From Candidatus Persebacteraceae bacterium Df01 (GTDB taxonomy: Bacteria; Pseudomonadota; Gammaproteobacteria; Tethybacterales; Persebacteraceae), in the NCBI GenBank assembly GCA_030386295.1, contig JANQAO010000001.1:447546-511545 (forward strand): a stretch of 64,000 bases of DNA, written 5' to 3'. The translations under genes and the position numbers were made by a program. The number at the start of each line of letters is the position of its first letter. Position 1 is the first letter of the stretch. This document shows, in pieces, positions 1-64,000 of this stretch. The notes beneath the pieces were generated by a model that worked only from the letters and a program-made list of their open reading frames with translations, had not been told where the DNA came from and searched no databases.

Positions 1-945
1 TCACCGCATACTTCCGGTCACTGTTACCGTGTGACCGAGGTGACTATGATGCTGGCTGACGCCGTTGAGCAGGAGATGGTCGATTTTGAAATGTCAACAT
101 CGGACCGAGAGGCGCTCAAAATGGCGGCCTTGTTGCACGATGTGGGAAAAATCATCACTCCTGATCATATTTTGGAAAAACCAACCAAATTATTCACACT
201 CACCGATCGTATTGAGCATTTGATTGATCGGTTGCACATGTGGCGTATTTCTGAAGAACTGGACGCGCTCAAAAAGAATGTTATTGCTGCAGGACGCAAA
301 GATTTGCTGCCTTCCTCCAAGGAGTCTGATGTGTCGCAACTCAATTCTGATATTGATTTGCTTAAGGAAGTTAACACCGGCAATTTGTTTATGGATGAAG
401 AAGTTATGAACAAGCTAGAAAACATTTCTAGCCGTGTTATTGCCCATACACAGCCGCCCACCGAAAAAAATGATGAACAAGATGGACGAGAAAAAGTGGT
501 AGCGAGAAAAGATTTGTCAGATTTACAAATTTTGCGTGGGACGCTCAATCCACGGGAACGCAAAATTATGGAAGAGCATGCGAGTATCACAATTCGCCTA
601 CTGTCGTCCATTCCTTGGCCAAAAAAATATTCTCGGGTGGTTGAATATGCGGGTAACCATCACGAAAAAATGAACGGCGCCGGCTATCCTAACCGGTTGT
701 CTGCCAGCGAATTGTCCATACCTTCTCGCATTCTTGGCATTGCTGACCGTTTTGAAGGGTTGAGCGCTCCGGACCGTCCCTATCGTAGTAGAAAAATGAC
801 GCTATCCAGAGTGCTTGATATTATGCAAAGTATGAGCGATGAAGGAGAAATTGATGCCGATTTGTATCGAATTTTCCTTAAAAGCAAAATACATCTCAAA
901 TACGGGCACCAGTTTTTGGATAATGCTTTGGTGGACTGCGCTTAG
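1..945 (+). CDS. HD-GYP domain phosphohydrolase (5' end outside window)
   Basis: The reading frame is open from base 1, so the gene starts upstream and only the C-terminal 314 codons are visible. HD-GYP proteins usually hydrolyse cyclic di-GMP. The HD pair is at window residues 46-47 (LLHDVGKI), followed by the conserved P..IL.KPTKL stretch. The second half carries HHEKMNGAGYP at about residues 220-230 and then the usual I..IAD.FE.L....RPYR segment. About 115 residues separate the KPTKL segment from LNPRERK, where standard HD-GYP domains have only a few. I recall a related subfamily with a similar insertion, but cannot verify it here. N-terminal sensor domains lie outside the window. A terminator-like hairpin follows the stop codon. 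Confidence 0.9.
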   Translation, partial: SPHTSGHCYRVTEVTMMLADAVEQEMVDFEMSTSDREALKMAALLHDVGKIITPDHILEKPTKLFTLTDRIEHLIDRLHMWRISEELDALKKNVIAAGRKDLLPSSKESDVSQLNSDIDLLKEVNTGNLFMDEEVMNKLENISSRVIAHTQPPTEKNDEQDGREKVVARKDLSDLQILRGTLNPRERKIMEEHASITIRLLSSIPWPKKYSRVVEYAGNHHEKMNGAGYPNRLSASELSIPSRILGIADRFEGLSAPDRPYRSRKMTLSRVLDIMQSMSDEGEIDADLYRIFLKSKIHLKYGHQFLDNALVDCA

Positions 946-961
946 GTTGAACGTTTGCGCC

Positions 962-999
962 ATCGTATAGCTCGTATAGCGCTTACGATTTTTCTTTTA
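962..999 (+). terminator. Rho-independent terminator after the HD-GYP gene
   Basis: ATCGTATAGC (962-971) can pair with GCTTACGAT (981-989) with one bulged T. A 9-base loop lies between them, and the stem is followed by TTTTTCTTTT. The hairpin overlaps the last codons of the convergent M48 protease gene, whose stop is at 983-985. Confidence 0.6.
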
Positions 1000-2365
1000 A
1001 TATTTCTATTTCTTTTTTGATTTGCTTGCTGAGAGTTGAAACTGCTAGCAACAAATTGGGTTTCATTTTGTATTTTTCGGCGATGGTAAGTTGTCGCTCG
1101 GCCAACTCAAAATAGCCCTGTGCGGCGTGTGCTTTCGCTAGTAATAAATTAGCATATCCTCGTTGTTTGAGCGTTGCTGCCGCTTGCGAAGCTTCGCGTA
1201 GAGTATCGCTACGCTCGCGCAATACCTTGGGCATGGCCTTGTAGGTTTTTAGTAAATTGCGATAATCATTTGCCCGTCGCATAACGATAAGCTGCCGCAC
1301 ACCCAACGCGGCCGACTCGGGAAAATCGCGGCGAGCTTGAGCCAAAATAGCCAGTGCTTGTTTGTTATTACCGCCGAGACGGCTTAAATATTCTGCGCGC
1401 TCAGCGACAACAAAAGGATGTGCCACCGGCTGTAAGGAATCAAACATGCTTTGTGCCAGCACTTTGTCGCGGGTTTTTATGGCCAGTGCCAATAGGGCAA
1501 ATTGCAATGCGGTTTTTTTGTCGCTGGTTGCTTGCGCCAGCATTCGCTGCTTAGTATTTTTTTCGTCTTCGGGCACACCGCTTAGCGAAAGTTTTTCTTT
1601 TAACAAAAGAAAATCCAGACTGTTTTTTTCGCCCCGAATAGGCGAGGAGAGCAGGCGGTCTTTGATGTATGCAGCACGGCGCAGCGGCGCTGGGTGGGTG
1701 GAAACATATTCGGCACCACCGCCGGACAGTTTGCCCAGTAACTCAGCCAGATATTGTCCGTTGTGGCCAGAGTTAGCCATCATTTCCAATCCTAGTACGT
1801 CGGCTTCATGTTCCAGTTCGCGTGAATGTGCATATAGCTGACCGGTAATAATGCCGGCGCTACCGCTAACAACGGCATTACGCACTTCGGAACTGTCTGA
1901 TAGCAGTCCAGCGATGAGTAGCGGTATCGTTATTGCGGTGATTGTTTCCTGTACTTCTTTGGTACGCCGAAAATGATCTTGTTTAACGTGTGCCATTTCG
2001 TGAGCGACGATGCCTACAAAACCATCTTCATTGCTAGCTAATTTCCATATGCCTTTCATTATGACGATGCAACCGCCAAAATAGGCAAAAGCGTTAACCT
2101 GGTCAATGTTAGCGGTGGTAATTAAATAGTTATCTTCGGGAGCGAGCTCGATGCTGATGCGCTGGAAATAATCGTCAAAAGCCGGATCGGTGATGCGCAC
2201 TCGCCCCAAAATTTTGTTCATTAGTCGCTCTCGCACGGCAGCGGGCATTTCGCTTTGCGGAAAAAAATCTCTGGCGCCGATGGCGGCGGCAGGAAAAGAA
2301 ACCGTCATAACAGCAGTGAGCAAAAGTATAATTAGCTGCTTTGGCACTAAGAAATTATATATCAT
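983..2365 (-). CDS. M48 family metalloprotease with C-terminal TPR-like region (BepA-like)
   Basis: This is a periplasmic zinc protease of the M48/BepA (YfgC) type, a family involved in outer-membrane protein quality control. Residues 1-28 form a signal peptide ending in FPAAA. The zinc motif HEMAH is at residues 122-126, and the downstream ELEHEAD segment (about 184-189) supplies the third ligand. The C-terminal half is alanine-rich and helical, consistent with TPR repeats. The 460-residue length fits BepA (about 487). The ATG used here (complement of 2363-2365) overlaps the moaC start codon. A GTG at residue 7 (about 2347) would also give a good signal peptide, so the start is not settled. 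No clear ribosome binding site is visible for either. Confidence 0.88.
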   Translation of the reverse strand: MIYNFLVPKQLIILLLTAVMTVSFPAAAIGARDFFPQSEMPAAVRERLMNKILGRVRITDPAFDDYFQRISIELAPEDNYLITTANIDQVNAFAYFGGCIVIMKGIWKLASNEDGFVGIVAHEMAHVKQDHFRRTKEVQETITAITIPLLIAGLLSDSSEVRNAVVSGSAGIITGQLYAHSRELEHEADVLGLEMMANSGHNGQYLAELLGKLSGGGAEYVSTHPAPLRRAAYIKDRLLSSPIRGEKNSLDFLLLKEKLSLSGVPEDEKNTKQRMLAQATSDKKTALQFALLALAIKTRDKVLAQSMFDSLQPVAHPFVVAERAEYLSRLGGNNKQALAILAQARRDFPESAALGVRQLIVMRRANDYRNLLKTYKAMPKVLRERSDTLREASQAAATLKQRGYANLLLAKAHAAQGYFELAERQLTIAEKYKMKPNLLLAVSTLSKQIKKEIEILKEKS

Positions 2366-2846
2366 GACAAAAGAACTTAGCCACTTGGACGTGCGTGGGC
2401 AGGCGCAAATGGTGGATGTTGGTGAGAAAGCCGTTACTCGTCGTCACGCTGTTGCTGGTGGCCGTATTCGGTTGTCGGTGGAGGCTTTTGAGTTGCTTGC
2501 TGGTGGCAATGTTTCCAAAGGCGATGTGCTGGCTGTGGCGCGAATTGCTGCCATTCAAGCGGCAAAAAGAACAGCAGAGTGGATACCGTTGTGCCACATC
2601 TTACCACTTGAGTCAGTGCGGGTGGAATTTTTTCTGGACGCGCAACATAGCTTGGTGGAGTGTGAAGCATCGGTTACGGCTACTGCCAAGACCGGCGTGG
2701 AAATGGAAGCCTTGACCGCGGTTCAAGCAGGACTGCTAACAGTATACGACATGATGAAAGCGGTGGATAAAGGTATGGTTATTGAAAATGTGCGATTAAT
2801 CAAAAAACAAGGCGGTCGCAGCGGAGATTTTTTGCGTAATGAGTGA
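2364..2846 (+). CDS. moaC: Cyclic pyranopterin monophosphate synthase, MoaC
   Basis: MoaC acts in the cytoplasm in the first stage of molybdenum cofactor synthesis, forming cyclic pyranopterin monophosphate together with MoaA. The 160-residue protein carries the family hallmarks: LSHLD and MVDVGEKAVTRR near the N-terminus, KGDVLAVARIAAIQAAKRT in the middle, IPLCHILPL, KTGVEMEALTAV, and KKQGGRSGDFL at the end. The start is ATG at 2364, because family members begin just before the L.HLD motif; the open frame extends further upstream without similarity. No other moa gene is nearby. The start codon shares bases with the divergent M48 protease start, so its promoter must lie inside that gene. Confidence 0.95.
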   Translation: MTKELSHLDVRGQAQMVDVGEKAVTRRHAVAGGRIRLSVEAFELLAGGNVSKGDVLAVARIAAIQAAKRTAEWIPLCHILPLESVRVEFFLDAQHSLVECEASVTATAKTGVEMEALTAVQAGLLTVYDMMKAVDKGMVIENVRLIKKQGGRSGDFLRNE

Positions 2847-2954
2847 GATATACAAACGGCAGAACTAATTGCCTAATTAATAAAACGCTAACCAAATTTC
2901 GAATAGATTGAAGCCTTACCGCTGATGGAAGGTGAGTTAACATTGAATGATAAA

Positions 2955-4094
2955 TTATTCAGGTTTATTAATATTCAAATCGGCTTTGGGTATGAGTACG
3001 TACAAACGTCCGTGCGTTTTCATCAATCCTGCCATTTTTTCGGCGCGGGTGCCGCGTCCCCAAAACACATCGGCGCGGATGTCACCATTAATCGCGCCGC
3101 CGGTATCTTGTGCCATCATTAATTGTTGTAGTGGCGTCTTGCCATCGTCGGGCATGACGGTATCCAGCCACACCGGTGCTCCCAGTGTAATTTTTTCATT
3201 ATCCACCGCCAAACTTCGTTCCGGCGTGAGTGTTACTCCAAGTGAGCCAATAGGACCTTCGGCGACCGCATCACGACGGGTGAAAAAAATGTAACTGGGG
3301 TTAGAGTGAAGTAGTTCATCGGCACGTTGCGGATTTTGTTCTAGCCATTGGCGAATGGAAAACAAGTTAACATCTTCCAATTCCATGTCACCGCGTTGTG
3401 CCAGCAGCCGTCCAATTGAGAGATAAACATGACCGTTTTGGTCGGTATAGCCAACTCCAATAATGTCGCCATTAGGTAGCTGCACCAGCCCTGAGCCTTG
3501 TATATGTAAAAAAAACAAAGCTACTTTATCATCTACCCACAGTAATTCGTGACCGGCAAGCGGATTGCTTTCGCCATTAATGTCGGCGCGTGAGTGGTAG
3601 GGGATTATTTTGCCGTTTGCCAGTCGGCCGCGTAATTTGCGTTTTTGCAATGATGGGTACGCCACGCCCAATTCTATGGTCAACAAATCATCGGGACGGG
3701 CGTATATCGGGTATTGATAACGTGCTGAAGGTTGCAGTGCACCTTGTAACAGCGGCTCGTAATAGCCAGTAACAAGCCCAATTTCGGAATTGTCTTTTTG
3801 TAGCAGTTGTTGGGGCATAAAATATTTTTCAAAAAATAATCGTGCCGTGTCATCATCAACATTTTTCGGCAATGCTGCCGCCGCCGCGCAAATGTGGCGC
3901 CATTTATTTTGTTCCCGAATTTTTTCGCAACTGCGCAAAAATGCGGGTATCGCGGCGGCATGATTATCCGTTGTCCAGCCGGGCATGGCTTCCCACGTTA
4001 TGACAAGGTGCTTTGTTGGCGCAATTTTTGGTACAGCACAACCAGTCAGTAAAACTAACAAGCACAGAGCGAAAATTTTTTTCATGAAACGCAT
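2955..4094 (-). CDS. mltA: Membrane-bound lytic murein transglycosylase A
   Basis: MltA cleaves the glycan strands of peptidoglycan to 1,6-anhydromuropeptides while anchored as an outer-membrane lipoprotein. A lipoprotein signal ends in the lipobox LTGC with the acylated cysteine at residue 19. The core shows GYYEPLLQG and YPIYARP in the first half, followed by the HSRADI and HIQGSGLVQLP segments. The C-terminal 3D domain is recognisable from MAQDTGGAINGDIR and the following aspartate and W-G-R-G residues, which include the catalytic region. At 379 residues it matches the family (about 365). Translation may begin at residue 1 or at Met4. The gene is divergent from the SGNH esterase lipoprotein at 4151. 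Confidence 0.95.
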   Translation of the reverse strand: MRFMKKIFALCLLVLLTGCAVPKIAPTKHLVITWEAMPGWTTDNHAAAIPAFLRSCEKIREQNKWRHICAAAAALPKNVDDDTARLFFEKYFMPQQLLQKDNSEIGLVTGYYEPLLQGALQPSARYQYPIYARPDDLLTIELGVAYPSLQKRKLRGRLANGKIIPYHSRADINGESNPLAGHELLWVDDKVALFFLHIQGSGLVQLPNGDIIGVGYTDQNGHVYLSIGRLLAQRGDMELEDVNLFSIRQWLEQNPQRADELLHSNPSYIFFTRRDAVAEGPIGSLGVTLTPERSLAVDNEKITLGAPVWLDTVMPDDGKTPLQQLMMAQDTGGAINGDIRADVFWGRGTRAEKMAGLMKTHGRLYVLIPKADLNINKPE

Positions 4095-4150
4095 TTTAAC
4101 TCACAGCTAACTAATGATTGAGTGATATCTTTAACTGGTAATATGTAACT

Positions 4151-4756
4151 ATGAAAATAGTCCATCCGTTATTGGCATGCTTGTTAATATTTTTAACCGG
4201 TTGCACTTCACCACCGTCTTTACCACTCTTGGCTGATGATGATGTGGTATTGGCTTTTGGAGACAGCTTGACTGTTGGGTATGGCGTGTCTGCCGGCGAG
4301 TCTTATCCGGCACAATTGCAGGGGCTAATCAGTCGCCGTGTTGTTGTCGCTGGCGCATCTGGTGAAACCACTGTTGATGCCCTCAAGCGGCTACCTGAGA
4401 TACTGCGGAAAGTGCGCCCAGCCCTGGTGATTATTTGTAGCGGCGGCAATGATTTTTTAAAAAAATACCCTGAAAAGGTCACAGTAGACAATCTAGAACG
4501 CATGATACAAATTGTTCACGATACCAACGCTCGGGTAGTCGTTATCAGTGTGCCGCGCCCGTCGCTGTGGCCATCCAATCATCCGTTGTATGCGCAGTTG
4601 GCGTCAGCATACGATTTATGGATAGAAGATAGTATTTTAAAATCGGTGTTGCATGACGAGAATTTAAAATCTGATTACTTGCATCCTAACGCGCAAGGTT
4701 ATAGGCTTATTGCCGAAGCGGTTGCCGATTTACTGCACCGTTCTGGTGCGGTGTGA
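4151..4756 (+). CDS. SGNH-family arylesterase/lysophospholipase lipoprotein (TesA-like)
   Basis: This is a probable exported esterase of the GDSL/SGNH hydrolase family, related to TesA (thioesterase I / lysophospholipase L1). Blocks in order are FGDSLTVGYG with the nucleophile Ser39, an alanine-glycine block I (GASGETT), GGND for block III, and SDYLHPN carrying the catalytic Asp and His. Unlike E. coli TesA, which is periplasmic and soluble, this protein has a lipobox (LTGC, Cys18) and should be membrane-anchored. The 201-residue length is normal. Substrate cannot be told from sequence. It is divergent from mltA with about 56 bases between the starts. Confidence 0.88.
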   Translation: MKIVHPLLACLLIFLTGCTSPPSLPLLADDDVVLAFGDSLTVGYGVSAGESYPAQLQGLISRRVVVAGASGETTVDALKRLPEILRKVRPALVIICSGGNDFLKKYPEKVTVDNLERMIQIVHDTNARVVVISVPRPSLWPSNHPLYAQLASAYDLWIEDSILKSVLHDENLKSDYLHPNAQGYRLIAEAVADLLHRSGAV

Positions 4757-4943
4757 CAATTATTTTCTACTTTCAGCTCACGTCGCGAGCGGTTTACCTG
4801 TTCCGAATTTAGACTGGACATGTTTTGCTAAATTCAATGCCGTTGTGTAGATTTTAGTAAAATTGCGTAGTTCATATATTCTTTGAACGCTATCAACTGG
4901 TAGAATAAAGGGTTTTTTATTGAAAAAGGAGATTAATAACCGA

Positions 4944-5156
4944 ATGCCTCATGTCAGTATTAGTGAAAACGAATCGTTTGAAGGCGGCATGCGCCGTTTC
5001 AAACGGCAGGTTGAGCGCTCTGGGCTATTGACCGAAATGCGTATGCGCATGGCCTTTGAAAAACCAACTACTCGCCGTAAACGGTTGAAAATTGCCGCCG
5101 TTAAGCGATTGCGTCGCAAATTGCGAATGCGTTCTCTTCCTACCCGCAAATACTGA
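4944..5156 (+). CDS. rpsU: 30S ribosomal protein S21
   Basis: S21 is a small basic protein of the 30S subunit involved in initiation. The 70-residue product begins PHVSISENESFE and continues with RRFKRQVERSG, FEKPTTRRKR and an arginine-lysine-rich tail, all typical. The ATG at 4944 is preferred to the in-frame ATG at 4920, because family members start MP.V and because AGGAG (4927-4931) lies 12 bases upstream of it. The next gene is yqeY. The rpsU-yqeY pair is a familiar macromolecular-synthesis neighbourhood, although dnaG and rpoD do not follow here. Confidence 0.96.
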   Translation: MPHVSISENESFEGGMRRFKRQVERSGLLTEMRMRMAFEKPTTRRKRLKIAAVKRLRRKLRMRSLPTRKY

Positions 5157-5180
5157 TTTGCAATAGTTTGCCTGTTTTCG

Positions 5181-5654
5181 GTGAGTGCTTCCTCCGATTC
5201 AACTGCTCCACCGACTCCCGCTCAGCGCTTGCAAAAAGAAGTGCAAGTAGCGATGAAAGCGGGCGACCAGTTACGCGTAGACGTTTTTCGTATGTTGCTG
5301 GCTGCGGTTAAAAAAACAGAAATAGATTCTGGCAAGCCAGTGGAGGAATCTGATTTTGTCGCGGTTACTCAAAAGTTAATCAAACAACGCCGTGAGTCGG
5401 CAACGCAATATGGCAGTGCTGGGCGCGATGAGTTGGCTGCTCGTGAGCGTGAAGAAATTACTATTTTGGAGCCGTTTTTGCCGCCGCAACTGGACGAAAA
5501 AGAATTAGAACAAGCTGTGGAAGCCGCCATTACTAACTGTGGAGCTTCTTCTATGCGTGATATGGGAAAAGTAATGGGACAACTTAAAAATACGCTTGTC
5601 GGTGCCGACATGAGCATCATAAGTCGGCTGCTCAAACAAAAATTAACTAATTGA
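5181..5654 (+). CDS. GatB/YqeY domain protein
   Basis: YqeY resembles the tail domain of the amidotransferase subunit GatB, which binds tRNA; the function of stand-alone YqeY is unclear. The 157-residue product has the diagnostic LRVDVFRMLLAAVKK segment, LIKQRRES, an EREE.TILEPFLPPQL motif and the glycine-containing MGKVMGQLKN region. The start is GTG at 5181. An internal ATG at about 5253 would cut off a helix and is less likely. It lies 24 bases after rpsU and is probably cotranscribed with it. Confidence 0.93.
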   Translation: MSASSDSTAPPTPAQRLQKEVQVAMKAGDQLRVDVFRMLLAAVKKTEIDSGKPVEESDFVAVTQKLIKQRRESATQYGSAGRDELAAREREEITILEPFLPPQLDEKELEQAVEAAITNCGASSMRDMGKVMGQLKNTLVGADMSIISRLLKQKLTN

Positions 5655-5790
5655 TTTTTTCGCTGCCAAACTAAGGGCAAATTATTTTTAAATTTAACAT
5701 TTGAGTAATGGCTACTATCTGCGTATAACGCCTCTGCAGCCTAGCAAAAATCGTATAATTTTGCCTACGCTAAATAGAAAGGAAAATAAC

Positions 5791-8250
5791 GTGCAAATCC
5801 CAACACAGGCAAGGGCAGTGGTTATCGGGGGCGGCGTGGTCGGCTGTTCAGTCGCCTATCATTTGGCCAAATTAGGCTGGCATGACGTTGTGTTACTGGA
5901 ACGTAAGCAGTTCTCTTGCGGTACTACTTGGCATGCTGCTGGGCTGATGCCGCGTCTACGCCCAACGGAAACAATGACAAAATTGGCGCAATATGGTCAT
6001 GAATTGTACCAACGGCTGGAAAAAGAAACGGGTATAGATATCGGTTATAAAAAACGTGGATCTATTGCCTTGGCACTTACTCAAGAACGACTGGAGGAGT
6101 TGCGGCGTAGTGTGTCGGCGGCTAAGGCGTTTGGCGTTCCAGCGGAAGAGCGATCGCCGACAAGTATTGCCTCGCTGTATCCGGGATTGCGCACCGATGA
6201 TATTGCTGGTGCTATCTGGTTGCCTGAAGATGCGCAGGTCGATCCGGTGAATGTCACATTAGCGCTTGCCAAAGCTGCGCGTGACGGTGGGGCAACTTTG
6301 TTGGAGGGGGTGAAAGTGACCGCTATTCACCACAACAATGGATGCATAACTGGCGTAATGACGAACCAAGGGCCAATAAGTTGTGAATGTGTTGTAAATG
6401 CTGCCGGCATGTGGGCGCGTACTGTCGGGGAGTTGGCTGGTGTTGCTGTGCCACTACACGCTTGTGAGCATTTTTATATTGTCACTGAACCTATTGATGA
6501 AGTAGGCGAACTGCCGATGTTGCGGGTGCCTGACGAATGGTCGTACTATAAGGAAGACGCAGGCAAAATTTTACTTGGGGCTTTTGAGCCAGATGCCAAG
6601 CCGTGGGGTATGAAAGGCATACCTGAAAATTTTTCTTTTGAATCGTTACCCGAAGACTATGCGCATTTTGAGCCAGTTTTGGAAAAAGCGCTCGCGCGGT
6701 TGCCGATGCTTGAAAAAGCCGGCATTCAATTGTTTTTTAACGGACCGGAAAGCTTTACTCCCGATGACCGTTTCTTGCTGGGTGAAGCACCGGAACTTAA
6801 GAATTTTTACGTTGCCGCTGGGTTTAATTCAGTAGGAATTCAATCCGCTGGCGGTGCTGGGATGATGTTAGCCGAATGGATGGTTGATGGGCGTCCTCAG
6901 CTAGATGCGACGGAATTGGATATTGCTCGTATGATGCCCTTTCAGCGGAACTGTCGCTATTTGCGCGAGCGGGTGAGTGAAACGTTGGGGTTGTTATACG
7001 CTGACCATTTTCCATACCGACAATTTGCGACCGCCCGTGGTGTACGACGTTCGCCGTTACATACACAACTAGCGGTGCGTGGAGCATGTTTTGGTGAGCT
7101 TGCTGGGTGGGAGCGAGCTAATTGGTTTTTGTCTGCTGATGAATTGCGCGTTGGGAAAAAACCAGCCTACGAATACAGTTGGCAACGGCAAAATTGGTTT
7201 GCCCGCCAGGCGGCTGAACATCATGCAGTGCGCAATGGAGTGGCACTATTTGACCTTAGTAGCTTTGGTAAAATTCGTGTGAGCGGGGTCGATGCCGAAG
7301 CAGTGTTACAGCGTATCGCCGCCAATGATGTCGCTTTGCCGGTGGGGCGCATAGCATACACGCCGTTTCTTAACGTTGATGGTGGTGTGGAATCCGACGT
7401 AACTGTTGCTCGGATTAGCTATGATGAATTTTTGGTAGTAACTCCGGCAGCAACTGTGCGGCGTGATATGGCTTGGATTCAACAGCAAACACCGCCGCAG
7501 GCGCAGTGTATGGTGATGGATACTACGGTAATGGAGGCCGTAATACTCGTCACAGGGCCAGCGGCGCGTGATTTTTTGTCTTTGTCCATAGCGCAACCGT
7601 TGGATGACACATTTCCCTTTGGCACCACACAGGAAGTGGAAATTGGTCATACTGTAGTTCGTGCTCATCGCGTATCATTTGCTGGTGAATTGGGATGGGA
7701 GCTATACGTGTCGGTGGACATGGCTGCACATGTATTTGAAACACTGACAGAAAAAGCGCCAACAGAGGCGATGTGGTGCGGGATGCACGCTTTAGATTCT
7801 TGTCGTTTGGAAAAAGGATTCCGCCATTTTGGTCACGACGTTTGTGGTCGCGACCACGTGCTGGAAGCAGGACTGGGTTTTGCCGTCAGTGTTGATAAAG
7901 CAAGCACGGCTTTGGGTGATTTTATCGGCAAAGACGCAGTCATTAAAAAGCGTGAAACTGGGCTTACGCGGCGGTTGATGCAATTTAAACTGCGTGATTC
8001 TCAACCGTTGTTGTACCACAATGAACCTATCTTGCGTGACGACGAAGTGGCAGGTTACATTACTAGTGGTAATTATGGTCATCATTTGGGAGCAGCGATT
8101 GGATTAGGCTATGTGCGTTGTGGATGTAATGAAACGGCGACGGAGTTGCTGTCATCAGCCTATGAAATAGAAATAGCAGGTAAGCGGTTTGTCGCTGAAG
8201 CGTCTTTGCGACCTTTGTATGACCCCAGTGGGTTACGAATGCGAGCATAA
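5791..8250 (+). CDS. Dimethylglycine/sarcosine dehydrogenase-type FAD enzyme with GcvT-like C-terminal domain
   Basis: This flavoenzyme belongs to the dimethylglycine/sarcosine dehydrogenase family, which oxidises N-methyl groups and passes the one-carbon unit to tetrahydrofolate. The N-terminal DAO domain starts with a Rossmann motif (VIGGGVVGCS) and has TTWHAAGLM with His48, equivalent to the covalent FAD histidine of this family. The middle FAO_M linker is followed from about residue 470 by an aminomethyltransferase (GcvT) domain with FDLSSFGKI, GELGWELYV and LDSCRLEKGFRHFGHD. The start is GTG at 5791 with AAAGGA 8 bases upstream; the longer frame from 5701 lacks similarity. The 819-residue length is normal. 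Preference for dimethylglycine, sarcosine or another methylamine is unresolved; the nearby BHMT-like gene favours dimethylglycine. Confidence 0.9.
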   Translation: MQIPTQARAVVIGGGVVGCSVAYHLAKLGWHDVVLLERKQFSCGTTWHAAGLMPRLRPTETMTKLAQYGHELYQRLEKETGIDIGYKKRGSIALALTQERLEELRRSVSAAKAFGVPAEERSPTSIASLYPGLRTDDIAGAIWLPEDAQVDPVNVTLALAKAARDGGATLLEGVKVTAIHHNNGCITGVMTNQGPISCECVVNAAGMWARTVGELAGVAVPLHACEHFYIVTEPIDEVGELPMLRVPDEWSYYKEDAGKILLGAFEPDAKPWGMKGIPENFSFESLPEDYAHFEPVLEKALARLPMLEKAGIQLFFNGPESFTPDDRFLLGEAPELKNFYVAAGFNSVGIQSAGGAGMMLAEWMVDGRPQLDATELDIARMMPFQRNCRYLRERVSETLGLLYADHFPYRQFATARGVRRSPLHTQLAVRGACFGELAGWERANWFLSADELRVGKKPAYEYSWQRQNWFARQAAEHHAVRNGVALFDLSSFGKIRVSGVDAEAVLQRIAANDVALPVGRIAYTPFLNVDGGVESDVTVARISYDEFLVVTPAATVRRDMAWIQQQTPPQAQCMVMDTTVMEAVILVTGPAARDFLSLSIAQPLDDTFPFGTTQEVEIGHTVVRAHRVSFAGELGWELYVSVDMAAHVFETLTEKAPTEAMWCGMHALDSCRLEKGFRHFGHDVCGRDHVLEAGLGFAVSVDKASTALGDFIGKDAVIKKRETGLTRRLMQFKLRDSQPLLYHNEPILRDDEVAGYITSGNYGHHLGAAIGLGYVRCGCNETATELLSSAYEIEIAGKRFVAEASLRPLYDPSGLRMRA

Positions 8251-8310
8251 AAAGTAATGTGAGCGCGTGGAAATAAGTGGAAGCGTGATAGAATTTCAAA
8301 TTTTTAAACT

Positions 8311-8598
8311 ATGGCTAATACTAAACAATCAGAAAAACGGGCGCGGCAAGCGCTCACTAGACACAAACGTGGGCAGGCGATTCGCTCCCGTTATCGTACT
8401 GCTGTTAAAAAAGTTCGTGCTTGCGCGGGTAATGCTGAGGAAGGTCGTGCGGCTTTTCATGTTATGCAATCAATTGCCGATAAGGCCGCAAGAAAAGAAA
8501 TGTTGCATCCGAATACGGTTGCGCGTGTCAAGCGTCGCCTGAACCGGCTTATACAGACAACTGCTGTGAAAGGCAAAGTAGACAAAGAAGCCGCTTAA
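8311..8598 (+). CDS. rpsT: 30S ribosomal protein S20
   Basis: S20 binds 16S rRNA in the body of the 30S subunit. The 95-residue, highly basic protein has the typical start MANTKQSEKRARQ, then RHKRGQAIRSRYRTAVKK, and a late MLHPNTVARVKRRLNRLI segment. It stands alone between the dehydrogenase gene and aapJ, with 60 bases upstream of its start for a promoter. I see no convincing terminator after it. Confidence 0.97.
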   Translation: MANTKQSEKRARQALTRHKRGQAIRSRYRTAVKKVRACAGNAEEGRAAFHVMQSIADKAARKEMLHPNTVARVKRRLNRLIQTTAVKGKVDKEAA

Positions 8599-8832
8599 AT
8601 CTACAACAAGTTGGCTGCAGAGGGTGTGCGAATATAAGGAATAAACAGTCCTGTCGGATATGAATAAGCATTTTCAGATATCAAAAGGCCGTGCCTGATG
8701 CCTGTTTTTGAATGTTCTAAAAATTTGGAGACTTAGTAAAATATTCCTATATAATATGAGTAACTTGGAGGAAGCATGGTAAAGCGGTGTTTCCTATTTT
8801 TGATTTCTATAAAAAACAAAAGGCATAGAATT

Positions 8833-9861
8833 ATGAAACATGAAACATGGCAAGCTTGGCTTGCAGCTGGCGCTTTAGTAGTCAGTAGTGGTGCTTCCGC
8901 TGGTACATTGGAAGATGTGCAAAATCGGGGACACGTAATTTGTGGCGTTGACGGCGGGTTGCCGGGCTTTTCCGCTCCGGATGACGCAGGCAAAATACGC
9001 GGCATTGATGCAGACGTATGCTATGCGGTCGCCGCTGCTGTGTTGGGTGACCGTGAAAGTGTCAAGTTTGTGCCACTGACAGCAAAAGAGCGTTTTACCG
9101 CCCTGTCTTCAGGTGAAATTGACGTGCTGTCCCGCAACACGACGCACACGTTGACCCGTGACGCTTCCTTAGGTCTTAATTTTACCTACTATAATTTTAT
9201 TGACGGGCAGGCTTTCATGGCTAAAAAAGATCTCGGGGTTAACAGTGCCAAAGAGTTGGATGGTGCCCGTGTGTGTGTGCAATCAGGTACCACCACAGAA
9301 ATCAATCTCGCTGATTACTTCCGCTCCAATAAAATGGACTTTGAATTAGTCGCCTATGAAACCTCAGTGCAAACACGCGAGGGTTTTGAAGGTGGTGCTT
9401 GTGACGTATTGACATCTGACAAATCCCAATTAGCGGCTATTCGCAGTGAGTTGGCCGATCCATCTAGTGCCCAAGTGTTGCCGGAAACAATCTCCAAAGA
9501 GCCTTTGGGTCCGGTTGTTCGTCAAGGTGATGATGCTTGGTTTAACACTGTTAAATGGACGTTGTGGGCAATGATGAACGCTGAAGAGTTGGGTGTTTCT
9601 TCCGCCAACGCTGACCAAATGAGAAGCAGTGAAGATCCATCCGTCCTCCGTTTACTCGGGTTAGAAGGCGATAGCTGTCAGTTAATCAGCGACAAGCTTT
9701 CTAAGGATTGCTTCTATCAAGCTGTCAAGCAGGTAGGTAACTATGGCGAAATTTATGAGGCCAATGTGGGCGAAAATACTCCGCTCGGTCTTACTCGCGC
9801 TGGTAGCCCCAATGATTTGTGGAGCCGTGGCGGTTTGATATACGCCCCACCTGTTCGCTAA
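8833..9861 (+). CDS. aapJ: General L-amino-acid ABC transporter, periplasmic binding protein AapJ
   Basis: AapJ captures L-amino acids in the periplasm for the AapQMP importer. The mature part begins TLEDVQNRGHVICGVDGGLPGFSAPD, strongly AapJ-like, and carries the RFTALSSGEIDVLSRNTTHT ligand-pocket segment of family 3 solute-binding proteins. I chose ATG 8833 because it yields a clean signal peptide ending GASA and an AAAGG lies 9 bases upstream. However, the in-frame ATG at 8776 has a stronger GGAGG site 5 bases upstream and would add 19 basic residues. Length is 342 (or 361) residues. A strong hairpin with a T run follows the stop, before the permease genes. Confidence 0.93.
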   Translation: MKHETWQAWLAAGALVVSSGASAGTLEDVQNRGHVICGVDGGLPGFSAPDDAGKIRGIDADVCYAVAAAVLGDRESVKFVPLTAKERFTALSSGEIDVLSRNTTHTLTRDASLGLNFTYYNFIDGQAFMAKKDLGVNSAKELDGARVCVQSGTTTEINLADYFRSNKMDFELVAYETSVQTREGFEGGACDVLTSDKSQLAAIRSELADPSSAQVLPETISKEPLGPVVRQGDDAWFNTVKWTLWAMMNAEELGVSSANADQMRSSEDPSVLRLLGLEGDSCQLISDKLSKDCFYQAVKQVGNYGEIYEANVGENTPLGLTRAGSPNDLWSRGGLIYAPPVR

Positions 9862-9876
9862 TTATTTGATATTATG

Positions 9877-9904
9877 AACGGGCGGCTTTTGCCGCCCGTT
9901 TTTT
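9877..9904 (+). terminator. Intercistronic terminator/attenuator between aapJ and aapQ
   Basis: AACGGGCGGC (9877-9886) pairs perfectly over 10 bases with GCCGCCCGTT (9891-9900) around a TTTT loop, and runs into a run of six T residues. This is a textbook intrinsic terminator, placed 16 bases after the aapJ stop and 49 bases before aapQ. It probably lets most transcripts end after the binding protein, or protects the aapJ mRNA 3' end, so that AapJ outnumbers the permease. Confidence 0.85.
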
Positions 9905-9932
9905 GTGTGGGTTTTTCTGCACAACAGCCATT

Positions 9933-9946
9933 AGAGAGAGAGAGAG
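9933..9946 (+). repeat. AG dinucleotide tract at the aapQ ribosome binding site
   Basis: A tract of seven GA units (GAGAGAGAGAGAGA) sits 6 bases before the aapQ ATG and is followed by a run of A. It replaces a normal Shine-Dalgarno sequence; the GAG triplets could pair with the 16S rRNA tail in several registers. Confidence 0.7.
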
Positions 9947-9952
9947 AAAAAA

Positions 9953-11176
9953 ATGGCACCTATACCTACTAACAAAGGAATTAGCCGTTTTTTTAGAACG
10001 CCGGGTATTCCCTTGCTTCGAGACCCCAAAGTGCGGTCAATATTTTTTCAAAGTACGGCGGTGCTTTTTTTGCTATGGGTAATTTTTACAATTGCCAACA
10101 ACACGAACAAAAATCTGGAAGAACGCGGTATAAAAACCGGATTTCATTTTTTTGATGACATCGCGCCGTTTGCCATTCCAGAAAAATTCTTTCCTTTTTG
10201 GAGCTTTGAGCTAGGGGAAAGCCTGTATTGGGAAGTGCTTGTTATAGGCATTCAAAATACTGTTTTTATTAGCATTTTAGGGATTATTTCTGCCGCTGTG
10301 TTGGGTTTTGTGGTTGGCGTGTTGCGTTTATCTCCTAACTGGTTGGTTTCCCGTTTTGTTGGTCTTTACATTGAATGGTTTCGTAATACACCATTGTTAT
10401 TGCAGTTATTATTTTGGAACTTTGTAGTATTTTTACCGTTGGCGCCGGTGGTGAGAAACAGCTGGACCTGGGGTGAAATGTTTTTTCTGAACAAAGCTGG
10501 TTTATATTATCCGTCACCACAATTTTCCATTGCAAGCGCTGTATTGTTAATTGCCGCTCTTGTCAGCGCTATTGTCGCGATTGTATTTATGTGCCGTTGG
10601 GCTCAACGACGGAAAGATACAACTGGAAAAATGTTTCCAGTATTTTTTGTATCGCTGGCGATTATTGCCGCGTTTTTGTCCACTGGTGTTTTTCTGGCTG
10701 GTGAGCATTTGTCATTTAATTATCCTCAACTAAAAGGACTCAATTATCGCGGTGGTGGGCGGGTGCCTTTAACGGCTTTTGTGTTGTGGTTTGGGCTAAC
10801 AGTGTATACCGCCGCTTTTATTGCTGAAAACGTACGTGGTGGAATTCTCGCCGTATCGCATGGGCAATCTGAAGCTGCTTCCTCTTTAGGGTTGTATCGT
10901 CGAATTACTCTGCAATTAATAATAATTCCGCAGGCTATGCGGGTAATTGTTCCGCCGACAATCAGCCAATTTTTAAATTTGACCAAAAATTCATCACTGG
11001 CAGTTGCCGTTGGTTATCCCGACCTCGTCAACGTATGGTCGGGTATTGCGCTCAATCAAACTGGTCAAGCGCTGGTAATTATGATGGTGACAATTGGTGT
11101 GTACTGGTTACTTTCTTTTCTCACATCTGCACTGCTTAACGCCTACAATCGGCGAGTGCAGCTAGAGGAGCGTTAA
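9953..11176 (+). CDS. aapQ: General L-amino-acid ABC transporter permease AapQ
   Basis: AapQ is one of two inner-membrane permeases of the general amino-acid importer. The 407-residue protein begins with a basic segment and has multiple hydrophobic helices. The first permease-domain part carries IEWFRNTPLLLQLLFWNF, and the second carries the polar amino-acid permease signature (AAFIAENVRGGILAV, then GQSEAASSLGL). The length and order match AapQ, which is longer than single-domain HisM-type permeases because of extra N-terminal and central segments. It is followed after 2 bases by aapM, so translation is probably coupled. Confidence 0.94.
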   Translation: MAPIPTNKGISRFFRTPGIPLLRDPKVRSIFFQSTAVLFLLWVIFTIANNTNKNLEERGIKTGFHFFDDIAPFAIPEKFFPFWSFELGESLYWEVLVIGIQNTVFISILGIISAAVLGFVVGVLRLSPNWLVSRFVGLYIEWFRNTPLLLQLLFWNFVVFLPLAPVVRNSWTWGEMFFLNKAGLYYPSPQFSIASAVLLIAALVSAIVAIVFMCRWAQRRKDTTGKMFPVFFVSLAIIAAFLSTGVFLAGEHLSFNYPQLKGLNYRGGGRVPLTAFVLWFGLTVYTAAFIAENVRGGILAVSHGQSEAASSLGLYRRITLQLIIIPQAMRVIVPPTISQFLNLTKNSSLAVAVGYPDLVNVWSGIALNQTGQALVIMMVTIGVYWLLSFLTSALLNAYNRRVQLEER

Positions 11177-11178
11177 CA

Positions 11179-12318
11179 GTGACTATTCGTTTTATTTCCC
11201 TTCCAGCGCGGCCAGCACCGATAGCTACAACCGGACTAATCGGTTGGATTCGCCTTAACCTTTTGTCAACGCCACTTAATATCGGTCTAACTTTTCTGTC
11301 TTTATTGCTGTTGTACAACATTATTCCAGTGTCACTCAATTGGTTACTGTTTAATGCTACTTGGAGTGGTGGCGATTCGTCTGCTTGCAAAATCACCGAC
11401 GCTAACGGTAATGAAGTAGACGCACCAGGTGCTTGTTGGACTTTTATTCGGGTGCGGTTTTTACAATTGATGTTCGGGTTATATTACAGCGGTCACACCG
11501 ACCAAGTTTGGCGTCCAGTGTTGATGTTTGCATCGCTTATCGCCTTGATAATACCGCTGTTTATTAACGGGTTTCGTCACAAAATGAAGCTGGGTGCGAT
11601 TATTATTTTCGTGTTTCCATTTTTTGCTTTTGCGCTGGTGCACGGAGAGTGGCTAGGGCTACCAGTAGCCAGCAGCGACCAGTGGGGCGGTTTCATGCTG
11701 ACCTTTATGCTGGCTTCAGTGGGAATTGTCGCAGCTTTACCATTGGGTATCGTATTTGCACTGGGTCGCCGCTCAAAAATGTCGATCATTCGTACCATCA
11801 GCGTGTTTTATATTGAAATGTGGCGGGCTGCACCACTAATTACCGTACTGTTCATGGCCTCCAATCTGTTGCCGTTGTTTTTCCCGGCCGAAGTGGATTT
11901 TGATAAAGTGGCGCGGGCGATGGTTGGTATTACCCTGTTTCAATCGGCTTATATGGCGGAAGCTATCCGTGGTGGTTTGCAAGCTATTCCTCGCGGTCAG
12001 TACGAGGCAGCTGACGCCATGGGAATGGGGTATTGGAAGAAAAACGGATTGATTATTTTGCCTCAAGCAATGAAAGTTGCGATTCCCGGAATCGTCAATA
12101 CGTTTATTGAGCTATTTAAAGACACTACGTTAGTGCTAATTATCGGTTTATTTGATATGCTTAGAATGGCCGAAGCAGCGGCCCGTTCATCTAATTGGAA
12201 AGGCTACGAGTTGGAAGCCTATGTGTTTTCGGCTGCAATTTATTTTACGTGCTGTTACGGTATGTCAAAATACAGCCAGCACATAGAAGCCAAGTTGCAC
12301 ACTGGTCACAAAAGATAA
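11179..12318 (+). CDS. aapM: General L-amino-acid ABC transporter permease AapM
   Basis: AapM pairs with AapQ to form the transmembrane channel. The 379-residue protein has a long N-terminal portion with periplasmic cysteines (around CKITDANG and GACW), then the permease domain with [18 protein letters not shown] and the cytoplasmic loop [22 protein letters not shown]. This is followed by [18 protein letters not shown], which is very typical. The start is GTG at 11179, two bases after the aapQ stop, with GAGGAG in the end of aapQ as a binding site. It is followed by aapP 26 bases later. Confidence 0.94.
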
Positions 12319-12344
12319 ACTCAAAGAGAAAGAGAACAATAATC

Positions 12345-13112
12345 ATGTTAAGCACGCAAAAAGCTGAGAATTCTGGTGAACCCTGCATTTGTTTGGATAA
12401 GGTTAACAAATGGTATGGGCAATTTCATGTATTGCGGGATATTAATTTGAAGGTACACGCCGGTGAACGCATCGTTGTGTGTGGTCCATCGGGTAGCGGC
12501 AAGTCTACAATGATTCGTTGTATTAATCGCTTGGAAGCACATCAAGAAGGCTCTATAGTGGTGGATGGTATAGAGCTTAATGATGACCTTAAACACATAG
12601 ATGAAATCCGCCGCGAAGTGGGTATGGTATTTCAGCACTTTAACTTGTTTCCGCATTTAACTGTGTTGCAAAATCTTACCTTGGCGCCGATTTGGGTTCG
12701 CAACACGCCTAAAAAGGAAGCTGAAGCAACTGCGATGCATTATCTGGAGCGGGTGCGCATTCCCGAGCAGGCGGAAAAATATCCGGGACAATTATCGGGT
12801 GGTCAGCAGCAACGAGTGGCGATTGCTCGTTCTTTGTGCATGAAGCCCAAAATCATGTTATTTGATGAACCGACGTCGGCGCTAGATCCGGAAATGATTA
12901 AGGAAGTGTTGGACGTGATGATTGAATTGGCTCAAGAAGGAATGACCATGATTTGTGTGACTCACGAGATGGGTTTTGCTCGCACAGTGGCAAACCGCGT
13001 GATTTTCATGGATGAGGGACAAATTGTGGAAGAAAATGAGCCAGAAGAATTTTTTAATAATCCTCAGAACGAGCGCACCCAGCTATTTTTGAGCCAAATC
13101 TTATCGCATTGA
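12345..13112 (+). CDS. aapP: General L-amino-acid ABC transporter ATPase AapP
   Basis: AapP hydrolyses ATP on the cytoplasmic face to drive uptake by AapQM. The 255-residue protein has Walker [10 protein letters not shown], the Q-loop in [16 protein letters not shown], the ABC signature [15 protein letters not shown], Walker [15 protein letters not shown] and the switch histidine in VTHEMGFA. The true start is ATG 12345, as the frame upstream runs back into aapM without similarity. The binding site is weak (AGAGAA). This completes the aapJQMP operon; no terminator is evident after it. Confidence 0.95.
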
Positions 13113-13325
13113 TAACCGACGATAAGCTACAAGCCCGACAAAAATCCTTTGAATCGCCATTGTTTTTTAGTTGCGGATATTGATAAAGTGGCTTTTGAAT
13201 TTTTGATGACTGACGTTATGTTAGTTACGCTTTTTGACGATTAGCACGCATTATAAAATATTAAAATGGGCTACAATTATTGCCTGTTGTGATTGATACT
13301 ACATAATCAACAAGAGGAGAAAGTA

Positions 13326-14435
13326 ATGCAGACACAAGCAGCTATTGCAACTGCCGCTGGGCAACCACTTACCGTTGAAACCGTTAATTTGGATGGTCCC
13401 AGAGCGGGTGAAGTGTTGGTGGAAATCAAAGCCACTGGTATTTGTCATACTGACGAATTTACCTTGTCAGGCGCCGATCCAGAAGGACTCTTTCCCGCGA
13501 TACTTGGGCACGAGGGTGCCGGCGTGGTAGTAGAAACCGGAGAGGGTGTTACTTCTTTAAGGTCGGGAGACCATGTTATTCCCTTGTACACGCCAGAATG
13601 CCGCCAATGTGAATATTGTACCAGCGGCAAAACTAACCTCTGTCAGGCAATTCGTACTACGCAAGGGCGTGGTGTTATGCCTGACGGCAGCAGCCGTTTT
13701 TCGCTGGGCGGTGATTCCTTATTTCATTACATGGGCACTTCTACATTCTCCAATTACACCGTGTTGCCTGAGATTGCAGTCGCTAAAGTTCGCGAAGATG
13801 CCCCTTTTGACAAGGTGTGTTACATTGGTTGTGGTGTAACCACCGGTATCGGTGCAGTTATTAACACCGCCAAAGTCAAGCCTGGCGACAATGTGGTGGT
13901 GTTTGGGCTTGGCGGCATCGGGTTGAACGTAGTGCAGGGCGCTCGGCTGGTGGGCGCAGACAAAATCGTTGGAGTGGATATTAATCCGGCGCGGCGTGAA
14001 ATGGCAGAGCGGTTTGGCATGACGCATTTTGTTAATCCGAAGGAAGTAGAAGGTGATTTGGTGCCGTATTTGGTCAATTTGACGGGAGGCGGTGCTGATT
14101 TTAGTTTTGAATGCATAGGAAATGTAGACACCATGCGACAAGCACTAGAGTGCTGTCACAAGGGGTGGGGAGAGTCGGTTATTGTTGGTGTGGCCGGTGC
14201 TGGGCAGGAAATAACAACTCGGCCGTTTCAATTGGTAACTGGTCGCGTCTGGCGTGGAACGGCATTTGGTGGGGCGCGGGGGCGTACTGATGTGCCAAAG
14301 ATCGTGGATTGGTATATGGAAGGAAAAATAGAAATTGACCCAATGATTACTCACACTATGCCACTGTCGGACATTAACCGTGCTTTTGGATTAATGCGCA
14401 AAGGCGAGTCCATTCGCAGTGTAGTAGTTTTCTAA
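13326..14435 (+). CDS. frmA: Class III alcohol dehydrogenase / S-(hydroxymethyl)glutathione dehydrogenase
   Basis: This zinc enzyme oxidises the glutathione adduct of formaldehyde, S-(hydroxymethyl)glutathione, with NAD+, and so detoxifies formaldehyde. Catalytic zinc ligands are visible at Cys40 (GICHTDEF) and His62 (GHEGAG). Structural zinc cysteines are at 92, 95, 98 and 106, in the segment starting TPECRQCEYC. The Rossmann motif is VFGLGGIGLNVVQGA, followed by VDINPARREMAERFG. The 369-residue length is right for class III. The start is ATG 13326, with AAGAGGAGA upstream. S-formylglutathione hydrolase, the usual partner, is not in the window. The neighbouring demethylating flavoenzyme and methyltransferase explain a need for formaldehyde removal. 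Confidence 0.94.
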   Translation: MQTQAAIATAAGQPLTVETVNLDGPRAGEVLVEIKATGICHTDEFTLSGADPEGLFPAILGHEGAGVVVETGEGVTSLRSGDHVIPLYTPECRQCEYCTSGKTNLCQAIRTTQGRGVMPDGSSRFSLGGDSLFHYMGTSTFSNYTVLPEIAVAKVREDAPFDKVCYIGCGVTTGIGAVINTAKVKPGDNVVVFGLGGIGLNVVQGARLVGADKIVGVDINPARREMAERFGMTHFVNPKEVEGDLVPYLVNLTGGGADFSFECIGNVDTMRQALECCHKGWGESVIVGVAGAGQEITTRPFQLVTGRVWRGTAFGGARGRTDVPKIVDWYMEGKIEIDPMITHTMPLSDINRAFGLMRKGESIRSVVVF

Positions 14436-14647
14436 TCCTCAGTTAAAATCAGAGTCATAGAAAAAACTGACTAGTAAAAATGTCAAATTAATCTGAGATG
14501 TGTTTCACTGAAAAAGCCAGAAAGTGAAATTGATAGGCATGCAATTAATTTTTAATACTAGGTTACAATTTGTAGACATTCTAGTAATTTTTACTGGGCA
14601 AAGGTGCTTTAAATTACCAATACAGTTATATCGTAAAGGAGATATTC

Positions 14648-15697
14648 ATGGGTAAGTTGACCGAGAGACTGGACGCAGAAGCATTTATTTGTGCCGAAGG
14701 ATATTTGTTTGAGTTGGAGCGGCGCGGTTATTTGCAGGCTGGTTCTTTTGTGCCTGAAGTGGTGCTGGAAAATCCAGAAGTGTTGGCGCAATTACATCGC
14801 GAATTTTTGCGTGCTGGCAGCGACGCTATGGTGGCGTTTACCTATTATGGGCATCGTGAGAAATTGCGTATTATCGGAAAAGAAGATTTACTGGAGCCCC
14901 TGCAAAAAAATGCTTTGCTGTTGGCTAAACAGGCTGCTGCTGAGGATAAGAGCGGCCGTACTCTCGTTGCTGGCAATATTTGCAATACGAATGTTTATTT
15001 TCCTGATGACAAACAATCTCACAACGAAGTGCGTAAGATGTTTGCCGAGCAGGTTGCTTGGGCGGCAGACGCCGGAGTGGATTTCATTTTGGTGGAAACG
15101 CTCTCTTGGTTAGGTGAAGGGCTTATCGCGCTAGAAGAAGCAAAAAAAGCGGGAGTGGATGTGGTGGTGAATGTAATAACGCATTCTACTGGCTTACTGC
15201 GGGAGGGTATCCCGCCGGAAGAGGCTTGTAAGCAATTAGAAGATGCCGGTGCCGACGTGGTGGGTATGAATTGTTGTCGTGGTCCGGCGACAATGTTGCC
15301 GCAACTTAAAGATATTCGTGCTGCCGTGTCTGGGCACGTGGCCGGTATTCCAGTAACATTTCGCACATCGGCTGAGATGCCGTCGTTTCAGTCAATCAAA
15401 GATCCTTGTGGGGAACACCATCTGCCAGAAGGGATGCGGGCTTTCCCGGCGGCGTTAGACGCTTTTACGTGCACTCGCTACGAAATGGCCGCTTTTGCCC
15501 GCGAATGTTTTGATAACAACATTCGTATGGTGGGGGTTTGTTGTGGTGGTGGTCCGCATCATGTGCGCGCTATTGCCGAGGAATTAGGACGTCAGACTGA
15601 AGCTAGTCGCTATTCTCCAGATATGAGTAAGCACTACGCTATGGGTACAGATCCATCGCTCAAATCCGAAAACCAGAAATTTTTGGACAATTTATGA
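14648..15697 (+). CDS. Homocysteine S-methyltransferase family protein, betaine-homocysteine methyltransferase-like
   Basis: The enzyme probably transfers a methyl group from a methylated amine such as glycine betaine to homocysteine, giving methionine and dimethylglycine. The three zinc cysteines of the family are present: one within GMNCCRGP (209-210) and a pair in GVCCGGGPHH (298-299), spaced as I recall for mammalian BHMT. The N-terminus (AEGYLFELERRGYL) and the FTYYGHREKL segment also fit BHMT better than MmuM. Length is 349 residues. A strong AAAGGAG lies 7 bases before the ATG. A dimethylglycine dehydrogenase-like gene 6.4 kb upstream would use the product. Other donors such as S-methylmethionine or dimethylsulfoniopropionate remain possible. 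Confidence 0.82.
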   Translation: MGKLTERLDAEAFICAEGYLFELERRGYLQAGSFVPEVVLENPEVLAQLHREFLRAGSDAMVAFTYYGHREKLRIIGKEDLLEPLQKNALLLAKQAAAEDKSGRTLVAGNICNTNVYFPDDKQSHNEVRKMFAEQVAWAADAGVDFILVETLSWLGEGLIALEEAKKAGVDVVVNVITHSTGLLREGIPPEEACKQLEDAGADVVGMNCCRGPATMLPQLKDIRAAVSGHVAGIPVTFRTSAEMPSFQSIKDPCGEHHLPEGMRAFPAALDAFTCTRYEMAAFARECFDNNIRMVGVCCGGGPHHVRAIAEELGRQTEASRYSPDMSKHYAMGTDPSLKSENQKFLDNL

Positions 15698-15778
15698 GTT
15701 GAGGGACAATAACGGGTTACAGCTTCTGCCATTATGAGATAATAATAAACGTTGTGTAATTCCATCAGGAGAAATAGG

Positions 15779-15988
15779 ATGAAAAAAACGCTGATTGCAT
15801 TATTGTTGGTTGCCTCGCCGAGCGTGCTGGCTGCCGAAGAGGAGGGGAAGTGTGAGACAAACATAGAGCGCGCGTCTAACCCGATTCTTGAAATTATTAC
15901 TGTGCCTTTTAAAATAATTGCCGCTTTTTCTCATTTACCACGTTGCTTGGTTGACTATTTTCCTGTTAACGAAGAAAACGACAAGTAA
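15779..15988 (+). CDS. Small secreted protein of unknown function (69 aa)
   Basis: I do not recognise this protein. It has a clear signal peptide (MKKTLIALLLVASPSVLA) and a predicted mature part of about 51 residues. The mature part begins with an acidic patch (EEEG), has two cysteines flanking a mostly hydrophobic stretch (PILEIITVPFKIIAAF), and ends with an acidic tail. A good AGGAGA lies 9 bases before the ATG at 15779. It sits alone between the methyltransferase gene and a terminator-like hairpin, so it may be its own transcription unit or the end of the preceding one. The cysteines could form a periplasmic disulfide. Confidence 0.7.
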   Translation: MKKTLIALLLVASPSVLAAEEEGKCETNIERASNPILEIITVPFKIIAAFSHLPRCLVDYFPVNEENDK

Positions 15989-16001
15989 AAATTATTCCTT
16001 G

Positions 16002-16036
16002 AAGCCGCTTTAAGGCAAAGCGGTTTTGCATTGTTT
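16002..16036 (+). terminator. Rho-independent terminator after the small secreted protein gene
   Basis: AAGCCGCTTT (16002-16011) pairs with AAAGCGGTTT (16017-16026 region) around a short AAGGC loop, with one G-T pair. It is followed by a T-rich stretch (TTTTGCATTGTTTTT). It lies 13 bases after the stop codon and ends just before the pabBC start. Confidence 0.65.
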
Positions 16037-16043
16037 TTATAAA

Positions 16044-17750
16044 ATGCGACCTTTCCCTTACGTTATTGTGCCGTCACCATCGGGTGGTTGGTTGCGTTTT
16101 GCTGTGCCGCGGCAGGTTTTGGTGGCGACTTGTCTGGATGAAGTCACTGATGTTATTGCTGCTGCTGATAGTGAGACAAAATCTGGGGCTTACGTGGCCG
16201 GTTTTGTTACGTATGAAGCAGCGCCGGCTTTTGATGCGGCGCAAACAGTCCATGCGTCGTGGTCGTTGTTGCCACTGGCATGGTTTGCCGTTTACGATGC
16301 GCCGCCCGAACCAGTTTCTGCGCCACTTGCTTCGGCGCATTTGACTGGGAGGTGGAAGGCGGCCATTAATCGCGCAAATTACGAGACCGCGATAGGCACT
16401 ATCAAACAGCGCATTGCTGCTGGCGATGTTTATCAAACAAATTTTACGTACCCTTTGCGTGCCTCTTTTGTTGGTAGTCCCCTGTCTTTGTTCGCAATGC
16501 TCAGCACACGGCAGCTTTCGGCATGGGCATTTTATGTGGAAACCGACGACTGGGCAGTTTGTTCGGTATCGCCAGAATGTTTTTTTGAGAAGCAAGGCAA
16601 CACACTTATTTCCAAGCCTATGAAAGGTACGCGGCGCAATTTTCCAGGTGAAGCAGTTCGTCTAGCTGCCAGCGCCAAAGATCGTGCCGAAAACCTGATG
16701 ATTGTGGACATGCTCAGAAATGACATGTCGCGCTTGCCGGACGCGCGGCGGGTGCGAGTAGAAGCATTGCTGGCAGTAGAAGAATATCCGACGGTACTAC
16801 AAATGACATCAACCATTGCCTGTCAGACGCAAAGCGGATTGCATGATATTTTCAATGCGTTATTTCCTTGCGCTTCAATAACGGGAGCACCTAAAATTTC
16901 CGCTATGCACTTGATTCGACAACTAGAAAAAATACCGCGAGGCCTGTATTGCGGTGCTTGCGGATGGGCAGGCGGCAATCAAGCGCGATTTAATGTTGGT
17001 ATTCGTACGGCGGTTGTAGATAAGCGTGCCGAACTTGTCCATTATGGCGTGGGCAGCGGCGTGGTAGCGGATTCCAGTCCGAGTGGTGAATGGCGTGAAT
17101 GTCGCTTAAAGGCAGCGATTCTCGTGCCAAAACAGAAGCCTCATCTTATTGAAACCATGCGTGCTGATATTAATGGTGTGGTTTTGTGGTCTCATCATCT
17201 GGCACGTCTGGCGGCGAGCTCACGCTATTTTGGTTTTCGCTTTAATCGGGTAGCGGCAACTCAACTGGTGGAGGCGCATTGCAAAACCCTTAGTGTGCCG
17301 GTGTGTTTGCGTTTGACGTTGTCGCCCGACGGTGAGTTAGTTTTGGAGCAGCGTGTTTTTCCGGCGACAATAAGTGAAGTGCGCGCTTGTTTGTCTTCTT
17401 ATACTGTGCGCGTTGATGATGGTTTGTTGCGCCATAAAACTACACAGCGGGAGGTTTACGATAGTGCTTTGACAGCGGCACGTGCGGACGGTTTTGATGA
17501 TGCTGTATTACAAAATGAAAAAGGCGAAATTACCGAAACCTGCATTGCTAATATTGCCGTGCATATTTCTGGAGAGTGGCTAACACCCCCCGTTCGCTGC
17601 GGCTTGCTTCCGGGTGTCCAGCGGGCGGCATTGCTTGCCGCTGGAAAGTTGCGTGAAGCTGTCATCACGCAGGATGAGCTATGCCGTGCAGACGCCGTTC
17701 AGCGCTTTAACGCCGTGCGTGGAGTGGAAAATATGCGTGTTGCGTGTTGA
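16044..17750 (+). CDS. Aminodeoxychorismate synthase component I fused to aminodeoxychorismate lyase (PabB-PabC)
   Basis: This fusion makes 4-aminobenzoate for folate. The PabB part converts chorismate to 4-amino-4-deoxychorismate, and the PabC part eliminates pyruvate. In the PabB half I see GDVYQTNFTYPL, the VSPECFF and KPMKGTRRNF segments, NLMIVDMLRNDMSRL and the ASITGAPKISAMHLIRQLE signature. From about residue 370 a PLP-dependent lyase domain follows, with a Lys in the segment RHKTTQREVYD and a GEITETCIANIAV motif. The 568-residue length suits the known fused form. I prefer ATG 16044; a TTG at 16026 is in frame. No binding site is obvious. The glutaminase PabA is not nearby. Confidence 0.9.
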   Translation: MRPFPYVIVPSPSGGWLRFAVPRQVLVATCLDEVTDVIAAADSETKSGAYVAGFVTYEAAPAFDAAQTVHASWSLLPLAWFAVYDAPPEPVSAPLASAHLTGRWKAAINRANYETAIGTIKQRIAAGDVYQTNFTYPLRASFVGSPLSLFAMLSTRQLSAWAFYVETDDWAVCSVSPECFFEKQGNTLISKPMKGTRRNFPGEAVRLAASAKDRAENLMIVDMLRNDMSRLPDARRVRVEALLAVEEYPTVLQMTSTIACQTQSGLHDIFNALFPCASITGAPKISAMHLIRQLEKIPRGLYCGACGWAGGNQARFNVGIRTAVVDKRAELVHYGVGSGVVADSSPSGEWRECRLKAAILVPKQKPHLIETMRADINGVVLWSHHLARLAASSRYFGFRFNRVAATQLVEAHCKTLSVPVCLRLTLSPDGELVLEQRVFPATISEVRACLSSYTVRVDDGLLRHKTTQREVYDSALTAARADGFDDAVLQNEKGEITETCIANIAVHISGEWLTPPVRCGLLPGVQRAALLAAGKLREAVITQDELCRADAVQRFNAVRGVENMRVAC

Positions 17751-17855
17751 TTTTTTTTTGAAAATATTTCATAAGTTAAAACACACACACCTTGATAGAA
17801 TAACATCCGACTTATTTACCGATACCTATTTTTCAATAAATGACATTTTTATATT

Positions 17856-17882
17856 TTGATGGAAAGCAATTTCGCATATAAT
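17856..17882 (+). promoter_or_regulatory. Probable promoter of the ATP synthase operon
   Basis: A perfect -10 hexamer TATAAT lies at 17877-17882. TTGATG at 17856-17861 gives a 15-base spacer, while TTTTGA at 17854-17859 gives 17. The site is 33 bases before atpI in an A+T-rich gap, and no other consensus -10 is seen there. Confidence 0.5.
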
Positions 17883-17915
17883 CCAATTTTCAAGAAATTT
17901 CACGTTATTTATTAA

Positions 17916-18236
17916 ATGCGCTTTTATTACCAATTTTTGTGGGTGGCTGCCGCGCTGGGATTTATTGCAAATCAGCATGAAGAGGTGTTGTCCGCAGCAG
18001 GTGGCTTTTTGGTAGTGACATTGCCACACTTTTTTTGCGTCGCACAACGCTCTTCTAAATATGCTTTTTCGTTGTGGGGGACCAAGTTTTCCGTAACCGT
18101 TTTGTTGCTTGCCGTAGTCGTTCGCACATTGCATACATTTGGCGGATTAGAAGCTGATTTTTTGCTGGCTGGTGTGATACTGGCACTAGTTATTAATATT
18201 TTTTCAGCGGCGCGCATGGCCGCAAGGGCGAGCTAG
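17916..18236 (+). CDS. atpI: ATP synthase subunit I (AtpI-like)
   Basis: This 106-residue membrane protein has four hydrophobic segments and sits immediately before atpB, which is the position of AtpI, a non-essential factor linked to c-ring assembly or Mg2+ supply. Sequence similarity in AtpI is low in general, so the call rests mostly on position, size and topology. Its TAG stop shares a base with the GTG start of atpB. Confidence 0.75.
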   Translation: MRFYYQFLWVAAALGFIANQHEEVLSAAGGFLVVTLPHFFCVAQRSSKYAFSLWGTKFSVTVLLLAVVVRTLHTFGGLEADFLLAGVILALVINIFSAARMAARAS

Positions 18237-19054
18237 TGGCAGGAGCGACGCCGTGGCCAAGTAACGTTACCGATTACATTAACGGGCATTTTTCTCATTT
18301 TTCTGTTGGAGAGGTCGGTGACGGGCCGACAACGTGGGCGTTGCACTTGGATACGTTGTTGATGTCTTGGGTAACGGCCTTTATTGCATTTTGGCTACTG
18401 CTAAAAGTGACGCGAAGAGCCTCGGTGCAAACACCATCTAAGCTGCAGGTGTTTTTTGAAATGTTATTTGGTTTTTTTGACCGGCAAGTGCGGGATTTGT
18501 TTCCCAGCGCACCGGCTGTTGTCGGGCCCTTGGCGTTAACCCTTTTTATTTGGATTTTCTTAATGAATTGTATGGACTTGGTGCCGGTTGATTTGGTGGC
18601 TTCAGGAGGTTACTTGTTGACCGGTTCAGTACCGCATTTTAAACTGCTCCCAACGGCTGACTTAAGCCTGACTGCAGCGTTGGCGTTGACGGTATTTGGG
18701 ATGACCTTGTATTACAATGTTAAAGTTAAAGGAGTTGGCGGTTTTTTGCATGAAGTGGCCGTTGCTCCCTTCGGCGCAACGTTGGCACCAGTTAATATCG
18801 TTTTGCGAGTAGTTGAAGAGCTTGCCAAGCCGTTGTCACTCGCCATGCGATTGTTTGGTAATTTATTTGCAGCAGAAATGATTTTTCTGCTTATTGGCGG
18901 CGGCATTTCTTATATCGCCGGTGGGGCATTTTTGGGCCAGTGGCTGTTTGGCGGACCGTGGGCAATCTATCATATTTTGGTAGTGCCTCTGCAAGCCTAT
19001 TTGTTCGCCGTGTTAACGGTTGTATATTTGGCTATGGCGCACGAAAAACATTAA
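18236..19054 (+). CDS. atpB: ATP synthase Fo subunit a
   Basis: Subunit a forms the proton half-channels next to the c-ring in the inner membrane. The 272-residue protein has at least five membrane helices. The segment PLSLAMRLFGNLFAAEM contains the essential arginine facing the c-ring. The region around FLMNCMDLVPVD and the C-terminal PLQAYLFAVLTVVYLAMAHE are typical of the gammaproteobacterial form. The start is a GTG that overlaps the atpI stop by one base, so translation is coupled. Confidence 0.96.
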   Translation: MAGATPWPSNVTDYINGHFSHFSVGEVGDGPTTWALHLDTLLMSWVTAFIAFWLLLKVTRRASVQTPSKLQVFFEMLFGFFDRQVRDLFPSAPAVVGPLALTLFIWIFLMNCMDLVPVDLVASGGYLLTGSVPHFKLLPTADLSLTAALALTVFGMTLYYNVKVKGVGGFLHEVAVAPFGATLAPVNIVLRVVEELAKPLSLAMRLFGNLFAAEMIFLLIGGGISYIAGGAFLGQWLFGGPWAIYHILVVPLQAYLFAVLTVVYLAMAHEKH

Positions 19055-19073
19055 ATTAAACAAGGAGAAAACT

Positions 19074-19367
19074 ATGAAAATCATTCAAAAAGTCACCGTT
19101 TTACTGTCGTCATTATTGTTGTCGACGCAAGTTTTGGCTCAAGAAGCCGACAACATTAGTAAGGGATTGGCTGCTATTGGCGGCGGTCTTGCAGCAATGG
19201 GCGCGGCTATTGGTATTGGCATTCTTGCTGGGCGCTTGCTGGAGGCAATTTCCCGCCAGCCTGAGTTAGAAGGTAAATTAATGGGGCGTTTCTTTTTGAC
19301 GGTTGGCCTAACCGACGCCGTGCCAATTATCGCCATTGTATTGGCAATGATTGTTCTGTTTGCCTAA
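19074..19367 (+). CDS. atpE: ATP synthase Fo subunit c with N-terminal signal-like extension
   Basis: Subunit c forms the rotating proteolipid ring. The hairpin is clear: a glycine-rich first helix (GLAAIGGGLAAMGAAIGIG), the polar loop ISRQPELEG, and a second helix with the proton-binding Asp81 in GLTDAVP. Residues that would suggest sodium binding are absent, so this is proton type. The unusual feature is residues 1-23, a signal-peptide-like sequence ending STQVLA before QEADN, giving 97 residues instead of about 79. AAGGAGA precedes ATG 19074. A longer frame from 19020 would overlap atpB and is unlikely. Confidence 0.94.
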   Translation: MKIIQKVTVLLSSLLLSTQVLAQEADNISKGLAAIGGGLAAMGAAIGIGILAGRLLEAISRQPELEGKLMGRFFLTVGLTDAVPIIAIVLAMIVLFA

Positions 19368-19380
19368 TTTTGCGAGCGCC

Positions 19381-19935
19381 ATGATGAATATATTCACTAA
19401 GGCGTTGCCTTTGCTACTGTTGCCAGCACCGGCACTGGCGGCGGAAGGCGGACTCAAGCTACTCAGCTTCACCACGTTATTGGGCGAGATTGCCACCTTC
19501 GGTATTTTGATCTGGGTGATGATGAAATACGTCTGGCCGCCATTGATGAATGCCATTGAAACGCGCCAGAAAGAAATCGCTGACGGGTTAGCCGCTGCCG
19601 AGGAAGGTAAGCAAGCGCTTTCTTCTGCCAGTGCTCGCAAGGATGAATTGCTTGCCGAGGCCCGTGCCAAAGCCAGTGTTTACATTGCTGAAGGCGAAAA
19701 ACGGCGCAGTGAAATTGTAGAAGCCGCTCGCGGCGAAGCTGAAAGCGAAAATGCTCGGATTTTGGAGCAGGGACGGCAAAAATTGGAGTCGGAACGCGCC
19801 GCTATGTGTCGCGAATTAGAAGCTAAAGTGGGAGAATTAGTTATTGCGGGGGCATCCAAAGTGCTGGCTCGTGAAGTGGATATCGGCGTTCACGTTGATA
19901 TCGTGGATTCTCTTAAACAGAACTTGCGTTCATGA
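19381..19935 (+). CDS. atpF: ATP synthase Fo subunit b with N-terminal signal-like extension
   Basis: Subunit b is the peripheral stalk that links the membrane sector to F1. After an extra hydrophobic N-terminus (about 20 residues ending APALA) comes the normal membrane anchor and the conserved KYVWPPLMNAIETRQKEIADGL. A long charged coiled coil follows to the end. Length is 184 residues; typical gammaproteobacterial b subunits have about 156. Two adjacent ATGs (19381, 19384) are available. The stop overlaps the atpH start (ATGA). Confidence 0.94.
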   Translation: MMNIFTKALPLLLLPAPALAAEGGLKLLSFTTLLGEIATFGILIWVMMKYVWPPLMNAIETRQKEIADGLAAAEEGKQALSSASARKDELLAEARAKASVYIAEGEKRRSEIVEAARGEAESENARILEQGRQKLESERAAMCRELEAKVGELVIAGASKVLAREVDIGVHVDIVDSLKQNLRS

Positions 19936-20450
19936 GCGACAAAATCGCCCGACCATACGCTGCGGCAGCTTTTGCTCATGCCAAAGAGACCGGTGCCGTG
20001 TCGCTGTGGGGTGATATGTTTACCGCGTTGGTGGCGACAGAAGAGACGCTACAAAGTGCTATTTCCGGTCATACGGCGGGAGAAAACACAATTGCAGAAG
20101 CGTTGATTGATGCCTTAGATATCACTGATTCAGGGCAGCGAAATTTCCTGCGTGTATTGGCACAAAATCAGCGGTTGCAGGCGACTGCCGCTATTGCCGC
20201 GCGATTTGAGCAATTGCGCTTGCAGGATGAAGGTATATCGGTAATACGTGTGGAAACGGCGGTTCCAATGGATGCGGCGGCGCAGCGCGATTTCGACGTT
20301 TTTTTGGAACAATGGAGTGGCAGTAAAGTACGCTCTACTTATGAAGAAAACTCCGATTTACTCGGGGGTGTGCGCGTATATGCGCAAGACAATGTGTTAG
20401 ATGCCAGTATTCGCGGTCGGATAAATCGACTGGCGGCGGCGTTAGCATAG
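19932..20450 (+). CDS. atpH: ATP synthase F1 subunit delta
   Basis: Delta caps the F1 hexamer and binds subunit b. The 172-residue protein begins [15 protein letters not shown], as usual, has the central [12 protein letters not shown] helix, and ends with a [22 protein letters not shown] segment typical of the C-terminal domain. It overlaps atpF by 4 bases and is followed by atpA after 10 bases. Confidence 0.96.
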
Positions 20451-20460
20451 GAGACAACAG

Positions 20461-22002
20461 ATGAAACAGTTAAGTCCGGCTGAAATCAGCGACGTTATTA
20501 AGAAAAAAATAGGCAACATCAATCAAGAAGCCGAAATGCGCAATGAAGGTATTGTGCTGTCGGTCAGTGACGGGATTGTGCGTTTGCACGGCTTGTCCGA
20601 TGTGCAACAAGGTGAAATGTTGTCTTTCTCTAGCGGTGGCTATGGTCTGGCGCTAAATTTGGAGCGAGATTCGGTAGGCGCCGTAGTATTGGGAGAATAC
20701 GAACACATTAGTGAAGGTGATCGTGCTGCCTGTACCGGACGAGTATTGGAAGTGCCGATAGGCGAAGGTCTCATTGGGCGAGTTGTGAATCCGTTAGGCG
20801 AGCCCGTAGATGGTAAAGGCGCAATTGAAGCTACCGAGCATGAACCAATTGAAAAAATTGCACCGGGAGTAATTTGGCGGCAATCTGTCTCACAACCATT
20901 ACAAACAGGACTTAAAGCCATTGACACTATGGTGCCAGTTGGTCGCGGTCAGCGTGAGCTTATCATTGGCGACCGCCAAACTGGAAAAACAGCTATTGCC
21001 GTGGACGCTATTATTAATCAAAAAGGACAGGATTGTATTTGTGTATATGTTGCTATCGGCCAAAAAGCCTCATCTGTGGCGGCGGTAGTGCGTAAGTTGG
21101 AGGAGCACGATGCGCTTAAACACACTATCGTGGTGACGGCGACGGCATCTGATGCGGCGGCGCTACAATATATCGCACCCTACGCCGGTTGCACAATGGC
21201 AGAATATTTCCGCGACCACGGACAAGATGCGTTGATTATTTATGATGATTTGACCAAACAGGCATGGGCTTATCGACAAATCTCTTTGTTGTTGCGCCGT
21301 CCGCCGGGACGTGAAGCCTATCCGGGTGATGTGTTTTATTTGCACTCTCGTCTTTTGGAGCGTGGTGCTAGAGTAAACGCTGATTATGTTGAAAAATTAA
21401 CCAATGGCAAAGTCAAAGGAAAAACCGGATCACTGACGGCACTGCCCGTAATTGAAACACAAGCCGGCGATGTCACCGCTTTTGTGCCGACGAATGTTAT
21501 TTCCATTACCGACGGACAAATATTTTTAGAGACCGATTTGTTTAACGCTGGCGTGCGTCCGGCGATGAATGCCGGTTTGAGCGTGTCGCGGGTGGGCGGT
21601 GCAGCGCAGACCAAAATTATTAAAAAACTCGGTGGTGGTGTGCGTTTGGCGTTGGCGCAATATCGTGAATTGGCGGCTTTTGCCCAGTTTGCTTCCGATT
21701 TGGATGAAGCTACTCGTCGGCAATTGGACAAGGGTAAGGTGGTGACCGAGTTGATGAAGCAAAAACAATATTCGCCGCTTAAAGTATCGGAGTTAGCACT
21801 GACGTTGTATGCCATTGAGCATGGATTTTTTGACAAAATTGGAGTGGAAGACGCGCTCAAAACCGAAACTAATTTGCATTCGCACATGAAATCTAAACAC
21901 GACGATTTACTGGCGGTAATTGATGCTAAACCAGAATTAACCGATGAGGTGGACGGTAAATTGAAAGCGGCAATGGAAGAGTTTTTCGAGACAGTGGCAT
22001 AA
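20461..22002 (+). CDS. atpA: ATP synthase F1 subunit alpha
   Basis: Alpha forms the non-catalytic nucleotide sites of the F1 hexamer. The 513-residue length is exactly usual. Visible motifs are [15 protein letters not shown] (P-loop), the [19 protein letters not shown] segment (Walker B region), [22 protein letters not shown], and [19 protein letters not shown] binding site GGAGA lies before the ATG. Unlike in typical operons, the next gene is not atpG: about 600 bases carrying a small ORF and a ybjQ-like gene intervene. Confidence 0.98.
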
Positions 22003-22044
22003 TTGGCACTGTCAATTTTCAAAAAAATCAAAGAGAAACATATT

Positions 22045-22230
22045 ATGAGGAAAGACTTGTTTTTTGGGGGCGGTTTCCGAGTTGATGTTGATCCCAAAAC
22101 GGTAAGAAACAGTGAACTGAATGATGAAAATATTCAATTAAATTCAAAAATGGATAAAACTAATCAAGCAGAAGTTGTTCAACTTTTTGCTTTTAAAAAG
22201 ATAGAAAATGCTATCTTTATTAGATCTTAA
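22045..22230 (+). CDS. Small hypothetical ORF between atpA and ybjQ (61 aa)
   Basis: I do not recognise this ORF and coding is uncertain. From ATG 22045 it would encode 61 residues, beginning with MRKDLFFGGGFRVDVDP and ending in a lysine-rich tail. A weak AAAGAGAAA lies 8 bases upstream. It has the same direction as the ATP synthase genes and fills most of the atpA-ybjQ gap. Its last codons overlap two mutually exclusive hairpins. The A+T-rich composition differs from the flanking atp genes. It may simply be a spacer with regulatory RNA structure. Confidence 0.35.
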   Translation: MRKDLFFGGGFRVDVDPKTVRNSELNDENIQLNSKMDKTNQAEVVQLFAFKKIENAIFIRS

Positions 22231-22244
22231 ATAGAGCATTTTTT
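22197..22244 (+). promoter_or_regulatory. Overlapping alternative hairpins inside the ATP synthase operon
   Basis: Hairpin 1 pairs AAAGATAG (22197-22204) with CTATCTTT (22211-22218). Hairpin 2 pairs AAAATGCT (22205-22212) with AGCATTTT (22235-22242) and runs into six T residues, like a weak terminator. The two share bases 22211-22212 and hairpin 2 uses the whole loop of hairpin 1, so both cannot form together. This resembles an attenuator, but the A+T richness makes chance pairing possible. Confidence 0.4.
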
Positions 22245-22260
22245 ATAGAGGAATGTCGTA

Positions 22261-22584
22261 ATGATTTTTACCACCACGCCTTCGATTGAAAGAAAGACTA
22301 TTACCGACTATCGCGGGATTGTCGCTGGTGAAGCAATTATGGGTGTTAATATTTTCAAAGATTTATTTGCCGGAATTCGCGATATTATCGGTGGACGTTC
22401 TGGTGCCTACGAACAAGAGTTGGAAAAAGCCCGTGCTGCTGCCTTCGAGGATATCGGGGCCAAGGCACGAGAATTAGGCGCAGATGCGGTAGTGGGCATT
22501 GACATAGACTATGAAGTTATTGGCGGCAGCTCCGGTAGCATGCTGATGGTATCGGTTTCAGGCACGGCGGTGTCATTGCGCTAA
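22261..22584 (+). CDS. YbjQ/UPF0145 family protein
   Basis: The 107-residue protein fits the UPF0145 (YbjQ) family, proposed as small heavy-metal-binding or oligomeric scaffold proteins with no firm function. Typical features are the start with TTTPSIE, the repeat-like [47 protein letters not shown] and the C-terminal SVSGTAV. No cysteines or obvious metal sites are present. AGAGGAA lies upstream of ATG 22261, and atpG follows after 15 bases, so the gene is embedded in the ATP synthase transcription unit. Confidence 0.88.
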
Positions 22585-22599
22585 CGTACAGGAGCAAAT

Positions 22600-23469
22600 A
22601 TGCCAGCAGCAAAAGAAATTCGTAACCAAATAAAAAGCGTTAAAAACACGCAAAAAATTACTAAGGCTATGGAAATGGTAGCAGCGTCTAAAATGCGGCG
22701 CGCTCAAGAACGTATGTCTGCAGCGCGTCCTTATGGAGAAAAAATTCGTGAAGTTTGTGCCCATTTAGCGCGCTCCAATTCCGAATATCGGCATCCATTT
22801 CTTACTCCTCGTGATAATGTTCGTAATGTTGGGTTTATCGTTGTTACTAGCGATAAAGGGTTGTGTGGAGGTCTTAATACCAACGCGTTGCGCTCAACAG
22901 TGGCGAGTATGCGCGAAAAAGAAGCGGCAGGGCTTGGCATTAAAGCGGCAGTGTTGGGTAATAAAGGAGCTGCGTTCTTGGGGCGCTTAAAAACAGATAT
23001 CTTGTCGCAGTACACTGGTTATGGTGATGCCCCCGAGGCAGCCGAACTCATTGGTGCTGTTACGGCGATGTTGGACTCCTACCGCAACGGTGATGTGGAC
23101 GAAGTACATTTGGTTTTTACTCGTTTTATCAATACGGTCAAGCAAGACTCGGTGGTGGAGCAATTATTACCGATTTCAGATGCAGTACTGGTGGAAGCAC
23201 CACGCAGTCATTCGTGGGATTATTTGTACGAGCCGGAGGCGGCACCAGTGGTAAATACGTTGCTTACAAGGTTTGTCGAAGCAGTGGTCTATCAGGCGGT
23301 GGCAGAAAATATCGCCTCTGAACAAGCGGCGCGCATGGTGGCAATGAAAGCAGCATCAGACAACGCAGGCAATCTCATTGACGAATTGCAGCTGGTGTAC
23401 AACAAATCACGTCAAGCCTCTATCACACAGGAAATTGCCGAAATTGTTGGTGGAGCGGCGGCGGTATGA
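22600..23469 (+). CDS. atpG: ATP synthase F1 subunit gamma
   Basis: Gamma is the rotating central shaft of F1. The 289-residue protein shows the N-terminal helix with [30 protein letters not shown], the [10 protein letters not shown] loop and the C-terminal helix [20 protein letters not shown] plus [19 protein letters not shown] binding site GGAGC precedes ATG 22600. Its stop overlaps the ATG of the following lipoprotein gene (ATGA) rather than leading directly to atpD. Confidence 0.97.
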
Positions 23470-24098
23470 CCATGCTGCGTTTGTTGCTATTGTCGGCGGT
23501 GGTTTTGCTGCAGTCGTGTGTCGGTGGGTCTTTGGGAGAGCCGCCCAGTATTCGTTCTAATAGTAATGATGTGGGTGATGTGGAGCTTGTCCTTGATCCA
23601 GTAAATGTGTGGTACGAAAAAAATACTTCCGAATCAGTGCAGGTGGAAGTAGACGGTCGCGCTTTTTACGTACGTAAGCGGCATAGTGGTGGCGTGTTTG
23701 AACAGGCGTGGGCACAAGCGGGATTGTTTTGGCATTCGCGTGGAAAAAAAGTTTTTCTTACCATTGTGACTTTTGGACCCAAAGTAACCATTCACGAAGT
23801 TTCTATTTGGGCAGGAAAGAATTACGGATTGTTAAGCAAAGCAAGAAATTTTCAATTCACGCCAGGAATATCAAAGTTGGATACACGCGAAACATCATCG
23901 GCAGCCTTTGAGATGAATTCGTCACTATTACAGGCGGTCGCCGATGCTGAAACTGCTCAAATGGTCATTAAAACAAGCCGTGGTAATTTAAAAATGGGAT
24001 TGGATGTGATGAGTGGTGATACGGAAGCTGATTTACGCCGTAGCGCCAGATATTTATTTACGTCTTTTGCCGACAAGGTGAAAGCCGCTCAGCAATAA
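23466..24098 (+). CDS. Putative lipoprotein of unknown function inside the atp operon
   Basis: I do not recognise a family. The 210-residue protein has a lipoprotein signal with lipobox LQSC (Cys18), followed by a Ser/Asn-rich linker and a mixed alpha/beta domain without cysteines. The region [15 protein letters not shown] and the later [21 protein letters not shown] look like beta strands. The C-terminus ([24 protein letters not shown]) is helical. Its ATG overlaps the atpG stop by four bases, so it is translated from the operon mRNA, and atpD follows 56 bases later. Start could also be Met3. Localisation to the periplasmic side of a membrane is inferred; a link to ATP synthase is unproven. 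Confidence 0.8.
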
Positions 24099-24121
24099 GC
24101 GGTGTTCGTTGGCGAAAGTAA

Positions 24122-25558
<1,437 letters not shown>

Positions 25559-25715
25559 TCCATTACAATGTCAATGTTGATAACGCAGAACGTTATGGAT
25601 GTTCAAGAGAATGAAAAATAACAGAAAAACGGAATCACAATTAAGTGTTCAGCTTTTTGTTTCCCAATTTGCGTTAATAAAATAATTTGACGGCAATTTA
25701 AAGAAAAGAAAAATC

Positions 25716-26138
25716 ATGTCCACAGTTAAAATTGAAGTGGTGAGTTCCGAAAAAACGCTGTATTCCGGCGAGGTAACCATGTTGGTAGTTCCTGGCGTCG
25801 CTGGTGAGTTGGGCATTTTACCCAATCACGCGCCGTTACTTACCAATATTAAGCCGGGTGTTATCAAACTCAACTTGCCTGACGGGAAAGAAGATTTTAT
25901 CTATGTATCCGGTGGCATTTTGGAAGTGCAGCCGGATAAAGTTACCGTGCTTGCTGATGTTGCCGAACGTGGTGATGCGCTGGATGAGGCGCGCGCCGAA
26001 GAAGCTCGTCTTGCCGCCGAAGACAAATTACAAAGCGGTGTGACGGGTATGGATTATGCTGCAGCGCAAGTTGAATTGGCGCAAGCTGCTGCTCAATTAC
26101 AAGCGATTAAAAAATTGCGGCAGAGAGCTGGGCTATGA
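25716..26138 (+). CDS. atpC: ATP synthase F1 subunit epsilon
   Basis: Epsilon couples gamma rotation to the c-ring and can inhibit hydrolysis. The 140-residue protein has the N-terminal beta sandwich ([36 protein letters not shown]) and a C-terminal helical hairpin ([16 protein letters not shown] to [16 protein letters not shown]). It is the last gene of the operon. The 157-base A+T-rich gap upstream contains a hairpin ATAACG-CAGAA-CGTTAT (about 25578-25594). Confidence 0.96.
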
Positions 26139-26178
26139 GTTCCATCGCTCGCTTATTTCTGTGGAATAAATTGTTGAC

Positions 26179-27105
26179 ATGAAATCAGCGCTAACTAATT
26201 TGGGTTCCAGCATGCTTGCTTGGGTTGATGCAGACTCCGCCGTGCGTAGAATGGATAAACAGCAAAGTGGATTTAGCTGGGTGCGGTGCTTGCCTTTTAT
26301 AGTTATTCATTTGGGTTGTTTTGGTGTTATTTACACGGGTGTTAGTGCTACCGCGTTTTGGGTTGCATTGGGGTTGTACTTTTTTCGAGTGTTTGCGCTG
26401 ACCGCTTTTTATCATCGTTACTTTGCTCACCGTGCATTCAAAGCGAACCGCTTTTGGCAATTTGTTTTTGCTATCTCCGGTATGATGGCAATGCAGCGTG
26501 GTCCCTTGTGGTGGGCGGCGCACCATCGTCGTCATCATTTGCACGCCGATACCGAAGAGGACGCACATTCGCCTTTAAAAAGTATTTTGTGGAGTCATTT
26601 TGGCTGGTTCACATGTGCGCGGCATTTTGCTACGCATTATGAGGTAATTCGCGATTTCTCTCGTTATCCCGAGCTGGTTTTTATTAATCGCTTTGATTGG
26701 ATTGTGCCGGCATGTTTTATGGGAATGCTTTATGGGATAGGTGAATGGCTTGCCGTATCAAATCCGCTTTTGCAAACTAACGGCCTGCAAATGCTCGTGT
26801 GGAGTGGGGCAATTTCTACAGTAGCGGTGTATCATGCTACTTTTTGCGTAAATTCAGTTTGTCACTTAATTGGTAAGCGTCCCTACACTTCGGATGACCA
26901 TAGCCGCAATAACTGGCTGGTGGCTCTACTAACTTTTGGTGAGGGTTGGCACAACAATCACCATCGTTATCCCGGTAGTGCTCGACAAGGTTTTGTTTGG
27001 TGGCAAATTGATATGACTTATCAAATATTGCGAGTGTTGCAATTTTTGCGGGTGGTAAAAAATTTAAAGTCAGTGCCCAAGGAAGTATTACACGAAGGGT
27101 ATTGA
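26179..27105 (+). CDS. Acyl-CoA/acyl-lipid desaturase (delta-9 type)
   Basis: This membrane di-iron enzyme should introduce a double bond into a fatty acyl chain, adjusting membrane fluidity. The three histidine boxes are clear: HRYFAH in the first third, the HHRRHHLHAD box, and HNNHH near the C-terminus in GEGWHNNHHRYPGSARQG. Four membrane helices surround them. The 308-residue length is typical of bacterial stearoyl-CoA desaturase-like enzymes. The ATG at 26179 has no clear binding site; it lies 40 bases after atpC, so readthrough from the atp operon is possible. It converges on the prepilin-like gene. Confidence 0.92.
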   Translation: MKSALTNLGSSMLAWVDADSAVRRMDKQQSGFSWVRCLPFIVIHLGCFGVIYTGVSATAFWVALGLYFFRVFALTAFYHRYFAHRAFKANRFWQFVFAISGMMAMQRGPLWWAAHHRRHHLHADTEEDAHSPLKSILWSHFGWFTCARHFATHYEVIRDFSRYPELVFINRFDWIVPACFMGMLYGIGEWLAVSNPLLQTNGLQMLVWSGAISTVAVYHATFCVNSVCHLIGKRPYTSDDHSRNNWLVALLTFGEGWHNNHHRYPGSARQGFVWWQIDMTYQILRVLQFLRVVKNLKSVPKEVLHEGY

Positions 27106-27125
27106 TAAAGAGGTTTTTTTGACGC

Positions 27126-29708
27126 TTATTCAAGTATTAACTGACCACCAAAAAGAATAAAGTAATCGTTGGGCGTTGATAATCGATTGTCAGTTGTCGG
27201 CGCGGTTATTTCATACAGCAGGTCACCGTCGGCATTTTCATCACTGTCTAGCCATTGACATAAATTAGTTAAATCTGCACCGCTTTCTTTCTGGCTGGCG
27301 ATTTTTATGACATTACTATTAACTGTGGAAGTGATGGTATATCTCATATCTTTAATACAACCGGACCGAGAAAGCGGTGCTGGACTATAAATTAATAACG
27401 CTGGAATATTTTTTATATATGCAGCATTGCGGCCAATTATTTTAGTGCCAACTTGTATGCTAATGCTCACGCCATCAGAAAATTTAAAATTGGCAGGTAA
27501 GTAGAAATCAGCTAGGTGTTGGTTGTTAACGGTAACAGAAAAAATAACAGGATGTATTAAGGTTAAATTGAGTTGCGCTTTGCCATTATTAACAATGATT
27601 TTTTCGTTGATGCCGTTCATTTGAATGGTTGTCGTATAAGAATGCGTTAATGTAAACGCCTTTGGTAGCGCGATTGACGCGCCGTTGTTAATAGTAAGCG
27701 TGATGCCATTGGAAAGTCCACATTGTGTATTGTCGCCGCTATGGTGACAATTACCGGCAACAGCATAATGTATCGGCTGATCTTCAATAAAAGTACGTAG
27801 TTGGCGTTTCATGTTGCGCGCATCAAAGCAAGGTGGCCATGGATGCCAATTGTCTCGAGTAATAGCGGCAGCGCTCGAATTTGTTTCTTCATTCCACGGA
27901 TAAAGCACTGCCGGCGCATATACGGAATAATTTGAACCCACAATATCGGCGAGCATTAGAACAACAAAATGTCGTTTTTTATAGGAAGAAAGGGAGGGTT
28001 GATGATCGGTAAGCACGGTAGTTGTGCCGCTAGCATATCGCAAAGAGACACCACTGTACAGATCACTTGACCCTGAATAATCTTTCTCTAGCTTTATTAC
28101 GCTGCCAGTCGAAAATATTAATTTGTCTGTAGCCTTTATAGTAAGCATTTCAGATGAATTAGTAAGAATCATTTTGCCTAAAAAACCAGCTGCTGTTGTG
28201 GTTTGTACTGTTAGTTTTGTGTTATCTGATTTCGCTATCATTGTGGTTTTATAATGCTCTGGGAACCAACCAATAATGCTCTCGCTAGGATTAAGTGGCG
28301 TTTGTGACGGCACAATTAGTGTGCCACGATTCAGAATGATGGTAATTCCCGTGCTTAATGTGTAAATACCGTTGTGTCCTTGGATCTCTGTCGTGTTGAC
28401 GACAAAAGTACCGGTTGTCATTGATACGCGAGCATAGCGAGAAAGTGATACGGTATTAACATCAAGAGAAATGTCTGCTACGACAACTGTTGTTGGTGTG
28501 GAAAAGGCATAATTATCATGAAGCAAAAAACCGACGATGGATGTAATCGTCAACGTTGCTATATTTTGTGAGAACGATGTCGGACCGATGGCTTCTAAAG
28601 ATGCGGGCAAAATAACTGTTATGGATGCGGCAGTGACGGAAATAGACAATGGCTGTGTTCCGCTATTGTAAGTGGCGCAATGTCGCAGGAGGCCGTCAAG
28701 ATTTGTTATGCTGTTGGCAGCAGGTAGCGGATAAAAGCCAAAAAAATCACGCCAATTAACAACGGCATCACGCAACAAAGCCAGCGGACGTTTTTCAATG
28801 GGCGCGTTGTGCAAGTCGCTTATGCCAACTACATGCCGGTAGCGATTTATGAATGTGCCATTGTTTACCAATAGCTCGTCAATACTTATGTAGATAAGTA
28901 TGTCATTAAAGCTATCACTGGGATGTGCCTGTACAAAAAATCCATCCTTGTCGGCATTACTTTCGCTTAGTGTTTTTTCAAAATATAAAGTAGGATTAAT
29001 TTTGTCATTATTATGATTCAAGCTGATTGTTATCAATATACTTTCTGACAGTCGAAATTGTTTATCACTGCCGGGTGAAAGAATAACCGCAGCAATACGC
29101 TTATCACTCCCAACCAAAGACGTGACTTCAAGCCAGTCCTCTTGCAATGCTGCTAAGCGGTGCAGATTTAATGGCTTAAGATCTAAATTATTTTCTTTTT
29201 TAGTAGGCACTAGATTTTTTGATACCGCGTACCATAAACGATTGCCATACGCATCTTTGAAGTCACGACCTAGCCCGTCTTCAATTTGATTATTTGCATC
29301 TACACCTTTGTCTATTTTTGTGTTCCACGGCAGGCGACCAAAACGGCTACCGCTATCAAGAACGTCATTGTTATTTTCTGCACCGCAAGTTGGATCTTGA
29401 GAACCGTCCAATATGTGGTCGCCTAAATTATCCGGACAGGGCAGCATGAGCAAACGCGGGTAAATTTTTCCTGGCCCGGCAATGTTCAGCGGGTTATCAG
29501 CCCGCAGTAACATGTAATTGATGAGTGATTTTTTTGCTTGTCGCAGGGTGCGATTACTTTCCTGCTGTCGCAGGTTGTCATGATTTTCAAAATAAGATAA
29601 TTCATTGTAAGCCAAAGTTCCAGTGAGAGTGCCGCCAATGACAACAACAATAAAAACAAGCAGTGAAAGTCCTCGCTGCTTTGCGTTTTTCCTCCCAGTA
29701 ATATGCAT
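27126..29708 (-). CDS. Large prepilin-like membrane-anchored protein of unknown function (860 aa)
   Basis: Residues 11-33 look like a type IV prepilin leader and helix (RG, then LSLLVFIVVVIGGTL), but the usual Glu5 is a valine, as in some minor pseudopilins. Residues 80-165 contain LPCPDN, GRLPWN and DAYGNRLWYAVS, resembling from memory a family of uncharacterised gammaproteobacterial secretion/pilus-associated proteins. The rest is a long, threonine- and serine-rich, probably beta-rich exported region, with a short motif recurring near residues 451, 531, 550, 665 and 743 (like LS.GITI...G..I). At least ten cysteines are spread along it. The gene starts 2 bases after leuC. It is visibly richer in A+T than its neighbours. 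Function unknown. Confidence 0.75.
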   Translation of the reverse strand: MHITGRKNAKQRGLSLLVFIVVVIGGTLTGTLAYNELSYFENHDNLRQQESNRTLRQAKKSLINYMLLRADNPLNIAGPGKIYPRLLMLPCPDNLGDHILDGSQDPTCGAENNNDVLDSGSRFGRLPWNTKIDKGVDANNQIEDGLGRDFKDAYGNRLWYAVSKNLVPTKKENNLDLKPLNLHRLAALQEDWLEVTSLVGSDKRIAAVILSPGSDKQFRLSESILITISLNHNNDKINPTLYFEKTLSESNADKDGFFVQAHPSDSFNDILIYISIDELLVNNGTFINRYRHVVGISDLHNAPIEKRPLALLRDAVVNWRDFFGFYPLPAANSITNLDGLLRHCATYNSGTQPLSISVTAASITVILPASLEAIGPTSFSQNIATLTITSIVGFLLHDNYAFSTPTTVVVADISLDVNTVSLSRYARVSMTTGTFVVNTTEIQGHNGIYTLSTGITIILNRGTLIVPSQTPLNPSESIIGWFPEHYKTTMIAKSDNTKLTVQTTTAAGFLGKMILTNSSEMLTIKATDKLIFSTGSVIKLEKDYSGSSDLYSGVSLRYASGTTTVLTDHQPSLSSYKKRHFVVLMLADIVGSNYSVYAPAVLYPWNEETNSSAAAITRDNWHPWPPCFDARNMKRQLRTFIEDQPIHYAVAGNCHHSGDNTQCGLSNGITLTINNGASIALPKAFTLTHSYTTTIQMNGINEKIIVNNGKAQLNLTLIHPVIFSVTVNNQHLADFYLPANFKFSDGVSISIQVGTKIIGRNAAYIKNIPALLIYSPAPLSRSGCIKDMRYTITSTVNSNVIKIASQKESGADLTNLCQWLDSDENADGDLLYEITAPTTDNRLSTPNDYFILFGGQLILE

Positions 29709-29710
29709 TC

Positions 29711-31111
29711 TTAACCGGAAATGTCAACAAACCTTCCGTTAATTGCCGCCGCAGCTGCCATCGCGGGGCTTACCAAATGAGTGCGTGCTTTGTATCCTTG
29801 TCGCCCTTCAAAGTTGCGGTTAGAAGTGGAAGCGCAACGTTCACCGACGCCCACGCGATCTTCGTTCATTCCCAAACACATGGAGCAACCCGGATGACGC
29901 CATTCAAAGCCAGATTCTATAAAAATTTCGTGTAAGCCTTCATTTTCAGCTTGCTCGCGCACCAACCCAGAGCCAGGTACTACTATCGCTTGTTTGATAT
30001 TGCCGGCTAATTTCTGTCCTTTGACAACGGCGGCAGCAATGCGTAAGTCTTCAATGCGTGCGTTAGTGCAAGAGCCGATAAATATTTTGTCTGGGTAAAT
30101 ATCGGTGATAGGGGTTCCCGGCTTCAAATCCATATAAGCGAGTGCTTTTTCCATACCTGCACGTTTGATAGGATCAGGTTCGTTCGCAGGGTCGGGTACA
30201 CAGCTGTTGACGCTGACAACCATTTCTGGTGACGTTCCCCACGATACTTGTGGTTGAATGGTGGCAGCGTCTAATGTTTCCACACGGTCGAAAAGAGCAT
30301 CGTCATCAGTTTTTAATGTGCGCCAATACTCACACGCGCTATCCCATTCTTCGCCTTGTGGTGCCATCGGGCGATGGTGCACAAAATTTAGCGTAGTGTC
30401 ATCTACACCAATCATACCGGCACGGGCACCCGCTTCAATAGACATGTTACAGATAGTCATGCGCCCAGCCATGTCCATATTACGAATAGTATCTCCAGCG
30501 TATTCTAGGGCATAGCCAACACCGCCGGCAGTACCGATTTTGCCGATAATTGCCAGTATCACATCTTTGGCACCGACACCGCGACGCAAGAGACCATTAA
30601 TTTCAATTTTCATTGTTTTGGCGCGTCGCGCATACAAGCATTGTGTTGCCATGACATGCTCAATTTCGGAAGTCCCGACGCCCATCGCCAGACAGCCAAA
30701 AGCGCCGTGGGTACTGGTATGTGAATCACCACACACTACGGTCATACCGGGTAAGGTCAATCCCTGTTCAGGGCCAATAATATGAACAATGCCTTGGCGG
30801 CGGTCATTCATGCTAATCTGATACACGCCGAAATGGCGGCAATTTTCATCCAACGTTTGCAGTTGTAATTTTGAAATATCGTCACTGATATTGCTACGAT
30901 TTACTGTGGGAACATTGTGGTCAGGTACAGCGAGAATAGATTGTGTTCGCCATAGAGGACGATTGTTTAACCGCAATCCCTCAAAAGCCTGCGGGCTAGT
31001 GACTTCGTGTACTAGGTGGCGGTCAATATAAAGTAGCACCTGCCCGTCATCATTTTCTCGCACGACGTGCTTTTGCCATAATTTTTCGTACAATGTGCGT
31101 GCGCAAGCCAT
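29711..31111 (-). CDS. leuC: 3-isopropylmalate dehydratase large subunit
   Basis: LeuC with LeuD isomerises 2-isopropylmalate to 3-isopropylmalate in leucine synthesis. The 466-residue protein begins [12 protein letters not shown] and has [12 protein letters not shown], plus the iron-sulfur cluster cysteines in [13 protein letters not shown] and [13 protein letters not shown]. All core residues appear intact. Normally leuD follows, but here the next gene on the same strand is the 860-residue prepilin-like protein, and leuD and leuB are not in the window. Confidence 0.97.
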
Positions 31112-31238
31112 CTGTTAATTATATATAACAATTATGAATCACTTTTCTTTATCGTCGTTATTTATTACCGTTCTCTGTCATTTTAATGAGTTGACTACAG
31201 TCAATGTCGGAATAATCCTCCGCTAGCTGCGATTGTTG

Positions 31239-32384
31239 ATGAACACAAATGTTTGCAGATTGGGCGAAAATGCCGTCGTGGACTGGTACCAGTCGCTGGT
31301 GCGTGATGAAGTATTGTTTGCCGATGAAATACAGGCGGCAGCTGTCGCTAAATTGCAAAAAGTTGCCGGTGATTGTGCTACGCCACTGCCGCGTATAAAT
31401 TTTATTAAGCGGTTGTTTACATCGCCTCCCGAATGTAAACGGGGACTGTATTTACACGGTGGAGTTGGGAGGGGAAAAACATTTTTGATGGACGGCTTTT
31501 ATCTACAATTAAAAACAGAAAAGAAAATCCGAGTGCACTTTCATCAATTTATGCGTCATTTGCATGATGATATGAAAAAACGGAGTGGCGAAAACGATCC
31601 ATTACTTAGTGTTGCCGATAGTATTGCTCAAAAAAATCAGGTGATATGTTTTGATGAATTTCATGTATCGGATATTGCCGATGCGATGATTCTAGGGCGA
31701 TTGTTGGAGAGGTTGTTTGCCAATGGTATTTACCTAGTGATGACTTCTAATTATTCGCCGGATGGGTTGTATCCAAACGGATTGGCACGTGAGCGTTTTT
31801 TACCGGCAATTGATATGCTGAAGACTAAGCTGGAAGTATTTTCTTTAGACGGCGATGAAGATTATCGATTACGGCACTTGAGCAAAAGTGGCGGCGTGTT
31901 TTTTGATTCTCAGGATGGCGAAGGCGTCGCTGATATGCAGCGGATATTTGGCAAACTGGCTTGCGGCATTCAATTATTGCCGGCAGTGCGAGTGAATGGT
32001 CGGGTATTACCAGCTTTGGCGCGCACGTCTGATGCTATTTGGTTTTCATTTGGGCAGTTATGTATTGATGCATTGGGGCAGAGTGATTATTTGGTTTTGG
32101 CCGAACGTTATGCCACCATTTTAGTATCGGACGTACCGCGACTGGACGATGCGGAGCAAGCGTCAGCGACGCGACGCTTTACTTGGCTGGTAGACATTTT
32201 GTACGATCAGGGTGTAACGTTGGTGCTGAGCGCTGTTGATACGCTACACAATCTTTACGGTGATTGTGGAGGGGGCGAGTCTGGGCGGACACTTAGTCGT
32301 CTTATTGAAATGCAGTCGCCGGATTATTGGAAAGCGCCAACAAAAAAAAATCTGTGCTCGCTACCGAGGACAAAGCCGCGTTGA
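31239..32384 (+). CDS. zapE: Cell division protein ZapE (AFG1-like ATPase)
   Basis: ZapE is a cytoplasmic P-loop ATPase that associates with the FtsZ ring. The 381-residue protein has Walker A LHGGVGRGKTFLMD, the FHQFMRHLHDD helix, Walker B QVICFDEFHVSDIADAM, the sensor region VMTSNYSPDGLYPNGLARERFLP, and the C-terminal RRFTWLVDILYDQGV typical of the family. I chose ATG 31239; two TTG codons directly upstream are in frame. No clear binding site is visible. It is divergent from leuC. Confidence 0.94.
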   Translation: MNTNVCRLGENAVVDWYQSLVRDEVLFADEIQAAAVAKLQKVAGDCATPLPRINFIKRLFTSPPECKRGLYLHGGVGRGKTFLMDGFYLQLKTEKKIRVHFHQFMRHLHDDMKKRSGENDPLLSVADSIAQKNQVICFDEFHVSDIADAMILGRLLERLFANGIYLVMTSNYSPDGLYPNGLARERFLPAIDMLKTKLEVFSLDGDEDYRLRHLSKSGGVFFDSQDGEGVADMQRIFGKLACGIQLLPAVRVNGRVLPALARTSDAIWFSFGQLCIDALGQSDYLVLAERYATILVSDVPRLDDAEQASATRRFTWLVDILYDQGVTLVLSAVDTLHNLYGDCGGGESGRTLSRLIEMQSPDYWKAPTKKNLCSLPRTKPR

Positions 32385-32457
32385 CTACACAGTCGGAGCA
32401 TTCAATTTAATGAGCTAGCGGTTAGTACGCTCAAACATGAAACAAAGACAAAGTCGG

Positions 32458-32463
32458 TATAAT
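32458..32463 (+). promoter_or_regulatory. Possible -10 box upstream of mlaA
   Basis: A perfect TATAAT occurs 41 bases before the mlaA ATG, followed by a CT-rich tract. No good -35 hexamer is seen 16-18 bases upstream, so this is only a candidate. It could also serve the tRNA cluster behind mlaA. Confidence 0.3.
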
Positions 32464-32504
32464 CTCTCTCTCATGCGGTTGGTACAAAAAAAGGATTTGG
32501 GACG

Positions 32505-33224
32505 ATGACTAAACAGCAAAAATATTGTGCGTTAGCGTTTGCCGCTTTGCTGGTTTCGGGATGTGCACCTAAAGATTATTCTTTTGAGGATGACGGTGCC
32601 TTTGATCCCATTGAACCGATAAATCGTAATATTTACGGAATCAACAAAGTAGTGGATACCATAATTATTAAGCCGGCAGCAAAGATTTATACTCATTTTC
32701 CGCCGCCACTAAAAAGCGGATTAGGAAACTTCTTTAACAATTTAGGTGAGCCTTCCAATATCATAAACAAGACTTTGCAAAAGCAGGGTGATGATGTGGT
32801 GACATCAACAGCACGGCTCGTGTTCAATACAACCTTTGGTCTTGGCGGTCTTATTGATATTGCTGACACGATGGATATTGAACAGACGAAAACTGATTTC
32901 GGTCAAACATTTCGCGCTTACACTGGCAATGACGGTGCTTACTTGGTGATACCTATTTTTGGCCCATCTTCTATTGTTGATGCGCCCGGGCTTGCCGCTG
33001 AGCTGGTCGCTTCTCCTAACACTTATATTGAGAATAACACAGTGCGATATTCGCTTTCTGGTCTGAACGTTGCTCGGGTTCGGGAGTCTTTGTTGGAGAC
33101 AGGAGAGCTAGTGGATGTAGCAGCTTTGGACGAGTACAGTTTTGTGCGTGATGCTAGAGAAGATTTGCGGAGAAAAACAGTTCCTACAAACGTTTGGGGC
33201 GATTCCGAAAATTTCTGGCAATAG
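32505..33224 (+). CDS. mlaA: Outer-membrane lipid asymmetry lipoprotein MlaA (VacJ)
   Basis: MlaA removes phospholipids from the outer leaflet of the outer membrane and hands them to MlaC. The 239-residue protein has a lipobox VSGC (Cys20) and the family core: FDPIEPINRNIYGINKVVD, the PPLKSGLGNFFNNLGEPSNIIN helix, and DFGQTFRAYTGNDGAYLVIPIFGPSS. The other Mla genes are not present here; mlaA being separate is common. AAAGGA lies before the ATG. A tRNA gene begins 7 bases after the stop. Confidence 0.95.
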   Translation: MTKQQKYCALAFAALLVSGCAPKDYSFEDDGAFDPIEPINRNIYGINKVVDTIIIKPAAKIYTHFPPPLKSGLGNFFNNLGEPSNIINKTLQKQGDDVVTSTARLVFNTTFGLGGLIDIADTMDIEQTKTDFGQTFRAYTGNDGAYLVIPIFGPSSIVDAPGLAAELVASPNTYIENNTVRYSLSGLNVARVRESLLETGELVDVAALDEYSFVRDAREDLRRKTVPTNVWGDSENFWQ

Positions 33225-33231
33225 TGAGCAT

Positions 33232-33308
33232 CGGGGCGTGGCGCAGCCTGGTAGCGCGCCTGGTTTGGGTCCAGGAAGTCGTGAGTTCGAATCCCACCGC
33301 CCCGACCA
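33232..33308 (+). tRNA. tRNA-Pro (anticodon UGG)
   Basis: The cloverleaf is complete: acceptor CGGGGCG pairs with CGCCCCG, and anticodon stem CCTGG/CCAGG encloses loop TTTGGGT with anticodon TGG at 33266-33268. The T-arm holds TTCGAAT with one A-C mismatch in its stem. The 3' CCA is encoded at 33306-33308. Confidence 0.96.
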
Positions 33309-33319
33309 ATATTCACTAA

Positions 33320-33393
33320 GCGCCCGTAGCTCAACCGGAAAGAGCATCGGCCTTCTAAGCCGGGGGTTGCAGGTTCGAGTCCTGCCGGGCGTG
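33320..33393 (+). tRNA. tRNA-Arg (anticodon UCU)
   Basis: Acceptor GCGCCCG pairs with CGGGCGT (a G-U pair at the first position). The anticodon stem TCGGC/GCCGG encloses CTTCTAA with anticodon TCT, and the T-arm GCAGG-TTCGAGT-CCTGC is perfect. After the discriminator G at 33393 the sequence is CAGG, so CCA is not encoded. It would be minor-codon (AGA) tRNA. Confidence 0.95.
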
Positions 33394-33409
33394 CAGGAAA
33401 TAATTTAAT

Positions 33410-33483
33410 GGTGGCTGTAGCTCAGTTGGTAGAGCCCCGGGTTGTGGTCCCGGTTGTCGTGGGTTCGAGTCCCATCAGCCACC
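33410..33483 (+). tRNA. tRNA-His (anticodon GUG)
   Basis: The extra 5' G (33410) pairs with the discriminator C (33483), the hallmark of tRNA-His. Acceptor GTGGCTG/CAGCCAC is perfect, and the anticodon loop GTTGTGG carries GTG. The T-arm is GTGGG-TTCGAGT-CCCAT. The next three bases are CCG, not CCA, so the CCA end must be added after transcription. Confidence 0.96.
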
Positions 33484-33498
33484 CCGCCAGCTTTCATT

Positions 33499-35220
33499 AT
33501 GTCTGTTATTGTTAGTGATATGACTGTTCATAGGGAATGGGCAATTTATGAAAAACGTAGTGAGTTGGTTTGTGCACCGCTTGCCGTCGTTACGCCGCGT
33601 ACTGTTAGCCTAACCAGTGGCGACAAAATACCACGTCACCGCGTGTGGCTGATTGTGCAAGAGGAAAGTACACCGCTTGTGGTGGAGGCAAAAGCATATG
33701 CAGCCAGTATGGACATTGATATTTTATGGCGTGCCGCTGCTGGGCGTTCTTTGGATGCGGCAACGTTGGCTGCGTGTGTTAATGCTGAAGGAAATGTCGG
33801 TACATTAGCGGTAGTGCAAAAAATTATTAATAATCCAGCATATTTTTATCGCAATAGCGGCGTTTTTCAACCGGCGGCGGCAGAAGTGTTGGAAAAAGCT
33901 AAAGCCGCCTTGTGTCGCCGTGCCAGTGATGCCAAAGAGGAAGAACAATTATTGACAGAACTGTCTGCTGGGCGAATACCACAGGAAGTGGCTGCCGCCG
34001 CTGTTAATTTGTTGATGAGGAAAAACAAAAATACTTCTATTTTTAAGGCGGTCAAGAAAGCTGCCGGCGGTGAGCAGCATATTGCTGAATATTTGGTCAA
34101 AATAGGGCTGTTTGCTGACGCGCGGTCATGCTGGGAGGCGATGTTTATTCACAACTGGCCAGCGCCGTCAACAGAGGATAAAGTATCGTTACCGGCGTTA
34201 CCGTTTTCATCTGCGCGCGCATTTAGCGTAGATGACGCGGGTACTATTGAGGTAGATGACGCCTTTAGTGTGCAAGCAGAAGGTAGTGGCTGGCTTATTG
34301 GTTTACATATCGCAGTACCGGCAATGGCGCCGTTATCGGTAGGAGACTACGAGACCATGCGCTTGACGTCCGTATATTTTCCCGATGTCAAACATCCGAT
34401 GCTATCATCCGAGCAAATTGAGGCGTATTCATTGCATGCCGGTTGTTATTGCCCGACTTTATCGCTGTACTGTCACTTTAATCCGACTACTGGTAACATT
34501 GGTGCGCCACAGACACGATTGGAAAAGGTGTTTATCAGCCATAATTTTGCGCTGGAAAATTTTGAACAACAAGTGCCAGCAGCGGTACGTACACAATACG
34601 AAGTGTTGTGTACTTTTGCGGCTCATCTGCCGAGTGCCCGCAGAGAAGATGGCACTCGCCTAAATTATCGCATCAGTACTAATCCTCCTGGTGTTATCGC
34701 TGATGTGCGCAGTTCAGTAAGTGTTGTTGTGGAAAAATTGATGCGATACGTTAATTCCGTCTGGGCGAAGCAATTGTATAAAAAAGGTGGTTTATTTCGC
34801 GCTAATGGCGTGACGATTACTAGACCGTCGTCGACGAAACCGTACGCATGGCTTTCATCACCGTTGCGCCGCTACGTTGATCTTGCCAATCAGCGGTTGT
34901 TGCTGTTTTTACTAGGACAGGCACCATCGCCAGCGGTAAATTGGCCGAAACTGGCAAAAATGTTTAACGTGCAGTATGTACATGCGCGTTATTATCAGGA
35001 TCAAATGGAGCGCCATTGGGTGTTGCGGGCGTTGGCGGATTTGCCAGCAAATACGGTGTTGAAAGCGCAATTGTTGCCGCGCAATCGCATTCGGTTGGAA
35101 GGTTACCCGCTCTGTGGTACTTTGAATCCACCTGCTTCCGGAGTATTGGATGAAACGATAGAAGTGCGAGTACGCGATTTGGATTTTTTCGCCCAACGGG
35201 CATATTTTGCGCCAGTATGA
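33499..35220 (+). CDS. RNB-domain exoribonuclease (RNase II/R family)
   Basis: This is a 3'-to-5' exoribonuclease of the RNase II/R superfamily. The RNB domain is visible from about residue 230: FSVDDAGTIEVDDAFSV holds the acidic metal-binding residues, and WLSSPLRRYVDLANQR is the conserved C-terminal arginine motif. The 573-residue length is shorter than RNase R (about 800) and nearer RNase II (644), and no clear C-terminal S1 domain is seen. The start is ATG 33499, only 15 bases after tRNA-His, since the open frame before it lies inside the tRNA. The stop overlaps aroE (ATGA). A role in tRNA 3' trimming is possible but only suggested by position. Confidence 0.9.
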   Translation: MSVIVSDMTVHREWAIYEKRSELVCAPLAVVTPRTVSLTSGDKIPRHRVWLIVQEESTPLVVEAKAYAASMDIDILWRAAAGRSLDAATLAACVNAEGNVGTLAVVQKIINNPAYFYRNSGVFQPAAAEVLEKAKAALCRRASDAKEEEQLLTELSAGRIPQEVAAAAVNLLMRKNKNTSIFKAVKKAAGGEQHIAEYLVKIGLFADARSCWEAMFIHNWPAPSTEDKVSLPALPFSSARAFSVDDAGTIEVDDAFSVQAEGSGWLIGLHIAVPAMAPLSVGDYETMRLTSVYFPDVKHPMLSSEQIEAYSLHAGCYCPTLSLYCHFNPTTGNIGAPQTRLEKVFISHNFALENFEQQVPAAVRTQYEVLCTFAAHLPSARREDGTRLNYRISTNPPGVIADVRSSVSVVVEKLMRYVNSVWAKQLYKKGGLFRANGVTITRPSSTKPYAWLSSPLRRYVDLANQRLLLFLLGQAPSPAVNWPKLAKMFNVQYVHARYYQDQMERHWVLRALADLPANTVLKAQLLPRNRIRLEGYPLCGTLNPPASGVLDETIEVRVRDLDFFAQRAYFAPV

Positions 35221-36029
35221 GCCGTCGTTACGCCGTCGTCGGTCATCCAGTGCGCCATTCCAAGTCGCCGTGGATACACGCACATTTTGCCGAGTGTACT
35301 CAGCGCGACATTGTATACGCTGCTTATGCGCCACCGCTTAGTGGCTTTGATGAATTTGCTAGAAATTTCTTTGCTGCCGGCGGGTGTGGTTTGAATATCA
35401 CAGTGCCGTTCAAACAAGAAGCATTGGCCTTTGCCAGTAGCGCCAGTGCTTTTTCCAAGCGCGCACAAGCGGCTAATGTTTTGGCAGCAAGGAACTCTGG
35501 CATTGTCGCTTACAACACTGATGGGGCTGGCCTAGTGAGAGATATTACACATAATTTGAGAGTTGCCATTGCTGACAAACGGTTGTTGCTGATAGGTGCC
35601 GGCGGTGCGGCGCGGGCGGTTGCGTTGGCACTGGCAGAAAAAAATCCGGCGAATTTGTGTATTGCCGCCCGCAATACCAAACGAGCGGTGGCGCTTGCGG
35701 AAACTGTCGGTGAACACAGTACGATATCGGTACGCGGCATTGCGTTGGCAGATTGTGATGAGCCGTTTGATATTGTGATTAACGCCACCTCGGCAGCATT
35801 ATCTGGCGAAAAATTACCGTTGTCGTCAGCGGTTTTTGCTGGCGCTGAGCTTGCGTATGATCTAAGTTATGGTAAGGCGGCAAAAACATTTTTACGAGTT
35901 GCCAATCAGGCGATTTGTTGTGTTGACGGTGCCGGTATGCTGGCCGAGCAAGCAGCTTTTTCTTTTGCTATTTGGGAAGGCGTGATGCCAATGACGGCTG
36001 ATGTTATTCGGCAAGTTAAAGGAAATTAA
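35217..36029 (+). CDS. aroE: Shikimate dehydrogenase
   Basis: AroE reduces 3-dehydroshikimate to shikimate with NADPH in the aromatic pathway. The 270-residue protein has the substrate-binding VGHPVRHSKSP, the NITVPFKQEAL motif with the catalytic lysine, AYNTDGAGL, the nucleotide-binding LLIGAGGAARAVALAL and a C-terminal GAGMLAEQAAFSF. It overlaps the exoribonuclease gene by four bases and ends before a terminator hairpin. Confidence 0.96.
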   Translation: MSRRYAVVGHPVRHSKSPWIHAHFAECTQRDIVYAAYAPPLSGFDEFARNFFAAGGCGLNITVPFKQEALAFASSASAFSKRAQAANVLAARNSGIVAYNTDGAGLVRDITHNLRVAIADKRLLLIGAGGAARAVALALAEKNPANLCIAARNTKRAVALAETVGEHSTISVRGIALADCDEPFDIVINATSAALSGEKLPLSSAVFAGAELAYDLSYGKAAKTFLRVANQAICCVDGAGMLAEQAAFSFAIWEGVMPMTADVIRQVKGN

Positions 36030-36133
36030 TTAGCGAGTTCGTAGTTTAAATTGTTTCGCACAAACTGTGGAGCATGAGAAAAAACTGATTTAAACTGCAA
36101 TAGCAGGTTGTAATGTAGCAAATGAGGTCGTCG

Positions 36134-36172
36134 GAAGTTAAAAATTTCGCCGGTTAACTTCGTTGTTTTTTT
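36134..36172 (+). terminator. Rho-independent terminator after aroE
   Basis: GAAGTTAA (36134-36141) pairs perfectly with TTAACTTC (36154-36161) around a 12-base loop, followed by GTTG and seven T residues. Its 3' arm covers the lgt stop codon on the other strand, so the two convergent genes share the element. Confidence 0.65.
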
Positions 36173-37260
36173 CGTAGGCGACGCTTGTAGCGGCGAGAAA
36201 TGCGCCCATCGTCTTCATCATTGTCTTCATCATCGCCAAAAAGCGCACTAAACCAGCTAAGTGATTTGTGTTCTACTGCTTCTTCCATATTTGATTGAGG
36301 GGCATTCCAATCGTCGGTCGGCGCTTTCGTTTTTTGATGTTTTTTATTAATTGTAGTGAGTGGTGAGACAGTGGATGGTGGAACGTCGCTTTTTTCTTGT
36401 AAGTTAAATGATTCGGAGTTGTTCCAATTGTCTGATGATGTGGCGATTTTTTTCTCACCCATTGTGCTTAATGTTTGATTGATGCGCTTGTTAAAAATAA
36501 AAATGATGCCCAGTAACAACATGGGCAAAGACAGCAGTTGCCCCATAGTAAAGCCGCCGATTAAGAAACCAATATGCGCGTCTGGTTCTCGGAATTGTTC
36601 CGAAAAAAAGCGTGCTAATCCGTAACCAATGAGAAATGTGCCGACCAAAAATCCTGGTGGCCGGCGGCGTTTCGCCAGCCACAACATCACGGCGGCTAGT
36701 ACTACGCCTTCTAATAGTGCTTGATATATCGGCGAAGGATGGCGGAGTGAACTATCTATCTGTGGAAATACCATTGCCCATGGCAAATCTGATGAGACCA
36801 CTCGTCCCGGTAATTCGCCATTAATGAAATTTCCGATGCGACCTAAACCCAGTCCCACTGGTACAAGCACAGCAACGAAATCTATCAACCGCAAAAATGT
36901 GCTGCCACTCAGCCGTGCATAAGCCAGCACCGCCAGCATAACGCCGATGAGACCGCCGTGAAACGACATGCCGCCATCCCAGATGTAAAAAATTTGTGTC
37001 GGATGGGAAATATAAAAGCTGGCATTGTAAAACAGCACATATCCCAAGCGACCGCCGACAATGACGCCTAAAAGACCGGCAACAGTTAAATCTTCCATAA
37101 CGATGCGGCGGCGCAAATAGGCAAATGCTGGGGTTTGCAAAAAACGCCAACCCATAAAAAAGAACCAACAAAAAGCCAACAGATACATGATGCCGTACCA
37201 ATACACAGGCCAGCCGAAAAGGCGAAAAGCGATAGGATCAATTTGCGGATGAATAATCAT
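36154..37260 (-). CDS. lgt: Prolipoprotein diacylglyceryl transferase with long C-terminal extension
   Basis: Lgt transfers diacylglycerol to the lipobox cysteine of prolipoproteins in the inner membrane. Residues 1-260 form the normal seven-helix enzyme, with DGGMSFHGGLIG and the Lgt signature GRIGNFINGELPG at 140-152, then R-E-P-D in the EQFREPD region. The protein is 368 residues, about 100 longer than usual. The tail (265-368) is hydrophilic, carries two similar short elements (SSDNWNN and TDDWNAP), a W-F segment, a cluster of Asp/Glu (340-351) and a highly basic end (RRYKRRLRKKQR). The tail should be cytoplasmic or periplasmic depending on helix count. A perfect inverted repeat abuts the ATG. 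Confidence 0.94.
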   Translation of the reverse strand: MIIHPQIDPIAFRLFGWPVYWYGIMYLLAFCWFFFMGWRFLQTPAFAYLRRRIVMEDLTVAGLLGVIVGGRLGYVLFYNASFYISHPTQIFYIWDGGMSFHGGLIGVMLAVLAYARLSGSTFLRLIDFVAVLVPVGLGLGRIGNFINGELPGRVVSSDLPWAMVFPQIDSSLRHPSPIYQALLEGVVLAAVMLWLAKRRRPPGFLVGTFLIGYGLARFFSEQFREPDAHIGFLIGGFTMGQLLSLPMLLLGIIFIFNKRINQTLSTMGEKKIATSSDNWNNSESFNLQEKSDVPPSTVSPLTTINKKHQKTKAPTDDWNAPQSNMEEAVEHKSLSWFSALFGDDEDNDEDDGRISRRYKRRLRKKQRS

Positions 37261-37280
37261 GTTAAGAGCTGAATCTTAAC
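37261..37280 (-). promoter_or_regulatory. Perfect inverted repeat directly before the lgt start
   Basis: GTTAAGA (37261-37267) and TCTTAAC (37274-37280) are perfect inverted arms around GCTGAA. The repeat touches the lgt ATG, where a Shine-Dalgarno would be expected; none is visible. It could be an operator or an RNA hairpin that limits initiation. Confidence 0.45.
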
Positions 37281-37466
37281 CTATTTGCGCATTATTAATA
37301 TAAAGAAGGGTTATTATTAAAAAGCACTTTGCAAGTCTGTTTTTAAAGCTAAAAATGAGGAAGTATTTGTGCGTGGTTTTCTTCTTCGCATTCACATAAG
37401 TGAAAAGAATTGTTGGAAAAAAGCACATTTATTATTGTCGATGCACACCGTCTTCGTTTGGTAGCA

Positions 37467-38990
37467 ATGATAATATGCGCGTATATGGTTATTTTTCGTG
37501 CTTTGACCATTTTTGCTATTGCTTGGCGCTTTTGTTTGGATGATATTGTCCTTTCTCGGTTGCCGTATTTTTGGTCGCGATTTTGGCGTCGGTGGCGGCG
37601 ATCAGCAACACCGCCACCGGCGCGCCTGCGAATGGCGCTTGAGCATCTGGGACCAATATTTATTAAATTTGGACAATTATTGTCCACCCGTCCCGATTTA
37701 CTACCTGCTGAGTATATTGTTGAATTGTCGCGGTTACAAGACCGAGTTCCACCGCATTCAACGGTTGAAATTCGCGCCTCGCTGGAAAATGCTTTGGGAT
37801 GTACTATCGCTGACGTGTTTAGTGAATTTGACGAAATACCGTTGGGTAGTGCTTCGGTAGCACAAGTGCATCGCGCTCGATTGCAAGGTAGCGGCGAAGA
37901 AGTAGCTGTTAAAATTTTGCGCCCCGGTGTGCGCCGACGGATTCAGCGAGATTTGCGGCTGATGCGTAGTTTTGCTTGGTGGGCACAGACTTTGCTCAAA
38001 CACGGAGAGCGGTTACATCCGCAAGAAGTGGTAGAGGAGTTCGCTCGCCATTTAGGAAATGAAACTCAGTTATTACGGGAGGCTTCCAATTGCACCCAAA
38101 TTGGCCGCAATTTGGTATCATCACCGTTTATCGTAGCACCTAAAGTACACTGGCCGCTATGCCGCGATGATGTTATGGTGATGGAATACCTGCCGGCGAT
38201 ACCGATTTCCAACCATGCGGCATTACGAGAAGCCGGAGTGGATTTTTCGCGGTTGGCAAAAAACGGGATTGAGTTATTTTTTACGCAAGTGTTTCGAGAC
38301 AGTTTTTTTCATGCCGACATGCATCCGGGTAATGTTCATGTAGACGTCCAAGGTCGTTTCGTTCTGTTGGACTATGGTATTGTTGGTAGTTTGACGGATT
38401 TTGATAAAGAATACTTAGCGCGTAATTTTATTGCCTTTTTCAATCAAGATTATCGCGCTGTGGCACAGATGCACGTAGACGCTGGCTGGACGCCACCAGA
38501 TACGCCAGTGACCGCATTTGAAAACGACATTCGTGCTGTTTGTGAGCCTATTTTTTCTCGGCCACTCAAAGAAATTTCATTTGGTCGTTTTCTGTTGCAG
38601 ATGTTCCAAGTTGCTCGTCAGTACAAATTGGAATTACAACCGCAATTATTATTATTGCAAAAAACGTTACTTAACGTAGAGGGAATGGGGCGCGAACTAG
38701 CTCCTGACATTAACTTGTGGGATACCGCCAAACCATTTTTGGAAAAATGGGCGCGGCAACAATATAGCACTCGTCGTGTAATCAGCGTTTTACGAGGACA
38801 GGCACCTGATTGGTTAGCAGTGGTTAATGATTTGCCGCTGGCAGCACGACTGTTGTTGAGACGGGCAAAGCAAGAATCTTTGGTTAATAACGAGGCGATA
38901 CGACTTAGCCGTAGCCGTAGTCGTTGGCGTACTGCGGCAATATCTTCTGTGATAGCGCTACTGGTTTGTTTGTCGCTATTATTAGATTAA
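37467..38990 (+). CDS. ubiB: Ubiquinone biosynthesis ATPase/kinase-like protein UbiB
   Basis: UbiB is an atypical kinase-like protein needed for ubiquinone synthesis at the inner membrane. The match to E. coli UbiB is strong: LGPIFIKFGQLLSTRPDLLP (the KxGQ motif), the alanine-rich PLGSASVAQVH in place of a P-loop, VKILRPGV with the invariant lysine, VFFTQV-like FFTQVFRDSFFHADMHPGNV, the DYGIVGSL metal site, and two C-terminal hydrophobic residues stretches. The start is uncertain: ATG 37467 (508 aa) is given, ATG 37485 or TTG 37410 are alternatives, and none has a clear binding site. hemC follows after 3 bases. The usual ubiE-ubiJ neighbours are absent. Confidence 0.94.
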   Translation: MIICAYMVIFRALTIFAIAWRFCLDDIVLSRLPYFWSRFWRRWRRSATPPPARLRMALEHLGPIFIKFGQLLSTRPDLLPAEYIVELSRLQDRVPPHSTVEIRASLENALGCTIADVFSEFDEIPLGSASVAQVHRARLQGSGEEVAVKILRPGVRRRIQRDLRLMRSFAWWAQTLLKHGERLHPQEVVEEFARHLGNETQLLREASNCTQIGRNLVSSPFIVAPKVHWPLCRDDVMVMEYLPAIPISNHAALREAGVDFSRLAKNGIELFFTQVFRDSFFHADMHPGNVHVDVQGRFVLLDYGIVGSLTDFDKEYLARNFIAFFNQDYRAVAQMHVDAGWTPPDTPVTAFENDIRAVCEPIFSRPLKEISFGRFLLQMFQVARQYKLELQPQLLLLQKTLLNVEGMGRELAPDINLWDTAKPFLEKWARQQYSTRRVISVLRGQAPDWLAVVNDLPLAARLLLRRAKQESLVNNEAIRLSRSRSRWRTAAISSVIALLVCLSLLLD

Positions 38991-38993
38991 AAA

Positions 38994-39866
38994 ATGGTAA
39001 TTCGTCTTGCCGCCCGAAAAAGCCCACTGGCGCAACAGCAAGCGTATACCGTAGCGGCGGCATTGCAGGCGGCTGGAATAGAAGCTGAAATTCGCACTTT
39101 TTCCACTACTGGTGATGACATCACTGACCGGCCACTGAGTGAGGTGGGTGGCAAAGAATTATTTGTAAACCGCCTGCGACAGGCGCTACTGGTGGATGAA
39201 GCAGATGCTGCTGTGCATTCGCTTAAAGATATGGCGGCAACATCGGATGCGGACTTTTTTTTGGGTGCTGTTGGATTTGCCGAAGACCCGCGTGATGTGT
39301 TTGTGGGGCGCCACTATGCGACTTTGGCGCAAATGTCTGATGGTACTTCCGTAGGCACGTGCAGCCCGCGCCGTGCCGCATTATTGGCGAAACAAGCACC
39401 GAAGTTGCGTGCTGTCATGATGCGTGGTAACGTGCAAACACGGCTTGCCAAATTGGAAGCAGGCGACTGTGATGCGTTGTTGCTGGCAGCTGCTGGGTTA
39501 CATCGACTCAATATGAAAGAAATTGTTGGTGAGTATTTGCCATCAGAAATTTTTATTCCAGCACCAGGACAAGGTGTGTTAGCGGTTGAATGTTTGACAG
39601 AGCACAAAACATTGCGGCAACAGTTAAATATTATTAATGACAAAAAAACAGCTATTCGTATTCGCGCTGAGCGTGCTTTTGCCGCCGCTATTGACGGTGA
39701 CTGTCACACCCCTTTGGGAGCACACGCACAAATAATGGCGGGCAAAGTGCATTTGCGAGCGTTTTATGCCAGTGATGGACACTACCGTGCTGCTGAGGCA
39801 CAAGCACCGTTGCACAGTCCCGAAGAAGCTGGAGAAACGGCAGCACAAATCGTATTGCATCAGTGA
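38994..39866 (+). CDS. hemC: Hydroxymethylbilane synthase (porphobilinogen deaminase)
   Basis: HemC joins four porphobilinogens into hydroxymethylbilane in heme synthesis. The 290-residue protein has LAARKSPLAQQQAYTV, TTGDDITDRPLSEVGGKELF, AVHSLKDM, the RRAALL and RGNVQTRL arginines, and GDCHTPLGAHA with the cysteine that carries the dipyrromethane cofactor. It is slightly shorter than E. coli HemC (313). The last bases overlap the GTG start of hemD. Confidence 0.96.
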   Translation: MVIRLAARKSPLAQQQAYTVAAALQAAGIEAEIRTFSTTGDDITDRPLSEVGGKELFVNRLRQALLVDEADAAVHSLKDMAATSDADFFLGAVGFAEDPRDVFVGRHYATLAQMSDGTSVGTCSPRRAALLAKQAPKLRAVMMRGNVQTRLAKLEAGDCDALLLAAAGLHRLNMKEIVGEYLPSEIFIPAPGQGVLAVECLTEHKTLRQQLNIINDKKTAIRIRAERAFAAAIDGDCHTPLGAHAQIMAGKVHLRAFYASDGHYRAAEAQAPLHSPEEAGETAAQIVLHQ

Positions 39867-40666
39867 AAACTGTTTGGGTTACCCGTCCGCCGGAGAGAGT
39901 ACAGCAACTGGCTGAAGCACTCAAGAAATATCATTTACGGTCGTGGATTAATTCTGCTATGCGCATTGTTGATATGGATGAGGATGATTCGTTGCGCTGG
40001 TTCGCCGTTCAGTCAGCACGTTTTGACATGGTTATTTTTGTCAGTGCCGAAGCGGTATTACGCTGCCGCACCCATCTGTTGCCAAGTCCAACTTTGCCTA
40101 TGATGCTGCCAATTGGTTCAGGCACTCGTGTTGCAATGGAAAAAGCTGATTATCCTGTGTCATTGTTGAGTGACAATACCATTGGCGACAGTGACGTGCT
40201 ATTATCGTCGGACAGCTTGCAACCGGAGCAAGTGCGGGAGAAATGTATCGCAGTACTGGGCGGTATAAGCGGTAATGACGAGAAAAGTATCTCGCCACCG
40301 TTATGTGAAGCTTTACGGCAGCGAGGTGCACAAGTGACAACGTTTGCCGCATACCGTCGTCTACCGCCACCTTCTTTTTCCGCTAAAGAAAGCGCCACCG
40401 CGCAAGAAATGGCGGCAACGGGACAATTATGTGCCGCAGTTGCTTATAGTGGTGATACGGCGCGTCACATGTTGGTAATGACGGCACCGGCAAACGATTG
40501 GTTGCGACGGTTGCCACTGTTTGTGATTCATTCACATATAGTGCTTGCCGCCAAAGATATGGGATATTTCTATCCTGTTCTCGCACCAGCAAGCAGTGAA
40601 GGTATGGCGGCGGCAATTTCACACTTTGTATCTGGTAAGTTACCCGATACAATCAACGGTTTATAA
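39863..40666 (+). CDS. hemD: Uroporphyrinogen-III synthase
   Basis: HemD cyclises hydroxymethylbilane with inversion of ring D. Sequence conservation in this family is poor; identification rests on the start VWVTRPPERVQQLAEALKK, the FDMVIFVSAEAV segment, a VLGGISG-type interdomain loop, the PLCEALRQRGAQVTTFAAYRR region, and the position between hemC and hemX. Length 267 is normal. The start is GTG 39863, overlapping hemC by four bases. Confidence 0.88.
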   Translation: MKTVWVTRPPERVQQLAEALKKYHLRSWINSAMRIVDMDEDDSLRWFAVQSARFDMVIFVSAEAVLRCRTHLLPSPTLPMMLPIGSGTRVAMEKADYPVSLLSDNTIGDSDVLLSSDSLQPEQVREKCIAVLGGISGNDEKSISPPLCEALRQRGAQVTTFAAYRRLPPPSFSAKESATAQEMAATGQLCAAVAYSGDTARHMLVMTAPANDWLRRLPLFVIHSHIVLAAKDMGYFYPVLAPASSEGMAAAISHFVSGKLPDTINGL

Positions 40667-40674
40667 TCTCCGTC

Positions 40675-41607
40675 ATGAGCGACGCCAACACTTCTCCACC
40701 ACAAAAAAAAGTAGCGCCGCCGCCGTCACGCCAACCGACTGCTGCCAAGCCTAAACGCGGTGGTTTTTTTCGATTTTTTATAGTAGTGCTTTTGCTCGGA
40801 GGCGGCGGTTATTACGCGAGTGTTAACGGCTTTCCGCCGTGGGAAGCTTGGCAACTTTCTTCGCACACGCCCGATAAATCAACAAATTTACTGGCGGATG
40901 TGCCGGAACAGCTTAGTGTGTTGGAGCAAACGTCTAATGTCATCGCCGTTGATGTGACGGATATGCAGAATATATTGACGGAGTTGCGCAACGAAATCGT
41001 GTTACTCAAGCAACAGCAAGTGGTTTTGCAAAGCCGTTTAGCCGAATTGAGTAGCGCACAAGCTTCTGCGTTCCCTATTGATATTCGTTTGCAACTCATC
41101 GACATTCAGCTACGACAAAGCGGTGATACCGCTGCCGCTGCTGCCGCACTATTGCAATTGCAAGATGATGAAGGTATTGACGTTCACTGGCTCAGCGGGG
41201 AAGTGCGGCGGTTGCAGGAAACACCAAATCGGAAAAAAATTATAACCATCATTAACGATTTGGCTGAAAAAAATGCTACCCATTATCGGCAGACTGATTT
41301 AGATCCAGAGGTTACCGAAAGTGGATTTTTGGCTGATGTGCAGGCGATGTTTAAAAATACGTTTAATTTGCGTCGTGTAGAAAATAATGGCAATCTCACC
41401 GCCCCACACATAGATGAATTTGCTGTGCGGCAACAGCTGGCACGGCTAGAAATATTGCTCATTGGTAGTCAGCGAGCCCCGTATCAGCAAGCTTTAAACT
41501 CCCTTGTTGCCGAATGGAATTTGCCTGTTGATGCTGACCGCAATATTGCGGTTCAATTACAACTGCTGCAAAAATTTGGCGCTCCAATGTATTATCTCAA
41601 CCTGTAA
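40675..41607 (+). CDS. hemX: HemX-like inner-membrane protein
   Basis: This is the HemX-type protein found after hemD in gammaproteobacteria. It is often annotated as a uroporphyrinogen-III methyltransferase-like protein but lacks the methyltransferase motifs. Residues 1-22 are basic and proline-rich, followed by one membrane helix (FIVVLLLGGGGYYASV). A coiled coil rich in Leu/Gln (about 80-125) and a helical domain follow. Length is 310 residues. Its function in heme synthesis is unclear. Confidence 0.85.
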   Translation: MSDANTSPPQKKVAPPPSRQPTAAKPKRGGFFRFFIVVLLLGGGGYYASVNGFPPWEAWQLSSHTPDKSTNLLADVPEQLSVLEQTSNVIAVDVTDMQNILTELRNEIVLLKQQQVVLQSRLAELSSAQASAFPIDIRLQLIDIQLRQSGDTAAAAAALLQLQDDEGIDVHWLSGEVRRLQETPNRKKIITIINDLAEKNATHYRQTDLDPEVTESGFLADVQAMFKNTFNLRRVENNGNLTAPHIDEFAVRQQLARLEILLIGSQRAPYQQALNSLVAEWNLPVDADRNIAVQLQLLQKFGAPMYYLNL

Positions 41608-41621
41608 CCGCAAATAATTCG

Positions 41622-42764
41622 ATGAAAATATCTCGCTGGCTCAAAATACTATTTCTTGTTGCCCTTGTTGCTGTGGGCATCGCCGTGGCACAACTGTATC
41701 TGCAAGCGCCGGTGCATTTGCGTTTTGGTGGTTGGGAAGCGTCGCCGCCGCTGTCTTTGGCGTTGGTAGTGGTCGTTATTGCGTTGATTGTTGTTGCTTT
41801 TTTTATAAAAACGTTGGCTTTTTTGCTGTTACTACCATCACGTATGGCATCATGGGGGCGACAGCGAGCGGTTACACAACGGCAGGAAGCACTGGCTGGC
41901 GGCGTGCGCGCTTTGGCGTTAGATGATAGCAAATTGGCACTCAAACACTTTTTGCGTCTTAGCGAGGACAAGCATTCGGATGCGGGGACACACGCTTGGT
42001 TGGCGGCGGTGGCGGCAGAAAAGATAGGCGACGTACAAAAGCGCAAACATTTATTGCGGCTGACTGCAAATAGCAGTCCCGCCGAATTGGCGGCGGCAGC
42101 AAAGGCGTGTTTGGCTTGTGATGAAGATCGACTCAGTGAAGCCTTTAATATTTTGGCGGCAGCGGGTGCGCCGGGGCATTCTCCGGTGCTGGCGAAGATG
42201 TTTTTGGATACGGCGCGGCGGCGTAGTGAATGGCCGGCGGCGTTGGGCGCGGCATATCAATTGCGTACCGTATCACCTTCTGCCAAGTGGAAAAAAGCGG
42301 TAATCGACATGGTGCGTCAAGGATTGGATACGATTGATGATGCCGAAAAATTGGAGGATTTTTGGAAAAATCATGTACACGCTGACGAACGTAAGAATGC
42401 CGAGCTTCTGTCCGGTTATATTTACGCTTTGCACCGGTTGGGAAATGATAAAAGCGTTGCTGACGCGTTAGAACGTGCAGCAAAAACGAATGGTGAGGCA
42501 CCAGAAATATTATTAGTTATTGCTGCGTTGGGGAGTCGTAAATTGTGTGAAACATTTTTTACAGCGGGCGAAAAAGGAGCTGAAACGAGCCGTAGTGCAG
42601 AGCAAGTATCAGCGATAGCGGCGTTGGCGGAACGGCTTAACTTGTGGGGCAAGGCACGGCGTTATTATCAAATGGCGCATTCGTTGCGCCCTGAATCGCG
42701 TTATCTTCAGGCGCTGACCGAATTGGAGAAAAAAATGAAAAGCGCCGAGGCAGGCGATTCATAA
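41622..42764 (+). CDS. hemY: HemY-like membrane protein with TPR region
   Basis: HemY of this type is a proteobacterial membrane-anchored TPR protein in the hem operon, not protoporphyrinogen oxidase. Two N-terminal hydrophobic helices surround a loop with VHLRFGGWEA (resembling the conserved V.i..g.w...). The cytoplasmic or periplasmic remainder is alanine-rich and helical, ending in a TPR-like RRYYQMAHSLRPES. Length is 380 residues. It completes hemCDXY and converges on thiC. Confidence 0.85.
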   Translation: MKISRWLKILFLVALVAVGIAVAQLYLQAPVHLRFGGWEASPPLSLALVVVVIALIVVAFFIKTLAFLLLLPSRMASWGRQRAVTQRQEALAGGVRALALDDSKLALKHFLRLSEDKHSDAGTHAWLAAVAAEKIGDVQKRKHLLRLTANSSPAELAAAAKACLACDEDRLSEAFNILAAAGAPGHSPVLAKMFLDTARRRSEWPAALGAAYQLRTVSPSAKWKKAVIDMVRQGLDTIDDAEKLEDFWKNHVHADERKNAELLSGYIYALHRLGNDKSVADALERAAKTNGEAPEILLVIAALGSRKLCETFFTAGEKGAETSRSAEQVSAIAALAERLNLWGKARRYYQMAHSLRPESRYLQALTELEKKMKSAEAGDS

Positions 42765-42838
42765 AAACCATGCCGGCAAAATCCAACTCGCCGTTGGTAA
42801 CAATTTGATTCTTTTGCCGTAGTTTTTTGAGACGACGG

Positions 42839-44758
<1,920 letters not shown>

Positions 44759-44946
44759 CTAATGAAGCCAAGTAATTTGAACGGTTTTTCGATAAGTGTG
44801 AATATAAAACTAGCTTATTAATTTGTCATCGTTCGTTGGATTAGTAATGACAAAGCAAAGATTTCAAAAGTATCGACTAGGCAACGCAAAAATAACACAA
44901 CGGTATTGTCCAAAGTGTTTTACGAACATAACTGTTATTTATAGCA

Positions 44947-46221
44947 TCAGCTTTTTTTATTGTCGTTAGCAATAGCGTTTCGTTGAGACCGAGGGTCGGT
45001 ACGTAGTAATGGAGAAGTGGATGATGATGGCGTCGGCGTAACTTGAAAAGGTTCAGCTCGTGTTGGTGAATACGGATGTCGAATTAATTGCCAAATTACT
45101 ATGGTCGCTAACCCCAATAGCAACACCGCCAGCGATGCAAACAAAGCCGAAGGGGTGTGTGTGCGCATGAAAAATCCAACCACTAGAGGCGCTGGCGCCG
45201 AACCTAAAGAATACAGCATCATAATCGCCCCTGCTGTCGCCAACAAAGATTGCTCACCAATTTTATCGTTGGCGCGCGCCAAACACAAAGAATACAGCGG
45301 AATAAAAAAGCCACCCAACAGCAACGATAAAGCGCATCGCTGCCAAAAACTACCTTCTGTCGTTAGCATTGCTGCCGCCATTGCTGCAACCAATGAGGAA
45401 AAAAGAATTATGTAGCGCCTATCCATACGATCAGATAACCAACCCAGCGGAAATTGAATCACTACTGATGCTAACAATGGTGCCGCCATAAAGATAGCGA
45501 TTTCACCGCGGGAAAAATCCATATCGCGCGCGTACACCGGTCCTAACGCAAGCAATGACGAAAAAACCATGCCCAATATAAGGGCGCCTGCTGCTTCTAG
45601 AGGAAATTTCCGCCATACCCGCCATAAACTTAACCGTCCAGCAGCCAATATCGCAGGCTCGCGCTGTGGACCAGCTAGTGCAACCGGTAGCAAAGATAGG
45701 GATATTAGAATAGATGAAAGCACTAGTAAAGAAAATTCTGATGGCGGCGCAACATTTAGCAGTAATTGCCCGGCTCCTAGCGCACTCATGGAAACAATCC
45801 CGTAAATTGCTAGCAACCGTCCGCGTGTTTGTGCCACAGCATGACCGTTGAGCCAGCTTTCTACCACTACCACAATAACGGCATAAGCATAACCGTGTGC
45901 CAAACGTAATGCAGCCCAGGCAACAACTCCCTCGATCAACAAGTGCGCCACACTGATAGCAGAAATGAGCGAAGCAAAGGCCGCAAACATACGGATGCGG
46001 CCAACACGAAAAATCATTGATTGGCAGGTTGCCGCTCCCAGTAATAAGCCAACAAAATGTGCCGACATGAAAAAACCAATAGCGCCAGCATCTTCACCAG
46101 CGCCAAGCGCCCGCAGTGCCAGCACGCTACCCAGTAGTCCATGCCCTAAGGCCAGCAGTGCCGCTGCGGCTAACAGCGACGCCACGGGTAAAACTCGCAA
46201 TGCTGGGGTGGATGAAGTCAC
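44947..46221 (-). CDS. MFS transporter, YcaD/UMF-like
   Basis: The 424-residue protein has twelve hydrophobic segments and MFS loop motifs (a partial R-x-G-R-R type loop in RVGRIRMF, and GWLSDRMDRRYII after helix 7). It resembles the YcaD-like subgroup of MFS permeases, which have VVVVESWLNGHAVAQTRGRLLAIYG. The C-terminal 45 residues form a Ser/Thr/Pro-rich cytoplasmic tail. Substrate cannot be inferred. It is on the same strand as thiC with 242 bases between, so cotranscription is doubtful. Confidence 0.85.
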   Translation of the reverse strand: MTSSTPALRVLPVASLLAAAALLALGHGLLGSVLALRALGAGEDAGAIGFFMSAHFVGLLLGAATCQSMIFRVGRIRMFAAFASLISAISVAHLLIEGVVAWAALRLAHGYAYAVIVVVVESWLNGHAVAQTRGRLLAIYGIVSMSALGAGQLLLNVAPPSEFSLLVLSSILISLSLLPVALAGPQREPAILAAGRLSLWRVWRKFPLEAAGALILGMVFSSLLALGPVYARDMDFSRGEIAIFMAAPLLASVVIQFPLGWLSDRMDRRYIILFSSLVAAMAAAMLTTEGSFWQRCALSLLLGGFFIPLYSLCLARANDKIGEQSLLATAGAIMMLYSLGSAPAPLVVGFFMRTHTPSALFASLAVLLLGLATIVIWQLIRHPYSPTRAEPFQVTPTPSSSTSPLLRTDPRSQRNAIANDNKKS

Positions 46222-46280
46222 TATTTAATCAGCACAGCAACGTTGCTGATTAATTACATTTAAAACGCCTTTATGGACTC

Positions 46281-49016
46281 TCAGATTACCGCTCCAGCAG
46301 AATTTTCTGCTTTAGGGTCGTTTTCTTTTTGAATAAAATCTTCACGTGACATACCAAGCCGTAATGCAATTGGACCGCTGATTAGAACCGACGAATAAAT
46401 ACTAGAAAAAATACCAATTGTTAGTGCAAGCGCAAATAAAAATAATGCATCTCCACCGAAAAAGAGCATAGATAATACTGCTAATTGCGTGGAACCGTGG
46501 GTGATAATCGTGCGTGCCCATGTTTGGCTAATTGCGCTGTCTAAAGTGTCAATGGGACTATTAAGACGGCGTTGTCCTCGGAAATTTTCGCGAACACGGT
46601 CAAAAATTACCACCGTTTCATTGACGGAATAGCCTAAAATGGCGAGTATTGCCGCTAGTACTGGTAGATTAAATTCCCACTGAAAGAGCGAAAACAGGCC
46701 GAGAATAAACACTACATCATGCAAGTTGGCAACAATCGCACCTACCGCCATTCGCCACTTAAATCGCATGGACAGATACATCATAATTCCCGCCACCACG
46801 CACAGCAACGCCAGTGCACCGGCAATAAACAATTCATCGCTTACTTGTGGTCCTACATATTCTAATCGCCGTAGCGTGACGTCAGTGTCCACTTCGCGCA
46901 AAGCCTCCAGCACTCGCGAAGAAAGCTCCGAACCGTTTTCTCCTGGTGGCGCTTTAATGATGAGTAATCCGTCGCCGCTTTGCTGGATTGGCGCGTCCGC
47001 GAGTCCAATATTGGCCATGGACTGACGTACTGTAGCAATTGCTGGCGGGCGCTCAAAAGCGGTTTCAATTACCGTGCCGCCAGTAAAATCAATGCCGAAA
47101 TTGAGTCCGCGTGCCCCCAGTGACACGATACAGATAATCAAAAAAATGGCTGACAGCGCGCCGGTGTAGCGGCGATATTTCATCAGCGGCAGTACTCTTT
47201 TAAGATTGAGAATGCGCAATCCCAAAGACAGTGATTTGGCGTGACGTCGTTCAAATGCGAGATTAACTAGCGAACGTGAACCTTGCACTGCCGAGAACAT
47301 GGATGTCAAAATGCCAAAACACAGGACGACGGCAAAGCCACGTACAGGACCGGAGCCAAAAGCAAACAGAGCTATGCCGGCGATTAATGTTGTCACATTG
47401 GAATCAATAATGGTAGTGAAGGCGCGTTCGTAGCCAGTGTTAATGGCGGCGAGTGCTGACTTGCCGGCGTCCACCTCCTCGCGAATGCGCTCATTGATAA
47501 GTACGTTGGCGTCAATCGCCATGCCTAGCGTTAGCGCAAAACCGGCCAAACCGGGCAGCGTCAGTGTTGCACCTGCCAGTGCCAGCAGCGCAGTCAGCAT
47601 GATTAAGTTAGCCAGTAGCGCACCGACTGAAATCATACCGAAAGCGGCGTAATAGGCAGCAATAAAAAAGGCGATGGCAGCAAAGCCTCCAATAACCGAA
47701 TTAATGCCGCGACGAATGTTATCAGCTCCCAGTGAGGGACCGACGGTGCGTTCTTCTACAATCTCCAACGGTGCTGCCAGCGCGCCGGAGCGTAACAACA
47801 ATGACAATTCCGCCGCTTCGGAGGCACTCATGCGTCCGTGAATAATAAAACTGGCGTACAGCTCTTCATTGATTACTGGTGCGCTGATAACTTCGGCACT
47901 ATCTTTGTCCAATAACAAAATTGCTAACTGTTGCCCAACCCGCGGGCGAGTGTAGCGCTTGATTTTTTCGGCGCCTGCCGAATCCAGCGATAAATGTACT
48001 GCCGGACGATTATTTTGGTCATAGGTTGGACGTGCATCAGTAATGTTGTCGCCACCGATAACGACTTGTCTTTCCAACAGCAACGGGTCGCCGTCGCGAT
48101 CATAAAATAATTCTGTACCTGCCGGTGGACGCCCACGTTTGGCGCGGCGTATCACGGCCTCGGACGCTGTCTTACTTTCGTCTACGCCGCGTAATTCCAG
48201 TGCTGCTGTTCTCCCCAATACTTTTTTGGCTTGTGCCGTATCTTGTACACCGGGAAGTTGTACAGCAATACGGTCAGCCCCTTGGCGAGTGATAACCGGT
48301 TCGGCGACTCCCAATTCATCTACCCGGTTGCGCAGTGTTTGCAAATTTTGCTGCATTGTAAGGTCAATAATTTCATCCATCGCGGTGGGAGTGAGCGTAA
48401 AGCGCATCGTTGATGACGATTCATCAGGTGGCAGCAAGTCGCGAAATTTATCTTCAATAATGGCCAGCACTCGTTCGCTACTGGCGGTAGTGGTTTCCAC
48501 CACAATGGCACCTTCTTCAATGCGGATGCGGGCGCCGGTATCGGACAGCGCGTTTTTCATTTCACCGGCAATACCGTTGAGGCGTTTTTGTGCGGCAAAA
48601 TCCAAGTCCACTTGCAACAAAAAATATACTCCCCCGCGTAAATCCAATCCTAATGCCAGCGGTTCGGCGCCGACGGAGCGCATCCACGCTGGTGCAGTGC
48701 TGGCGGTGTTGTAGGCTACTACATAGCGCCCGCCGAGCGCTTCGGCGATGACGGCTCGAGCGGCAACTTGATCTTCGGATTGTTCAAAAACCGCCTGCAC
48801 CACACCGTTTTGCAAAGACAAATGGGAAGCAGATAAGTTGGCTTCGTTCAGTGCTTTACGTATGGTGCCCAACGTGGCGGGCGTGTTCGCTGCACCACTA
48901 CCGGCACGTACTTGAATTACTGGCGATTTAGAATACGCTGAGGGTAGGGCATAAACGGAGGCAATCATGATGAGCAATGCCACCATCGTATGCTTCCATA
49001 CTGGAAACCGTGACAT
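46281..49016 (-). CDS. secDF: Fused protein translocase subunit SecDF
   Basis: SecD and SecF use the proton gradient to help pull proteins through SecYEG. Here both lie in one 911-residue frame. Residues 1-595 match SecD: ALGLDLRGGVYFLLQVD at about 121-137, a large periplasmic domain, and the membrane motif GMAIDANVLINERIREE. From about 600 a SecF part begins with LNFGIDFTGGTVIE (638-651), a second periplasmic domain, and GYSVNETVVIFDRVRENF. The fusion is usual in Bacillus and some other groups, but gammaproteobacteria normally have separate genes. yajC lies 6 bases upstream. Confidence 0.96.
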   Translation of the reverse strand: MSRFPVWKHTMVALLIMIASVYALPSAYSKSPVIQVRAGSGAANTPATLGTIRKALNEANLSASHLSLQNGVVQAVFEQSEDQVAARAVIAEALGGRYVVAYNTASTAPAWMRSVGAEPLALGLDLRGGVYFLLQVDLDFAAQKRLNGIAGEMKNALSDTGARIRIEEGAIVVETTTASSERVLAIIEDKFRDLLPPDESSSTMRFTLTPTAMDEIIDLTMQQNLQTLRNRVDELGVAEPVITRQGADRIAVQLPGVQDTAQAKKVLGRTAALELRGVDESKTASEAVIRRAKRGRPPAGTELFYDRDGDPLLLERQVVIGGDNITDARPTYDQNNRPAVHLSLDSAGAEKIKRYTRPRVGQQLAILLLDKDSAEVISAPVINEELYASFIIHGRMSASEAAELSLLLRSGALAAPLEIVEERTVGPSLGADNIRRGINSVIGGFAAIAFFIAAYYAAFGMISVGALLANLIMLTALLALAGATLTLPGLAGFALTLGMAIDANVLINERIREEVDAGKSALAAINTGYERAFTTIIDSNVTTLIAGIALFAFGSGPVRGFAVVLCFGILTSMFSAVQGSRSLVNLAFERRHAKSLSLGLRILNLKRVLPLMKYRRYTGALSAIFLIICIVSLGARGLNFGIDFTGGTVIETAFERPPAIATVRQSMANIGLADAPIQQSGDGLLIIKAPPGENGSELSSRVLEALREVDTDVTLRRLEYVGPQVSDELFIAGALALLCVVAGIMMYLSMRFKWRMAVGAIVANLHDVVFILGLFSLFQWEFNLPVLAAILAILGYSVNETVVIFDRVRENFRGQRRLNSPIDTLDSAISQTWARTIITHGSTQLAVLSMLFFGGDALFLFALALTIGIFSSIYSSVLISGPIALRLGMSREDFIQKENDPKAENSAGAVI

Positions 49017-49022
49017 GTACTG

Positions 49023-49340
49023 TTATATTTTTTCTATGGAACCGGCAGGCAACAGCGATTGAATGGCCTGCTTTTGAAAAGCGATTTCAACTTTTCCCGT
49101 ATTGATTACTACGACGCCGTCATTGATTTTAGTGACTTTGCCAAAAATACCGGAACTGGTTACCACTTCGTCGCCGACCGACAACGCTGCCAGCATATTG
49201 CGATGAGCTTTGGCGTTTTTTTGTTGTGGACGAATCAGCATAAAGTAAAAGATGATGACAATTAAAATTAGAGGTAAAAAGCTTGTCAGTGCGCTTCCTT
49301 CTGGTGCCGCCCCACTTTGTGCATAAGCAATATCAATCAT
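49023..49340 (-). CDS. yajC: Sec translocon accessory protein YajC
   Basis: YajC forms a complex with SecDF in the inner membrane. The 105-residue protein has one membrane helix (FLPLILIVIIFYFMLIRPQQK) followed by the conserved L.VGDEVVTSSGIFGKV segment and a small beta domain. It is the first gene of the yajC-secDF unit. The queA and tgt genes often found upstream are missing; ribE lies there instead, 62 bases away. Confidence 0.96.
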   Translation of the reverse strand: MIDIAYAQSGAAPEGSALTSFLPLILIVIIFYFMLIRPQQKNAKAHRNMLAALSVGDEVVTSSGIFGKVTKINDGVVVINTGKVEIAFQKQAIQSLLPAGSIEKI

Positions 49341-49402
49341 GTTTGAATACTCCGTAAAAAATTAATCCTACATTGTATCAAGAGCCGCCTGTTTGACGGC
49401 AG

Positions 49403-50002
49403 TTAGGACGAAGACGGAAGTGCTAATAAGCGTGCTACGTGGCGGGCAAGCATGTCGGTTTCGATATTGAGCGCTTCGTTAGCCGTCAGTTGCCCCAACG
49501 TAGTTGCCGACAAGGTATGCGGAACTAAATTGACAAAAAAACAATTTTTATTTACATCACAAACGGTTAGCGACACGCCAGCCAAGGCGACTGCGCCTTT
49601 TTCCGCCAGCAATGGCAACAACGCTGGCGGCGGTACCACTCGCCAGCGTTGTCCACCAGCACCATCTTCTTCAACAACATCAATGTGGGCGATTCCTTCC
49701 ACATGCCCAGTAACAAAATGACCACCTAATTTATCCCCTACCGCCAACGCTTGTTCTAAATTTACTGCGGTACCGTTTTGCCATGGTGTGCAACGTCCCA
49801 GCGTTTCAGCGGATAAATCAACGGTGAAACAGTCGTTATTAATTTCTATGGCAGTTAGGCAGGTGCCATTAACGGCGATACTGTCGCCTACTACAGAACT
49901 TTGCAGCCAGTCGGTGGGAGTGCATACACGCAATCGCGCACCGCTGCCTGCAGGAATAAAAGCGTCAATGCGCCCAATAGCAGTGATAATACCAGTGAAC
50001 AT
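49403..50002 (-). CDS. ribE: Riboflavin synthase alpha subunit
   Basis: RibE converts two molecules of 6,7-dimethyl-8-ribityllumazine into riboflavin. The 199-residue protein starts MFTGIITAIGRI and shows the two tandem lumazine-binding repeats, with DSIAVNGTCLTA in the first and GAVALAGVSLTV in the second, and GHFVTGHVEG between them. The start is ATG (complement of 50000-50002); the frame extends 29 codons upstream without similarity. ribD is 13 kb away at the end of the window. No FMN riboswitch is recognisable upstream. Confidence 0.95.
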   Translation of the reverse strand: MFTGIITAIGRIDAFIPAGSGARLRVCTPTDWLQSSVVGDSIAVNGTCLTAIEINNDCFTVDLSAETLGRCTPWQNGTAVNLEQALAVGDKLGGHFVTGHVEGIAHIDVVEEDGAGGQRWRVVPPPALLPLLAEKGAVALAGVSLTVCDVNKNCFFVNLVPHTLSATTLGQLTANEALNIETDMLARHVARLLALPSSS

Positions 50003-50308
50003 TTTGACGATATTATTCCATGCGTCACAAGTTTTTGGAAGTTGGATATCCCAGTGGAAAATGCTATAGATAAGCAGGACGAAACTCACAAGTTATTCGT
50101 GAGTAAGTAGAAAAATTGTGTTGTTATGCTAGGACGTATTTAAAAATGTATTTTATTACAATATAGAAACACGTAGCGAGTTGGTTGGGCTAGGCAAAGA
50201 TTTAAAAATGGGAAGAAATAAATTATTTTTGGAGAGCAGAGAGTTCTCCCAATGGCAGCTGGAATTTCTCTAGCTTGTGATTTATTAAATCAGCATGAGC
50301 TGTCGATT
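50003..50308. other. Intergenic region between the GMC oxidoreductase gene and ribE
   Basis: About 306 bases with no coding sequence that I can support. It holds a small hairpin ACTCAC-(9)-GTGAGT at 50084-50104, some 80 bases upstream of ribE, and a weaker GGAGA-(9)-TCTCC at 50231-50249. Neither has a T run. The rest is A+T-rich and probably contains the ribE promoter. Confidence 0.5.
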
Positions 50309-51880
50309 TTATAGATTGCCGCGTTCCATTTCATCAGCGATGTGATCTGCTTGCCGAATGGCCAGTGCTACGATAGTAAGCGTTGGATTTTCGGCACCAC
50401 CGGTGGTGAACTGACTACCGTCGGATACAAACAAATTGTCAATGTCATGCGCCTGCCCCCATTTGTTGACAACGCCGTCGCGAGGGCTTGCCGACATGCG
50501 GTTAGTCCCCATATTATGCGTGGACGGATACGGTGGTGTTTCTACTACTTTGCGGGCGCCTACTGCTTCATAAATCGCGCGCCCCCGACCATAGGCATGA
50601 TTGCGCATGGCCGTGTCGTTTTCGTGGTCATCAAAATGTACGTGGGGGATGGGCACTCCGTAATGATCTTTTTCACTAGGATGCAATGTCACACGGTTGC
50701 TTTCTTGTGGCATGTCTTCGCCGACCAGCCACATGCCAGCCATATTTTGAAAACTATCCATCAGTTCGGAAAATTTTTGTCCCCAGCCGCCCGGATTCAA
50801 AAAAGCGGCCATAAATGGCAGACCTAAAGACAAAGTTTCTAGCTCGTAACCACCGGCAAAACCGCGCGCCGGTTCGTGTCGCGCCTCATCAGTGCAAATG
50901 CCGGCCATTGTCGTGCCGCGAAACATGTTTACCGGCTGCTCAAAAATCGCATATACCGATCCTGTCATGTGACGCATGTAATTGCGTCCTACTTGTCCCG
51001 AAGAATTGGCCAATCCGTCTGGATATTTGGCGCTTGCCGAATGTAGTAGTAAACGCGGGCTTTCAAAAGCATTACCGGCCACACACACCAATCTTGCCGA
51101 CTGCCGATGTAGGTTTCCGTCTTTGTCGTGATACAAAACGCCGTCTACCTTGCCGACCGCGTTGTGAGTAATTTGCACTGCGTGCGATTCGGGGCGCAAT
51201 TCAAAATGACCGGTGGCAATCGCCTTGGGAATTTCAGAATACAGTGTGGACCACTTTGCTCCCGTGCGACAACCTTGAAAACAAAAACCCAGTTGGCGAC
51301 AGGCGCCGCGCCCATCTCGTGGTTGTGAATTAACGGCCATTCGACCAGTATGTACATTTTTATACCCCACTTTTTTGGCACCGGCTTCAAACACTTTGTA
51401 GTTATTGCTACCGGGCAGTCCCGGAATGCCGTTTGTGCGTGTGACACCCATTTTATTTTCGGCCTTGTCATAAAAAGGTTCTAACTCCGACAGTGTGAGT
51501 GGCCAGTCAAGCAAGTTAGCGCCGGTGATATCGCCATATGTGGTTTTAACAGAAAATTCATATTCTTGGAAGCGCAAACTGGCACCCGCCCAGTGATAAG
51601 TAGAGCCGCCAACTGTTTTGCATATCCACGCCGGCAAATTTGGAAAGTCTTTTGCCACTCGCCAGTTACCAGAAGTCGTTCGTTTGTCCAGCCAAGTTGT
51701 ACGCCCAAACATCTCCCACTCGTCATTGACGAAATCAGTCCGCCAGTTAAGGTGCTTACCCGCTTCTAAACACACCACATCTACACCGCGCTCGGCCAAT
51801 TCGTGGCACAAAGTGCCGCCGCCGGCACCGGAGCCGATAACTACCACTACATTATCGTTATTCTTATCAAAAATTTTCAT
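50309..51880 (-). CDS. GMC-family oxidoreductase (gluconate 2-dehydrogenase flavoprotein-like)
   Basis: This flavoprotein dehydrogenase probably oxidises a sugar, sugar acid or alcohol. The FAD Rossmann motif is VVVIGSGAGGGTLCHEL at the N-terminus. The C-terminal GMC block has STHNMGTNRMSASPRDGVV, with the active-site histidine region, and FVSDGSQFTTGGAENPTLTI. An HWAG-type segment (STYHWAGASLRFQEYEF) also fits the gluconate/glucose dehydrogenase branch. The 523-residue length is typical. Its partner, a Tat-exported small subunit, is encoded directly upstream, so the complex is likely periplasmic. No cytochrome c subunit is seen nearby. Substrate unknown. Confidence 0.87.
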   Translation of the reverse strand: MKIFDKNNDNVVVVIGSGAGGGTLCHELAERGVDVVCLEAGKHLNWRTDFVNDEWEMFGRTTWLDKRTTSGNWRVAKDFPNLPAWICKTVGGSTYHWAGASLRFQEYEFSVKTTYGDITGANLLDWPLTLSELEPFYDKAENKMGVTRTNGIPGLPGSNNYKVFEAGAKKVGYKNVHTGRMAVNSQPRDGRGACRQLGFCFQGCRTGAKWSTLYSEIPKAIATGHFELRPESHAVQITHNAVGKVDGVLYHDKDGNLHRQSARLVCVAGNAFESPRLLLHSASAKYPDGLANSSGQVGRNYMRHMTGSVYAIFEQPVNMFRGTTMAGICTDEARHEPARGFAGGYELETLSLGLPFMAAFLNPGGWGQKFSELMDSFQNMAGMWLVGEDMPQESNRVTLHPSEKDHYGVPIPHVHFDDHENDTAMRNHAYGRGRAIYEAVGARKVVETPPYPSTHNMGTNRMSASPRDGVVNKWGQAHDIDNLFVSDGSQFTTGGAENPTLTIVALAIRQADHIADEMERGNL

Positions 51881-51905
51881 GTGTCTCTCCTCATTCTCTT
51901 TAATA

Positions 51906-52403
51906 TTATTTAATCCAGTTAATATCGTTGAAACCGCGATCTAAATAACCACCGTGCGGAAATGATGGTCCTTGATAGCCAAAATATTTCCACACTTCGG
52001 GAATGTTGTATAAACCTACTACAGTGTGACCGCGCACGGTTTTAAAAAACGGACTGCTGGTAATTTGTTTTAGTGATAACACTTGATCATCCGCGGAAAT
52101 TTCGCGAAATGGTTTGGGATAGGCGGCGTTAAGTTGTGCTACGCCCTCACTCAGCAACTTATTGAGCGCGACATCTCCTTTTGCCTTGTCTAGAAGTCCT
52201 TGTGCGCAAGCGCGATAATAGTCATGTGGTACTTGCTTGTGTGGGTACATTGCGTAACAAACCTGTGCTAAATCTTCCAAGAGGTCGTCTCCGGCCGCAA
52301 AAGCAAAATTTGGCGTCAGCGTGTAAGCTGCCGTGCCAGTCAAAAGTAAGCTGGCACCGCGTATAAAATCACGGCGACCGGTGTTGTGGGTGTTTTGTGT
52401 CAT
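51906..52403 (-). CDS. Gluconate 2-dehydrogenase subunit 3 family protein (Tat signal)
   Basis: This 165-residue protein carries a twin-arginine signal (GRRDFIRGASLLLTG, cleavage after about residue 33) and a helical domain of the gluconate 2-dehydrogenase gamma-subunit type. Its role in such complexes is thought to be export and assembly of the flavoprotein, which lacks its own signal. The gene is 25 bases upstream of the GMC oxidoreductase and in the same operon. The C-terminus ends with a G-YQGPSFPHGGYLDRGF region typical of the family. Confidence 0.85.
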   Translation of the reverse strand: MTQNTHNTGRRDFIRGASLLLTGTAAYTLTPNFAFAAGDDLLEDLAQVCYAMYPHKQVPHDYYRACAQGLLDKAKGDVALNKLLSEGVAQLNAAYPKPFREISADDQVLSLKQITSSPFFKTVRGHTVVGLYNIPEVWKYFGYQGPSFPHGGYLDRGFNDINWIK

Positions 52404-52447
52404 ATGAAGGCCTCCTTAAAACTTATCTATTGTGAATTTGACAACAA

Positions 52448-52840
52448 TTAGCAATATCGCCCGTGACGCTGCAAAATTTCAATTTTGTAGTCGTCTGGAT
52501 CCTGCAAAAAAAAGAAGCGTGCCATAAGGGCGTCGTCGCGAAAAAAATCTTTAATGGGTGTCGGCTCAAAACCACCCGTCTGCAACCGTTGATGTTCGGC
52601 GTCCAGATTTGCTACCGACAGTGCTAAATGCCCATAACCATTGCCCAATTCATAATCGCAATCTTGGTTGTGATTGTGGGTGAGTTCTAGTTCAAAACTG
52701 GTTTCTTCGTTGCGTAGGTAAGCTAACGTAAAGCCTTCAAAGTCAAAACGAGCAGCCACGGACAATTGCAATGCCGCTTCATAAAAAGCCAATGAGCGGG
52801 GTAAATCCCGTACTCGCACCATAGAGTGAATGATTTTCAT
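52448..52840 (-). CDS. Lactoylglutathione lyase-like VOC protein (glyoxalase I)
   Basis: The protein resembles glyoxalase I (GloA), which converts the methylglyoxal-glutathione adduct to S-lactoylglutathione. The four metal ligands of GloA align: His5 in MKIIHSMVRV, Glu52 in FELELTHN, His71 in NGYGHLALSV, and Glu121 in DPDDYKIEIL. At 130 residues it is close to E. coli GloA (135) and of the small Ni/Co type. AGAGGAA lies 7 bases before the ATG. A degenerate copy of its first 29 codons occurs upstream at 53284-53397. Other VOC functions are possible. Confidence 0.85.
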   Translation of the reverse strand: MKIIHSMVRVRDLPRSLAFYEAALQLSVAARFDFEGFTLAYLRNEETSFELELTHNHNQDCDYELGNGYGHLALSVANLDAEHQRLQTGGFEPTPIKDFFRDDALMARFFFLQDPDDYKIEILQRHGRYC

Positions 52841-52987
52841 GGCAATTCCTCTCTTTGCATTGGTTATAACAATACAATGATTATTTATAGCATAAAAAGA
52901 TAAAAAGCTAGAGCTTTCGTGGTTACAACGGAAAAAAATTAAATTACCTGTTTGGTAGACGTTAGTGCAAGCGTTGATCTGATTACT

Positions 52988-53281
52988 TTACAAATATTCA
53001 ACTTCTATAAAACAGCAATCAAAATCATTGACACTAATCACGTCGTGATGAACTCCTTTTTTTCGGAAATAAGGAACGCCTTTGGAGAGTTCGCTGCGCT
53101 TTATGGTGCCATCGGGATGTTGTATCTCTAACGTGCCGGTGAACATCGGAATGACACAGTAGTCATGTTCATGAATGTGTATGCCAGTACGATAACCTTG
53201 TTCAGGAAACCGCCACTCTGTAACTCGAGTCCGAGTATTTTCAATCAAGATTGTGCCGATAGCATTGCCTTTTGTACTCAT
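52988..53281 (-). CDS. Small cupin-domain protein
   Basis: The 97-residue protein is a single cupin barrel. The first cupin motif appears as GIHIHEHDYCVIPMFTGTLE, with metal-type His-x-His and a downstream Glu, and the second around GVPYFRKKGVHHDV. Substrate is unknown; such small cupins may be enzymes or sensors. The start is ATG at 53281 (an in-frame TTG lies two codons upstream), and GGGAGT lies 8 bases before it, inside a 37-codon leader ORF that ends two bases upstream. The two are probably translationally coupled. Confidence 0.82.
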   Translation of the reverse strand: MSTKGNAIGTILIENTRTRVTEWRFPEQGYRTGIHIHEHDYCVIPMFTGTLEIQHPDGTIKRSELSKGVPYFRKKGVHHDVISVNDFDCCFIEVEYL

Positions 53282-53283
53282 AG

Positions 53284-53397
53284 TCAATTACTCCCGAGTG
53301 AGTCAAAATGGGCTGCGGATAATTGCAATATTGGTCCTTGAAAAGTTAAAGCGTGGGGGGAATCCTTCGCTCGCAACCCAGTGTGAATAATTTTCAT
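53284..53397 (-). pseudogene. Truncated glyoxalase/VOC N-terminal fragment (37 codons) acting as leader ORF
   Basis: An ORF of 37 codons begins with MKIIHTGLRAKDSPHAL and ends TGA two bases before the cupin start. Its first 29 residues match 15 of 29 positions in the glyoxalase-like protein 450 bases away (MKIIHSMVRVRDLPRSL), with about 60 of 87 bases identical and no gaps, then similarity stops. An AAAGGA lies 7 bases upstream of the ATG, so it is likely translated. It could be a relic of a duplicated VOC gene, or a short gene retained as a leader for the cupin. The metal ligand His5 is kept but the other ligands are lost. Confidence 0.6.
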
Positions 53398-53589
53398 AGA
53401 AAATCCTTTTTTTATTTTAATATCATACTACAAAAAAATACTACCGTTCTTTTGCATGCTTTTTTAGCTGTAATGCGGCTCAGGTGTTCGTTCAGAATTT
53501 ATCATCTGTTGTTAGGATAGCTTATATTCGAAAAGGTATATTAAGGTTTTTAATGTATCTTTATAGCTAAAAAGTTTGGAGTTATTTCA

Positions 53590-55041
53590 ATGACAATTAA
53601 CGATATTAATAATCAAAATTTACTTAAGGCTGCTGGCTTTGTTGGCGGTGAATGGGTGCAAGCTGACGATGGCGGCACATTGACGGTTGATAATCCCGCT
53701 ACCGGCGGCATCATCGCACGAGTCCCCGCGATGGGCGAGGCAGAAGCGCGCCGAGCTATTATGGCAGCTGAATCGGCATGGCCGTCGTGGCGTGCTAAAA
53801 CCGTTAAAGAACGTGCTGCCGTACTGATGGCGTGGCACCAATTGCTATTAGAAAATGAAGAAGATTTGGCGCGACTGATGACCTTGGAACAAGGCAAGCC
53901 GCTGGTCGAATCACGTGGTGAAGTGCGGTACGGCGCGTCTTTTGCGCAATGGTTTGCCGAGGAAGCAAGGCGCGACGGAGGCGACATTGTGCCGGCTCCA
54001 CGCACCAATACGCAAATACGGGTGACGCGTGAAGCAGCAGGTGTGGCGGCGATGATTACGCCGTGGAATTTCCCTATTGCAATGCTTACTCGCAAAGCGG
54101 CACCGGCACTTGCTGCCGGTTGTACGGCAGTGATTAAACCGGCTAGTCAGACACCATTGTGCGCTATTGCGGTAACGGCATTGGCGCAACAAGCAGGCGT
54201 GCCAGCGGGAGTGATTAATTTAGTACTCGGCAGCGGTACGGTGATTGGAAGTGAACTCTGTGCCAATCCAGCGGTGCGAGTGTTGTCGTTTACCGGTTCT
54301 ACCGAAGTGGGGCGTATTTTGGCAGCTCAATGCGCGCCGACAATTAAAAAACTGGCGCTGGAATTAGGTGGTAACGCGCCGTTTATTGTTTTTGATGATG
54401 CTGATGTGCCGCGCGCCGTGCAACAGGCGATGCTGAGTAAATTTCGCAATGCAGGCCAGACATGTGTTTGCGCCAATCGCATTTACGTTCAAAACGGTGT
54501 TTATGATGAATTTATGGCGTTGTTCAAAGAACGTATCATGGCGCTCAAAGTGGGTAACGGTATGGATGACGGTGTGACTATCGGTCCACTTATTGATGGT
54601 GCGGCGGCGAATAAGGCGGCGCAACATGTGGACGATTGTGTGCAAAAAGGGGCAAAGGTTCTTTGTGGCGGTAATGCATTGGGCGGTAATTTTTATGCTC
54701 CAACGCTGTTGAGTGATGTGTGCGATGATGTCTTGCCGTGTTGTGAGGAAACATTTGCGCCGGTGGCTCCGGTGTTTCGTTTTACCGATGAAAATGAAGT
54801 TATTAAGAGGGCTAACGATACGATATATGGGTTATCGGCATATCTATGCACTCGCGATTTGGGACGTGCCATGCGCGTCTCAGAAGCGTTGGAGGCGGGT
54901 ATTATCGGAGTTAACGAGGGCATCATTTCCAGTGAGGAAGCGCCGTTTGGTGGCATTAAGCAATCCGGTATGGGTCGTGAAGGTGGCACTTATGGAATGG
55001 AAGAGTACACTGAAATTAAATATACATTATTGGGTTTTTAA
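53590..55041 (+). CDS. gabD: NAD(P)-dependent succinate-semialdehyde dehydrogenase-type aldehyde dehydrogenase
   Basis: This aldehyde dehydrogenase is closest by pattern to succinate-semialdehyde dehydrogenase, which oxidises succinate semialdehyde to succinate. The 483-residue protein has FVGGEWV at the start, EQGKPLVESRGEV, ITPWNFPIAMLTRKAAPALAAGC, FTGSTEVGR, the general base Glu in LELGGNAPFIVFDDAD and the nucleophile in NAGQTCVCANR, a Cys next to another Cys as in GabD. The C-terminus has GLSAYLCTRD and APFGGIKQSGMGREGG. Related substrates such as glutarate semialdehyde cannot be ruled out. No GABA transaminase is nearby. Confidence 0.88.
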   Translation: MTINDINNQNLLKAAGFVGGEWVQADDGGTLTVDNPATGGIIARVPAMGEAEARRAIMAAESAWPSWRAKTVKERAAVLMAWHQLLLENEEDLARLMTLEQGKPLVESRGEVRYGASFAQWFAEEARRDGGDIVPAPRTNTQIRVTREAAGVAAMITPWNFPIAMLTRKAAPALAAGCTAVIKPASQTPLCAIAVTALAQQAGVPAGVINLVLGSGTVIGSELCANPAVRVLSFTGSTEVGRILAAQCAPTIKKLALELGGNAPFIVFDDADVPRAVQQAMLSKFRNAGQTCVCANRIYVQNGVYDEFMALFKERIMALKVGNGMDDGVTIGPLIDGAAANKAAQHVDDCVQKGAKVLCGGNALGGNFYAPTLLSDVCDDVLPCCEETFAPVAPVFRFTDENEVIKRANDTIYGLSAYLCTRDLGRAMRVSEALEAGIIGVNEGIISSEEAPFGGIKQSGMGREGGTYGMEEYTEIKYTLLGF

Positions 55042-55093
55042 GGCGTGGTTAAATAAATTTTTGCGCCGAAATACGCTTAGTACTCTGTTAAGA

Positions 55094-56680
55094 TTAGCGG
55101 CTGCGCCCTTCCAGCCAAAACAAAGACGATACCGCACCACCGCCAATCGCAGCCATGGCAAGTATGGCAGGACCTGCTAATTCTAGCGCTTCGTCTGAAG
55201 CATATTGATAAACAACCGTTGCTAGTGTTTGGAAATCAAAGGGGCGCAAAATGAGTGTCATGGGCAATTCTTTAACGCCTTCCAAAAACAGCATCAGCAC
55301 AGCAATGGCTGCTGCTGGGCGCAAAATTGGCAAATGCACGGTAAAAAAGGCACTTAATGCGCTTTTTCTGGCTAACCGCGTCGCTGCGTCTAATTGTGGA
55401 GAAATGTTAGCCATACCGGTTTCCAACGCACCGGTAGCAATAATAAAAAAACGTGTTGAACAAGCGATGATTACTAATCCTAATCCACCGAATAACAAAT
55501 TTTTGCCAATGACAGAAGAAGTAGCCAGTGCTAACACGAAAAAGCCTTGGGCTAGTACTGTCCCCGGTAGGGCATAACCGGCTTGTGCTAAACGTGCTAA
55601 TGGTTGCATTAGTAGACCGCGACCATTTTGTCTTTTGTCAAGCACGAACAATGCTGCCAGTGCGATAAGCAACACGGCTGTCCCCACTGCTAGCCACAGG
55701 CTACCACTGAGGCCATCGACAAAAGATACACGCCACAAATGGGCGGGAGTTTTCCAAGTAAGAAAGGCAAACCATGTTACGGGTAAGGCAAAACCGGTCA
55801 CTGCGGGCAGTAACAACAGCCCAGTACAGCAATGTGCCTGAAACCCGCGCAAAACAGTAGTGGCATCACAAGCAAAGCGGCGGTCACACAGTGACGCATA
55901 TTGACGTTGTTTTTTGCGACCTTGTTCTTCTATTGCCAGCAGTCCAAGTACTAGCAGCATAATGAGTACTGCTAGGCGGCAGGCCGCATACAAATCTCCG
56001 CGGTTGAGCCACAAATCATAAACCGCCAATCCAATGGCGCGTACGCCATAGTGTTCGGCAATGGCAATGTCATTCAATGTTTCCATCAGCGCCAATGTTG
56101 CGCCCACCATCACTGCTGGGCGAGCCAGTGGCCATAATACGAGTCGACAGGTTACCAGTGGCGAGTATCCCATCAGGCGGGCGGCACTTTGAATATGGCA
56201 GGATTGTTGTTTGAGTGCAGCGCGGGCGAAAAGATAAATATAAGGATAAACCGCTAGTGCTGTCACCACACAAGCTCCCATCATGCCGCGAATAGAAACG
56301 CCAAAATAGTCAAAAAAATGTGAATAAGCGTAACCGAGCACATAGGGAGGCAATGCTAAAGGCATAAATAGCGCCCAAGTGACAATTTTGTCGCCAGTGA
56401 AGCGATACATAACCGTAATCCAGGCGGCAGGCAGAGCGATAAGCATCGCTAGCAATACAGAACCACCGGCGTATAGGGCGGTTTGTAACGCATAATCGAT
56501 AAGTGCTGCCGCTGAAACAGATTGATGCGCTCCGGGGCCAAACAGTGCGCCGCCAACAACGCCTAAAATGGGTGCTGCCATCAGCGCGATAATTGCTAGT
56601 GCTCCCAACCGAAATATAGGAGCACGCAAACGCAAAGAAAAACGGCGATTTCGAAGAAATAGCGGCAGGCTGATATTCAC
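55094..56680 (-). CDS. Ferric iron ABC transporter permease (FbpB-like, two-domain)
   Basis: The 528-residue protein is a double permease with about twelve membrane helices and two binding-protein-dependent transport motifs, one in each half (VMVGATLALMETLNDIAIAEHYG and the AIAVLMLFLEGVKELPMTLIL segment). This arrangement is that of FbpB/AfuB/SfuB ferric iron permeases. The solute-binding protein gene lies 31 bases upstream on the same strand, and a Fur box precedes both. The ATPase gene (FbpC) is not in this operon or window. Confidence 0.9.
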   Translation of the reverse strand: MNISLPLFLRNRRFSLRLRAPIFRLGALAIIALMAAPILGVVGGALFGPGAHQSVSAAALIDYALQTALYAGGSVLLAMLIALPAAWITVMYRFTGDKIVTWALFMPLALPPYVLGYAYSHFFDYFGVSIRGMMGACVVTALAVYPYIYLFARAALKQQSCHIQSAARLMGYSPLVTCRLVLWPLARPAVMVGATLALMETLNDIAIAEHYGVRAIGLAVYDLWLNRGDLYAACRLAVLIMLLVLGLLAIEEQGRKKQRQYASLCDRRFACDATTVLRGFQAHCCTGLLLLPAVTGFALPVTWFAFLTWKTPAHLWRVSFVDGLSGSLWLAVGTAVLLIALAALFVLDKRQNGRGLLMQPLARLAQAGYALPGTVLAQGFFVLALATSSVIGKNLLFGGLGLVIIACSTRFFIIATGALETGMANISPQLDAATRLARKSALSAFFTVHLPILRPAAAIAVLMLFLEGVKELPMTLILRPFDFQTLATVVYQYASDEALELAGPAILAMAAIGGGAVSSLFWLEGRSR

Positions 56681-56711
56681 CGGTTTCTTTTGCGGCGCTA
56701 AACTTGTTTAG

Positions 56712-57689
56712 TTAGCGGTTGAAATTAACTTCCTCTACTAATTCGGATGCACGCTGCCGTAGTGCAGAGTCGTCAGTAGTGGGAAGGGCGTTTTGCATTT
56801 GTGTTCGGTAAGGTTCTAGCATATCAGGATAGGGGATGTCATCACGTACTGGGAATTCAAAATTTTGTGAGGCAAAAATTTTCTGTCCCTCAGCACTTAC
56901 TAAAAAGCGCATAAAACGCAGGGAAGCATCTTGGTTTGGTGCGTTTTTGGCTAGCGCCATGCCGGTAATGTTGATATGTGGTTGTGTTGGCAACACCATA
57001 CGTACATTTTCTTGCAGTTGTTTCCGTTCGTCGTCGTCGGCACGATTAATTAAATTGAAATAATAATAAGAATTGGCTATGCCAATGGCGCAAGTGCCGG
57101 TTGCTACATCTTGAATTTGTGTGCGATCTTTGCCTTGTGGCTGGCGGGCGAGATTGTTGTGAACACCTTGTAGCCACGCTTCGGTTTTTTCTTCACCAAG
57201 CCGAGAGAGCATGTCGGCAAACAAAGCAATATTGTAAGCGTGCGTGCCGCTACGCAAACACACACCTTTATATTCGGGCATCGCCAAATCAACATAATTT
57301 TGAATGTTTATGTTAGGTGCCGTAAATAGTGCGCGCACCCGCTTAGTTATAGTGAACCAATTATTACCGCGATAGTTGGCGGGGACGGCTTGGTTTAACT
57401 TGTCATCTACTACTGGTGCGGTGAGTCCTGATTTAACAAAATCCAGTAACTGATTTTTAACCAAAATAACATCTGCTGGCGAAGCGTCGCTCTCAGCTTT
57501 GAGGCGTTCCAGCAAACCTTTTTTGATAAATAAAACTTTCACTTCATCACCACTTTGTTTTTCGTAAGCGGCAATGATGGGTTGCATAAATACTTCTTGT
57601 CGGTCGGTGTACAAATTGATTTGTCCCGCATGGGCGGTTGTTGACAGCAGCAAAGTAACGGCAATGATGAATTTGGTGTAATGTGACAT
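56712..57689 (-). CDS. Ferric iron ABC transporter substrate-binding protein (FbpA/FutA-like)
   Basis: This periplasmic protein should bind Fe(III) for the FbpB-like permease. A signal peptide (residues 1-21, ending TTAHA) precedes INLYTDRQEVFMQPIIAAYEKQSG, typical of iron-binding members of the family. The segment SPADVILVKNQLLDFVKSG is usual, and the tyrosine group SYYYF, reminiscent of the paired iron-ligand tyrosines of FbpA, is present in GIANSYYYFNLI. Length is 325 residues. A near-perfect Fur box sits 27 bases before the ATG, so expression should rise in iron starvation. Confidence 0.92.
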   Translation of the reverse strand: MSHYTKFIIAVTLLLSTTAHAGQINLYTDRQEVFMQPIIAAYEKQSGDEVKVLFIKKGLLERLKAESDASPADVILVKNQLLDFVKSGLTAPVVDDKLNQAVPANYRGNNWFTITKRVRALFTAPNINIQNYVDLAMPEYKGVCLRSGTHAYNIALFADMLSRLGEEKTEAWLQGVHNNLARQPQGKDRTQIQDVATGTCAIGIANSYYYFNLINRADDDERKQLQENVRMVLPTQPHINITGMALAKNAPNQDASLRFMRFLVSAEGQKIFASQNFEFPVRDDIPYPDMLEPYRTQMQNALPTTDDSALRQRASELVEEVNFNR

Positions 57690-57715
57690 AAGGCAGTTTC
57701 TAAATGCAATACAAT

Positions 57716-57734
57716 GAAAATGATAATCATTATC
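57716..57734 (-). promoter_or_regulatory. Fur box upstream of the ferric iron transporter operon
   Basis: GAAAATGATAATCATTATC matches the classical 19-base Fur consensus GATAATGATAATCATTATC at 18 of 19 positions. It sits inside a longer near-palindrome from AATACAATG to CATTGTATT (about 57708-57742). It lies just before the binding-protein gene and 186 bases before xseB on the other strand. Confidence 0.92.
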
Positions 57735-57919
57735 ATTGTATTAGAAATAAAAACACCATGTCAAGTAGCTGTGTTGCCCGAGACAACAAAAAGTGTGAAG
57801 CAGGTACAAAATAATGGTAATTTTGACGAAGGCACAAAATGTTACAAAACTGCATTACGCATTGTTATTTGCACATTTTATAGAATACAAAAAAAACGAC
57901 ACGCTATAATCCCACCGTA

Positions 57920-58159
57920 ATGTCACCACCTGCGCCTATTAAAAAAGTGCCCAAGAATTTTGAGGCAGCGTTGCACGAATTAGAAAGCATGACGGCAGCG
58001 TTGGAAAACGGAGATGTGCCGCTGGATAAAGTGGTGGCAGCTTGTGAACGGGGAGCTGTATTGATTTCTTTTTGTCGTTTTCAACTAGAAACGGCGCGGG
58101 GGAAAATTCAACAACTAGAAAAACAATCGTTAATTGATAAGGACAATGTTGACGGCTGA
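57920..58159 (+). CDS. xseB: Exodeoxyribonuclease VII small subunit
   Basis: XseB pairs with XseA to degrade single-stranded DNA. The 79-residue protein has the family core NFEAALHELESMTAALENGDVPLDKVVAACERG and the second helix with LETARGKIQQLE. xseA is not present. The stop overlaps the ispA start region by 14 bases. xseB-ispA is a common pair in proteobacteria; dxs usually follows but here pcnB does. Confidence 0.93.
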   Translation: MSPPAPIKKVPKNFEAALHELESMTAALENGDVPLDKVVAACERGAVLISFCRFQLETARGKIQQLEKQSLIDKDNVDG

Positions 58160-58970
58160 CTATCGTTTTTGGTTTGCGGAAATTAACGGTCGCGTGGAGC
58201 GGCGATTGGAAGAAATTATGCAACAACCGGCGCCTGAGCTATTGCAAACGGCAATGCGTGATGCGGTACTGGCTGGTGGCAAACGGTTGCGCCCGGCGAT
58301 GGTTATGGCTGTTGCCGACGTTGATGGTGCGCCCGCTGACTCATTAGCACTTGCATTGGAAGCGGGTTGTGCTTTGGAGTGCTTACATTGTTATTCTTTG
58401 GTGCACGACGACTTACCTTGCATGGACAACGCTGACACGCGGCGTGGACGACCATCATCTCACCGTGCGTACGGTGAAGCTATGGCGCTTTTGGCGGGTG
58501 ATTGCCTACAAACATTGGCATTTTCTATCGTTGCGCAAAGCGGTTTGCCGGTGGCGGCAGTTGCTTTGCTAGCGGCAGCGGCTGGTAGTAAAGGCATGGG
58601 TGGCGGACAAGCGCTGGATTTGCAAGCTGTAGCTGCAGATGAAGTTGCATTAAGATGTATGCATGAGATGAAAACTGGTGCCTTGTTTTATTGTGCCTTA
58701 CAGCTGGGACTTTTGTGTCGCCGAGAACAAGATGCGCGGTTGGAAGCGTTTGCGTCTCCTTTTGGTCTGTTGTATCAAATTGCTAATGATATTAAAGACG
58801 CGGCGGTAGACGCTGCCGGCGGTAAACAAACTTACGTCACCGTGTTGGGAGAGTCAGCGGCGCAACAGCGTGCTGCTGACTCTCACGAAGCGGCGCATCG
58901 GGCGCTGGAAGGAAAGTACCCGTTGTTGGCTGTTATTGCGGATGATGTGTATGCGGGGGCGCGAGTATGA
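58146..58970 (+). CDS. ispA: Polyprenyl (farnesyl) diphosphate synthase IspA
   Basis: IspA condenses isopentenyl diphosphate with allylic diphosphates to farnesyl diphosphate. The N-terminal half has GGKRLRPAMVMAV, the first aspartate-rich motif in LVHDDLPCMDNADTRRGRPSSH, and MALLAGDCLQTLAF. The second aspartate-rich motif, normally DDxxD, reads NDIKD in LYQIANDIKDAA. The protein has 274 residues, slightly short for the family (about 299). The start is ATG 58146, overlapping xseB by 14 bases; its stop overlaps pcnB (ATGA). Confidence 0.92.
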   Translation: MLTADYRFWFAEINGRVERRLEEIMQQPAPELLQTAMRDAVLAGGKRLRPAMVMAVADVDGAPADSLALALEAGCALECLHCYSLVHDDLPCMDNADTRRGRPSSHRAYGEAMALLAGDCLQTLAFSIVAQSGLPVAAVALLAAAAGSKGMGGGQALDLQAVAADEVALRCMHEMKTGALFYCALQLGLLCRREQDARLEAFASPFGLLYQIANDIKDAAVDAAGGKQTYVTVLGESAAQQRAADSHEAAHRALEGKYPLLAVIADDVYAGARV

Positions 58971-60208
58971 TTAGAGTACCGAAGTGGTTGAAGCGGACGA
59001 ACCGTATTCCGGTCAAAAAACATGGTATTGCGTTGGCGATGTTTGATGAAGATGCCGTGAGTGCCGTTCGCCGGTTACAAAAAGCTGGGTTTGAGGCCTA
59101 TGTGGTGGGCGGTGCGGTGCGTGATTTATTGCTTGATATTGTGCCCAAAGATTTTGACATTTCTACCAACGCCACGCCGACCGAAGTACGCCGTCTTTTT
59201 CGTCGTTCACGTATTATTGGACGGCGGTTTCAAATCGTACATTTGTATTTTTATCGTGGGAAAAAAATGCGTATTATTGAAGTTACTACTTTTCGTGCCG
59301 ACGGTGACGAAGTTATCAGCGATGAAAATAGCGGCCGAATTTTGCAGGATAACTTATTTGGTAGCGCATCCGACGATGCCGTGCGTCGTGATTTTACTTG
59401 TAACGCTTTGTTTTATGAACCGACGACGGAAAATATTATTGACTATACTGGTGGCTATGACGACATTCGCCGAGGGCGTTTGCGTCTTATCGGCGCGCCG
59501 GCTATTCGTTTCAGACAGGACCCAGTGCGGTTATTGCGAGCGTTACGGTTGGGAGTTAAGCTCAATCTCACTATTAGCCAAGCTACGCAAAAAACGTTTG
59601 CGCTTTACGCGCCCTTGCTCACCGCTATCACGACATCGCGCTTGTTTGATGAATTTGCAAAAATCATCAATTCCGGTGCGAGCGCCAACATTATTCAACG
59701 GTGTGCCGAATGCGGCATTACCGACCACATTTTGCCCGCAGTGTCTTCTGGCGGTGATTTTTTTATGAATGCGCTTAAAAAAGCCGACCTCCGGCATCAA
59801 AGCGGTAAGGACATATCTTTGTCTTTCATCATCGCGGCGCTATTTTGGATGCCAGTGAGATGTCGCTGGCTTGCCTTGCAACAAGAAGGAATGCTAAGTG
59901 TTGCTGCTATGGAGCAGGCGTTGGAAGCGGCAAACTTTCCCGCCAACAATATTGTGCCGCGGCGCGTTGTTGCGCGCGCAGTGGATTTATATTTTTTGGT
60001 GGCGCGTTTTGTAGGAAAGGTTACTTTACGTCGTACCCGTGGCGTGTTGCGAAACCCGCTATTTGATCGCGCGATTGCTTTTGGTACTCTGTGTGGTGGT
60101 GATATTGAGCCAGAAGTGGTGCAATGGTGGAGTGATTATCAATTAGCCGGCGACGATGAGCGCAAAACGATGATTGCTACTAAAAACCCAGGCACACCAA
60201 ATCGTTGA
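58967..60208 (+). CDS. pcnB: Poly(A) polymerase I (PcnB-type nucleotidyltransferase)
   Basis: The enzyme adds A residues to RNA 3' ends, marking them for decay. The nucleotidyltransferase core is clear: AYVVGGAVRDLLLDIVPKDFDISTNATP with the catalytic acidic residues, then RSRIIGRRFQIVHLYF, which resembles PcnB more than CCA-adding enzymes, and DAVRRDFTCNALFYEP. The domain with RFRQDPVRLLRALRL follows. The 413-residue length is close to PcnB (about 450). It sits next to folK, as in many gammaproteobacteria. A CCA-adding function cannot be fully excluded, and would matter for the tRNAs of this window. Confidence 0.92.
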   Translation: MIRVPKWLKRTNRIPVKKHGIALAMFDEDAVSAVRRLQKAGFEAYVVGGAVRDLLLDIVPKDFDISTNATPTEVRRLFRRSRIIGRRFQIVHLYFYRGKKMRIIEVTTFRADGDEVISDENSGRILQDNLFGSASDDAVRRDFTCNALFYEPTTENIIDYTGGYDDIRRGRLRLIGAPAIRFRQDPVRLLRALRLGVKLNLTISQATQKTFALYAPLLTAITTSRLFDEFAKIINSGASANIIQRCAECGITDHILPAVSSGGDFFMNALKKADLRHQSGKDISLSFIIAALFWMPVRCRWLALQQEGMLSVAAMEQALEAANFPANNIVPRRVVARAVDLYFLVARFVGKVTLRRTRGVLRNPLFDRAIAFGTLCGGDIEPEVVQWWSDYQLAGDDERKTMIATKNPGTPNR

Positions 60209-60690
60209 CTTGTGCTTACATTGGGCTGGGAGGTAACGGGAGGCGTGCGGCGCGTGATGTGCAGTTGGCAGCAAAACGGTTGCAATTGTTGCCCGGTGCG
60301 CGATTGGCGGCGGTGTCGTCGTTATACACGAGCGCTCCACTAGACTGTCCCGGGCGGCAGGCGCGATATTGCAATGCGGTTGTGCAATTGCAGACCGTTC
60401 TTCCGCCGGGGCGACTTTTTCGTTTATTGCAAGTGGCGGAACGCCGCATTCAACGCCGCCGCCGCCGCCGTAATGCCCCGCGCCGTATTGATATGGACTA
60501 TTTATTGCATGGCAACGCCCGCCTGCGTCACCCGAAATTAACACTGCCACACCCGCGCATGTATCGGCGCGGTTTTGTGTTATTGCCGTTGGCGGATATT
60601 GTCGGGGACGATTTTTCTAATATACGCGGTGCGGAGGCTTGTATTAACGGGTTGAGCCGCTGCTACAAACAGGATGTGCGACGGTTATGA
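60205..60690 (+). CDS. folK: 2-amino-4-hydroxy-6-hydroxymethyldihydropteridine pyrophosphokinase
   Basis: FolK pyrophosphorylates the pterin precursor of folate. The 161-residue protein has AYIGLGGN at the start, the YTSAPLDCPGRQARYCNAVVQLQT segment, and the ATP/Mg-binding signature PRRIDMDYLLHG, then LTLPHPRMYRRGFVLLPLADI. An unusual run of eight arginines with one interrupting pair (RIQRRRRRR) precedes the signature. The start is TTG 60205, overlapping the pcnB stop (TTGA), because no ATG lies near the conserved N-terminus. Together with pabBC this gives a second folate gene in the window. Confidence 0.93.
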   Translation: MTCAYIGLGGNGRRAARDVQLAAKRLQLLPGARLAAVSSLYTSAPLDCPGRQARYCNAVVQLQTVLPPGRLFRLLQVAERRIQRRRRRRNAPRRIDMDYLLHGNARLRHPKLTLPHPRMYRRGFVLLPLADIVGDDFSNIRGAEACINGLSRCYKQDVRRL

Positions 60691-60706
60691 ACAGCGCAAT
60701 TTTTAC

Positions 60707-61390
60707 ATGAGTACTATTTTGGCCGTTGATTCGGGTGGGCCGATGTTTTCTGCTGCTTTGTGGTCGAACGATGAGGTTATTCAACAAAAGGTTGTTGACA
60801 AAACGCCGCATTCCGAACACGCATTACCGTTAGTAAGGCAGTTATTGGCGACTGTGGAAATGACTTTAGCACAATGCGACGCCTTTGCTTTTGGTGCCGG
60901 ACCTGGGCGATTTTCGGGTTTGCGCTTGGCTTGTGGGCTGGCGCAGACATTTGCGTATGCTTCGCAGCGCCCGCTAGTAGCAACGCCGTCATTGGCGGCA
61001 TTGGCACAAGCAAATTACGGTGAGACGGAAACGGCAGCGTATGCTGCATTGCCAGCGCATCGTGGACATCTTTATCTGGCATTGTGTCAGCAGTACGATG
61101 GGCGCTGGCACAATTCCCGTCCACAATTGCTGGAAGTCGGTGCAGTCAAAATAAACCGTCGCCGGCAGCATTGTTGTGGTGAGGGTTTTATGCGCTATTT
61201 GTCAGCAGCGGGAACGCTGAATACGACCGCGCCATATCCAACCGCGGCTGCCGTGGCGACAATAGCTGCAAATATGTTGATGCACGAAGAAACAACGGAT
61301 GTGCTTGCCGCCACGCCGCTGTACGTCCGTACACAAGTGGCACAAACCATCGCCGAACGGCAAAAATCGAGGAAATCAAAACACCAGTAA
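60707..61390 (+). CDS. tsaB: tRNA threonylcarbamoyladenosine biosynthesis protein TsaB
   Basis: TsaB (YeaZ) is a partner of TsaD in making threonylcarbamoyladenosine at position 37 of ANN-decoding tRNAs. The 227-residue protein begins TILAVDSGGPMFSAAL, continues with the EHALPLVRQLL segment and the signature AGPGRFSGLRLACGLAQ. The second half is weakly conserved, as usual. ATG 60707 is chosen; an in-frame ATG at 60674 overlaps folK. TsaD and TsaE are not in the window. Confidence 0.92.
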   Translation: MSTILAVDSGGPMFSAALWSNDEVIQQKVVDKTPHSEHALPLVRQLLATVEMTLAQCDAFAFGAGPGRFSGLRLACGLAQTFAYASQRPLVATPSLAALAQANYGETETAAYAALPAHRGHLYLALCQQYDGRWHNSRPQLLEVGAVKINRRRQHCCGEGFMRYLSAAGTLNTTAPYPTAAAVATIAANMLMHEETTDVLAATPLYVRTQVAQTIAERQKSRKSKHQ

Positions 61391-61453
61391 CCATCGTTAC
61401 CAAGTGATAAAATATCGCTTGTATTTATTAATTTATTTTGAAGGAATAAGCAC

Positions 61454-62710
61454 ATGTTTTCAAAAAATGTAACAATTGCCACATACGATTCTGAATTATG
61501 TGCTGCTATGGAAGCTGAACGGCTGCGACAAGAGTCTCACATTGAACTTATTGCTTCGGAAAATTTTGCCTCGCCGTTAGTTATGGAAGCACAAGGCTCG
61601 GTGCTGACTAACAAATATGCTGAAGGCTATCCGGGAAAGCGTTATTACAGCGGCTGTGCTCATGTGGACGAAGTTGAACGGTTGGCTATTGAGCGGGCAA
61701 AAAAGTTATTTGGCGCGCCTTTTGTCAATGTTCAGCCACACTCCGGTTCGCAGGCGAATCAAAGCGTATTTGCCGCTGTGCTCAAAGCAGGCGACACTCT
61801 TCTCGGTATGTCCATTGCTCAAGGTGGTCATCTCACACACGGTGCAGCAGTTAACCAAAGCGGCAAACTGTTCAACGCTATCGGTTATGGCTTGCACCCA
61901 GAAACTGAAGATATTAACTATGAAGAAGTCGCGCAATTAGCCGAAGCACACAAACCTAAGCTTATTATTTGTGGGGCATCTGCTTTTTCAAGACAGATTG
62001 ATTTTGCTCGTTTTCGTGCTATTGCTGACTCCGTTGGCGCGTTGTTATTAGCCGATATTGCTCACTATGCGGGGTTAGTCGCCGCTGGCTTGTACCCTAA
62101 TCCTGTGCCGCATGCTCACTTTGTTACCACTACCACGCACAAGACGCTGCGTTCGGGGCGGGGTGGTATGGTAATGTGGAGTGATGACGCTTATACTAAA
62201 AAAATTAACGGCGCGCTTTTTCCGGGATTGCAAGGTGGACCACTTATGCATGTTATTGCTAGCAAAGCAGTGGGCTTTAAAGAAGCGATGGAACCATCAT
62301 TCCGAGAATATCAAAAACAAACAATAAGTAACGCTCGTGCTATCGCAAAAACTTTAATGGACGGTGGTTTGCGCGTGGTCTTTGGTGGTACCGACTCACA
62401 CATCGTTCTGGTGGATTTGCGTGGACTTAATGTCACCGGCACGGTCGCTGCTGACGTCTTGGATGTTGCTCACATCACGCTCAATAAAAATTCGGTTCCC
62501 AATGACCCACAGCCGCCGATGGTGACTAGCGGTGTCCGTATCGGTTCTCCAGCAGCGACGACACGTGGTTTTGGAGAAAAAGAGTTTCGGCAAACTGGTG
62601 AATTTATTTTGCGAGTATTGCGCGCACCAGATGATAAAACTAATCTGAAGACGGTGGCCGATGAGGTGTGTGCATTGTGTGCGAAATTCCCTATTTATCA
62701 GCGAGACTAA
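61454..62710 (+). CDS. glyA: Serine hydroxymethyltransferase
   Basis: GlyA interconverts serine and glycine while loading the one-carbon unit on tetrahydrofolate. The 418-residue length is exact. Motifs include LIASENFASPLVMEAQGS, NKYAEGYPGKRYYSGC, the THKTLR PLP-lysine segment inside TTTTHKTLRSGRGG, and FPGLQGGPLMHVIASKAV. GAAGGAA precedes the ATG. It leads the glyA-nrdR-ribD cluster and connects to the methyl-group genes at 5.8-15.7 kb. Confidence 0.98.
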   Translation: MFSKNVTIATYDSELCAAMEAERLRQESHIELIASENFASPLVMEAQGSVLTNKYAEGYPGKRYYSGCAHVDEVERLAIERAKKLFGAPFVNVQPHSGSQANQSVFAAVLKAGDTLLGMSIAQGGHLTHGAAVNQSGKLFNAIGYGLHPETEDINYEEVAQLAEAHKPKLIICGASAFSRQIDFARFRAIADSVGALLLADIAHYAGLVAAGLYPNPVPHAHFVTTTTHKTLRSGRGGMVMWSDDAYTKKINGALFPGLQGGPLMHVIASKAVGFKEAMEPSFREYQKQTISNARAIAKTLMDGGLRVVFGGTDSHIVLVDLRGLNVTGTVAADVLDVAHITLNKNSVPNDPQPPMVTSGVRIGSPAATTRGFGEKEFRQTGEFILRVLRAPDDKTNLKTVADEVCALCAKFPIYQRD

Positions 62711-62720
62711 CTAAGTCGGT

Positions 62721-63185
62721 GTGAAATGCCCGCGCTGTCAAGGTCTAAATACCAACGTTGTAGATTCGCGGCAACGGCAGGCAGAGCGAGTGCGGCGGCG
62801 CGAATGTAGCGCATGCAAATATCGTTTTTCCACCACTGAAGTTGTTGGATTACGAACGGCGGACTTGCCTTTGCTTCAGCCAATGGTAGAAAAAAAAGAT
62901 GGCACTCTAGAGGTTTTTAACAAAAAAAAATTACACAACAGCATTGCTATGGCAGTGCGCAAACCAAAACGCGACGATTTACCTATAGACAATTTTATCC
63001 AGCAAATAGAAGCTAGTATTGGTGAAAATGTTTCCTCTACTGAATTAGGGACACAAGTGTTGGAGTGGTTGTGTGAACATGACGATATGGGATATTTGCG
63101 CTATGCTTCCGTGCATGAAGAATTAAATTCACCCGCCGATTTTATTGCGCTTATCAAACGGTTGGGTGAGGCAAGCGGTGAGTGA
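62721..63185 (+). CDS. nrdR: Transcriptional repressor NrdR
   Basis: NrdR represses ribonucleotide reductase genes in response to nucleotide levels. The 154-residue protein has an N-terminal zinc ribbon (MKCPRCQGLNTNVVDSRQRQ, then RRRECSACKYRFSTTE) and an ATP-cone domain from about residue 48. The start is GTG 62721, 10 bases after glyA. Its end overlaps the ribD start by eight bases. The glyA-nrdR-ribD order is common in proteobacteria. Confidence 0.96.
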   Translation: MKCPRCQGLNTNVVDSRQRQAERVRRRECSACKYRFSTTEVVGLRTADLPLLQPMVEKKDGTLEVFNKKKLHNSIAMAVRKPKRDDLPIDNFIQQIEASIGENVSSTELGTQVLEWLCEHDDMGYLRYASVHEELNSPADFIALIKRLGEASGE

Positions 63186-64000
63186 AGCGGTAAGCGCGGT
63201 TGACCGTCGTTGGCTGGTTCGCGCGTTGACGTTGGCTGAAAACGGATTGTTCACTGCTACACCTAATCCGCGCGTGGGGTGCGTCATTTGTCGTAGTGGA
63301 CGTGTTATTGGTGAAGGTTGGCATCGCGCTGCCGGCGAAGCGCACGCTGAAATAATAGCAATGCGGCAATGCGATAATAATTTACGCGACGCCGATGTGT
63401 ATGTAAATCTTGAACCCTGTGCGCATGAAGGGCGTACTCCACCGTGTGCACCATTACTAGCCGCAGCACGGCCAGCACGAGTCGTCATTGCCACGCTTGA
63501 TCCCAATCCGACAGTGTCGGGCAAGGGGGTGGCACTGTTGCGTGATGCTGGTATTGACGTTGTAGTGGTGCCGCCAAGTGATATTATTTTTCAACAAGCG
63601 TTGGCACTCAATATTGGTTTTGTTTCCCGTATGGTGAGAAAGCGGCCTTGGTTACAACTCAAAATTGCCGCCACGTTGGACGGCAAAACGGCACTATCGT
63701 CCGGTCTTAGCCGCTGGATTAGCGGTGAGCGTGCGCGTATTGATGCGCATTATTTGCGGGCGCGCTCCTGTGCCATACTAACCGGTATTGGCACGGCACA
63801 AGCGGATGACCCACAATTGACCGTGCGCCATGTGCACACCCCGCGTCAGCCGCAGCGAATATTGGTGGATCGGCATTTGCAAGCTACTTCGACATTGCGC
63901 TTATTTGCAGGTGGTGCTATCGTTGCCAGTGCACAATCGGTGCCGGATTTTTTTGCCGATGGAGTGGAAGTGCTGTCGCTGCCGGATAGCAGTGGGCGGG
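63178..64000 (+). CDS. ribD: Bifunctional pyrimidine deaminase/reductase RibD (3' end outside window)
   Basis: RibD performs the deamination and side-chain reduction steps of riboflavin synthesis. Only the first 274 codons are visible. The deaminase domain has the zinc motif HAEIIAM and EPCAHEGRTPPC, with PNPRVGCVI at the start. From about residue 155 the reductase domain begins with RPWLQLKIAATLDGKTAL and SRWISGERARIDAHYLRA. The start is GTG 63178, overlapping nrdR by 8 bases. The remaining riboflavin genes except ribE lie outside. Confidence 0.95.
   Translation, partial: MSEAVSAVDRRWLVRALTLAENGLFTATPNPRVGCVICRSGRVIGEGWHRAAGEAHAEIIAMRQCDNNLRDADVYVNLEPCAHEGRTPPCAPLLAAARPARVVIATLDPNPTVSGKGVALLRDAGIDVVVVPPSDIIFQQALALNIGFVSRMVRKRPWLQLKIAATLDGKTALSSGLSRWISGERARIDAHYLRARSCAILTGIGTAQADDPQLTVRHVHTPRQPQRILVDRHLQATSTLRLFAGGAIVASAQSVPDFFADGVEVLSLPDSSGR

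Follow-up and report, generated by a model that had tools for sequence, protein, structure and literature searches.

A large Glu5-less prepilin-like protein encoded behind leuC belongs to a widespread, unnamed family linked to an MshE-type filament operon

Pilins of the GspK family are larger and lack Glu5, which has been proposed as the signature of the first, tip-located subunit (PMC5207764). The minor pseudopilins GspK/XcpX of type II secretion systems (T2SS) and the PilX-type minor pilins have a prepilin-like N-terminus in which a hydrophobic residue replaces Glu5, exceed their partner pilins in size and are encoded among Glu5-bearing partners. In GspK the body of the pilin is interrupted by an additional domain, and GspK-type genes reportedly lie at the 3′ end of their cluster. 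Where pilins bear large modules, these are probably tip-displayed and can be adhesins (PMC8179133). Modular type IV pilins of this kind include PilB and PilC of S. sanguinis and CofB of enterotoxigenic E. coli (ETEC), in which a large module, likely tip-exposed and plausibly an adhesin, sits on a pilin-like part. The MSHA (MSH) pilus of Vibrio combines an MshE-type ATPase bearing the c-di-GMP-binding MshEN domain with an MshL-related secretin and an MshG-like platform.

The window analyzed here is a 64,000-nt stretch of the genome of Candidatus Persebacteraceae bacterium Df01 (1.53 Mb, 5 contigs). It encodes an 860-aa Glu5-less prepilin-like protein (27126–29708, minus strand) from a widespread protein family that has no name yet. 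What was an orphan ORF now has a place in a large family that lacks annotation and accompanies one conserved filament operon. The family resembles the GspK/XcpX and PilX-type proteins in its N-terminus, its size relative to partner pilins and its Glu5-bearing partners, and GspK also in its inserted domain. It differs from them in having no sequence match, a duplicated LPCPD/GRLPW/WYAVS core, and inserts of 0–810 aa in most members and far larger ones in some; its gene precedes the Glu5 partner. The PilB module is grafted on the pilin end, whereas the family module separates two related core halves and has no known lectin or vWA domain. The associated operon shares the ATPase, secretin and platform types of Vibrio MSHA, but its secretin falls below the cut-off of the MshL equivalog model (TIGR02519, 210.1 of 250.2 bits), and three machine proteins, M, N, and K (locus L027, 4959–7867, and relatives), match no Pfam or NCBIfam family. 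Gene order also appears to differ from that of the Vibrio MSHA operon. No description of this operon and no studied relative of the family were found in the literature.

The 860-aa ORF is open throughout and is a real gene. A chance frame is excluded by N-terminal homologues with profile E-values down to 1e-126 and by homologues that adjoin leuC in three genera. Its start is separated by 2 nt from the stop of the upstream leuC (29711–31111, minus), as the sequence-only reading had noted. The leuC gene is sound, scoring 757 bits against TIGR00170 (cut-off 560), and the two genes are likely co-transcribed and translationally coupled.

All parts of the protein are given here in minus-strand coordinates. 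Residues 1–13 (29670–29708) form a short, charged, class III-type leader, MHITGRKNAKQRG, that ends in Gly-1. The leader boundary reads MHITGRKNAKQRG/LSLLVFIVVVIGG (QRG/LSLLVFIVVV), with a hydrophobic residue at +1. Glu is absent from +5, where the family has a hydrophobic residue, mostly Leu, Ala, Val, or Ile. A prepilin-like N-terminus without Glu5, claimed earlier from the letters, is thus borne out. Residues 14–71 (29496–29669) comprise the hydrophobic N-terminus and a long α1 helix. AlphaFold2 predicts this helix at residues 11–71, ahead of a β-rich globular part, with pLDDT of about 77–94 over most of its length. The model of a 477-aa homologue (mean pLDDT 80) has the same long helix at residues 10–67.

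Residues 72–330 (28719–29495) are the first half of the core (LPCPD...GRLPW...LWYAVS...ILSPG...FND; profile E = 8.8e-36). The GRLPW...LWYAVS block had been described as conserved-looking, and six of its residues (G124, L126, P127, W128, W159, and Y160) are indeed invariant in seven homologues. Residues 331–632 (27813–28718) are a Thr/Ser-rich insert with low-confidence predicted strands, found by comparison in the leuC-linked clade only. Residues 633–860 (27129–27812) are the second half (HYAVAG...ALLIYSPAPLSR...WLDSDENADGD...NDYFILFGGQL) and contain a smaller insert near residues 690–740. The first half is unambiguous; the second gives a weak profile match (residues 731–856, E = 0.03) and is backed by BLAST to the C-terminal end of a 2598-aa paralogue and to a C-terminal piece from genome G002.

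Sequence searches of Pfam, NCBIfam, and the PDB returned no match for the 860-aa protein. The alignment and members of a 38-member family set matched neither PilX_N, T2SSK, N_methyl, nor any other family, with Pfam E-values considered up to 0.1. The protein and its relatives likewise fail the N_methyl and TIGR02532 models. Foldseek searches with the AlphaFold2 models of the 860-aa protein and the 477-aa homologue gave nothing significant: the former matched no solved GspK or pilin, and the top match of the latter was a type IVb pilin of ETEC at E = 0.12. The sequence-only reading had counted more than 600 residues without a recognized domain. It was right that no described domain is present, but about 300 of these residues are the lineage-specific insert and about 230 are the second half of a conserved core.

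Within the family, one core half is a relative of the other (hhalign probability 97–98%). In the 860-aa protein the duplicated core (residues 1–330 and 633–860) encloses an apparently swappable insert. For 44 members the positions of both halves could be assigned; their C-terminal half reaches the protein end or nearly so, and length differences fall in the intervening insert, which measures 0 to 810 aa. The inserts form groups without detectable mutual similarity; one insert family is common to 27 proteins, several of which have tandem repeats of about 70 aa, and the leuC-linked clade and a clade of giant paralogues have a separate insert each. A constant core with dissimilar insert groups suggests that the insert is an exchangeable module, although remote kinship among inserts is possible. 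The family is a natural series: the core stays constant while the proposed tip module may be missing altogether or reach thousands of residues, and the idea of modular tips would become testable through it. No internal repeats were found in the insert of the 860-aa protein. Inserts at loci L064, L078, L136, and L148 contain a tandemly repeated unit of about 70 residues (GDvVxNxTDGSxGxV...LxGGxxNxFxxGDxY) whose copies are 36–52% identical, and the two tandem-repeat proteins scanned against Pfam (L064 and L076) had no match.

A profile built on residues 1–330 detected relatives in 69 of 369 sampled genomes of the class, which named relatives indicate to be Gammaproteobacteria. At nearly all of 40 loci, the family gene lies downstream of mshL, mshN (encoding a TPR protein), mshE, mshG, and the genes for M, N, and K, with which it shares its orientation; the next gene usually encodes a smaller prepilin with Glu5. 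The proposal to inspect homologue neighborhoods for pilus or secretion genes was therefore rewarded with an MshE-type operon upstream of the family gene. A scan of named genomes with M as query gave 80 loci, 59 of which extend more than 2.5 kb past M; the family gene is present in 55 of these 59, and an ExeA-like ATPase gene lies upstream of mshL in the named loci read. Most hosts are uncultured Gammaproteobacteria; Methylohalomonas lacus HMT 1 (L165, family gene at 12631–14469) is a cultured carrier, and a few hosts are Magnetococcales, Desulfobulbaceae, or members of other groups. Of the 369 sampled genomes, 63 have both M and the family, 6 the family without M, 11 M without the family, and 289 neither (Fisher odds ratio 276, uncorrected for phylogeny or kinship).

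When 164 aligned proteins were divided by residue +5, a split by definition, 93 lacked Glu5 and 71 had it; Gly-1 is present in all 93 Glu5-less family members. At every one of the 63 paired loci, Glu5 is missing from the first protein and present in the next; in 62 of these pairs the first protein is the larger. The family thus matches the GspK/PilX-type description (large, Glu5-less, beside Glu5-bearing partners) drawn from PMC5207764.

The window genome has one secretin, one assembly ATPase with an MshEN domain (PF05157, 65.6 bits; c-di-GMP motif model NF053729, 59.9 bits, cut-off 38), one PilT, and one prepilin peptidase (contig C3, 292279). The filament machine is on contig C1 (L027) and ends in K, with no family gene after K, as is also the case in G002. 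A candidate major pilin is encoded at L185 (8725–9459). Contig C2 carries four prepilin-like genes beside the 2598-aa paralogue. Giant paralogues of 2598 and more than 3200 residues (L018, 2804–10600; L060, 1–9611) occur beside clusters of prepilin-like genes.

Directly behind leuC, genome G001 has a frame for a 1033-aa homologue and G002 a 438-aa homologue piece at a contig end, its C-terminus being on another contig. In the core tree the three leuC-linked proteins form one clade (100/99), the giant paralogues are its sister clade (97/91), and both together are supported at 100/99. The simplest reading of these clades is a single duplication and a relocation behind leuC before the three genera diverged.

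The sequence-only reading had instead placed the gene where leuD is normally found and suggested acquisition. Its compositional observation holds: at 41.4%, the gene has the lowest GC content of the 48 window ORFs, which average 48.1% ± 2.9 (z = −2.3), and GC3 is also low (z = −2.2). A recently acquired cargo gene that displaced leuD could account for this composition and for the location behind leuC. However, 14 of the 15 lowest-GC3 distinct ORFs sampled, from a sample enriched for filament loci, are filament genes from several separate loci (L027, L018, L021, L185, and the window gene at 27126–29708), and PilT does not share their low GC3. Since low GC is common to filament genes, it is no proof of acquisition. 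The leuC link is also common to three genera in a single clade, and a 213-aa LeuD, directly followed by leuB, is encoded at 246.5 kb of contig C3. The Aconitase_C domain expected of LeuD is absent from the 860-aa protein and occurs in the genome only twice, in this LeuD and in a 905-aa frame on contig C4 that is an aconitase by its size. Replacement of LeuD was rejected, as was recent acquisition, which we regard as scarcely credible. The placement beside leuC is most simply an old relocation.

We consider it probable that the gene encodes a large, Glu5-less, minor-pilin-like subunit of an MshE-type type IV filament, placed at the tip, with the insert likely an adhesin. The machine, comprising an MshL-like secretin, an MshN-like protein, an MshE-like ATPase with its MshEN domain, MshG, and the unnamed M, N, and K, is encoded elsewhere in the genome, and the 860-aa protein would most likely be the tip piece of its filament. 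The protein would be inserted in the inner membrane, where α1 sits, and cut after Gly13 by the single prepilin peptidase. Because Glu5 is missing, the first position, at the tip, would be the only one open to it, in line with the proposal for GspK. Together with the smaller Glu5-bearing prepilins it would prime assembly. The MshE-like ATPase, probably controlled by c-di-GMP given its MshEN domain (PMC4624772), would then extend the filament through the secretin, with possible retraction by PilT. The insert between the core halves would be an exposed, ligand-binding part, and by analogy with modular pilins (PMC8179133) it probably acts as an adhesin. Counting against a tip pilin are the absence of any family match or significant fold match, the distance between the 860-aa gene and the machine in the window genome, the pLDDT below 50 predicted for the insert, and two loci (L113 and L156) at which the gene in the family position has Glu5.

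The main rival, which we judge unlikely, is that the protein caps the pseudopilus of a type II-like secretion system, a periplasmic filament with a GspK-like cap that aids protein export and not adhesion. The best model for MshG is GspF and the second best for MshL is GspD, GspK likewise lacks Glu5 and has an inserted domain (PMC5207764, PMC8179133), and an MshE-like ATPase of P. aeruginosa lies in a putative T2SS operon (PMC4624772). Yet the window genome has PilT, while T2SS reportedly have no retraction ATPase (PMC5207764). Moreover, inserts of up to 2000 aa seem more than a periplasmic cap would need, and neither GspK nor T2SSK is matched. The protein might also have nothing to do with a filament, its N-terminal helix anchoring a periplasmic or surface domain in the inner membrane without ever being processed or polymerized. 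Huge size, the missing Glu5, the lack of N_methyl and TIGR02532 matches, and a gene away from the machine would all suit such an anchor, but we find it very doubtful given that Gly-1 is kept in every Glu5-less member examined, a long α1 helix is predicted, and the operon slot lies between the machine and a Glu5 prepilin.

Beyond the tip subunit itself, it is quite possible, if short of probable, that these loci define a separate and still unnamed class of type IV filament under c-di-GMP control, widespread among Gammaproteobacteria, most of them uncultured, and present in some other groups. It would combine three machine proteins of no known family with a giant Glu5-less tip subunit that carries exchangeable binding modules between duplicated core halves and reaches 2598 to more than 3200 residues in this order. 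The loci flag a filament type that current models leave unnamed.

The ATP synthase operon in the same window also contains additional genes. A predicted 210-aa lipoprotein is encoded between atpG and atpD (23466–24098, plus), an unusual insertion in this operon, and a similar 232-aa gene occupies the corresponding site in another genus (L012, 10387–11085). A 107-aa ORF lies between atpA and atpG (22261–22584, plus) and presumably resembles the YbjQ family.
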